DNA from: Bacteroidales bacterium
GTDB taxonomy: Bacteria > Bacteroidota > Bacteroidia > Bacteroidales > Bacteroidaceae
Direction: 5' to 3'
NCBI GenBank assembly: GCA_012517855.1
Contig: JAAYUD010000089.1
Coordinates: 1 to 37,271 of the forward strand
DNA length: 37,271 nt
Position 1 is the stretch's first letter, and every line of letters begins with the position of its first letter. The notes beneath the pieces are model-generated. The model had not been told where the DNA came from and ran no database searches. It was given only the letters and a program-made list of their open reading frames with translations. Shown piece after piece: positions 1 through 37,271 of this stretch. A program made the translations under genes and the position numbers.

Positions 1-59
1 AGTTAAGCCCCGCTACGCCGATGGTACTGCCCGCAAAGTGGGAGAGTAGGTCGCCGCCG
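1..59 (+). rRNA. rrf: 5S ribosomal RNA, 3' part only
   Basis: The first bases match the 3' half of a bacterial 5S rRNA: the segment around GCCGATGGTACTGC and the closing GGGAGAGTAGGTCGCCGCC are the conserved loop and terminal regions. The 5' half lies outside the window, so an rRNA operon ends here, reading rightwards. The exact 3' end is approximate (57-60). Confidence 0.9.
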
Positions 60-65
60 TTTTAA

Positions 66-119
66 GAGGAAGGGTTCCGGTAATGCCGATCAGGCTGCCG
101 GAGCCCTTTCCTTCTTTTT
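66..119 (+). terminator. rRNA operon terminator
   Basis: A long G+C-rich stem (GGAAGGGTTCCGG pairing with CCGGAGCCCTTTCC, one bulge and one G-U pair) with a small inner GCC/GGC helix is followed by a T-rich run at 115-119. It sits directly after the 5S rRNA and fits a Rho-independent terminator of the rRNA operon. Confidence 0.85.
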
Positions 120-455
120 AGGCTATTTAGACTTTCATCCTCTTCCTCCTTTTCATTATATCCATCTTCTTTATCCTTATCATTTTATATTCCTCTTTAT
201 CATCATCCTTCTTTTCTGTATCCTCTTTTGGCTCACCGGTAAAATCAAGGTCTCCGTCTTTTGTCTGTTCTCCTCTTCTTTTACCTCCTTCTTCGTATCG
301 TATCTCGGTTCACAAGTAAAACCATAGTTATTTATAATCCGTAACTGCTAATCTATAAAGAAATAATAGTTTGTCACTTATTTGTATCTTAAACTTCCTG
401 TTTGTTATATCTAGTATAATTTGCTGATATTTATTATTCTTTTATTTATTTTCTC
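120..455. other. Non-coding gap with a pyrimidine-rich tract
   Basis: No convincing gene. From about 125 to 300 the plus strand is strongly pyrimidine-rich, with many short CTTC/TCCT/TCTT runs. The minus strand has one frame free of stops for about 60 codons, giving a Lys/Glu/Asp-rich sequence, but it has no good start codon and the composition alone could produce it. It separates the rRNA operon from the hydrogenase promoter. Confidence 0.4.
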
Positions 456-487
456 TTGGTTCTTAATTAGCTTAATTTGTATCTTTG
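456..487 (+). promoter_or_regulatory. Promoter of the hydrogenase operon
   Basis: A Bacteroidota-type promoter: TTG at 456-458, a 21-base spacer, and the -7 box TATCTTTG at 480-487. Transcription should start near 493, just before the ATG at 511. This rules out the upstream TTG at 421 as the start of the first gene. Confidence 0.7.
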
Positions 488-510
488 TCCGTCAACACTT
501 AGATATTACT

Positions 511-2418
511 ATGAAAATTCTATCCATAGAAGATCTTGAAAAGATTAGAGAAAGTGCGAAAAGTGCACTTTGTTTGCGCGAAGTGAGCAATAAAGTTGTG
601 GCGGAGAAAAGCTGCGGCTTGGCGTGTGGCACCAAACATTTGCAAATTCTTATTTGTGGAGGTACTGGTTGTAAGGCTTCTTCGAGTCATCTTATAGCTG
701 ATAATCTTAAAAAATGTATTAATGATGCTGGCATTGCCGATAAGGTTGATGTCATCACTACCGGTTGTTTCGGTTTTTGTGAAAAAGGCCCTATAGTGAA
801 AATTATTCCCGATAATACTTTCTATATTCAAGTAACTCTGGAAGATGTAGAAGAAATTGTCAAAGAACATATTATTGCTGGGAAACGAATTGAACGTTTA
901 TTATATGTTGATCCTAAGACGGAAAAATCCGTTAGTGATTCGAAGCATATGGATTTTTATCGTAAACAGAAACGTATTGCTTTGCGTAATTGCGGTTTTA
1001 TTGATCCTGAAAATATAGAAGAATATATAGCGCGGTATGGCTATTCTGCATTAGCAGACTGTTTATTAAAACGTAAACCGGCCGATGTGATTGATATTAT
1101 TAAGAAATCCGGTTTGCGTGGACGTGGTGGTGGAGGTTTTCCTACTGGTGTTAAATGGGAGTTGACAGCTCGTCAAAAAGCAGATATGAAATATGTGGTA
1201 TGTAATGCGGACGAAGGTGATCCTGGTGCTTTTATGGATCGTTCGATTATGGAAGGTGATCCTCACTCCATTGTAGAAGCAATGACTATTTGCGGATATT
1301 CGATCGGTGCTTCTCAAGGTTTGGTATATATTCGTGCTGAATATCCTTTGGCTGTACGTCGTTTGCAAGTAGCCATTAAACAGGCTCGTGAATATGGATT
1401 TTTGGGTGAACATATTCTCGGGACCAATTTTGGTTTTGATATCAATATTCGTTATGGTGCGGGGGCTTTCGTCTGTGGTGAAGAAACAGCTCTTATTCAC
1501 TCAATGGAGGGCAAACGTGGTGAACCTACTTTAAAACCTCTTTTCCCTGCCGAGTCGGGTTATAAGGGAAAGCCTACGAATGTGAATAATGTGGAAACTT
1601 TTGCCAACATACCTATTATCATTAATAAAGGAGCAGAATGGTTTGCTTCTATTGGTTCTGAGAAATCTAAAGGTACTAAGGTGTTTGCTCTTGCAGGTAA
1701 GATTAATAATGTAGGACTGATTGAAGTTCCTATGGGAACAACATTGCGTGAAGTGATATATGAAATAGGAGGAGGGATAAAGGATGGTAAGAAATTTAAG
1801 GCTGTTCAGACCGGTGGTCCTTCTGGAGGATGTCTGACAGAGAAGCATTTGGATACGCCCATTGATTTTGATAACTTGATTAAGGTAGGTTCGATGATGG
1901 GGTCGGGTGGTATGATTGTAATGGACGAAGATGACTGTATGGTTTCTGTAGCTCGTTTTTATCTTGATTTTACGGTTGGTGAATCATGTGGCAAATGTAC
2001 CCCTTGTCGCATAGGCAATAAACGTTTGCTTGAAATCTTGAATAAGATAACTCAAGGTAACGGTACAGAAAAGGATATACAGACTTTGCAGACATTGGGA
2101 AAAGTTATAAAAGATACGGCTTTATGTGGCTTGGGACAGACTTCTCCGAATCCAGTGCTTTCTACGTTGGATAATTTTTATGACGAGTATTTGGAGCATG
2201 TGTACGATAAAAAATGTCGTGCCAAGCAATGTAAATCTCTTCTTACTTATCATATTAATCCAGAACTTTGTATAGGTTGCCATTTGTGTGCAAAAAAATG
2301 TCCTGCGGATGCTATTGTTGGAACGCCACGTAAACCTCATACCATACTTCCTGAAAAATGTATAAAGTGTGGAATGTGTATGTCGCATTGTAAATTCAAA
2401 GCAATCTCTGTATGTTAA
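511..2418 (+). CDS. hydB: [FeFe]-hydrogenase NuoF-like flavoprotein subunit (HydB/HndC type)
   Basis: This 635-residue subunit carries the NAD(H)/FMN site of a multimeric cytoplasmic [FeFe]-hydrogenase. An N-terminal thioredoxin-like [2Fe-2S] domain has Cys49, Cys54, Cys86 and Cys90. The NuoF core has the glycine-rich GRGGGGFPTG motif at about residue 204, followed by the SLBB and iron-sulfur region with Cys493, Cys496, Cys499 and Cys539. The C-terminus adds two ferredoxin-type [4Fe-4S] motifs, the first starting at Cys587. This architecture is typical of trimeric NADH- and ferredoxin-linked enzymes that couple H2 formation to both carriers. The ATG at 511 is chosen because a promoter -7 box ends at 487; the longer frame from TTG 421 would begin upstream of the transcript and adds an unrelated hydrophobic leader. 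It is first in an operon with the catalytic subunit 12 bases downstream. Electron bifurcation or confurcation is inferred from family membership. Confidence 0.92.
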   Translation: MKILSIEDLEKIRESAKSALCLREVSNKVVAEKSCGLACGTKHLQILICGGTGCKASSSHLIADNLKKCINDAGIADKVDVITTGCFGFCEKGPIVKIIPDNTFYIQVTLEDVEEIVKEHIIAGKRIERLLYVDPKTEKSVSDSKHMDFYRKQKRIALRNCGFIDPENIEEYIARYGYSALADCLLKRKPADVIDIIKKSGLRGRGGGGFPTGVKWELTARQKADMKYVVCNADEGDPGAFMDRSIMEGDPHSIVEAMTICGYSIGASQGLVYIRAEYPLAVRRLQVAIKQAREYGFLGEHILGTNFGFDINIRYGAGAFVCGEETALIHSMEGKRGEPTLKPLFPAESGYKGKPTNVNNVETFANIPIIINKGAEWFASIGSEKSKGTKVFALAGKINNVGLIEVPMGTTLREVIYEIGGGIKDGKKFKAVQTGGPSGGCLTEKHLDTPIDFDNLIKVGSMMGSGGMIVMDEDDCMVSVARFYLDFTVGESCGKCTPCRIGNKRLLEILNKITQGNGTEKDIQTLQTLGKVIKDTALCGLGQTSPNPVLSTLDNFYDEYLEHVYDKKCRAKQCKSLLTYHINPELCIGCHLCAKKCPADAIVGTPRKPHTILPEKCIKCGMCMSHCKFKAISVC

Positions 2419-2430
2419 TCAGAAAAAACT

Positions 2431-4197
2431 ATGGAACAGAAAAAAGTTACATTACGAATAGACAATCATTCAATTACAGTTCCGGATGGAACCACTATTC
2501 TTGAAGCTGCTCAAGAAATAGGTATCAATATACCTACTCTTTGCCATATTGATTTGAAAGGTATGTGCATCAACAATCACCCTGCGTCATGTCGGATTTG
2601 TGTTGTTGAAGTGGAAGGCAGACGTAATTTGGCTCCTTCTTGTGCTACCAAATGTATGGACGGTATGGTGGTACATACTAGTAATCTTAGAGTAATGAAT
2701 GCTCGCAAGGTTGTTGCCGAATTAATCTTTTCGGATCATCCTAACGAATGCCTTACTTGTCCCAAATCCGGTGATTGTGAGTTGCAAAGTCTGGCAAAAC
2801 GTTTTAATATTTGTGAGATGCCTTTTGCTGGTGGTGAGCTCTCTTTAAGAAAGAGAGAAGTAACTGCCTCTATTGTTCGTAACATGGATAAATGCATCTT
2901 CTGCCGTCGGTGTGAAACTGTTTGTAATGATGTCCAGACAGTAGGTGCTCTTGGAGCCGTTCGTCGTGGTTTCAACACAACTATTGCTCCCGCTTTCGAT
3001 AAGAATTTAAGCGAAAGTGAGTGTACTTATTGCGGTCAGTGTGTCGCTGTTTGTCCTGTCGGTGCGCTCACAGAGCGTGATAATACTAATAAACTGATAG
3101 ACGATTTGGCCGATCCGGATAAGGTCGTTATTGTTCAGACGGCACCGGCTGTTCGGGTGGCGTTGGGCGAAGAATTCGGTTATCCGGCTGGAACGATAGT
3201 TACCGGCAAGATGGTTTATGCACTTCGTGAATTAGGTTTTGATTATGTTTTTGATACAGATTTCGCTGCTGATCTTACTATCATGGAAGAAGGGGCTGAA
3301 TTACTCGACCGTTTGACGCGATATTTGGATGGAGATCGTTCTGTGTGCTTGCCTATTTTAACCTCTTGTTGCCCTGCGTGGGTGAACTTCTTTGAACATC
3401 AATTTCCCGATTTGTTAGACATCCCTTCAACAGCGCGTTCTCCGCAACAAATGTTTGGTTCGATTGCTAAATCTTATTGGGCCGAGAAGGTAGGTATTCC
3501 TCGTGAGAAAATAGTTGTTGTATCTGTTATGCCTTGTTTGGCAAAGAAATATGAATGTGATCGTGACGAATTTAAAGTGAAAGGTAATCCTGATGTGGAT
3601 TATTCTATATCTACTCGAGAGCTGGCAACATTAATTAAACGGGCTAATATCGGATTCCGCTTATTGCCGGATAGTGATTTTGATCAACCTTTGGGCGATT
3701 CTACAGGGGCTGGCGTTATTTTTGGTACTACCGGTGGAGTAATGGAAGCCGCCCTCCGTTCCGTTTATGAAATATATACCGGTTCGAAATTGAATAAGGT
3801 AGATTTTCAGCAGGTGAGAGGATTGGAAGGTATTCGTCGTGCAACGATCGATTTAAATGGCTTTGATTTGAAAGTAGGTATTGCCCATGGTCTGGGAAAT
3901 GCTCGTCACCTGCTTAATGATATACGACTTGGCATTAACGATTACCATGTGATAGAGATAATGGCCTGTCCGGGTGGATGCATTGGTGGTGGCGGTCAAC
4001 CCCTACATCATGGTGATGTTGATATTATTTATGCCCGTCAACGTGCCTTGTATAGAGAAGATGCCAGTAAGCCTTTGCGGAAATCTCATGAGAATCCCTT
4101 TATTCAGAGTTTGTATGAAGAATATCTCAGCAAACCTCTTAGCCAGAAAGCTCATGCTTTGCTGCATACTCATTATTTTAATAAGTCTATAGATTAA
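2431..4197 (+). CDS. hydA: [FeFe]-hydrogenase catalytic subunit (HydA/HndD type, group A)
   Basis: The catalytic subunit, 588 residues, reduces protons or oxidises H2 at the H-cluster. Domains in order: a plant-type [2Fe-2S] ferredoxin (Cys in CHIDLKGMC and SCRICVVEVEG), a His-ligated [4Fe-4S] segment (HPNECLTCPKSGDCELQ), two [4Fe-4S] motifs (CIFCRRCETVC and CTYCGQCVAVC), then the H-cluster domain. The three signatures are intact: TSCCPAW at 311-317, MPCLAKKYE from 367, and MACPGGCIGGGGQP from 511. The expected ligands are Cys314, Cys369, Cys513 and Cys517, with Cys313 as the proton-relay residue. A small-subunit-like tail follows. The H-cluster needs the HydE, HydF and HydG maturases, none of which is in this window, so they must be encoded elsewhere for activity. 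It sits between the NuoF-like and NuoE-like subunits in one operon. Confidence 0.95.
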   Translation: MEQKKVTLRIDNHSITVPDGTTILEAAQEIGINIPTLCHIDLKGMCINNHPASCRICVVEVEGRRNLAPSCATKCMDGMVVHTSNLRVMNARKVVAELIFSDHPNECLTCPKSGDCELQSLAKRFNICEMPFAGGELSLRKREVTASIVRNMDKCIFCRRCETVCNDVQTVGALGAVRRGFNTTIAPAFDKNLSESECTYCGQCVAVCPVGALTERDNTNKLIDDLADPDKVVIVQTAPAVRVALGEEFGYPAGTIVTGKMVYALRELGFDYVFDTDFAADLTIMEEGAELLDRLTRYLDGDRSVCLPILTSCCPAWVNFFEHQFPDLLDIPSTARSPQQMFGSIAKSYWAEKVGIPREKIVVVSVMPCLAKKYECDRDEFKVKGNPDVDYSISTRELATLIKRANIGFRLLPDSDFDQPLGDSTGAGVIFGTTGGVMEAALRSVYEIYTGSKLNKVDFQQVRGLEGIRRATIDLNGFDLKVGIAHGLGNARHLLNDIRLGINDYHVIEIMACPGGCIGGGGQPLHHGDVDIIYARQRALYREDASKPLRKSHENPFIQSLYEEYLSKPLSQKAHALLHTHYFNKSID

Positions 4198-4216
4198 TTT
4201 CAATAGAATAAGTATT

Positions 4217-4693
4217 ATGGCAGATATAAAAATTGCATGTACGGTTATAGCTCAAGTTAAATCCATTTGCGATAAATATGGAAATGATCCAGGCGAATTA
4301 ATAAATATACTTCATGAAACTCAGCATTTGTTGGGGTACCTTCCTGAAGATGTGCAACGTGTTATTGCGCGTAAGCTGAATATTCCAGTTTCAAAAGTAT
4401 ATGGAGTTGTTACATTCTATACTTTTTTTACAATGTCTCCTAAAGGGAAACATCCTATTTCTGTTTGTTTGGGAACCGCTTGTTATGTTCGTGGCTCAGA
4501 AAAATTGCTGGAAGAGTTTAAACGTGTGTTGGGGATTGATGTTGGTGAAACAACTCCTGATGGCAAATTTTCACTTGATTGTTTGCGATGTGTTGGTGCT
4601 TGTGGATTGGCTCCTGTCGTAATGGTTGGAGAGAAAGTGTATGGGCGGTTACAGCCCGAAAGTGTAAAGAAAATCATTGAAGAGCTTGAGTAG
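4217..4693 (+). CDS. hydC: [FeFe]-hydrogenase NuoE-like [2Fe-2S] subunit (HydC/HndA type)
   Basis: A 158-residue thioredoxin-fold [2Fe-2S] protein of the NuoE family. The cluster ligands are visible as CLGTAC (Cys84, Cys89) and CVGAC (Cys125, Cys129), with the usual helical N-terminal half and the conserved VYGVVTFYTFF stretch at about residues 61-71. It completes the HydABC-type trimer by passing electrons between the flavin subunit and the other clusters. It begins 19 bases after the catalytic gene, so the three are almost certainly co-transcribed. A NuoE from a respiratory complex I is unlikely, because no other nuo genes flank it. Confidence 0.92.
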   Translation: MADIKIACTVIAQVKSICDKYGNDPGELINILHETQHLLGYLPEDVQRVIARKLNIPVSKVYGVVTFYTFFTMSPKGKHPISVCLGTACYVRGSEKLLEEFKRVLGIDVGETTPDGKFSLDCLRCVGACGLAPVVMVGEKVYGRLQPESVKKIIEELE

Positions 4694-4748
4694 AAGATTT
4701 TTTGTTGTTAGTCAATATAATAATGTGTTTGTGTATTACATTTTGTAC

Positions 4749-4785
4749 AAAAGCTTCGGACTTTGTGAAAAATCCGAAGCTTTAG
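4749..4785 (+). terminator. Probable terminator after the hydrogenase operon
   Basis: A perfect 11-bp stem (AAAGCTTCGGA at 4750-4760 with TCCGAAGCTTT at 4773-4783) closes a 12-base loop about 55 bases after the last hydrogenase stop codon. The T-run is short, only three, so termination efficiency is uncertain. Confidence 0.65.
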
Positions 4786-5108
4786 AAAGTCTCTTTTCTA
4801 ACGCTGAAACAGCTTTGTGTATGACTCATTCTTTTTTCTTATTTTATAAATTTTGATTAAAGAAATAGCAAACGTGAAAGAGGTAATTCGGCATTTTGTA
4901 TAAGTATGTGATATGAAAGAAAGAGGGATGCTATGATAGATTTTCGTGGAATAAGCAAATCTGGTGATCAATTAGTTGCTAGTGAATTAAATAGATCTGT
5001 TGCTCTGTATTGAATATTAGAATGTGCGTCTGGCCGATAATATAAAAAAGAGAGTGTGTCTCTCGACAATCTCTCTTCTAAAATTAACTTTAAATCTAAA
5101 TCTCTATG
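4786..5108. other. Non-coding region with alternative hairpins
   Basis: No open frame of note. The right part has a GAGAG segment at 5050-5054 that can pair with CTCTC at 5060-5064, or as part of a longer helix (AAGAGAG with CTCTCTT, 5048-5077). These two structures exclude each other. A terminator follows at 5109. The arrangement resembles an untranslated regulatory RNA or leader, but no family was recognised and no clear promoter box was found upstream. Confidence 0.35.
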
Positions 5109-5141
5109 AAAAAAACGTGCCGTAAAGGTACGTTTTTTTTT
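5109..5141 (+). terminator. Strong intrinsic terminator
   Basis: A 13-bp stem (AAAAAAACGTGCC with GGTACGTTTTTTT, one G-U pair) and GTAAA loop end in nine T residues. An ATG at 5106-5108 directly precedes the stem and opens a 22-codon frame running through the hairpin. No gene ends just upstream, so the terminator may belong to a small RNA or an attenuated leader. Confidence 0.7.
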
Positions 5142-5315
5142 GAAAGTTGTTATTCTCCAATTTGTATTTCATAACGATTTAAGATTTATTATATTTCTTC
5201 TTTTTCTCAATATTATGAAGAAATAAAATATATTTCTGTTTCCTTCTTTTGCTTATGCAGTATTAAGCTATTGTTTGTATTTAATAATATAAAGACACTA
5301 ATAAACATAATTGAT

Positions 5316-5723
5316 ATGATGAAAACAAAAACTCTGTGTAGAACACTTTTTTTGTTGCTTGTGTTTTTTATGACAGCTTGCAGCAATGATGATAACGTAG
5401 ATATTGATCAATTGGCTGGAGAATGGGGTGTAGTTAATAATGATCCCAATATTCCTATAGATTGTCCTAAATGGTATTTATTTAAGCCAGACAATGTATG
5501 TATTGTGTATTACAATAGCTTTTTGGATACAGAATCAAAGAAAGACAGTTGTATTTATATTGTGAGCAAAGATGGAAGACTTCTTACAATATACAATCTC
5601 AATAAATATGTTGAACAGTGGAAAATATCCAAACTAAATTCTAGCAAAATGACGTGGAAAAGTCTTTCGGCAATCAATGGATTCTTAAACGAGGAATTGG
5701 TCCGGTCGACTCATCGAGACTAG
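5316..5723 (+). CDS. Small putative surface lipoprotein, lipocalin-like
   Basis: A 135-residue protein with a lipoprotein signal peptide: Lys/Arg-containing start, hydrophobic FLLLVFFM segment, then TAC with the lipidated Cys at residue 22. The residues after the Cys, SNDD, resemble the acidic export signal that sends Bacteroidota lipoproteins to the outer face of the outer membrane. The mature part begins with LAGEWGVV and continues with alternating beta-type stretches (KWYLFKPDNVCIVYY), similar to the lipocalin-like lipoproteins common in this phylum. Function is unknown. ATG 5316 is chosen because it places the signal peptide at the N-terminus; the longer frame from TTG 5271 does not. The gene stands alone, convergent with the hydrolase gene at 6118. 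Confidence 0.7.
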   Translation: MMKTKTLCRTLFLLLVFFMTACSNDDNVDIDQLAGEWGVVNNDPNIPIDCPKWYLFKPDNVCIVYYNSFLDTESKKDSCIYIVSKDGRLLTIYNLNKYVEQWKISKLNSSKMTWKSLSAINGFLNEELVRSTHRD

Positions 5724-5880
5724 AGATCTATTGAATGTTGTCTTTCTCTGCGGAGCGTATCTTGTATCATATTTTGGAGTCGCAAGACTTTTTTCAGATA
5801 TACTAACTATCTTTTAAAGAAAATGACCAAGTGTTGTTGTCATTACTTATGGAGGTATTTTCAATTATCTATTTATAGAC

Positions 5881-5908
5881 CTTGCGACTCACGGGCGTGA
5901 GTCGCAAG
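5881..5908. repeat. Perfect 28-base palindrome (unit 1 of a cluster)
   Basis: Arms of 13 bases (CTTGCGACTCACG and CGTGAGTCGCAAG) flank a GG centre. The inner 20 bases are the exact reverse complement of the inner 20 bases of the next palindrome. It lies between two convergent genes. Confidence 0.95.
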
Positions 5909-5968
5909 TTTCGTCCTTATGTTTTTTCCGACTCACGCCCGTGAGTCGGAAAAAACATAAGGACGAAA
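5909..5968. repeat. Perfect 60-base palindrome (unit 2), carrying TTTCGTCCTTAT
   Basis: Two 29-base arms match perfectly around a CC centre. The outer part of each arm carries TTTCGTCCTTATG or its complement, which recurs at 23220-23301. The inner part is the CGACTCACG core shared with the preceding palindrome. As RNA it would form a very stable hairpin in either direction, so it could act as a two-way terminator for the convergent genes around it. Confidence 0.95.
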
Positions 5969-5987
5969 TGATCATGTGATCATTTCG
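5964..5987. repeat. Perfect 24-base palindrome (unit 3), overlapping unit 2
   Basis: CGAAATGATCA and TGATCATTTCG form 11-base arms around TG. The left arm uses the CGAAA that also ends unit 2, so the two hairpins compete for the same bases. Confidence 0.9.
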
Positions 5988-6117
5988 CAGTTTTGAAAAC
6001 GAAAGAATGTTGCATCCTTTGATACATGATGTATGGATGTATGTTCTTTGGTCGCTTTTGTTTTATAGATTGGCGAGGAATTATGTTGCCGTATCTCAAC
6101 AATCTTTGGATGCGGGG

Positions 6118-6801
6118 CTAGTCTTCTTTTATTTTCAGCTGCTCTGCCACTTTTTTCATTTGTTGTTCAGAGTATCCTCTGAGTGATTCAAAAAAGTGAG
6201 CGTGAGAGATAGTTAGAGGTTTAAGATGCCCGGGATATACTATCATTGAAGGATATTTTATGAATAAGGAGTAGAAGGCGAGAGTCTTTCGTAGGTCTTC
6301 TTTAGAGCCTCCACTCAGATTGGTATAGGTACGGATGTTTGGCACATAGTTGTCTCCCGTAAAGAGAGCTTCATTATCAATGCGAATGGTTGTAGAGCCA
6401 AGACTGTGTCCTAGAGTTAAGTAGAAATAGATAGAGTGGCCTCTCCAGTTGAGTTGTTCTCCGTCTTCAATTATTTTATCTGCCGGCGCCACCTCGAATG
6501 GTTTACCTTCTGTCCAGTATGCCGAATAGTTTCCTCGCGAATGCTGAATTAGTTCGTTGCACTTTTCGCTACAGTATAGTGGGGCATTTGTTTGCTTGTG
6601 TATAGCATTGACTCCGGCACAATGGTCAAAGTGCTCGTGAGTTAGTAGAATAAAATCGATCTTTAAGTCTCTTGATTGGATATAATTCAGTAGCTCTTCG
6701 CTGTCGGCTGTTCCTGCATCGATAACAATAGCACCGCTGCCGTCCGATATGATATAGCAATTGGACGACACCGGTGCATTGATTAATCTTTCGATTTTCA
6801 T
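6118..6801 (-). CDS. MBL-fold metal-dependent hydrolase
   Basis: A 227-residue cytoplasmic metallo-beta-lactamase-fold protein of the glyoxalase II-like group. The metal-binding motif THEHFDH gives His55, His57, Asp59 and His60. Further expected ligands are His132 (LGHSLGS), Asp150 (FTGDNY) and His192 (YPGHLKP). The set is complete, so it should be an active dinuclear metallohydrolase. It is shorter than a full glyoxalase II and lacks an obvious glutathione-binding tail, so the substrate cannot be named; a thioester is plausible. Its start is five bases after the purL stop codon on the same strand, so it is probably co-transcribed with purL, though no functional link is obvious. Confidence 0.85.
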   Translation of the reverse strand: MKIERLINAPVSSNCYIISDGSGAIVIDAGTADSEELLNYIQSRDLKIDFILLTHEHFDHCAGVNAIHKQTNAPLYCSEKCNELIQHSRGNYSAYWTEGKPFEVAPADKIIEDGEQLNWRGHSIYFYLTLGHSLGSTTIRIDNEALFTGDNYVPNIRTYTNLSGGSKEDLRKTLAFYSLFIKYPSMIVYPGHLKPLTISHAHFFESLRGYSEQQMKKVAEQLKIKED

Positions 6802-6806
6802 CGATT

Positions 6807-9800
6807 TTATTTATTCTTCTCTATCCAATGACGGGCATTAACGAAAGCCTCCAACCAAGGAGTCACTTGATCTTTTTCTTTTCTGTCGGCAGGATAGCAA
6901 CCCCATTGCCAAGGATAGATGGCACGTTCGAGGTGAGGCATCATAGCTACATGGCGCCCGTCGGCACTTGCCAATGCTGCAATACTATAGTCTGAACCAT
7001 TAGGATTGCCGGGATATTCATCGTAGCTGTATTTTGCTACAATATTGTAGTGCTTTTCTTCATAGGGAAGAGAGAACTTACCTTCTCCATGAGCTACCCA
7101 AATGCCAAGCTTGTTGCCTTTGAGCGAATCGAACATTACGCTGTTGCTCTCTTGTATGGTAAGACCCAAGAACGATGACTCAAATTTATGAGAATCGTTG
7201 TGGAGCATTTTTCCTTTATTCTCGTCATTCGGGGTAATCAATCCTAATTCCATCATTAGTTGGCAACCATTGCAAATACCTAATGATAACGTATCTTTGC
7301 GTGCGTAGAAATTCTTTAGGGCTTCATTGGCTTTCTCGTTATAAAGGAAGCCGCCGGCCCATCCTTTGGCCGATCCTAATACATCAGAATTAGAGAAGCC
7401 ACCGCAGTAGACAATCATATTGACATCGGAAAGCGTTTCGCGTCCGCTAATTAAATCGGTCATCGTTACATCTTTCACATCAAAGCCTGCCAAGTAGAGC
7501 GACCACGCCATTTCTCGTTCGCCATTTGTGCCTTTTTCGCGGATAATAGCTGCACGTACACCTGTCGGTTGACGACGGGCAGCATCTAATTGATACTGTG
7601 ACAACTTGCCTGTGAAATTATAATTGAATTTGAATTTGAGAGGTTGCGACTTGTAATTCTCATAACGCTTATCGGCGCATCCGTTTATCGATTGTTTACG
7701 GTCGAGCAGATAGGATGATTTATACCAAACGTCGCGTAGTGTATCAATCTCGAAGATATGTGTCGCCTCTTCTTTTTCGATAACCAGATTGCGCTCTTCG
7801 CATGGATAGCCTATCTTGATAAAACCGACGCCAGCTTCTTCGAGCATCTTTTTTACATGGGACTGATTCTTATCGCTCACCTGAATCACAAGTCCCGGAT
7901 TCTCGGCAAAGAGAATCTTAACTAAGTCAGATTCCTGAATTTTGTCCAGTTTAATGTTCATACCACCATTCTCATTGGCAAAGCACATTTCCAACAATGT
8001 GGTAATGAGACCTCCAGCAGATATATCGTGCATTGCCATAATCAATCCCTCGTGAACCAACTCTTGTATCGCATTGAAAGCATCGACAAAATAATCTGAA
8101 TCTTTCACCGTAGGAACTTCGCTGCCTACATATCCCAAAGATTGAGCGAAAGCAGAGCCTCCGAGTTTTAAGTTATCGAAGCTGAAATCGATGTGGAAGA
8201 AGTTTGATTCTTTGTCGTTAACCATTACGGGTGATACAGTCTTCTTGACGTCATCTACTTCGCTACCTGCCGATACGATGACCGTGCCCGGAGAAATTAC
8301 TTTCTCGCCGTTAGGGTAAACTTGAGTCAGAGACAGAGAATCTTTCCCTGTCGGAACATTTACACCTAATTGGATGCAGAATTCACTCAATGCTTCGACT
8401 GCTTCATAGAGTCGGGCATCTTCTCCTTCTTGCGAGCGGCATGGCCACATCCAGTTGGCCGAGAGCGAAATACTCTTTAGTCCATCGCTGAGTGAAGCGC
8501 CTATGATATTCAATAACGATTCGCTGACAGAAAGGATAGAACCCGCTTGGGGATCGGCAAGTCCGGCTTGCGGAGCATGACCGAGAGCGGTAGCAATACC
8601 TTTCGTTCCTGTATAGTCGAGAGCTACGACACCACAGTCGCTCAATGGCAATTGAAAAGCACCTTGCGTTTGTTGACGCGCTACTTTACCTGTTACGGAG
8701 CGGTCTACTTTATTAGTCAACCAATCCTTACATGCCACGGCTTCAAGTTGCAGCACCTTATTGAGATAATCATTTATTGTTTTCGTATCATATTCCGGCA
8801 TCGTATAATGTCGGTCTTTTGTTTTGTCCACCATATAAGTCTTGGGAGATGAACCGAACATTTGCTCCAGACTCAGGTCGTATGGCTTCGTACCGTCTGG
8901 CATTGTGAACGAAAAACGCTGTTCGCCAGTCGCTTCACCAACAACGTACATCGGGGCACGTTCTCTTTCAGCCACCTTTTTCACGTGTTCGAGAGATCTT
9001 TCGTCAATGAGTAATCCCATTCGCTCTTGCGATTCGTTAGCAATGATCTCTTTAATAGACAATGTCTTGTCCCCAACGGGAAGTTTGTCTATTTCGATGT
9101 TGCCACCACATTCGTCAACAAGTTCTGAGAAGCAGTTGACGTGACCTGCTGCACCATGATCGTGAATTGAAACAATTGGATTCGTCTCTTCTTCGCAGAG
9201 GGCACGGACAACATTATAGTCTCTTTTTTGCATTTCTGCATTGGCACGTTGCACGGCATTTAGTTCAATTCCTGTGCTATAGCGTCCTGTATCTACCGAA
9301 GATACCGAACCTCCTCCTAATCCGATGCGATAATTGTCGCCTCCGATCAGTACTATTTTATTTCCTTTTTGGGCAGTTCCCTTTTTGAAGTCGCGTTTGG
9401 CACCATAACCTATACCCCCTGCCAACATAATGACTTTGTCGTAGCCATATTTTTCGCCGTTTTCTTCGTGCTCGAAAGTCAGTAGCGAACCGCAGATCAG
9501 CGGTTGTCCAAACTTATTGCCGAAGTCGCTGGCTCCATTTGAAGCTTTGGTCAGTATTTGTTGTGGCGTTTGATATAACCATTTGCGAACTGGAAGCGCT
9601 TTTTCCCATTCGCGTTCACCGTCTGTACGTGGATAAGATGTCATATATACTGCTGTGCCTGCAATAGGCCAAGAACCTTTACCTCCAGCCATACGATCGC
9701 GAATCTCCCCTCCCGTACCGGTTGAAGCTCCATTGAATGGCTCAACGGTTGTTGGGAAGTTGTGCGTTTCGGCCTTATAAGAAATGACGCTATCAATGTC

Positions 9801-10508
9801 TTTTATTTTGAAGAAGTCTGGTTTCGAATGGTCTTCCGGAGCGAATTGCTCAATTTTGGGTCCCTCGGCAAACGCTACATTATCTTTATATGCAGAGACT
9901 ATATAATTGGGATTCTCTTTTGTCGTATTTTTGATGAGCTGGAAAAGAGATGAAGGTTTCTCTTCACCGTCAATAACAAAAATACCTCCAAAAATTTTGT
10001 GGCGACAATGTTCCGAATTGATTTGTGCAAAACCAAAGACCTCTGAATCGGTGAGGGGGCGTCCACAATCTTTTTCTACTTGTTTGAGGTAATTAATTTC
10101 TTCGGGCGAAAGAGCCAACCCTTCTTCTTCGTTGTATTTTTCGAGATCTTCGATGTGAACGATGGGTTCGGGCTTGTGATCGAAAGAAAATACTTTCTGG
10201 TCAAGTCCCTTATACATGCGTTGTAACATCGGGTCAAACTCACAGTTCTCGTCTTTTACCGGAAAATACTCTTCTATACGAACAATGCCGTCGAGACCCA
10301 TATTTTGAGTAATTTCGACGGCATTCGTACTCCACGGAGTAATCATCTCTCGGCGTGGCCCGACGAAATAACCATGAAGGTTTTCCTCGTTCTCGACTTG
10401 AGCCTCGCTGAATAGCCAGCAAAGCTTATTTATTTCTTCTGAAGAAAATGCGTGATCGCTCTCTACGGCAATGACGCTCTTTAAAGGGGTTTTGAAAAAA
10501 GAAATCAT
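6807..10508 (-). CDS. purL: Phosphoribosylformylglycinamidine synthase (large, single-chain PurL)
   Basis: The fourth step of purine synthesis: FGAR, glutamine and ATP give FGAM. At 1233 residues it is the long one-chain form, with a PurS-like N-terminal part, two AIRS-type ATP-binding halves and a C-terminal glutamine amidotransferase. Visible markers include DSEVFGFAQINSEHCRHKIF in the linker, SYKAETHNFPT and TGTGGEIRDR in the first synthase half, and GICNGCQ with the catalytic Cys at about residue 1078, followed by PHLERAIYPWQWG near the end. ATG 10508 is preferred over ATG 10535: a -7 box on this strand occupies 10533-10540, so the upstream ATG would lie outside the transcript, and PurL homologues in this group start near MISFFKTP. 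An MBL hydrolase follows in the same operon. Confidence 0.96.
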   Translation of the reverse strand: MISFFKTPLKSVIAVESDHAFSSEEINKLCWLFSEAQVENEENLHGYFVGPRREMITPWSTNAVEITQNMGLDGIVRIEEYFPVKDENCEFDPMLQRMYKGLDQKVFSFDHKPEPIVHIEDLEKYNEEEGLALSPEEINYLKQVEKDCGRPLTDSEVFGFAQINSEHCRHKIFGGIFVIDGEEKPSSLFQLIKNTTKENPNYIVSAYKDNVAFAEGPKIEQFAPEDHSKPDFFKIKDIDSVISYKAETHNFPTTVEPFNGASTGTGGEIRDRMAGGKGSWPIAGTAVYMTSYPRTDGEREWEKALPVRKWLYQTPQQILTKASNGASDFGNKFGQPLICGSLLTFEHEENGEKYGYDKVIMLAGGIGYGAKRDFKKGTAQKGNKIVLIGGDNYRIGLGGGSVSSVDTGRYSTGIELNAVQRANAEMQKRDYNVVRALCEEETNPIVSIHDHGAAGHVNCFSELVDECGGNIEIDKLPVGDKTLSIKEIIANESQERMGLLIDERSLEHVKKVAERERAPMYVVGEATGEQRFSFTMPDGTKPYDLSLEQMFGSSPKTYMVDKTKDRHYTMPEYDTKTINDYLNKVLQLEAVACKDWLTNKVDRSVTGKVARQQTQGAFQLPLSDCGVVALDYTGTKGIATALGHAPQAGLADPQAGSILSVSESLLNIIGASLSDGLKSISLSANWMWPCRSQEGEDARLYEAVEALSEFCIQLGVNVPTGKDSLSLTQVYPNGEKVISPGTVIVSAGSEVDDVKKTVSPVMVNDKESNFFHIDFSFDNLKLGGSAFAQSLGYVGSEVPTVKDSDYFVDAFNAIQELVHEGLIMAMHDISAGGLITTLLEMCFANENGGMNIKLDKIQESDLVKILFAENPGLVIQVSDKNQSHVKKMLEEAGVGFIKIGYPCEERNLVIEKEEATHIFEIDTLRDVWYKSSYLLDRKQSINGCADKRYENYKSQPLKFKFNYNFTGKLSQYQLDAARRQPTGVRAAIIREKGTNGEREMAWSLYLAGFDVKDVTMTDLISGRETLSDVNMIVYCGGFSNSDVLGSAKGWAGGFLYNEKANEALKNFYARKDTLSLGICNGCQLMMELGLITPNDENKGKMLHNDSHKFESSFLGLTIQESNSVMFDSLKGNKLGIWVAHGEGKFSLPYEEKHYNIVAKYSYDEYPGNPNGSDYSIAALASADGRHVAMMPHLERAIYPWQWGCYPADRKEKDQVTPWLEAFVNARHWIEKNK

Positions 10509-10532
10509 TGAATTGTATTCATTACTTTGGTA

Positions 10533-10540
10533 CAAAGATA
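10533..10540 (-). promoter_or_regulatory. purL promoter, -7 box
   Basis: Reading the minus strand, TATCTTTG lies 24 bases before the chosen ATG. No clear -33 TTG was seen at the usual distance. Its position decides the purL start codon. Confidence 0.6.
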
Positions 10541-10600
10541 AAGACTTTCTCCCGTTTTCTGGAACTTTTGTGTGACTTTCTTAGTTTTCTTACTGATTAT

Positions 10601-10631
10601 TTTGTTACGTCGTTCAAATTAATTTAATTTG
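10601..10631 (+). promoter_or_regulatory. Possible rfbA promoter
   Basis: TTTG at 10601-10604, a 19-base spacer and TTAATTTG at 10624-10631, which has one mismatch to TAnnTTTG. The ATG at 10653 follows 21 bases later. Confidence 0.4.
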
Positions 10632-10652
10632 CAGAATGAAAAAAGTGAATAT

Positions 10653-11516
10653 ATGAAAGGTATTATTTTGGCAGGTGGAAGTGCAACCCGTCTTTATCCT
10701 TTGTCTAAAGCAATATCGAAACAGATAATGCCTGTTTATGACAAACAGATGATATACTATCCACTTTCGACTTTGATGCTTGCCGGTATTCGTGATGTGC
10801 TGATTATTTCAACGCAGCGAGATTTACCGATGTTTGAACAACTCTTCGGTAGCGGAGAGAAGTTGGGAATGAATTTCACTTATAAGATACAAGAGAAACC
10901 CAATGGCTTGGCCCAAGCTTTTGTTCTTGGCGCCGAATTCTTGCATGGCGAATCAGGATGTCTTATTTTGGGTGATAATATGTTTTATGGGCAAGGCTTC
11001 TCCGAAATGTTGCATAGAGCTTCTGCTTTGAAGCAGGGGGCTTGTATCTTTGGATATTATGTCAAAGACCCTCGAGCTTATGGCGTTGTTGAATTCGATG
11101 CCGAAGGGAAAGTCCTTTCACTTGAAGAAAAACCAGTACAGCCGAAAAGTAATTATGCTGTACCGGGACTTTATTTTTATGATTCGACAGTTGTCGAAAA
11201 AGCTGCCTCACTCAAACCTTCGGTGCGAGGAGAGTACGAAATAACCGATTTGAATAAGCTTTATCTTGATGAAGGCTCACTGAAAGTCGAGCTTTTCGGG
11301 CGTGGTTTTGCATGGCTCGATACAGGAAACTGCGATAGTTTGCTCGAGGCTTCCAACTTCGTAGCTACTATTCAGAATCGTCAAGGATTTTATGTCAGTT
11401 GTATCGAAGAAATTGCTTGGCGTAATGGATGGATAGATGATGTCCAACTTCGGCAATTGGGCGAAAGTCTTCAGAAGACAGAGTATGGCAAATATTTGCT
11501 CGATTTAGTACACTAA
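10653..11516 (+). CDS. rfbA: Glucose-1-phosphate thymidylyltransferase
   Basis: Joins dTTP and glucose-1-phosphate to give dTDP-glucose, the first step toward dTDP-rhamnose and related sugars for surface polysaccharide. The 287-residue protein begins with the nucleotidyltransferase signature GIILAGGSATRLYPLS and the family's SKQIMPVYDKQMIYYPLSTL stretch. LGDNMFYG near residue 110 and the GFAWLDTG segment near 220 are also typical. ATG 10653 is chosen because GIILAGG must lie at the N-terminus; the longer frame from TTG 10629 adds a non-conserved leader inside the probable promoter. It is ten bases upstream of rfbB. The rfbC and rfbD genes that finish the rhamnose pathway are absent here. Confidence 0.95.
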   Translation: MKGIILAGGSATRLYPLSKAISKQIMPVYDKQMIYYPLSTLMLAGIRDVLIISTQRDLPMFEQLFGSGEKLGMNFTYKIQEKPNGLAQAFVLGAEFLHGESGCLILGDNMFYGQGFSEMLHRASALKQGACIFGYYVKDPRAYGVVEFDAEGKVLSLEEKPVQPKSNYAVPGLYFYDSTVVEKAASLKPSVRGEYEITDLNKLYLDEGSLKVELFGRGFAWLDTGNCDSLLEASNFVATIQNRQGFYVSCIEEIAWRNGWIDDVQLRQLGESLQKTEYGKYLLDLVH

Positions 11517-11526
11517 ATAATATAAT

Positions 11527-12666
11527 ATGAAAACTTATCTTGTGACCGGTGCTGCTGGATTTATTGGTTCAAACTATCTGAAATATATATTGAATATCCA
11601 CGATGATATTAAGGTCGTTGTACTTGATGCGTTGACTTATGCTGGCAATTTGGGGACGATAGCCGATGACATTGATAACGAACGCTGTATTTTTGTCCGT
11701 GGTGATATCGGTGATGCGGAACTTGTTGGGCGTCTGTTTGCTACTTATCGTTTTGATTATGTAGTGAACTTTGCAGCCGAAAGTCATGTAGATCGCAGTA
11801 TTGAGAATCCACAGCTTTTCTTGCAGACTAATATTTTGGGTACTCAAAATTTGCTCGAAGTAGCACGTCGGGCATGGACCAAAGGCAAAGATGAGACTGG
11901 TTATCCTACGTGGCAACGTGGCGTGCGTTTCCATCAGGTATCTACCGACGAGGTTTATGGCTCATTGGGCGTTGAAGGGTATTTTACAGAAGATACACCA
12001 CTTCAACCGCATAGTCCTTATAGTGCCTCTAAAACAAGTGCCGATCTCGTGGTGATGGCTTATCGGGATACCTATAAAATGCCGGTATCCGTTACTCGTT
12101 GTTCTAATAATTATGGTCCGTATCATTTTCCTGAAAAGCTTATACCGCTAATTATTAAAAATATACTTGCCGGTAAGCAGCTTCCCGTATACGGTAATGG
12201 TAGTAATGTTCGCGATTGGCTTTATGTAGAAGACCATTGCAAAGCGATTGATTTGGTTGTTACAAAAGGACGCGATGGAGAAATCTATAATGTAGGAGGG
12301 CACAACGAACGAACCAACTTGCAAATAGTTAAATTGACAATTGCTACTATTCATCGTTTGATGGAGGAACATCTGCTTTATCGTAATATGTTGAAGAAGC
12401 AGGTGAAGAATGCTGATGGGTCCATATCTATTGATTGGATTAATGACGATCTAATTACATTTGTTAAAGACCGTTTGGGGCACGATCAACGTTATGCCAT
12501 AGACCCCTCAAAAATTAAAGCCGAACTTGGATGGTATCCCGAGACTACATTTGAAGTGGGGATTGTGAAGACTATTGAATGGAACCTCAACAATCAAAAA
12601 TGGGTCGAAGAGGTAACCAGTGGCGATTATCAAAAATATTACGATAGAATGTACGGGAATAGGTAG
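11527..12666 (+). CDS. rfbB: dTDP-glucose 4,6-dehydratase
   Basis: Converts dTDP-glucose to dTDP-4-keto-6-deoxyglucose, acting right after RfbA. It is a 379-residue extended short-chain dehydrogenase. The NAD-binding motif is GAAGFIGSNY (Gly8, Gly11, Gly14), the catalytic TDE is at 140-142, and YSASK gives Tyr165 and Lys169. AAESHVDRSI and the NNYGPYHFPEKLIPL segment are further RmlB hallmarks. It forms an operon with rfbA. Its last 28 bases overlap the 3' end of menA on the other strand, so the two transcripts are antisense to each other at their ends. Confidence 0.95.
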   Translation: MKTYLVTGAAGFIGSNYLKYILNIHDDIKVVVLDALTYAGNLGTIADDIDNERCIFVRGDIGDAELVGRLFATYRFDYVVNFAAESHVDRSIENPQLFLQTNILGTQNLLEVARRAWTKGKDETGYPTWQRGVRFHQVSTDEVYGSLGVEGYFTEDTPLQPHSPYSASKTSADLVVMAYRDTYKMPVSVTRCSNNYGPYHFPEKLIPLIIKNILAGKQLPVYGNGSNVRDWLYVEDHCKAIDLVVTKGRDGEIYNVGGHNERTNLQIVKLTIATIHRLMEEHLLYRNMLKKQVKNADGSISIDWINDDLITFVKDRLGHDQRYAIDPSKIKAELGWYPETTFEVGIVKTIEWNLNNQKWVEEVTSGDYQKYYDRMYGNR

Positions 12667-13598
12667 TCGAGTATCATACCCATTGCCGATAATAAACCGA
12701 ACAATAGCATATTGCGGGATGTCTTCCCCAATATGCTATTTAATTTTTTACCTGTGCCTATAGTTATCATGCTTTTCCATGTAAGGTAATGTGGAATGAG
12801 ATATATTATAGGAAGTAAAGCGGTAAACCAGTATATTCTGATAGAAGGTACCTTTATTCCCAAAGACCCGATGCTATATTGTGTTTGATAAAGCATTAGC
12901 ATCATTAACATTGTTGCACTCCAACCCGATGATAAATATAAAATTTCTCCAAACCTTTTTCCAAAGCGTACGATCAATGTTTTTTTGTGACTCTCTTTAT
13001 CGGCTTCGTAGTCTCGGTAGTTATTTACTATCAAAAGTGTCTCAATGACCAATCCGCATGCGAGCGCTGTCAATGTCGTATGGGTTGTCCATTGCAATGC
13101 TTGTACATAATATGTTCCCCCTACTGCAGTTAATCCGAAAAATACAATAACCATGATGTCGCCGAAGCCATAGTAAGAGAGGCATATGGTATAGAGGAAA
13201 GCGAATATAATACTTGCAATACCGATCCATATCATATTCCAACCGCCATAATAGATCAAGATCAAACCGATAATCCCTGCAAAAGCTATCGTGATAGCTA
13301 TGCCCCATTTCATGGCATAAGGTGATATCCAACCTTGAGCACAGGCTCTTTCCGGACCGAGTCTGTCTTCGCGGTCACTTCCTTTTAGATAATCGTACAA
13401 GTCGTTGATAAAGTTGGCGGCAATCTGCATCAAGCCTGCGAAGAATAGACAAACTAAAGCAGGGATCCAGGAAAACTTTTGATCTAATAATGCTAAGGCA
13501 CTTCCCATTAAAACTGGAATAATAGCGCCTGTTAATGTTTTAGGACGTGCGGCAAGAATCCACGCATAAAAAGAATTCTTTTGAATCGTATTGTTCAT
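12639..13598 (-). CDS. menA: 1,4-dihydroxy-2-naphthoate polyprenyltransferase
   Basis: An integral membrane prenyltransferase of the UbiA family, 319 residues, which attaches the polyprenyl tail to 1,4-dihydroxy-2-naphthoate to make demethylmenaquinone. The first Asp-rich motif is NDLYDYLKGSD at 65-75 and the second is NNYRDYEAD at 192-200. About eight hydrophobic segments follow the pattern of the family, and the N-terminal AARPKTLTGAIIPVLMG is characteristic of MenA. It points to menaquinone-based anaerobic respiration in this organism. It is transcribed toward rfbB, with a 28-base tail-to-tail overlap. No -7 box was found upstream, so its promoter is not located. Confidence 0.93.
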   Translation of the reverse strand: MNNTIQKNSFYAWILAARPKTLTGAIIPVLMGSALALLDQKFSWIPALVCLFFAGLMQIAANFINDLYDYLKGSDREDRLGPERACAQGWISPYAMKWGIAITIAFAGIIGLILIYYGGWNMIWIGIASIIFAFLYTICLSYYGFGDIMVIVFFGLTAVGGTYYVQALQWTTHTTLTALACGLVIETLLIVNNYRDYEADKESHKKTLIVRFGKRFGEILYLSSGWSATMLMMLMLYQTQYSIGSLGIKVPSIRIYWFTALLPIIYLIPHYLTWKSMITIGTGKKLNSILGKTSRNMLLFGLLSAMGMILDYLFPYILS

Positions 13599-13957
13599 CT
13601 TAATTTGTTTTAATTATATGCCTATCTTAAGCCTATCGTTTACTCGATGAAGTGATATATACCGCATGAGGATGATAGGATTAATGGATATTCAAACCCT
13701 TTTGAGGCGGTAAAGATAATGAAAAAAGAAAAAAATCTTGCAATGTAATGTAGAGTAAGTTGTTTGTTAAAGATGAATCGTGCTTGTTATTTCTTTTTGT
13801 TGTAGTGGCAAAATGTTTTATTTGAATATATTGCTTGTCTTTTTTTGATAATAGTGAGTGCAAAGGAATTTGTTATTATTTGATTCTTAATTATGTTAAT
13901 TCATTTGTTTCTGAGTACCTACTATTGAGTATTGTTATTTAAATACTGTCTAAATAG
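13599..13957. other. Divergent intergenic region, menA to feoAB
   Basis: About 360 bases, A+T-rich. A 60-codon frame on the minus strand (13681-13863) lacks features of a real gene. No terminator or minus-strand -7 box was recognised. I could not identify a Fur-type site by eye, although the iron-transport gene that follows makes one plausible. Confidence 0.4.
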
Positions 13958-13988
13958 TTGTGCGATATTCAGCTTATCATTACCTTTG
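13958..13988 (+). promoter_or_regulatory. feoAB promoter
   Basis: TTG at 13958-13960, a 20-base spacer, and TACCTTTG at 13981-13988. The expected transcript start near 13994 excludes GTG 13958 as the start codon and supports ATG 14030. Confidence 0.65.
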
Positions 13989-14029
13989 TTTCGAGAAACA
14001 TAGATAAAGTAATAAAAAATAAGAGATAT

Positions 14030-16543
14030 ATGCGTTTATCAGAATTGAAAACAGGTGAGAAGGGAGTCGTTGTAAAGGTTTTAGGTCATGGCGGTTTCCG
14101 TAAGCGCATCGTTGAAATGGGGTTTATAAAGGGGAAAATTGTTGAAGTGCTGTTGAATGCTCCGTTGAGAGATCCGGTGAAATATCGTATTATGGGTTAT
14201 GAGATTTCTTTGCGGCATGAAGAGGCGGAGATGATTGAAATTATCAGCGAAGAAGAAGCGAAACGATTGGAAGCCGAGCAAGAAGGCATCGGTTTGCCTC
14301 ATTCAAATGGTCTGATAGATGAAGACGAAACGCTGACTGATGAAGAACTGAAAGAACTGGCCTTAAAAAAACGCCGCACTATTAATGTAGCGTTGGTTGG
14401 CAATCCTAATTGTGGTAAGACTTCTCTCTTTAATATTGCGTCTGGGGCACACGAACATGTGGGAAACTATAGTGGTGTGACCGTTGATGCCAAAGATGGT
14501 TACTTTGATTTTGAAGGGTACCATTTTTGTATTGTTGATCTTCCAGGTACTTATTCACTTTCGGCATACAGCCCGGAAGAACTGTATGTACGAAAACAAA
14601 TCATTGAAAAGACGCCTGATATAATTGTAAATGTGGTCGATGCGTCAAATTTGGAACGCAATCTTTATCTTACTACCCAGCTCATTGATATGAACCTCCG
14701 TATGGTGGTTGCTCTGAATATGTACGATGAACTAGAGCAAAGTGGTAATAAACTTGATTATCGTTTACTCGGTCAATTGTTTGGTATACCAATGGTACCA
14801 ACTGTCTGTCGAAATGGCACAGGTATTGAGTTGCTTTTTCATATCATTATTAATCTTTATGAAGGTATTGATTTTTTGGATGAAAAGGGTAATATAAATC
14901 CGGAAGTAGCACAACAATTGAGAAATTGGCACAAACAATATCATGGCGATGATAAAGGGCAAGAGTCCCATGAAGAAGATTTTGCTCAAGGACCCCGTCC
15001 ACACGGCAATGTGTTTCGTCATATCCATATCAATCATGGTAAGGAAATAGAGAAGGGAATTGAAGCGATCAAGAAAGAGCTCGAGAAAGATGAAAATATC
15101 CGTCATAAATATTCCTTGCGCTATTTGTCTATCAAGTTGATGGAGAGAGATAAAAGCGTCGACCAGTTTGTTAGCACATTACCCAACGGCAATGAAATTA
15201 CCGCCATTCGCGATAAAGAAGCTGCTGCTATTCTGGAAACACTAAAAGAAGATAGTGAGACGGCGATAATGAATGCTAAATATGGATTTATTTCGGGAGC
15301 GTTGCATGAAGCTTATGTCGATGTTCATCGTAAAGATACCCGCCAATTTACCAAAATGCTTGATTCGATTGTTACTAATCGAATCGTGGGTTATCCTATC
15401 TTTTTCTTTTTCTTATGGCTGATGTTCGAGACTACTTTTGTTCTTGGTCAGTATCCGATGGGTTGGATAAATATGGGTATCGGGACGTTAAGTGCTTTTG
15501 TAAAGGAAGAAATGAGTGCTGGCCCGTTGCGCGATCTTATTACTGATGGAGTATTGGGTGGGGTAGGAGCCGTTATCGTCTTTTTACCCCAAATATTGAT
15601 ACTCTATTTTTTTATCTCCCTTATGGAAGAATCGGGTTACATGGCTCGGGCTGCTTTTATCATGGACAAAATTATGCATAAAATGGGGCTTCATGGTAAA
15701 TCATTCATACCTCTTATTATGGGCTTTGGTTGCAATGTGCCCGCTGTTATGGCAACTAGAACCATCGAAAGTCGAAAGAGCAGGTTAATCACAATGCTAG
15801 TATTGCCTTTGATGAGTTGTAGCGCTCGGCTCCCTATTTACTTGATTATAACGGGAATCTTTTTTGCGCATTATCAGGGCCTCGTCATTTTGTTACTTTA
15901 TGTCGTTGGCATTCTACTTTCGGTAGCAATGGCAAGATTGTTTAGTGCCGTTTTTATTAAAGGCGACAATACCCCTTTTGTAATGGAATTGCCACCTTAT
16001 CGCATGCCGACGACGAAAGCCATTTTTCGTCATACATGGGAGAAAGGACGCCAATATCTGAAAAAAATGGGGGGAATTATTTTAGCAGCATCTGTTATTA
16101 TTTGGTTTTTGGGGTATTATCCCCATCATAATGCATATAATTCTGTTCAGCAACAGCAAGAACATTCTTATCTCGGTATGATAGGAAAGGCTATCGAACC
16201 GGCCCTTCGTCCTTGTGGCTTTGATTGGAAGATGGGGGTCGGACTTCTTTCTGGTGCAGGTGCTAAAGAATTGGTAGCAAGTACAATGGGTATTTTATAT
16301 GGCAATAATACTGGTTCTAACAACACACAGATGGCTGCCAATATTCGTGCTGACGGGATCACTTCTTTGGGAGCTTTTAGTTATTTGCTTTTTGTTCTTA
16401 TCTACTTCCCTTGTATCGCGACGATTTCTGCTATTAAGAGTGAATCGGGACGTTGGAAGTGGGCGCTCTTCGCCGCAGGTTATACTACGATATTGGCTTG
16501 GTGTATATCATTTATTGTTTATCAAGTAGGAGGATTGTTCTGA
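14030..16543 (+). CDS. feoB: Ferrous iron transporter, FeoA-FeoB fusion
   Basis: Imports Fe(II) across the inner membrane. This 837-residue protein fuses an SH3-like FeoA domain (about residues 1-75, MRLSELKTGEKGVVV through EEAEMIEI) to FeoB, as is common in Bacteroidota. The FeoB G domain has GNPNCGKTS at 124-132 (Walker A), DLPGTYSLSAYSPEE (G3 and switch II) and NMYDE (G4 variant). A charged helical region follows, then the membrane core with multiple hydrophobic segments and the FeoB motifs MEESGYMARAAFIMDK, GFGCNVPA and SGAGAKELVAS. The His-rich stretch between about residues 300 and 345 lies in the G-domain/membrane linker. The stop codon overlaps the next ATG (TGATG), so translation of the following small gene is probably coupled. 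Confidence 0.96.
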   Translation: MRLSELKTGEKGVVVKVLGHGGFRKRIVEMGFIKGKIVEVLLNAPLRDPVKYRIMGYEISLRHEEAEMIEIISEEEAKRLEAEQEGIGLPHSNGLIDEDETLTDEELKELALKKRRTINVALVGNPNCGKTSLFNIASGAHEHVGNYSGVTVDAKDGYFDFEGYHFCIVDLPGTYSLSAYSPEELYVRKQIIEKTPDIIVNVVDASNLERNLYLTTQLIDMNLRMVVALNMYDELEQSGNKLDYRLLGQLFGIPMVPTVCRNGTGIELLFHIIINLYEGIDFLDEKGNINPEVAQQLRNWHKQYHGDDKGQESHEEDFAQGPRPHGNVFRHIHINHGKEIEKGIEAIKKELEKDENIRHKYSLRYLSIKLMERDKSVDQFVSTLPNGNEITAIRDKEAAAILETLKEDSETAIMNAKYGFISGALHEAYVDVHRKDTRQFTKMLDSIVTNRIVGYPIFFFFLWLMFETTFVLGQYPMGWINMGIGTLSAFVKEEMSAGPLRDLITDGVLGGVGAVIVFLPQILILYFFISLMEESGYMARAAFIMDKIMHKMGLHGKSFIPLIMGFGCNVPAVMATRTIESRKSRLITMLVLPLMSCSARLPIYLIITGIFFAHYQGLVILLLYVVGILLSVAMARLFSAVFIKGDNTPFVMELPPYRMPTTKAIFRHTWEKGRQYLKKMGGIILAASVIIWFLGYYPHHNAYNSVQQQQEHSYLGMIGKAIEPALRPCGFDWKMGVGLLSGAGAKELVASTMGILYGNNTGSNNTQMAANIRADGITSLGAFSYLLFVLIYFPCIATISAIKSESGRWKWALFAAGYTTILAWCISFIVYQVGGLF

Positions 16544-16722
16544 TGGGAATTCAAGAGATTATAGTCTTTATTGTTGTGGTGCTTTGCATCGCATGGGTTG
16601 TATATAGACGTTTTGTCAAAAAGAAAAACGGATGTGGCTGTGATTCCTGTACCGCCGATTGTCAACTTCGTGGCCTGATGCAACAAAAACAAAATGATTG
16701 TTGCAAACAGAAGAAAAAATAA
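16543..16722 (+). CDS. FeoB-associated Cys-rich membrane mini-protein
   Basis: A 59-residue protein with one N-terminal membrane helix (IIVFIVVVLCIAWVVY) and a short basic Cys-rich tail (CGCDSCTADC, then DCC near the end). This layout matches the small FeoB-associated Cys-rich proteins found behind feoB in several phyla. Its start overlaps the feoB stop by one base, a classic coupling arrangement. A role as an iron-handling or assembly partner of FeoB is inferred from position; it may play the part that FeoC plays elsewhere, but it has no sequence likeness to FeoC. The start at 16543 is preferred because a longer frame would lie inside feoB. Confidence 0.85.
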   Translation: MGIQEIIVFIVVVLCIAWVVYRRFVKKKNGCGCDSCTADCQLRGLMQQKQNDCCKQKKK

Positions 16723-16743
16723 AGAAAAAGTTAGGCCTAATAG

Positions 16744-16773
16744 TTGGAGATTAAAAAAAATGCATTACCTTTG
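16744..16773 (+). promoter_or_regulatory. tRNA-Cys promoter
   Basis: TTG at 16744-16746, a 19-base spacer and TACCTTTG at 16766-16773, 21 bases before the mature tRNA. It may also serve tilS by read-through. Confidence 0.7.
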
Positions 16774-16794
16774 CAACCGCAAATGAAAGTATAG

Positions 16795-16865
16795 GGTACC
16801 TTGACCGAGTGGCTAGGTGGCGGTCTGCAAAACCGTATACGGCAGTTCGAATCTGCCAGGTACCT
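16795..16865 (+). tRNA. tRNA-Cys (anticodon GCA)
   Basis: A complete cloverleaf of 71 bases. The acceptor strands GGTACCT and AGGTACC pair perfectly, the anticodon loop is CTGCAAA with GCA at 16827-16829, and the T arm is GGCAG-TTCGAAT-CTGCC. The discriminator is T and CCA is not encoded. Confidence 0.97.
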
Positions 16866-16878
16866 CAAAAATAGGTAA

Positions 16879-16913
16879 AACGGCGATAGACATTAGTCTT
16901 TCGTCGTTTTTTT
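16879..16913 (+). terminator. Terminator-like hairpin between tRNA-Cys and tilS
   Basis: AACGGCGA pairs with TCGTCGTT (one G-U), with an inner AGAC/GTCT helix and ATTA loop, followed by five T residues. It should end most tRNA-Cys transcripts only 15 bases before the tilS start, so tilS depends on read-through or an unseen promoter. Confidence 0.75.
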
Positions 16914-16927
16914 ATAAGAGTGGAACG

Positions 16928-18217
16928 ATGAGCCCTAATTTGCGCAAAGTGCAACAGTTTATAGAGAAGCATAGGCTATTATCGCAAGGTAATAGTGTGT
17001 TGGTGGCATTGAGTGGTGGAAGTGATTCTGTAGCATTACTTCTTATGCTCAAATGTTTGGGCTATCATTGTGTGGCAGCTCATTGCAATTTTACTCTGCG
17101 TGGTGCCGAATCGGATAGGGATGAGGCTTTTGTAAGCGATTTTTGCCGTCAGCAACAGGTGGCACTCGAAGTTATTCATTTTGATACCCGTACTTATGCA
17201 GCAAATAAACATTTGTCTATTGAAATGGCTGCTCGCCAATTGCGTTACGAATGGTTTGAACAACTTTATATTAAATATGGTGTATCAGCGGTTGCTGTAG
17301 CTCATCATCGAGATGATAGCGTTGAAACCTTTATGCTTAACCTCATACGTGGTACCGGTATTAATGGGCTTTGTGGTATTCGTCCTCACAATGGACATAT
17401 TATTCGTCCTTTGCTTTGTTTGTCACGGTTAGAAATACTTGATTATCTTGACTATTGTCATCAATCATATGTTACTGATAGCACTAATCTTCAAGATGAA
17501 TTTACTCGCAATAAGATAAGATTAAGATTGTTACCACTTATGGAAGAGATAAACCCTTCTATACGAGCAAGCATACAACAAACGTCATCTAATATCAGTG
17601 ATGCCGCTATGATATATAATCAAGGTATCGCCGATGGAAAAGCGAGAGTGATGAAGGATGGGCATATTTCTATAGCTGCATTGCAGGCTGAACCTTCTCC
17701 GCGCGCATTGCTCTTTGAATTACTTTATCCTCTAGGCTTTAACTCTTCGCAGACAGAGGATGTTTTTGAATCATTATCCGGTCAATCGGGAAAGGTGTTT
17801 TCTTCAGAAACGTACAGAGTTGTAAAAGACAGAGAATTACTTCTTGTTCAATCCATTGAAAAGGACGTTGAAGATCCTCCTTTCGATCTTTGTTTTGAAG
17901 AATTGCCTTATACTTCTTCTTTTATCATACCGAGGGGTACAGAAAAAGTATGCTTTGACGCCGAAAAGTTAAGTGGTCACATTTTTTTGCGTAAATGGCG
18001 TCAAGGAGACAAGTTTGTGCCGTTTGGCATGAAGGGACAAAAATTGATAAGCAATTTTCTGACCGATAACAAACTATCTGTTGTGCAAAAGGATGCTCAG
18101 TGGGTAATGTGTTGTGATGAGAAAATAGCCTGGGTTATAGGGTTACGTACTGACGACAGATTCCGTGTTAGCGCTTCTACGAAGTGGATAAAAGTTGTGA
18201 CTATAGTAAAAAAATAA
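16928..18217 (+). CDS. tilS: tRNA(Ile)-lysidine synthase
   Basis: Modifies C34 of the CAU-anticodon tRNA-Ile to lysidine, so that it reads AUA instead of AUG. The 429-residue protein starts with an N-type ATP pyrophosphatase domain whose PP-loop is SGGSDS at 29-34; AHCNFTLRGAESDRDE and VAHHRDDSVETFMLNLIRGTG are conserved TilS segments. The C-terminal domain has LRKWRQGDKFVPFGMKG, typical of TilS substrate-binding ends. The ATG at 16928 is chosen; the frame open further upstream runs back into tRNA-Cys. It lies immediately behind the tRNA-Cys terminator, with no other promoter seen in between. Confidence 0.94.
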   Translation: MSPNLRKVQQFIEKHRLLSQGNSVLVALSGGSDSVALLLMLKCLGYHCVAAHCNFTLRGAESDRDEAFVSDFCRQQQVALEVIHFDTRTYAANKHLSIEMAARQLRYEWFEQLYIKYGVSAVAVAHHRDDSVETFMLNLIRGTGINGLCGIRPHNGHIIRPLLCLSRLEILDYLDYCHQSYVTDSTNLQDEFTRNKIRLRLLPLMEEINPSIRASIQQTSSNISDAAMIYNQGIADGKARVMKDGHISIAALQAEPSPRALLFELLYPLGFNSSQTEDVFESLSGQSGKVFSSETYRVVKDRELLLVQSIEKDVEDPPFDLCFEELPYTSSFIIPRGTEKVCFDAEKLSGHIFLRKWRQGDKFVPFGMKGQKLISNFLTDNKLSVVQKDAQWVMCCDEKIAWVIGLRTDDRFRVSASTKWIKVVTIVKK

Positions 18218-18259
18218 AAAAAATAGTCTTTGGAATGGTGTGAAATCATTATTTGTTTA

Positions 18260-18267
18260 TATCTTTG
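18260..18267 (+). promoter_or_regulatory. rho promoter -7 box and long leader
   Basis: TATCTTTG is followed by a leader of about 185 bases before the rho ATG. The leader holds a hairpin with ACATAC (18374-18379) and GTATGT (18394-18399) arms. Rho genes are often autoregulated through their leaders, so this stretch is a candidate for attenuation. A -33 TTG at the normal spacing was not seen. Confidence 0.5.
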
Positions 18268-18458
18268 CACCGTTAATAGAAAAGAAAGTCGAGTATTCTG
18301 GAAAAGAAAGCGACATTATTTATCAATCAATAAAATTATATTTATTTTTTTTCCATCAAAAGCGGTGGATCGTACATACCGAAAAAGTCTTCAGTATGTG
18401 CTGACTGTCCAGCTTTTATCTTTTGATAGAAACAAAAAAGAAACATCATTCACATATT

Positions 18459-20633
18459 ATGTATAACATTATGCAATTAAACGGCAAACAATTGCCGGAA
18501 CTACTTGCAATTGCTCAATCTTTGGGCATAAAAAAAGCAGACTCTTTTAGTAAAGAAGAATTGGTTTATTCCATTCTTGATGTTCAGGCAGAGAACGATG
18601 CTCCTCGCTTGGCAGCCGAAGAAGACGCGCGTCTAATTAAAAAGGAGGAACGTCGTAAACGTCAACGGGTATCGCAGAAGAAGGATGTCAGTAAGGTCTT
18701 TTCTTCAACGAAAGAAGGAGCGCTGACAAAGTCGGGTAATGAACAAAAATCGCCCCAACTTTTCGATACAAAAGATTTATCGACTGCAATAGACAAAAAG
18801 AAGAATGAAAATAAAGGCATAGAATCTTTATTTAAAAGTAAAGTTGATTTAGACCAAGCTAAAACACTTGTTGCTGCTGCACCGGAAATTGAAGAGAAAC
18901 CGGCGGAAGCGCCGATAAAAGCTTCGGCTCCTAAGCGTAGAGGTCGCCCCCGTAAAACGAAAAATCAATCTGTAGCGCAGACAGAAGTAAAAAGAGTTGA
19001 AGAAAAGAGGCCGGTAGAAGTCTCTGATGTGAAAAAGGAAAATGTTATTCCCAATAAGCCAAAGGATAAACGAGAGGTTATTGATTTGGAAGCTAAAAAG
19101 GAAAATATTGATGATGATTTTTCAGTAATAGCTGCTGCCGATGATTTTATTCCTATTGAGGAATTGCCGGATGATGGGAAAGTAGAACTTCCTACAGAAT
19201 TAATTACTAAATTTGATCAGTTGAAAGAGTCTGCACCGGTTGTTGCCCAACCTCAACCTCGTAGGCCACAGAATCTACAGCGTAATAATAATAATAAAGG
19301 GCGGAATCCCAATTTTAATGCTAATATTAATAATCCGAACAATCCTGCTTATCAAGGCGGTAAGCGTAATATAAATACCCCAAATACCAATAATATCAAT
19401 AATAATATAGTATCCGAAGCTCCCAGTAGCTATCAACAGCCTGTCTCTCCGATAGAGCCTGTTAATAATGTAGTAGAAAGCCGTCCGGTTGAAAAAGAGA
19501 AACCTTTTGATTTTGAAGATATTTTGACTGGAAATGGCGTGCTCGAAATAATGCCTGATGGTTACGGTTTCCTTCGTTCGGCAGATTATAATTACCTTTC
19601 TTCGCCTGATGACATTTATGTCTCTCAATCGCAAATTAAACTTTTTGGATTGAAAACGGGTGATGTGGTAGAGGGTTCTATTCGTCCACCACGTGAAGGT
19701 GAGAAATATTTCCCGTTGGTTAAAGTTTCAAAGATAAATGGACGTGATCCGGCTTTTATTCGTGATCGTGTACCGTTTGAACACCTTACTCCGTTGTTTC
19801 CTGAAGAAAAATTTACTCTATGCAACGGTGGCTCTACAACTAATACTTCTGTACGTATCGTCGATTTGTTTTCACCCATCGGTAAAGGACAGCGCGGACT
19901 TATTGTTGCTCAGCCCAAAACCGGTAAAACTATTTTACTGAAAAATATAGCCAATGCTATTGCAGCCAATCATCCTGAAGTATACATGATTGTATTGCTT
20001 ATCGATGAGCGTCCTGAAGAAGTTACCGATATGGCTCGTAGCGTTGATGCAGAAGTTATTGCTTCGACATTCGACGAACCGGCAGAACGCCATGTGAAGA
20101 TTGCCGGCATTGTGCTCGAAAAAGCTAAGCGTCTTGTTGAGTGTGGTCACGATGTCGTTATTTTCCTCGATTCTATCACTCGTTTGGCACGTGCGTACAA
20201 TACGGTTTCTCCTGCTTCGGGTAAAGTTCTTTCCGGTGGTGTTGATGCCAATGCTTTGCAAAAGCCCAAACGCTTTTTCGGCGCTGCTCGTAATATAGAA
20301 GGAGGTGGCTCGCTTACTATTCTTGCTACAGCACTTATCGAAACCGGTTCGAAAATGGATGAAGTTATTTTCGAAGAGTTCAAAGGAACTGGTAATATGG
20401 AATTGCAACTCGATCGTTCTTTATCCAATAAACGTGTCTTCCCCTCTGTTAATATTGTGGCTTCTAGTACTCGTCGTGACGACTTACTTCTCGATAAAAT
20501 GACACTTGATAGAATGTGGATTTTACGCAAATACTTGGCAGATATGAACCCAATAGAAGCAATGAATTTTGTGAAAGACAGACTTGAAAGAACCAAAGAC
20601 AATGAAGAATTTTTGCTCAGTATGAACTCATAA
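18459..20633 (+). CDS. rho: Transcription termination factor Rho with long disordered insertion
   Basis: A hexameric RNA helicase that ends transcription, here 724 residues instead of the roughly 420 of E. coli Rho. The N-terminal Rho_N helix bundle ([23 protein letters not shown]) is followed by about 290 residues of low complexity: first Lys/Glu/Ala-rich, with a [13 protein letters not shown]-hook-like patch near residue 160, then an Asn-rich stretch at about 276-317. The RNA-binding cold-shock domain resumes at about 350 ([13 protein letters not shown]). Walker A is QPKTGKT at 485-491, and [13 protein letters not shown], the [11 protein letters not shown] segment and the Q/R-loop region are intact. 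In Bacteroides thetaiotaomicron a comparable disordered region drives Rho condensates that matter in the gut; the same is plausible here. ATG 18459 fits the conserved MYNI start. Confidence 0.96.
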
Positions 20634-20636
20634 TTC

Positions 20637-20667
20637 TTGTCTTGTAGTATTATTTTGTCTATTTTTG
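20637..20667 (+). promoter_or_regulatory. Possible ffh promoter
   Basis: TTG at 20637-20639, a 20-base spacer and TATTTTTG at 20660-20667, 27 bases before the ffh ATG and just after the rho stop. It would make ffh independent of rho. Confidence 0.5.
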
Positions 20668-20694
20668 TATCGCTGAAAAAAGATATTATAGAAT

Positions 20695-22023
20695 ATGTTC
20701 GATAATTTGTCAGAAAGACTGGAACGGTCTTTCAAAATATTAAAAGGTGAAGGAAAAATCACCGAGATTAATGTTGCCGAAACGCTGAAAGATGTGCGTA
20801 AGGCGTTACTTGATGCCGATGTCAATTATAAAGTAGCAAAATCGTTTACCGATAGAGTAAAAGAAAAGGCAATCGGACAAAATGTCCTGACAGCTGTTAA
20901 GCCAAGTCAGTTGATGGTTAAAATAGTTCACGATGAACTCGTTGAACTGATGGGTGGAACGGCTGCCGATTTTAATGTCAAAGGCCAGCCCGCTGTGGTT
21001 TTGATGTCTGGTTTGCAAGGTTCCGGTAAAACGACCTTCTCGGCAAAACTTGCCAATTTGCTCAAATCCAAGAAAAGTCATAAACCAATGTTGGCTGCGT
21101 GCGACGTATATCGTCCTGCTGCTATAGATCAGCTGAAAGTATTGGGTGAACAAATAGGAGTGCCTGTATATAGCGAACCCGAAAGTAAAGATCCTGTTAA
21201 GATTGCTCAAAATGCTGTTAAGGAGGCACGAGCTAATGGCTACGATGTGCTTATTATCGATACTGCAGGTCGTTTGGCTGTCGACGAAGAAATGATGAAT
21301 GAGATTAGTGCCATCAAAGATGCCGTTAATCCTACAGAGACATTGTTTGTTGTCGATTCCATGACAGGACAGGATGCTGTTAATACAGCCAAAGAATTCA
21401 ATGATCGTCTTGATTTTAATGGTGTTATTCTTACCAAACTTGATGGTGATACTCGTGGTGGTGCTGCCATTTCTATTCTTTCTGTAGTAAGTAAGCCTAT
21501 TAAGTTTATCGGTACAGGTGAAAAGATGGAGGCTATAGATTTCTTCCATCCCGAACGTATGGCCGACCGAATTTTAGGTATGGGTGATATTGTTTCGTTG
21601 GTTGAACGTGCTCAAGAACAGTACGATGAGGTTGAGGCGAAAAAGTTGCAACGTAAAATCCAAAAGAATCAATTTGACTTTAACGATTTTCTTGCTCAGA
21701 TATCCCAAATCAAGAAGATGGGTAACATTAAAGAACTTGCGTCCATGATTCCCGGCGTAGGTAAAGCTATTAAAGATATTGATATTGACGACAATGCATT
21801 CAAAAGTGTCGAAGCTATTATTCATTCAATGACTCCCGAAGAACGCACTCATCCCGAAATACTCAACGGGCAGCGTCGCCAACGTTTGGCAAAGGGTAGT
21901 GGTACCGATATTCAAGAAGTAAATCGTTTACTCAAACAGTTCGATCAGACTCGCAAGATGATGAAAGCTGTGACGGGTACCAAAATGGGTAAATTGATGG
22001 CTCATGGCAAAAAACTTCATTAA
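20695..22023 (+). CDS. ffh: Signal recognition particle protein Ffh (SRP54)
   Basis: The GTPase of the signal recognition particle, which binds signal sequences on ribosomes and delivers them to FtsY at the membrane. The 442-residue protein has the N domain ([14 protein letters not shown], residues 1-90), a G domain with GLQGSGKTT at 106-114, [10 protein letters not shown], and [12 protein letters not shown], then a Met-containing M domain (about 300 to the end) that binds the SRP RNA and signal peptides. It ends in [13 protein letters not shown], somewhat shorter than the Met-rich tails of other phyla. It lies 61 bases behind rho and 14 bases before folD. Confidence 0.96.
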
Positions 22024-22037
22024 TTAATATACCGAAT

Positions 22038-22919
22038 ATGACATTAATAGATGGAAAAGCTGTATCAGCTCAGATAAAAGAAGAAATTGCGGCTGAGGTT
22101 GCCGAGATTCTAAAGAACGGAGGCAAACGTCCTCATTTGGCAGCAATATTGGTAGGCCATGACGGTGGTAGCGAGACGTATGTGGCAAGTAAGATTAAGG
22201 CTTGTGAAATTTGCGGTTTCAAATCGACGCTTATTCGTTTTGAGGCTGACGTTACCGAAGAAAAACTACTTGATGCCGTTCGGCAGTTAAATGCCGATGC
22301 CGATGTCGATGGCTTCATCGTACAGTTGCCTTTGCCCAAACATATTTCCGAGCAGAAAGTTATAGAGACAATAGACTATCGCAAGGATGTTGATGGATTT
22401 CATCCCATTAACGTAGGACGCATGGCAATAGGGTTGCCTTGCTATATTTCGGCAACTCCGAATGGTATTCTCGAATTGTTGAAACGTTATAATATTGAGA
22501 CTTCCGGTAAAAAGTGTGTTGTGCTAGGGCGTAGCAATATTGTTGGTAAGCCTATGGCACAGCTTATGATGCAGAAACGTGTTCCTGGTGATGCTACTGT
22601 TACTGTATGTCATAGCCACAGTAAGAATATCAAAGAAGAATGTCTTTCTGCCGATATTATTATTGCAGCTCTTGGACAACCCAATTTTGTTACTGCCGAT
22701 ATGGTGAAAGAAGGGGCTGTTATTATTGATGTAGGTACAACTCGTGTTCCCGATCCTACAAAGAAGAGCGGTTTCCATTTGAATGGCGATGTAAAGTTCG
22801 ATGAAGTTGCTCCCAAGTGCTCGTTTATTACTCCTGTTCCGGGTGGAGTAGGTCCGATGACTATTGCTTCGTTGTTGAATAATACTCTTCTGGCAGGCAA
22901 AAAAGAAATATATAAATAA
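22038..22919 (+). CDS. folD: Bifunctional methylenetetrahydrofolate dehydrogenase/cyclohydrolase
   Basis: Interconverts 5,10-methylene-THF, 5,10-methenyl-THF and 10-formyl-THF in the cytoplasm, feeding one-carbon units to purine synthesis. The 293-residue protein carries [12 protein letters not shown] with the catalytic Tyr48 and Lys52, [36 protein letters not shown] in the Rossmann domain, and [15 protein letters not shown] at the C-terminus. All are diagnostic for FolD. It starts 14 bases after ffh and is probably co-transcribed with it; a strong terminator follows. Confidence 0.96.
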
Positions 22920-22952
22920 GATTCTAATCCAAATTTAGTCTTATTTAAGTGT

Positions 22953-23005
22953 AAATGCCATTAGCATGATAAGGTTTATAGACCCATGATGCTAATGGCA
23001 TTTTT
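22953..23005 (+). terminator. Terminator after folD
   Basis: AAATGCCATTAGCAT and ATGCTAATGGCATTT form a near-perfect 15-bp stem around a loop of about 17 bases, followed by a T-run. It closes the ffh-folD transcript. Confidence 0.85.
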
Positions 23006-23219
23006 GTTGCATTTTGTTGGTAATCAGTATACATTATACACTCTTTTTCTTTTGTGATTGCCAATAAAGTGAATGTCTTTAAATATTCTGATACTTTTTT
23101 ATCCGAACATGCCCGTGGGATGCTCTAGAATGCTTTTTTTAATTGATTCAGTGCCAAATGTAAACTGAATCAGTACAAAGATATAAATAGGGTATGGGGC
23201 AACATGCTGATATACAGCG
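23006..23219. other. Non-coding gap after folD
   Basis: No gene. It contains a TGATTCAGT/ACTGAATCA inverted repeat at about 23150-23175 and, next to it, a minus-strand TATCTTTG box at 23176-23183. A short minus-strand transcript toward the folD terminator is therefore conceivable, but no product is recognised. Confidence 0.35.
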
Positions 23220-23287
23220 AGAAATTCATAAGGACGAAAATAAAAGTTTGTAAGTATAAACTTTTGGTTTCGTCCTTATGAATTTCT
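23220..23287. repeat. Large imperfect palindrome with TTTCGTCCTTAT arms
   Basis: Outer arms of 20 bases at 23220-23239 and 23268-23287 match perfectly and include CATAAGGACGAAA and its complement. An inner pair, AAAAGTTT and AAACTTTT, continues the stem after a two-base mismatch. It belongs to the same repeat family as the palindromes at 5909-5968. Confidence 0.93.
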
Positions 23288-23289
23288 AT

Positions 23290-23301
23290 TTTCGTCCTTA
23301 T
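23290..23301. repeat. Solo TTTCGTCCTTAT copy beside the palindrome
   Basis: A third copy of the unit, three bases after the large palindrome and in the same orientation as its right arm. It could pair alternatively with the left arm. Confidence 0.85.
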
Positions 23302-23992
23302 CATTTTTCGAGGACATAAGCTCGATTTTGTATATCGAGGAGTATATTTTCGATATGGTTAAAATAGTATCAGTATCGCTCCCTATATTCACCTTCCAAA
23401 ACGTTCTGAAAAACAGTATTCACATCACTACTTTAGATCAACACAATCTTGCGTCAATGAGAATGCACGTCTCGAACTCATCAGTAAAGCCCCAGGAAAT
23501 TTAGTGACATGAGATACTCAATGGATGGAACACTCGTCTATGTGCAAAACAGTTCTACAGCTATCTGTAAGGTATCGTTTAGACTTGTTCTAAGCAGAGG
23601 TCCGCTGAAAATAAGGACTCTACAGTATACTCTAAGGCCGATTTTTGGACCTTTTTTCGCTGGCATTGTATACGGTGCATCGTTAACCTACTGTAGGATA
23701 GTGCGTAATGGTGTCATACGGAGGTGGCAAAGGTTGAAATGAAAATATAATTTGATGCATATTCCCGACCTTTATTGCTGAGCTTTTACCCTCCCAAAAC
23801 CACGTATGTACCTAAATTTGTTGACGTCCATACGTTTTCAAAAAAACTTAAGGACGTCACCGAAAAAACTAACATACGACAATTTGGTAAGATAATGTTG
23901 TCTTCTATAATGCTCTCTACTGTATTAAACAATTCTAATTTCGTATTAATAGCTTCTAATTGATTTGAAAAAGGTAATACTAATTTATAATA
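23302..23992. other. Gene-poor stretch of unknown nature
   Basis: About 690 bases with only short open frames (23509-23742 and 23775-23963 on plus). Their translations show no recognisable domain, signal peptide or plausible start region. Base composition looks more even than in the neighbouring A+T-rich spacers. A GACGTCC/GGACGTC inverted repeat lies at about 23825-23858. It could be decayed coding DNA or remains of a mobile element; I cannot decide. Confidence 0.35.
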
Positions 23993-24000
23993 TAACTTTG
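23993..24000 (+). promoter_or_regulatory. Possible efflux operon promoter, -7 box
   Basis: TAACTTTG lies 21 bases upstream of ATG 24022. The nearest TTTG (23964-23967) is 25 bases upstream, longer than usual, as would fit a promoter needing an activator. Confidence 0.45.
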
Positions 24001-24021
24001 CCGCAAGTTTTAAATTGTTTT

Positions 24022-25290
24022 ATGAAAAGGTACATATTTTTTTGCGTTGTATTGTTTTCAGGATATCACTTAGCTTCTCAAAATATTTCGAAATGCGTTT
24101 TGAATATAGCAGAAGCTGATTCCATATTCCTTCATCGTAATGCTTGCCTATTGGCCAAGCATTACGATATTCATATAGCTCAAGCGCAAGTACTTCAGAC
24201 GCGTTTATTTGATAATCCGGTCATTTCGTTTGATGAAAATCTTATAAATAGAGATAATCATAATCGGTTGCTCGATTTTGGTCCAACGAGCGAACAAGCT
24301 GTAGATATAGAACAAGAAATATCATTGGCCGGAAAACGCAACAAGCGTGTTCTGTTGGCAAAGGTCAATGCTGAAATGGCACAATATCAGTATCTGGATT
24401 TGATACGTACGTTGCATACCGAGCTTCGTACGCAGTATATCAAAACTTATTTTGATTTACGTAAAAGTAAAGTTTATGATGAAGAAATACAATCGTTGTC
24501 GAAATTGGTGAAAGTAATGTCTGCACAGGCCGATAAAGGAAATCTTTCGCAAATGGAACTTGTGCGACTCAAGGCAGAATTGTTATCTCTAAAAAAAGAG
24601 AAAAATGATATTGATAACGCTTGGGTGAACGATAGCAAGGCACTTAATTTACTTCTTGGATTTTTGCCCAATACCAATATAGAGCCGATGCTCGATGAAT
24701 CTCTTCTGGAACAGGTCGCTGCCAAACAAATTGATTTTGCTTCTATAGATTCGACTGTAAACGAACGACCTGATGTGAAAACCGCGATTGCCAATATTGA
24801 TGCGTCGCGGATAAATCTCCGCCTTCAGAAAGCGATGGCTGCTCCCAACTTAACCATAAAGGGGAGCTATGATAGAAGGGGAAGTGCTTTCAATAATTAT
24901 TTTTCCGTAGGGGTAGGGGTGGCTATTCCGCTTTTCGATCGAAATCAAGGCAATATTAAGGCTGCCAAGTATTCTGTTCAACAAAGTGTAAGTGAGAATG
25001 ATGCTGCTTTGATGAAAGCTCATTCAGAGTTGTACGAAGCATTTCAAGAGTATAAGAATGCTGTAGCTATGATGCAATCGGCAGAAACGTCTGTCGAAAA
25101 GGATTTTGACAAACTATTATCGGGGCTTATTTCCAATTTCAGTAAAAGGAATATTAATATGGTGGAGTTCTTGGATTATTACGAAAGTTATAAAAATACC
25201 CGTTTGCAGCTTTATGATATACATCAGGATGTATTCTTAAAGATGGAGAATGTAAATGCAATGGCCGGTAGAACAATATTTGGATATTAG
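24022..25290 (+). CDS. TolC-family outer membrane efflux protein (CzcC-like)
   Basis: The outer membrane channel of a tripartite heavy-metal efflux pump. The 422-residue protein starts with a signal peptide (MKRYIFFCVVLFSGYHLASQ). The mature part has the two OEP repeats of long periplasmic helices, for example the stretch around residues 100-190 and the RPDVKTAIANIDASRINLRLQKA segment, which is a strong marker of the family. It is close in layout to CzcC proteins. ATG 24022 is chosen over the ORF start 23965, because it puts the signal peptide first and lies behind a -7 box. The adaptor gene follows after 11 bases. Confidence 0.88.
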   Translation: MKRYIFFCVVLFSGYHLASQNISKCVLNIAEADSIFLHRNACLLAKHYDIHIAQAQVLQTRLFDNPVISFDENLINRDNHNRLLDFGPTSEQAVDIEQEISLAGKRNKRVLLAKVNAEMAQYQYLDLIRTLHTELRTQYIKTYFDLRKSKVYDEEIQSLSKLVKVMSAQADKGNLSQMELVRLKAELLSLKKEKNDIDNAWVNDSKALNLLLGFLPNTNIEPMLDESLLEQVAAKQIDFASIDSTVNERPDVKTAIANIDASRINLRLQKAMAAPNLTIKGSYDRRGSAFNNYFSVGVGVAIPLFDRNQGNIKAAKYSVQQSVSENDAALMKAHSELYEAFQEYKNAVAMMQSAETSVEKDFDKLLSGLISNFSKRNINMVEFLDYYESYKNTRLQLYDIHQDVFLKMENVNAMAGRTIFGY

Positions 25291-25301
25291 AGATTAAATA
25301 A

Positions 25302-26396
25302 ATGAAGAGAATAATGAATTGCAAAACAATTGTCTCAATTTCTATTTGTGTCCTTTTTCTTGCTGGATGTTCCCAAAAGAAAGATGCGAAAAATACGACA
25401 GAACAGACATTAAATGATAGTTTGAAGAGTGTTACTTCTGTGCAGTCGGTTGAAAGTCGTCCTATTTCGGATGAACTGACATTGAATGGAAAGATTGATT
25501 TCGATAATGATGAAGTTGCTCAAGTTTCTTCGATGTTCGGCGGATCTATCGCATCTGTACACGCCGAGTTGGGCGATTATGTCAGAAAGGGCAGTGTACT
25601 GGCTGTTGTACGTAGCGGTGATGTGGCTTCTTACGACAAAGAGCGTGAAGAAGCTCGCCAACAGCTGCAATTAGCTCAACGCAACTTGAATGCTTCCAAA
25701 GAATTGTATGCATCGGGTATGGCTTCGAAGAAAGACTTGATTATATCCAAGCAAGATATGGCAAATGCACTGGCCGAAATACGAAGAATAAACACGATTT
25801 ATCATATTTATCATTTGTCTCCTAACGCTGTTTATCAGATAAAAGCTCCAGTGTCGGGATACGTTGTGCAGAAGAGTATTAATCCTCAGATGCAGATTAG
25901 TCAAAACGATTCTCCTGTTTTTACAATTTCCGGACTTACTAATGTATGGGTCGTAGCCAATGTCTATGAAAATGATATTAGCAAGATACATCAAGGTATG
26001 CCTGTAAGGATAACGACTTTGGCTTATCCGGATAAAGAATTCTCGGGTAAGATAGATAAAGTGTACAACATGTTGGACGAAGACAATAAAACAATGCAGG
26101 TGAGAATCACTTTGACTAATAGACAACATCTGTTGAAACCGGGTATGATGACCAATGTCTATGTAGAGTGTAATAATTCCGGGCAGTCTATGCCTTGCAT
26201 CGATCAGCATGGGCTGATATTCGATAATGGCAAAAATTATGTGGTGGTAGTAAAGAACAATAATAAATTGGAAATAAGAGAGGTGGATGTTTACAAACAA
26301 AACAGTAGTTCTGCCTATATCTCTCGCGGATTGAATGTAGGAGACAGAATCATAGTAAAGAATGCTTTACTGGTATATACCTCTCTAGAAATATAA
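25302..26396 (+). CDS. RND efflux periplasmic adaptor lipoprotein (CzcB-like)
   Basis: The membrane-fusion subunit that links the inner membrane pump to the outer membrane channel. It has 364 residues. A lipoprotein signal ends in LAGC with the lipidated Cys at residue 23. The barrel-sandwich (lipoyl-like) halves are seen at about 70-110 (GGSIASVHAELGDYVRKGSVLAVV) and 175-205 (IKAPVSGYVVQKSINPQMQIS), separated by a short helical hairpin. A beta-barrel domain and a membrane-proximal domain follow. No His- or Met-rich metal-binding extension is present, so metal choice cannot be read from this subunit. It lies between the channel and pump genes. Confidence 0.9.
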   Translation: MKRIMNCKTIVSISICVLFLAGCSQKKDAKNTTEQTLNDSLKSVTSVQSVESRPISDELTLNGKIDFDNDEVAQVSSMFGGSIASVHAELGDYVRKGSVLAVVRSGDVASYDKEREEARQQLQLAQRNLNASKELYASGMASKKDLIISKQDMANALAEIRRINTIYHIYHLSPNAVYQIKAPVSGYVVQKSINPQMQISQNDSPVFTISGLTNVWVVANVYENDISKIHQGMPVRITTLAYPDKEFSGKIDKVYNMLDEDNKTMQVRITLTNRQHLLKPGMMTNVYVECNNSGQSMPCIDQHGLIFDNGKNYVVVVKNNNKLEIREVDVYKQNSSSAYISRGLNVGDRIIVKNALLVYTSLEI

Positions 26397-26419
26397 TATA
26401 GTTAAAGCCAAGTAGTGTT

Positions 26420-29400
26420 ATGCATAAATTCATCGACAATATTGTTACGTTTTCGCTGAAAAATAAATTCTTCATTTTCTTTTGTACACTTATTGCGATA
26501 GTGGCTGGTGTCTGTTCATTCTTGAATACCCCCATCGACGCATTTCCGGATGTAACCAATACGAATGTCACTATTATTACTCAGTGGCCTGGAAGAAGTG
26601 CTGAAGAAGTAGAAAAGTTCATTACTATTCCTATCGAGATAGCAATGAACTCGGTTGAGAAAAAAACGGATATACGATCGACTACCTTGTTTGGGCTTTC
26701 TGTGGTCAATGTGATGTTCGACGATCACGTCAATGATTTTAATGCTCGTCAGCAAGTTTACAATATGTTGAGCGATGCTAATTTGCCCGATGGAGTATCG
26801 CCCGACGTACAACCGTTGACTGGCCCTACTGGAGAGATATACCGATATACGTTGCGTAGCAAAATGCGGAATGTTCGCGAATTGAAAACATTGCAAGACT
26901 GGACTATCGAACGTAATTTGCGATCGGTGCCCGGAGTTGCGGATATTGTCAGTTTCGGAGGTGAAGTGAGAACTGTAGAAGTTAGCGTAAATCCGCACAA
27001 ACTCACTCAATACGGCATCACTTCTCTTGAACTTTATAATGCAATAGCAAAGAGTAATATAAATGTAGGTGGTGATGTTATAACAAAGAGTTCTCAAGCT
27101 TATGTCGTACGTGGCATCGGGCTTATCAATAATTTGGAGGAACTTCGTAATATAGTAGTCAAAAATATTAAGAGAGTTCCTATATTAGTGCGCCAGCTTG
27201 CCGATGTACACGAATCTTGTTTGCCCCGATTGGGTCAAGTAGGAAGAATGAATGAAGACGATGTGGTCGAAGGAATTGTGTTGATGCGCAAAGGCGAAGA
27301 TCCTGCTGCCGTAATTAAAGGGCTAAAGGCAAAAATCAAAGATATACAGCAAAATATACTTCCGAAAGATGTGCAGATAGTGCCCTTTTACGATAGGGAT
27401 GATTTGGTAAATCTTTCGGTGCATACAGTGACACACAACTTGCTTGAAGGTATTATACTGGTAACGTGTATTGTGTTCTTGTTCATGGCCGATTGGAGGA
27501 CTACGGTTATTGTCTCGAGTGTTATACCTCTTGCTCTGTTGTTCGCCTTTATTTGTCTGCACCTTATGGGGATGTCTGCCAACTTGCTGTCGATGGGAGC
27601 AATCGATTTTGGTATTATTATCGATGGTGCCGTAGTTATGGTAGAGGGCATTTTTGTTGTTCTCGATAAAAGAGCGCGCGAGGTGGGAATGCCCGTGTTT
27701 AATAAAATGTCTAAAGTAGGACTTATACGCAATACAGCCAAGGATAAAGCCAAAGCCGTATTCTTCTCCAAGCTGATTATTATAACTGCCCTTATTCCTA
27801 TCTTCTCGTTTCAAAAGGTTGAAGGCAAAATGTTCTCTCCATTGGCATTTACCTTGGGCTTTGCACTTTTGGGTGCTCTGGTATTTACACTTACTTTTGT
27901 ACCGGTCATGTCATCCATGCTTCTTCGGAAGAATGTGCGTGAGCGTAAAAATTGTTTTGTAAAAGCAGTTAATAAGACAGCTTTATCTATTTTCGATAAA
28001 TTTCATGCACATCGTAAGCTCACTATTGTTTCGGCATGCGTTATCGCTATTGCGGGATTATGGATGTTCTCATGTCTGGGAACCGAATTTTTACCGCAGC
28101 TTAACGAGGGTTCTATTTATATACGTGCAACGCTCCCACAGAGCATTTCGCTAAATGAATCGGTGCCTCTGGCCAATCAAATTAGACGAAAACTGGCTGC
28201 TTTTCCTGAAGTTCGTAAAGTGTTGTCACAGACGGGTAGGCCGAATGACGGTACAGATGCTACCGGTTTTTATAATGTAGAATTTTTTGTCGATATATAT
28301 CCCGAAAAAGATTGGAAGCAACATGTAACCAAAGAGGAGCTTATTAATGAGATGCAGAAAAAGCTATCTATTTATCCGGGTGTAGATTTCAATTTTTCTC
28401 AGCCCATATCCGATAATGTAGAAGAGGCGGCATCAGGTGTAAAAGGATCTATAGCGGTTAAGATTTTCGGGCAAGATTTGTATGCTTCCGAACATTCAGC
28501 AGAACAAATAGCCAAAGTCCTTCAGACGGTAAAAGGTATAGAAGATATCGGTGTGGTACGTAATATAGGGCAGCCTGAGTTGCGTATTGAGCTGGATGAG
28601 GGTAAGCTGGCGCGGTATGGCGTCTCGAAGGAAGATGTACAGTCTATTATTGAAATGGCTATTGGTGGAAAATCGGCTTCATATATGTACGAAGACGAGA
28701 AGAAGTTTAATATCATGGTAAGGTATAATTCGCAGTATAGAGAAAACGAGGATGAAATAGGCAAGATACTTGTACCTGCGATGAATGGGGCTATGGTACC
28801 TATTAAAGAATTGGCTGATATTCGGACCATCACCGGACCACTATTGATATTTAGAGAACATCATGAACGCTTCTGTGCCGTTAAGTTCTCTGTTCGCGGG
28901 CGTGATATGGGATCTGCCGTTACAGAGGCTCAACACAAAGTCTCTAAGTTAGTGAAATTGCCATCTTCTTACTATTTGAAGTGGGCCGGTGATTTCGAGA
29001 ATCAACAACGCGCAACAAATCGTTTGGAACAGGTCGTGCCTATTAGTATTATTATTATTTTCATTATTCTGTTCGTTTTGTTCTCCAATGTTCGCGATGC
29101 CGTATTGGTCTTGTGCAATGTCCCATTTGCCGCTGTCGGTGGTATTATGGCTCTGCTTATCACTCGTTTTAATTTTTCTATATCTGCGGGTATCGGTTTT
29201 ATCGCACTCTTTGGTATATGTATACAGAACGGAGTAATAATGATTGGCGATATCAAACAAAATCTTCGGCAGCATTTGCCTTTAGACGAGTCCGTGCGCA
29301 ATGGAGTGAATTCTCGTATACGTTCTGTGGTGATGACTGCTGCGATGGCGATGATCGGTCTGTTTCCAGCGGCTACAAGCCATGGTATCGGGTCCGAATC

Positions 29401-29545
29401 GCAACGCCCACTTGCTATCGTTATTATCGGTGGACTGGTTACGGCAACTTTCTTTGTGCTGTTTGTTTTTCCGCTGATTATAGAAAAAGTATACCGTATG
29501 ATGCTTTATGATAAAAAGGGAAAACTATATCAACGTAAATTATAA
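26420..29545 (+). CDS. czcA: Heavy-metal efflux RND pump (CzcA-like)
   Basis: The proton-driven inner membrane pump, 1041 residues, with the RND layout of twelve membrane helices and two large periplasmic loops. Typical motifs are NTPIDAFPDVTNTNVTI near the start, WPGRSAEEVEKFITIPIE, and LGTEFLPQLNEGS near the second loop. The proton-relay helix reads DFGIIIDGAVVMVEG, with Asp396, Asp402 and Glu409. This DFG-D-E signature marks pumps for divalent cations such as zinc, cobalt, cadmium or nickel, and differs from the CusA type that exports copper and silver. The specific metal is not settled. It is third in the efflux operon; a two-component system follows. Confidence 0.92.
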   Translation: MHKFIDNIVTFSLKNKFFIFFCTLIAIVAGVCSFLNTPIDAFPDVTNTNVTIITQWPGRSAEEVEKFITIPIEIAMNSVEKKTDIRSTTLFGLSVVNVMFDDHVNDFNARQQVYNMLSDANLPDGVSPDVQPLTGPTGEIYRYTLRSKMRNVRELKTLQDWTIERNLRSVPGVADIVSFGGEVRTVEVSVNPHKLTQYGITSLELYNAIAKSNINVGGDVITKSSQAYVVRGIGLINNLEELRNIVVKNIKRVPILVRQLADVHESCLPRLGQVGRMNEDDVVEGIVLMRKGEDPAAVIKGLKAKIKDIQQNILPKDVQIVPFYDRDDLVNLSVHTVTHNLLEGIILVTCIVFLFMADWRTTVIVSSVIPLALLFAFICLHLMGMSANLLSMGAIDFGIIIDGAVVMVEGIFVVLDKRAREVGMPVFNKMSKVGLIRNTAKDKAKAVFFSKLIIITALIPIFSFQKVEGKMFSPLAFTLGFALLGALVFTLTFVPVMSSMLLRKNVRERKNCFVKAVNKTALSIFDKFHAHRKLTIVSACVIAIAGLWMFSCLGTEFLPQLNEGSIYIRATLPQSISLNESVPLANQIRRKLAAFPEVRKVLSQTGRPNDGTDATGFYNVEFFVDIYPEKDWKQHVTKEELINEMQKKLSIYPGVDFNFSQPISDNVEEAASGVKGSIAVKIFGQDLYASEHSAEQIAKVLQTVKGIEDIGVVRNIGQPELRIELDEGKLARYGVSKEDVQSIIEMAIGGKSASYMYEDEKKFNIMVRYNSQYRENEDEIGKILVPAMNGAMVPIKELADIRTITGPLLIFREHHERFCAVKFSVRGRDMGSAVTEAQHKVSKLVKLPSSYYLKWAGDFENQQRATNRLEQVVPISIIIIFIILFVLFSNVRDAVLVLCNVPFAAVGGIMALLITRFNFSISAGIGFIALFGICIQNGVIMIGDIKQNLRQHLPLDESVRNGVNSRIRSVVMTAAMAMIGLFPAATSHGIGSESQRPLAIVIIGGLVTATFFVLFVFPLIIEKVYRMMLYDKKGKLYQRKL

Positions 29546-29549
29546 ATTG

Positions 29550-29557
29550 TATCTTTG
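29550..29557 (+). promoter_or_regulatory. Possible promoter of the two-component system
   Basis: TATCTTTG in the 34-base gap between the pump and regulator genes, 23 bases before the ATG. No clear -33 TTG is seen, so it may only supplement read-through from the efflux genes. Confidence 0.5.
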
Positions 29558-29579
29558 CAAGAACAAATAGATTATAGAG

Positions 29580-30257
29580 ATGGCTCACATTTTGTTAGTA
29601 GAAGACGAAGTGAATATAGCCTCGTTTATACAACGGGGGTTATTGGAATTGGGGTATGAGGTATCTGTGGCGAATGACGGTGAAGGTGGTTGGTTCATGG
29701 CTCAAACCGGAAAATTCGATATGTTGATACTCGATATTATCATGCCTAAATTGAGTGGACTTGAACTGTGTTCTAAATTTCGGAAGACGTTTGGTTTTAA
29801 GGTCCCTGTTATCATGTTGACCGCATTGGGTTCTACCGACGATATTGTAAAGGGACTTCAAGTCGGGGCTGACGATTATCTTGTGAAACCATTCAGCTTT
29901 CAGGAATTGGAGGCTCGTATCCAAGCACTGTTTCGCAGATCTTTTGAACAAGTTTCGCAAAGTTTGTTGAAATGTAACGATTTGACGTTAGATTGTCAAG
30001 AACGGAAAGCATATCGTGGAAGCGAAGAGATTTTGTTGACAGTGAAAGAATACCGACTTCTGGAATATTTTTTGGTTCATCAGGGAATTGCAATCGATCG
30101 GTTGACATTGTTGAGGGATGTGTGGGACAAAAATTTTGATACTTATACCAACGTAGTAGATGTTTACGTCAATTATTTGCGTAATAAGATAGATAAAAAT
30201 TTTGATCATAAATTAATTCATACAGTGGTCGGATTCGGCTATATGATGGTCGAATGA
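29580..30257 (+). CDS. OmpR-family response regulator
   Basis: A 225-residue transcription regulator. The receiver domain has the acidic pair at Glu9-Asp10, the phosphorylated Asp52 (LILDIIMPKLSG) and Lys103 (LVKPFSF). The winged-helix DNA-binding domain spans about 127-225, with the TVKEYRLLEYFLVHQG and VDVYVNYLRNKIDK segments of the OmpR/PhoB group. It sits 34 bases behind the RND pump and 16 bases ahead of a histidine kinase, so it most likely controls the efflux operon in response to metal. That role is inferred from the position. Confidence 0.92.
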   Translation: MAHILLVEDEVNIASFIQRGLLELGYEVSVANDGEGGWFMAQTGKFDMLILDIIMPKLSGLELCSKFRKTFGFKVPVIMLTALGSTDDIVKGLQVGADDYLVKPFSFQELEARIQALFRRSFEQVSQSLLKCNDLTLDCQERKAYRGSEEILLTVKEYRLLEYFLVHQGIAIDRLTLLRDVWDKNFDTYTNVVDVYVNYLRNKIDKNFDHKLIHTVVGFGYMMVE

Positions 30258-30273
30258 AATTGTTCAAAGTATC

Positions 30274-31593
30274 ATGAAGATAGGTTCGAAAATTACCTTG
30301 TTTTATACCTCTATTACAATAGGTATAAATTTACTTATTATTTTGGCTTTCTATCTATTCACATCTAGATATATCAATTTGCTCTTTGATATGAATCTGT
30401 GCGATAAAGTATATCTCACGGCGCAAAAACATTTTGAAAAGGATGAATTGGATATGCGAAGCTATAATATGGTAAAGGATAAATACTTGTCTTTACTTCC
30501 GCAAGCTAGTGAGATTATATTGAATGCCAGCGACAGTGCATCGGCCAAAAAGGTGTTGGATAGATATCTTACATCGAAACAACAGCATCAGTTGTACCAT
30601 AATATGGTTTTGTTTTCGAAAGATAGGCTCAGAGGGGTTGCTTTATATTATCCCGATAATGAAGGCAACTTTATTGTTTTGGTGACGGCTCAGAATGTAT
30701 ATGGGCAGAACCTTAAAAAACATATATTGTATTTGTCATTAGGCCTATTATTGTTTAGTGTTCTGATTACGTTTGCTGTAGGACATTTCTATTCCGAACG
30801 TATACTTTCGCCATTAAAACATATATTGGTGAATCTGAAAAAAATACGGGGTAACAATATGGAGCTCCGGCTCACCGAGACAGGCAATAAAGATGAATTG
30901 GATGATTTGGTACATTCTTTAAATGAAATGCTTGATCGTTTAGATAGAGCTTTTCAGTCCGAAAAATCGTTTGTAAGCTCTGCGTCTCATGAGATGAGTA
31001 ATCCGCTGACTGCCATACAAGGAGAATGTGAGATTACATTGATGAAAGAGCGGGATATAAAGGAGTATACTGATGCTTTGCAGCGTATATATTCGGAAAG
31101 TAAACGAATGTCATTGCTTATCAAGCATCTTTTGTTTTTGTCGCGCAACGGTGATGATCTATCAAATGATGAACTGATGCCTGTCAATTTGAATAGAATG
31201 TTGACCGATTTGGTAAATATCGATGCTCGAATCGTTTTCACCGACCAAACCTCCGGTCCTATATCTATTATGGGCAATCCGCATTTTCTGCAAATAGCCA
31301 TTCAAAATATATTGAATAATGCGATTAAATATTCAGAGAAGCAGGTGGATTTGGTTTTGAAACTTGTAGACGGACATCCGCTCATTGAAATTGAAGATAA
31401 AGGTATTGGTATCCCTGTAAAGGAGATTCCGCTTATTTTTCAATCTTTTTATAGGGCTTCCAATACTCATGAATATGTAGGCAATGGTATTGGTTTGGCT
31501 TTATCGAGTAAGATTTTGCATATTTATCATGCACAGATAACCGTAGATTCGCAAGAAAATGTTTACACTCGATTTAATATCTATTTTGGATGA
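30274..31593 (+). CDS. Sensor histidine kinase, metal-response type
   Basis: A 439-residue membrane sensor. One helix at about 9-30 and another at about 150-171 enclose a small periplasmic sensing domain of roughly 120 residues. A HAMP linker follows, then the HisKA box SASHEMSNPLTAIQGE with the phosphorylated His239. The HATPase domain has the N box (NILNNAIKYS, about 345-354), EDKGIGIP and GNGIGLALS. All core motifs are intact. It overlaps functionally with the upstream regulator and, by position, with the efflux pump. The periplasmic domain has no obvious His/Cys cluster, so the ligand is unknown. Confidence 0.92.
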   Translation: MKIGSKITLFYTSITIGINLLIILAFYLFTSRYINLLFDMNLCDKVYLTAQKHFEKDELDMRSYNMVKDKYLSLLPQASEIILNASDSASAKKVLDRYLTSKQQHQLYHNMVLFSKDRLRGVALYYPDNEGNFIVLVTAQNVYGQNLKKHILYLSLGLLLFSVLITFAVGHFYSERILSPLKHILVNLKKIRGNNMELRLTETGNKDELDDLVHSLNEMLDRLDRAFQSEKSFVSSASHEMSNPLTAIQGECEITLMKERDIKEYTDALQRIYSESKRMSLLIKHLLFLSRNGDDLSNDELMPVNLNRMLTDLVNIDARIVFTDQTSGPISIMGNPHFLQIAIQNILNNAIKYSEKQVDLVLKLVDGHPLIEIEDKGIGIPVKEIPLIFQSFYRASNTHEYVGNGIGLALSSKILHIYHAQITVDSQENVYTRFNIYFG

Positions 31594-31628
31594 GGCTTGT
31601 CTTGAAACTTAAATTTGTGTTCGTCTTT

Positions 31629-31660
31629 TTTGTGAGTTATCAATTAATCTCTTAGCTTTG
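31629..31660 (+). promoter_or_regulatory. Promoter of the LRR protein gene
   Basis: TTTG at 31629-31632, a 20-base spacer and TAGCTTTG at 31653-31660, 30 bases before the ATG. Confidence 0.65.
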
Positions 31661-31690
31661 TAGCTTTATTTATTACTTATCATTAGAGTC

Positions 31691-32569
31691 ATGAAAAATC
31701 TAAAGTGTTTTTTGGTTTTATCTTTATTGGTTGTTGTAACTTCTGGCTTTGCTCAAAACGATATCAAAGTTATTAATCTTACTACTGCCGGTAAGTTGAC
31801 CGCTACTATAGGCTCTACCGATAAGTTGTTAAAAATTCAACAGCTGAAGATTAGTGGACCGATTAATGGAGATGATATTGTTACTATCCGTCGAATCACA
31901 GCCTTAACTTATCTTGATTTGAAAGATGCTAAAATTGTAAGTGGTGGTGGAATGTATGATTCTGATTATACTGGAGCAAATAGAACGGAAAACGATACAA
32001 TCGGTAATTATATGTTTTGTGCAACTCGTTCTCTCGTGTCTATTTATCTGCCCCCAACGGTGCGCTATATAGGGAAAAATGCTTTTGAAGGATGTACTTC
32101 GCTTACAAATATTGTGATACCCGATGGTGTAACTGGAATTGATGATTATGCTTTTTCCAAGTGTAGTAGCTTGTCTAGCATAACGCTTCCTAATACGTTG
32201 GCTCGGATAGGAGAAAATGCTTTTCTGAAATGTGCTCAGCTTGCAGATGTTAAGATACCCGATAATGTTTTTTCGATAGGGGAGGGTGCTTTCGAAGACT
32301 GCGTGGCAATGAAAAATGTGTCACTCCCTGGTTTGTTAAAGGAATTGGGAATTCATGCATTTAAAGGATGTGAAAACTTACTTTCTATTTATTGTTATGG
32401 TAAAGAACCATTGGCAATAGATACTGACGATAATAGTGAGTTACCCTTCGATTCTGAAGAACCATCCAATACATACGAAAAGGCGACACTTTATGTGCCT
32501 GCGAATACGAAAGCAAGCTATTCTGCCGTGACTCCCTGGAAGCAGTTCAAGAATATAAAAGAAATGTAG
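31691..32569 (+). CDS. BspA-like leucine-rich repeat surface protein
   Basis: An exported 292-residue protein with a cleavable signal peptide (MKNLKCFLVLSLLVVVTSGFAQ). Five LRR_5-type repeats of exactly 23 residues run from about 110 to 235; the conserved Ala-Phe pairs start at 131, 154, 177, 200 and 223, each within a pattern like IGxNAFxxCxSLxxIxIP. This is the BspA/TpLRR family, found on the surface of Bacteroidota and linked in some species to adhesion. The C-terminal 55 residues (ATLYVPANTKASYSAVTPWKQF) form the cap usually found in these proteins. No sorting domain is visible. It converges with the serine hydrolase gene seven bases away. Confidence 0.9.
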   Translation: MKNLKCFLVLSLLVVVTSGFAQNDIKVINLTTAGKLTATIGSTDKLLKIQQLKISGPINGDDIVTIRRITALTYLDLKDAKIVSGGGMYDSDYTGANRTENDTIGNYMFCATRSLVSIYLPPTVRYIGKNAFEGCTSLTNIVIPDGVTGIDDYAFSKCSSLSSITLPNTLARIGENAFLKCAQLADVKIPDNVFSIGEGAFEDCVAMKNVSLPGLLKELGIHAFKGCENLLSIYCYGKEPLAIDTDDNSELPFDSEEPSNTYEKATLYVPANTKASYSAVTPWKQFKNIKEM

Positions 32570-32576
32570 TCCGAAA

Positions 32577-33704
32577 TCATTCGAGCCAATTAGCTTTTTC
32601 GATCATTGAATATATTTGGTCGGCTGTAGCAATGCGGTCTATGTCGTCTCGATTAGAGAAAAACATGACTAATATGTCTTTTGAAGGAATCTTCCCCGCG
32701 TAAATGGTAAATCCTCCGTTGTCACCTAAATGATAAACTATTTTAGGCTTCCCTGGTATCTGTTGTATGAAAAAACCATAGCCATAACCGGTATCTTTGT
32801 TGTATCCGTACTCTGCCGTCTTTGGAATCATGATTTTAGGAGAATAGGCCATTTCTTTCGACTGCTCCGACCATACTTTGTCATCACGCAGTGCCTTTTC
32901 CCATTTTGCAAAGTCGGTTATTGAAGTATATAATCCGCCATCGGCTTTTGATGCAAAGAAGTTGGCTTCACCATAGTCGTTTTCTACATACTTTTCTTTT
33001 GTCTTGTCGAAACTATATCCATGTGCCATATTTTCTATTTTTTTGTTGGCTTCAAAATAAGTTGTATGTTTCATGCCTGCGATATCGAATATATATTTTT
33101 TCATATATGTTTCAAAATCAATTCCGGTCACTCTAGGTATAATCTGATAGACTAATTGGAATGTCGGATTTATGTATTCATATTGAGTGCCTGGCTCAAA
33201 ATGAAGTTTGTCTAGGTCGATCATATACTTGCACGATTCTACATCTGTAGAGTATAGTACAAAATTGCGGTCGCTACGGTTTCTTGTGTCTGGAATCCCT
33301 GATGTATGACTCAAAATGTGGCTTAGCTTGATCCGACTATAAAAATCGGCTTTATATTCTGGAAAGAATTTTTTTAGATTGTCGTCTAATGATAGCAACT
33401 TCTTTTCGGCTAATTGCATAATGGCTACAGCGGAAAACTGCTTCGATACAGAAGCAATGCAGAAGTTCGTTCGAGGCGTAATAGGCTTTTGGGATGTGAT
33501 ATCAGCAATACCATAACATCTTTCGAATACTTTCTTACCATTTTTCATTATTAATACGGCGGCACCCGGTTCATCAGCTTTCTGATAAATACTAGAGAAT
33601 AAAGAGTCTACTTGCTTATTAAATTCCATTTTAGCCTTTTTGCTTTGTGCATTTATTGTGATAGAAACGACTATCAGACTCCATGCGATTAGAGTTTTTT
33701 TCAT
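32577..33704 (-). CDS. Secreted serine hydrolase, class C beta-lactamase-like
   Basis: A 375-residue protein of the penicillin-binding-protein/AmpC fold. A signal peptide (MKKTLIAWSLIVVSITINAQ) sends it to the periplasm. The active-site SxxK is SVSK at 85-88, the second motif YIN is at 177-179 (typically YxN), and the third is HLGDNGG starting at His325, replacing the KTG of true beta-lactamases. All three are present, so catalysis is likely. The HxG-type motif fits esterases or D-amino-acid peptidases better than penicillin hydrolysis. The substrate is unknown. Confidence 0.88.
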   Translation of the reverse strand: MKKTLIAWSLIVVSITINAQSKKAKMEFNKQVDSLFSSIYQKADEPGAAVLIMKNGKKVFERCYGIADITSQKPITPRTNFCIASVSKQFSAVAIMQLAEKKLLSLDDNLKKFFPEYKADFYSRIKLSHILSHTSGIPDTRNRSDRNFVLYSTDVESCKYMIDLDKLHFEPGTQYEYINPTFQLVYQIIPRVTGIDFETYMKKYIFDIAGMKHTTYFEANKKIENMAHGYSFDKTKEKYVENDYGEANFFASKADGGLYTSITDFAKWEKALRDDKVWSEQSKEMAYSPKIMIPKTAEYGYNKDTGYGYGFFIQQIPGKPKIVYHLGDNGGFTIYAGKIPSKDILVMFFSNRDDIDRIATADQIYSMIEKANWLE

Positions 33705-33743
33705 GTTGTCTTAACTTATTAGTTGGAAATACTTATAATGATA

Positions 33744-33751
33744 CAAAAGTA
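33744..33751 (-). promoter_or_regulatory. Serine hydrolase promoter, -7 box
   Basis: On the minus strand, TACTTTTG lies about 40 bases before the ATG. No -33 TTG at the usual distance. Confidence 0.5.
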
Positions 33752-33800
33752 TAAAAATAATAAGATTTTCATCTATTAGGGGAAAAATAACTGTCGAAAA

Positions 33801-33832
33801 TTTGGAGCATAAAAGAATAATTCATACTTTTG
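33801..33832 (+). promoter_or_regulatory. tRNA-His promoter
   Basis: TTTG at 33801-33804, a 20-base spacer and TACTTTTG at 33825-33832, 32 bases before the tRNA. Confidence 0.75.
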
Positions 33833-33864
33833 CACCGCATTTCGAAAGAAACAGCATATACATG

Positions 33865-33938
33865 GTGGCCGTAGTTCAGCTGGTTAGAGCGTCAGATTGT
33901 GGTTCTGAATGTCGTGGGTTCGAATCCCATCGGCCACC
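33865..33938 (+). tRNA. tRNA-His (anticodon GTG)
   Basis: A complete cloverleaf of 74 bases. The acceptor strands GTGGCCG and CGGCCAC pair perfectly, with C as discriminator and a G just before position 1, as tRNA-His requires. The anticodon GTG is at 33899-33901, and the T arm is GTGGG-TTCGAAT-CCCAT. CCA is not encoded. It is the probable integration site of the downstream element. Confidence 0.97.
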
Positions 33939-33969
33939 CACCACTAAAATCCCTTAGAGAACCCCCTAG

Positions 33970-34001
33970 AGCCGTATTTCACAAAAGAAATACGGCTTTT
34001 T
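33970..34001 (+). terminator. Terminator after tRNA-His
   Basis: AGCCGTATTTC and GAAATACGGCT form a perfect 11-bp stem with a six-base loop, followed by a T-run. It separates the tRNA transcript from the integrase gene. Confidence 0.85.
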
Positions 34002-34004
34002 ATT

Positions 34005-34036
34005 TTTGGCGAATTTGCCGTTTTTTACTACTTTTG
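34005..34036 (+). promoter_or_regulatory. Integrase promoter
   Basis: TTTG at 34005-34008, a 20-base spacer and TACTTTTG at 34029-34036, 47 bases before the integrase ATG. The element thus carries its own promoter for int. Confidence 0.7.
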
Positions 34037-34045
34037 CATGACAAT

Positions 34046-34067
34046 GTTTCGCAATTGTTTCGCAATT
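34046..34067 (+). repeat. Two tandem 11-base repeats upstream of int
   Basis: GTTTCGCAATT occurs twice in perfect tandem, starting about ten bases after the -7 box and 16 bases before the ATG. One helical turn per copy suggests a protein-binding site, possibly an integrase arm site or an operator. Confidence 0.85.
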
Positions 34068-34083
34068 TTTTAATAGGCATATT

Positions 34084-35280
34084 ATGGCAACGTTTAAATT
34101 TGAATTGCAGAAAAAGAAGAAAGACGGTACGCGGAATGTCAAAATCATCCTCACGCATGAAAGAAAATTAAAACGCCTTCCTACAAACATCTATGTATCC
34201 GGTACGGATTTAACCAAATCCGGAAAACTGAAGAATCAGTTGGTCATAGATAAAATTGAAGATTTGATGAGGAAATACAGGGATAAATGTAATGCCTTAT
34301 CAACTGGGTTGAATGGTATGGATATCCAAGCCTTAGCTTCTTATCTAGAAGAGGAATCCGGCGATTTGGATTTTATCAAGATCTTTCGAGAGTATATCTC
34401 ATCGCACAAAGAAAAGAAAGGTATTAAAAATTACCGATCGGCTCTGAACGCTCTTATTAAATTTATAGAGAACGACAAACTTGGAATATCTGATATTAGT
34501 GTTTCCTTTTTGGAAAAATTGGAGAAATCGCTTACCGGACGTGCCGTATCTCTTTATCTGGGGAGCATCAGGCATGTATATATGTATGCCAAATTGAAGT
34601 ATAACGATGAAGAAAGAGGAATTATACGAATACCCTACAATCCTTTTGAAAGATATAGAGTTCCCAAACAAAATGTGGCCGTTAAGCGGGCATTGGAGAC
34701 CTCTTTGATACGTGAGATAATAGATATGCCTTATGATACAGCAAAAAAACGTGATGGAGACGAGAACCGCTTTAATTTGGCAAAGGATTGCTTTGTTCTC
34801 TCTTTTTGTCTGATCGGCATGAATTCGGTAGATTTGTATAATTGTGATCGGTTTCAAAGGGGTATGATCATTTATGAAAGGACAAAGACTAGAGATCGTC
34901 GGAGTGATAGGGCCGAAATACATGTATCCGTTTCCCATTATATTAAAAAACTATTTAATAAATATCGCGATAAGACGGGAAAGCGGGTCTTTGTATTTTA
35001 TCAAATGTATTCAACCGACTCGACATTCAATGCCGCACTCAATAAAGGTTTGAAAAGGATAGGTGAAAAACTGGGGATAGAGAAATTGGAGTTCTATTCA
35101 GCTCGTCACTCATGGGCGACAATTGCTCGTAATGATTTGATGATTGACAAGTCTACGATCAATGATGCCCTGAATCATATTGATAATTCCATGGCAGTTA
35201 CCGATTTGTATATCAAGAAAGACTTCTCCGCTATCAATAAAGCTAACGAAAAAGTCTTAGATTATATCTTTGGGAACTAA
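34084..35280 (+). CDS. int: Tyrosine-type site-specific integrase (Bacteroidetes type)
   Basis: Carries out integration and, probably with a partner, excision of the element. The 398-residue protein has an N-terminal arm-binding domain (residues 1-60, with the KKKKDGTRNVKIILTHERK stretch), a SAM-like core-binding domain (about 95-180) and a catalytic domain. Visible catalytic residues are Lys268 (ERTKTR), Arg341 (SARHSWAT), His365 (NHIDN) and the nucleophile Tyr376 (TDLYIKK). The position of the usual first Arg is taken by Asn247 in GMNSVDL, and the His of the HxxR box by Tyr338; both changes are seen in Bacteroidetes integrases and need not mean loss of function. It starts about 145 bases after tRNA-His, its likely target. 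Confidence 0.92.
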   Translation: MATFKFELQKKKKDGTRNVKIILTHERKLKRLPTNIYVSGTDLTKSGKLKNQLVIDKIEDLMRKYRDKCNALSTGLNGMDIQALASYLEEESGDLDFIKIFREYISSHKEKKGIKNYRSALNALIKFIENDKLGISDISVSFLEKLEKSLTGRAVSLYLGSIRHVYMYAKLKYNDEERGIIRIPYNPFERYRVPKQNVAVKRALETSLIREIIDMPYDTAKKRDGDENRFNLAKDCFVLSFCLIGMNSVDLYNCDRFQRGMIIYERTKTRDRRSDRAEIHVSVSHYIKKLFNKYRDKTGKRVFVFYQMYSTDSTFNAALNKGLKRIGEKLGIEKLEFYSARHSWATIARNDLMIDKSTINDALNHIDNSMAVTDLYIKKDFSAINKANEKVLDYIFGN

Positions 35281-35345
35281 AGTAGATGAGATCGCTTTTA
35301 GGACTACTAATAAAGTGGCCCTGAATTGTTCTGGTCAGATTATTA

Positions 35346-35386
35346 GCTAAGGGCTACTGATTGTTGTTATCAGATTAGTCCTTAGC
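35346..35386. repeat. Hairpin between int and repressor
   Basis: GCTAAGG and CCTTAGC enclose a CTA/TAG pair and a perfect CTGAT/ATCAG stem with a seven-base loop. It lies between the convergent integrase and repressor genes and may help end either transcript, although no T-run follows. Confidence 0.6.
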
Positions 35387-35440
35387 ATGGAAGCGCCTCT
35401 CTCAGAAAGAAATTCCTGTCTTTTCAATCCCCTTTTTGGT

Positions 35441-36130
35441 TCACCACCCTTTATTCACGAGAATCTTAATCACTTTCCATACTCCGACTATAAAATCTTT
35501 GGGCAAGTCCTCAACCGGATATTCTTTGTTCAAGGAGACACATGTCACATATTCCTGCGAATTGGAATCGCACTTGATCACTTTCTTCAGAATTCTTCTA
35601 CCGTCATTGAGAAGAAGTACGAAGATATTTCCGAATCCGAAATATTCCCTCCAGCACTCCACCTGTCTGATGAGTACGATGCTTCCTGCAGGGCAGGCCG
35701 GTTCCATACTGTCGCCCGATACTTGTATGCATTTGTCTCCTTCCTTGGCATCATTGAAGGCAACCCTTCTGATGATGTATTCGGGTTCGTCAAAAACTGC
35801 GTTGGGAGAATGCATGCCACCTACGGCATCCATGTTGATCATTGGTACAAGCTTGTAATCATTTGTAATACAAATCTCACTTCTCTCGAATGAAAGAGTA
35901 TCTCCTGTTCGCATGCTCCCTTCACCGGTCAATAACCAAATCCTGCTGTAGTTTGGATATACGGATCTTATTCTGTCCGCGTAGGCATGGCTGATGTTCT
36001 TTATCTTGCCATCCCGAATATCATAGAGGGACTGTGATCTGGGAATTCCCATCTTTTGGGCAAGTTTGTTGTACGAAATCTTTTCGTTTTCTATGATTCT
36101 CTTTAAAATTTCACTAGCTGTCATTGTCAT
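35441..36130 (-). CDS. S24-family phage repressor with HTH domain
   Basis: A 229-residue CI/LexA-like repressor expected to keep the element dormant and to respond to DNA damage by self-cleavage. An N-terminal helix-turn-helix domain (about 5-65, ISYNKLAQKMGIPRSQSLYDI) precedes a hinge and a C-terminal S24 peptidase domain. The catalytic Ser141 is in QVSGDSMEP, and Lys182 or Lys183 (RRILKKV) completes the dyad. A clear Ala-Gly cleavage site is not visible; AVGG at 102-105 lies in the right region. It is transcribed away from the early genes and toward int. Relief by RecA is inferred from the family. Confidence 0.9.
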   Translation of the reverse strand: MTMTASEILKRIIENEKISYNKLAQKMGIPRSQSLYDIRDGKIKNISHAYADRIRSVYPNYSRIWLLTGEGSMRTGDTLSFERSEICITNDYKLVPMINMDAVGGMHSPNAVFDEPEYIIRRVAFNDAKEGDKCIQVSGDSMEPACPAGSIVLIRQVECWREYFGFGNIFVLLLNDGRRILKKVIKCDSNSQEYVTCVSLNKEYPVEDLPKDFIVGVWKVIKILVNKGW

Positions 36131-36537
36131 TGCTTCATTTATTTTACTGTATGATAATCAATTCAAAATAGAGGAAATGCAGGACGTCTTCTTTTTCTGC
36201 GTTTTTTTGATAAAGTCCTTTTAAGGCATCCTCTTGCCTCCTTTTTTTACTATTTTAATCTTTGGAGGTTTACATGTTTAAATAATGCTTTTGAGTAGCA
36301 TTTTTCTTCCTCTTCCGCTTTTTAAAAACAGTCTAAAACTGTATATTTGCGTATGAAAAATAATCGCTTTACAAAAGTATCGATAAACTTTTGATAAAAC
36401 AATGTTTATATGCTAAAAAAAGTAACTGAAAATGATACTAACTTAAAAAGAGCAAGATCATTCCCTTACTTTTAAAGATAAAAAGGAAGCAAGCCCATTC
36501 TTGCAAATTAAATCGTAGAAAAGTTGGAAAGGAAACC
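36131..36537. promoter_or_regulatory. Element control region with opposing promoters and inverted repeats
   Basis: A plus-strand -7 box, TATATTTG at 36342-36349, points toward the early genes. A minus-strand -7 box, TACTTTTG at 36372-36379, has TTG 20 bases upstream (36400-36402) and points toward the repressor. The promoters face each other, so their transcripts would overlap. Inverted repeats lie on them: CAAAAGT/ACTTTTG at 36372-36394 and ACAGT/ACTGT at 36327-36341. These are candidate operators. A small hairpin, AATGCT/AGCATT at 36284-36302, is followed by T residues. Confidence 0.55.
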
Positions 36538-36849
36538 ATGATTATTCATTTGGATGTTTTCGAATTAAAGAAGCTTTGTATGGAAATGGCAGAACTTGGT
36601 GCGGCGGCCAATGAAAAGCGTCATTTTCCGGTATCGGATCAACTCAAACAACGCGAAGCCCGAAGATGGTTGAAATCTTTGGGCTATAAACCTTCTCTTC
36701 TTGATCGGTTCGAAGAAAAGGGACTGGTCGGCAAGGAGCGGATTGGAACGGGTAGAAATTCGCCGTTATACTATTCCCGCCTGGAAATACAATCGGCCTT
36801 GAACGCTCTTAAAATGGACGGATATGTCAATAAATACCAAGGTGCATAA
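36538..36849 (+). CDS. Small basic DNA-binding-like protein of the element
   Basis: A 103-residue protein of unrecognised family. Residues 40-95 (EARRWLKSLGYKPSLLDRFEEKGLVGKE then a basic GTGRNSPLYYSRLEI segment) resemble the winged helix of MerR-like or excisionase-type proteins: a helix-turn-helix, then a wing rich in Arg and Gly. An AGGAAA sequence precedes the ATG by six bases, a fair ribosome binding site. As the first gene of the early operon, facing away from the repressor, it could be a Cro-like regulator or an excision factor for Int. Function is a guess from shape and place. Confidence 0.65.
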   Translation: MIIHLDVFELKKLCMEMAELGAAANEKRHFPVSDQLKQREARRWLKSLGYKPSLLDRFEEKGLVGKERIGTGRNSPLYYSRLEIQSALNALKMDGYVNKYQGA

Positions 36850-37147
36850 GGGGCTTCGATATGATTCTGCTATGCAGTGCTCTGTATTATGAGTAGATAA
36901 AGAAATAGGAATGGTAACGATCTGATAGACAAAATGTTTGTAGAAAGAAATAAAAAATGATTAACAAATAAATAGTGCCGTTCGTTCGAAGAGTTCAAAA
37001 GAGAAATAACGGAATACATCAAAAAGGTTTGAATAGCATATGAAAATCAAAAATAAATCTGAAACGGAATGCTTTTTAATAGGTGCTGCATAACATTTTT
37101 TCATCAGTAAATCATATTGCAACGTACTTAAAAACATTTATAATAAC
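36850..37147. other. A+T-rich gap in the element
   Basis: Nearly 300 bases without a convincing gene. A 17-codon frame begins at 37040 (MKIKNKSETECFLIGAA) but cannot be supported further. An origin or regulatory region is possible in such a place; no repeats were noticed. Confidence 0.35.
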
Positions 37148-37271
37148 ATGATCAATAATTTTATACCTATAAGCCGGCGACTATTTGAGCACCGTTTTTG
37201 GTGCGAAGAGCGCATATTTTCGCGATTCGAAGCATGGCTCGACATATTACAGTCGACACGATTTGAGGACA
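37148..37271 (+). CDS. Start of a likely phage replication protein (cut by window edge)
   Basis: From ATG 37148 an open frame runs to the window edge, giving 41 residues that begin MINNFIPISRRLFEHRFWCE and continue through FSRFEAWLDILQSTRF. This resembles the N-terminus of replication-initiator or DnaD-like winged-helix proteins of Bacteroidota phages, which open with a similar ISR-LFEH-FW-E and AW-DLL pattern. It was too short at the edge to be listed as an ordinary frame. The rest of the gene is needed to confirm this. Confidence 0.6.
   Translation, partial: MINNFIPISRRLFEHRFWCEERIFSRFEAWLDILQSTRFED

Follow-up and report, generated by a model that had tools for sequence, protein, structure and literature searches.

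Between two convergent genes in the 37,271-nt stretch of DNA that was analysed (the window) lies a cluster of palindromes, and this locus raises the question of what such a cluster is. An earlier note had taken it for a mobile or REP-type element rather than a simple terminator. The features of the locus are as follows.

5271-5723, plus strand: open reading frame of 150 aa from a TTG start, facing the element.
5868-5877, no strand: degenerate flanking dyad at the YRTNNNNAYR position reading outward, 22 nt left of core 1.
5881-5908, no strand: palindrome 1, 13-nt perfect arms, centre GG.
5885-5904, no strand: 20-nt core CGACTCACGGGCGTGAGTCG, GG centre (core 1).
5908-5925, no strand: link brick GTTTCGT-CCTT-ATGTTTT, on the same 22-nt lattice as the cores.
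5909-5968, no strand: palindrome 2, 60 nt, 29-nt perfect arms, centre CC.
5929-5948, no strand: second core, CC centre, the reverse complement of core 1 and exactly 44 nt away from it.
5964-5987, no strand: palindrome 3, 11-nt arms, centre TG.
6118-6801, minus strand: metallo-beta-lactamase-fold hydrolase gene, 227 aa (PF00753, E 6.3e-21), facing the element.

The description of the locus in the earlier note was borne out. All three palindromes are perfect, the flanking genes converge on them, palindromes 1 and 2 carry CGACTCACG cores that are mutual reverse complements (GG versus CC), and palindromes 2 and 3 have five bases in common (5964-5968). Palindrome 1 consists of the core brick GACTCAC-GGGC-GTGAGTC with CTTG/CAAG ends, while palindrome 2 is composed of the link brick, a CC-centred core brick and the inverted link brick, a layout named F below. 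The open reading frame at 5271-5723 had no Pfam match at E 0.01; a lipoprotein-like signal (LVFFMTACSNDD) was called in it by eye. The palindrome cluster is far from chance. The element strand folded to -72.5 kcal/mol as RNA (z = -13.7) and to -47.2 as DNA (z = -13.4), and in both cases 0 of 200 shuffles folded as well. In 437,271 bases (the window and 20 stretches of its own genome), 13 palindromes had arms of at least 11 nt and loops of at most 6 nt, and the 60-mer had the longest arms among them. Searching the whole window against Rfam at the gathering score returned two tRNAs only and no structured-RNA match for the element.

A genome-wide search had been proposed as the check on whether these sequences form a repeat family, and it was positive. 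In the draft genome to which the window belongs (3.64 Mb, 114 contigs, 99.92% complete), the core CGACTCACGNNCGTGAGTCG with an NN centre occurred in 48 exact copies, and the form with an SS centre in 54 copies with up to 2 mismatches; the reversed control of each gave 0. The sequence TTTCGTCCTTATG had 108 copies over the two strands (53 + 55; reversed controls 0). Palindrome 3, searched with up to 3 mismatches allowed, was found nowhere else in the genome, and its centre lies off the lattice. The three palindromes are therefore not a single element: palindromes 1 and 2 make up a repeat copy and palindrome 3 stands outside it. The core was found in 0 of 300 other family genomes and 0 of 60 relatives, two overlapping sets in which no genome of the same genus is listed, and in no viral contig. 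The GTDB contig set, from which records of the own genome may have been left out, gave 2 core stretches, one in Lysobacter and one in a Planctomycetota MAG; by our own estimate, chance alone would give 3.7 matches to 18 fixed bases over 257 Gb. Palindromes 1 and 2 are thus one copy of a repeat that is confined to its own genome among the genomes searched, and that is mostly intergenic. In a collection of plasmid records, the protein nearest to the PurL of this genome is that of Bacteroides finegoldii (77.6%), followed by that of Phocaeicola massiliensis (75.6%), and we therefore place the host in the Bacteroidales, near Bacteroidaceae.

The genomic contexts were called from crude ORFs (threshold 90 aa) at 36 loci, that is, the window and 35 fetched loci among the places listed, which hold 52 core matches. 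Eleven loci were convergent, 11 tandem and 5 divergent, 2 lay in short ORFs, and 7 had no assignable context, so that 27 of the 29 determinable loci were placed between ORFs. The cores were nearly invariant and the flanks variable (45 sites after merging identical 40-mers). Core copies were also observed at the ends of several contigs of this draft (the ends of C17, C57, C86 and C96 and the starts of C32 and C56). Palindrome copies probably break the draft assembly, which gives these repeats some relevance to assembly.

The copy number bears directly on the view that the locus is a local bidirectional intrinsic terminator for its two convergent genes. The very stable hairpins and the convergent genes suit such a terminator, and convergent gaps were mildly over-represented among the placed copies (11/27 versus 31/150 background gaps, P 0.046; the background gaps of at least 60 bases comprised 80 tandem, 39 divergent and 31 convergent). 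The other 16 of the 27 copies lie outside convergent gaps, however, and since core copies occur genome-wide, a local terminator is not the main explanation. The earlier note had also stated that no T-run follows the palindromes. This agreed with the repeat as a whole, as T-rich sequence (at least 5 T in 8, within 14 nt) was present at 4 of 70 outer ends, with the T residues scattered and including the brick's own T tract. It was less exact for the locus itself, where a weak terminator-like pattern was found on the minus strand at 5988-5963 with the tail CCTTATGTTT; the 2,001 bases scanned held 2 such sites versus a shuffle mean of 1.0. Moreover, palindrome 2 carries its T tract on the 5' arm and its A tract on the 3' arm, the wrong way round for a terminator. 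We consider this explanation very improbable.

The copies are built into composite units. There were 16 double-core loci, and the two cores were spaced by exactly 44 nt in all of them. Six, including the window, had the F layout (core, link, core, inverted link), in which the right arm starts with GAAAAAA and inverts the link; four of these, including the window, had GG/CC centres, a fifth had GG/GG and the sixth GC/CC. The other ten had the layout S (core, link, core), always with CC followed by GG, and ended with CAAG or, once, GAAG. The order CC/GG therefore separates the two layouts (S 10/10 versus F 0/6, Fisher P = 0.00012), and the GG-then-CC succession of centres described in the earlier note, although true of the window copy, belongs to one layout type and is no general rule. 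A third unit, B, has one core and further CATAAGG-type bricks, and B ends were found at 12 of 20 single-core loci, two of which were cut by contig ends.

Cores, links and flanks all lie on a lattice that the earlier note overlooked. A 7-nt half-site, a 4-nt gap, the inverted 7-nt half-site and another 4-nt gap follow each other, so that the orientation of the half-sites flips every 11 nt and dyads recur every 22 nt. The first part of the element reads GACTCAC GGGC GTGAGTC GCAA GTTTCGT CCTT ATGTTTT TTCC, and the second part reads GACTCAC GCCC GTGAGTC GGAA AAAACAT AAGG ACGAAAT. Reading outward from the core at 51 open ends, one of which (L050, minus strand, 2957) turned out to be a link that leads to a mutated core, we found the degenerate dyad YRTNNNNAYR, with Y at offset 8 in 50 ends, R at offset 9 in 50, T at offset 10 in 50 and A at offset 15 in 46. 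Of 63 ends, 35 had the strict form at offset 8, compared with a mean of 0.73 per offset. Centre to centre, this flank dyad is 22 nt away from the core, and the next core follows at 44 nt; in the window, the dyad at 5868-5877 departs from the consensus at one of its six fixed letters. Pairing between the arms that flank the cores was only weakly above shuffle (z 2.5 and 3.0 at offsets 1 and 6; 46 sites with full flanks) and was below shuffle at several outer positions, and selection for long hairpins is thus unsupported.

The same period was then sought in other sequences with Tandem Repeats Finder. The sample of own DNA (the window and 20 chosen 20-kb stretches of long contigs) gave 22 calls of period 22 in 17 places, compared with 2, 7, 3 and 1 calls for periods 20, 21, 23 and 24. 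After two all-N loci (L129 and L132) had been dropped, five local dinucleotide shuffles gave a mean of 1.0 calls of period 22. In 571,152 bases of family relatives there were also 22 such calls versus 2.0 in the shuffled sequence, some of them duplicates and some within ORFs. Period 21 was raised as well, with 7 calls versus 1.2 shuffled in own DNA and 8 versus 3.0 in the relatives. In own DNA, dyads at spacings of 11, 22, 33 and 44 occurred in 6, 7, 5 and 4 cases, while other spacings averaged 0.19. In the relatives this dyad-spacing test was weak: G004, G007 and G009 each showed spacing 22 a single time, and G031, G012, G002 and the mixed rest did not show it. The period-22 arrays of the own genome are unrelated in sequence, being of CACATATGTG with GATC spacers, of AACTAACGGAAGTTA, of GACGTCC types and of GTCTCACNNNNGTGAGAC, and those of the relatives carry other sequences again, such as TTCACTCGAGTGAA and AAGTATAATACTT. 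Order-level relatives (272,622 bases) showed no peak at period 22 (6, 4, 5 and 5 calls for periods 20 to 23), by which the lattice looks like a family-level property. Among 50-kb samples of named genomes, that of Phocaeicola massiliensis held one 4 x 22 array (CAGTC..GACTG) and that of Parabacteroides distasonis one 22-nt array, which starts 22 bases past an annotated stop codon; the samples of Prevotella OT299, Bacteroides finegoldii and E. coli K-12 held no period-22 array. No description of a 22-nt dyad lattice was found in the available part of the open-access literature on Bacteroides, Bacteroidales or Bacteroidetes, which is weak evidence of novelty, and this style of repeat is apparently undescribed so far.

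One sister class was followed through 61 genomes with a three-dyad CACN4GTG pattern at fixed 22-nt spacing. The own genome had 29 matches, G012 had 12, G018 had 6 and G024 had 3, while the other 57 had none; the reversed control matched once per strand, in G007 only. The 29 own matches correspond to 17 arrays, and two more found with a looser pattern (L106 and L119) bring the number to 19. Counting a dyad if 5 of its 6 fixed letters fit, and comparing half-sites on their first four letters, we found exactly four dyads in 19/19 own arrays and in 6/6 arrays of G012. The outermost half-sites were alike in 15 of the 19 own arrays (shuffle mean 5.1), and like neighbouring half-sites were avoided (11 of 133, shuffle mean 35.2); neither value was matched in 2000 shuffles. 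The arrays of G012 agreed, with outermost half-sites alike in 4/6 (P 0.01) and neighbours alike in 3/42 (P 0.0255). G018 and G024, in contrast, broke these rules, with 4, 5, 4 and 3 dyads and outermost half-sites alike in 0/4 for the former, and with 3, 4 and 3 dyads and 0/3 for the latter. The half-site GACTCAC of the studied element also occurs in three own CACN4GTG arrays (L111, L119 and L191). Unlike this class, the element has core half-sites that are identical neighbours, and this makes its palindromes perfect.

Further arrangements of half-sites were observed. Tetrads of 84 bp (L105 8483-8566, L109 13068-13151, L112 17036-17119 and L120 12767-12850; also L183 and L194-L203) consist of GTNNCAC-type half-sites, mainly in three variants, with the outer ones mostly alike and neighbours mostly different. 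The homologous CACATATGTG/GATC arrays at L106 15473-15556 and L119 7125-7208 differ by a swap of the two inner arms with the outer half-sites kept, a coordinated change of several half-sites.

The question of what moves or maintains the repeat was approached through candidate partner genes. Extragenic palindromes are usually put down to RAYT transposases, and the studied repeat resembles a classical REP mobilised by such a RAYT (Y1/TnpA-REP) enzyme in being a short, mostly extragenic palindrome of about 50 copies in a mosaic, alternating arrangement. The profile of this transposase (PF01797, Y1_Tnp), the presence of which the earlier note had put forward as a check, had 0 matches in the own genome and matched 5 of 14 control genomes, so the search works; the 99.92% completeness of the draft leaves a small gap. 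In addition, none of the 51 open core ends had GTAG in its first 16 nt. We regard a RAYT-driven REP as the least probable of the explanations weighed here. The interpretation in the earlier note was partly supported: the repeat family is confirmed, and both a simple terminator and a RAYT-driven REP are disfavoured.

The two transposase profiles searched (PF01797 and PF01609) yielded a single ORF, a DDE_Tnp_1 gene of 418 aa, in the own genome. A self-megablast of 682,062 own bases (the window and 75 loci) for IS copies that might be parents gave 136 matches of at least 300 bp, and the longest 60 of the 136 were all between loci of a second, long repeat, which also has a copy in the window.

23083-23883, minus strand: copy of the long mosaic repeat (modules D, G and C), sharing the CATAAGGACGAAA/TTTCGTCCTTATG module.

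This repeat is about 830 bp long and was collected from the window and from loci including L084-L103. The centre of module C was collected in 28 copies, with a pairwise identity of about 75-92% among the matches listed, and modules D, G and C were also found singly. At L049, a copy of the long repeat lies between a core and a diverged core-like palindrome (CGACTCATAGTTATGAGTCG; 3001-3020 and 4103-4122).

AAA_14-DUF4143 genes were tried as the autonomous partner and rejected: three of the four own DUF4143 genes adjoin other short direct repeats called by Tandem Repeats Finder, and one adjoins none. The repeats alongside the own genes at L177, L178 and L179 are direct repeats of 23 to 33 nt and, judged by eye, are not bricks. 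In the relative G054, a 420-aa AAA_14-DUF4143 gene (L169 8338-9600) lies between 23-nt arrays (CTCACAAGTTTGTCAGTTTTTAC) at 8231-8298 and 9647-9736, and gene and arrays possibly form a self-contained unit. In Parabacteroides distasonis, arrays of 21 to 23 nt (L210 14745-14825 and 38630-38683) precede two Rpn-family nuclease genes by about 300 bp; the Rpn profile PF12784 had 0 matches in the own genome, but also 0 in the 14 control genomes.

The reading that we prefer, and to which we give an even chance, is that the element is a non-autonomous, BIME/MITE-like mobile mosaic repeat recognised in trans by a putative dimeric factor. The F, S and B units would be non-autonomous mobile DNA that is copied in trans, and the lattice would be the footprint of a dimeric DNA-binding protein, either a transposase or recombinase or a partner that cooperates with it. 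Half-sites about one helical turn apart (11 bp) and dyads two turns apart (22 bp) suggest by their geometry that the dimers would dock next to one another along a single face of the helix. Read-through transcripts would form strong hairpins as a side effect. Mobility is suggested by the recurrence of composite units at scattered sites and by their restriction to one genome. A constant target-site duplication was not seen by eye in the flanks, and no autonomous parent was found, Y1 being absent and the DDE_Tnp_1 gene single in the own genome. No pair of filled and empty sites could be compared, as one genome of the species was available and no same-genus genome is listed.

Two other accounts explain part of the same evidence. 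The first is that the repeats are host-function arrays, immobile and maintained by selection, whose dyads would serve a nucleoid-type or regulatory protein as phased operators or as anchoring sites. A phasing of two helical turns and the fixed brick number of the own CACN4GTG arrays would suit cooperative binding, and nearly invariant cores between variable flanks fit as well. Nevertheless, the 11 convergent, 11 tandem and 5 divergent copies hold no single regulatory position, the core is missing from 300 other family genomes, in contrast to what a conserved host system would show, and the recurring F and S units look copied rather than built site by site. We judge this account unlikely. The second account, which we find quite improbable, traces both the spread and the symmetry to DNA repair alone. 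Hairpins would undergo snap-back or template-switch synthesis that copies and symmetrises the arms without a dedicated recognition protein. It is in line with the right arm of palindrome 2 in the window, the exact inverse of its link brick, and with L017, which has the same change in both arms; four of the five other F copies (L020, L026, L027 and L046), however, have changes that are unmatched in the opposite arm. Furthermore, repair alone leaves unexplained both the 22-nt period common to unrelated sequences and genera and the avoidance of like neighbours in the CACN4GTG arrays.

Beyond the mobile mosaic repeat itself, a wider interpretation is possible, which we put forward tentatively and rate as somewhat less than probable. 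The family of this genome, near Bacteroidaceae, may hold an unrecognised class of small non-coding elements that are set by geometry and not by sequence, the sequence turning over between genera while the lattice persists, driven by a putative protein family that reads spacing first. Such a class, taken together with this interpretation and held just as tentatively, would have alternating 7-nt half-sites every 11 nt and often exactly four 22-nt dyads, with like outermost and unlike neighbouring half-sites in some genomes, and the studied element would be its perfect-palindrome branch. The own genome, in which no RAYT is detectable, holds several palindromic repeat families that follow a common geometric rule, and related genera show this rule again with different sequences. 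The 22-bp phased dyads, the brick number and the half-site code thus offer a testable handle on what copies or binds such repeats.

Compared with known systems, the element behaves like a BIME or a MITE and does not demonstrably fit either definition in full. MITEs in general are, like the element, small, apparently non-coding, multi-copy inverted repeats. The element differs from them in that, within the limits of our tests, neither a target-site duplication nor a parent transposase was found; as to terminal inverted repeats of the MITE type, its core units are largely palindromic, and their ends are indistinguishable from the interior. With the REP and BIME sequences of the E. coli type, as generally understood and as the available part of one article describes them (PMC3733652), the element shares short extragenic palindromes in dozens of copies with a lineage-restricted distribution, and an alternating orientation in a mosaic with linker motifs; the F, S and B units are such a mosaic of palindromes and linkers. 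It is unlike them in its perfect palindromes, in having no RAYT gene found and no GTAG tag, and in a 22-nt lattice that is common to families of different sequence. The available part of the same article also reports CGTC-tagged REPs, palindromic repeats without a dedicated transposase, with Bacteroidetes among their phyla (PMC3733652). These have an unpaired CGTC at one end, whereas no such end tag was found in our element, where CGTC sits inside the paired arm of palindrome 2 (the F layout); CGTC was present at positions 8-11 in 9 of the 51 open flanks.

Two repeats of the Bacteroidales come closer. BrickBuilt, as described in the available part of its report, is a MITE found only in Porphyromonas gingivalis and P. 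gulae, intergenic, made of 23-nt bricks and predicted to form long stem-loops; it is a tandem direct repeat with a leader, a tail and IS5-like terminal repeats, GAGACCTTTGCA (PMC4596501). Going by that description, the element is likewise from the Bacteroidales, but a 23-nt tandem direct repeat is not found in it, its unit being a dyad of period 22 with few bricks per unit. PINSR, according to the part of its report available to us, is a 188-bp repeat of Prevotella intermedia, highly amplified, intergenic and clade-restricted, without terminal inverted repeats (PMC4755523). It belongs to the Bacteroidales like our element, and the same text describes it neither as palindromic nor as a lattice, a comparison made by description only. 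On these partial descriptions, BrickBuilt and PINSR are the nearest described relatives of the element by habit (PMC4596501, PMC4755523).
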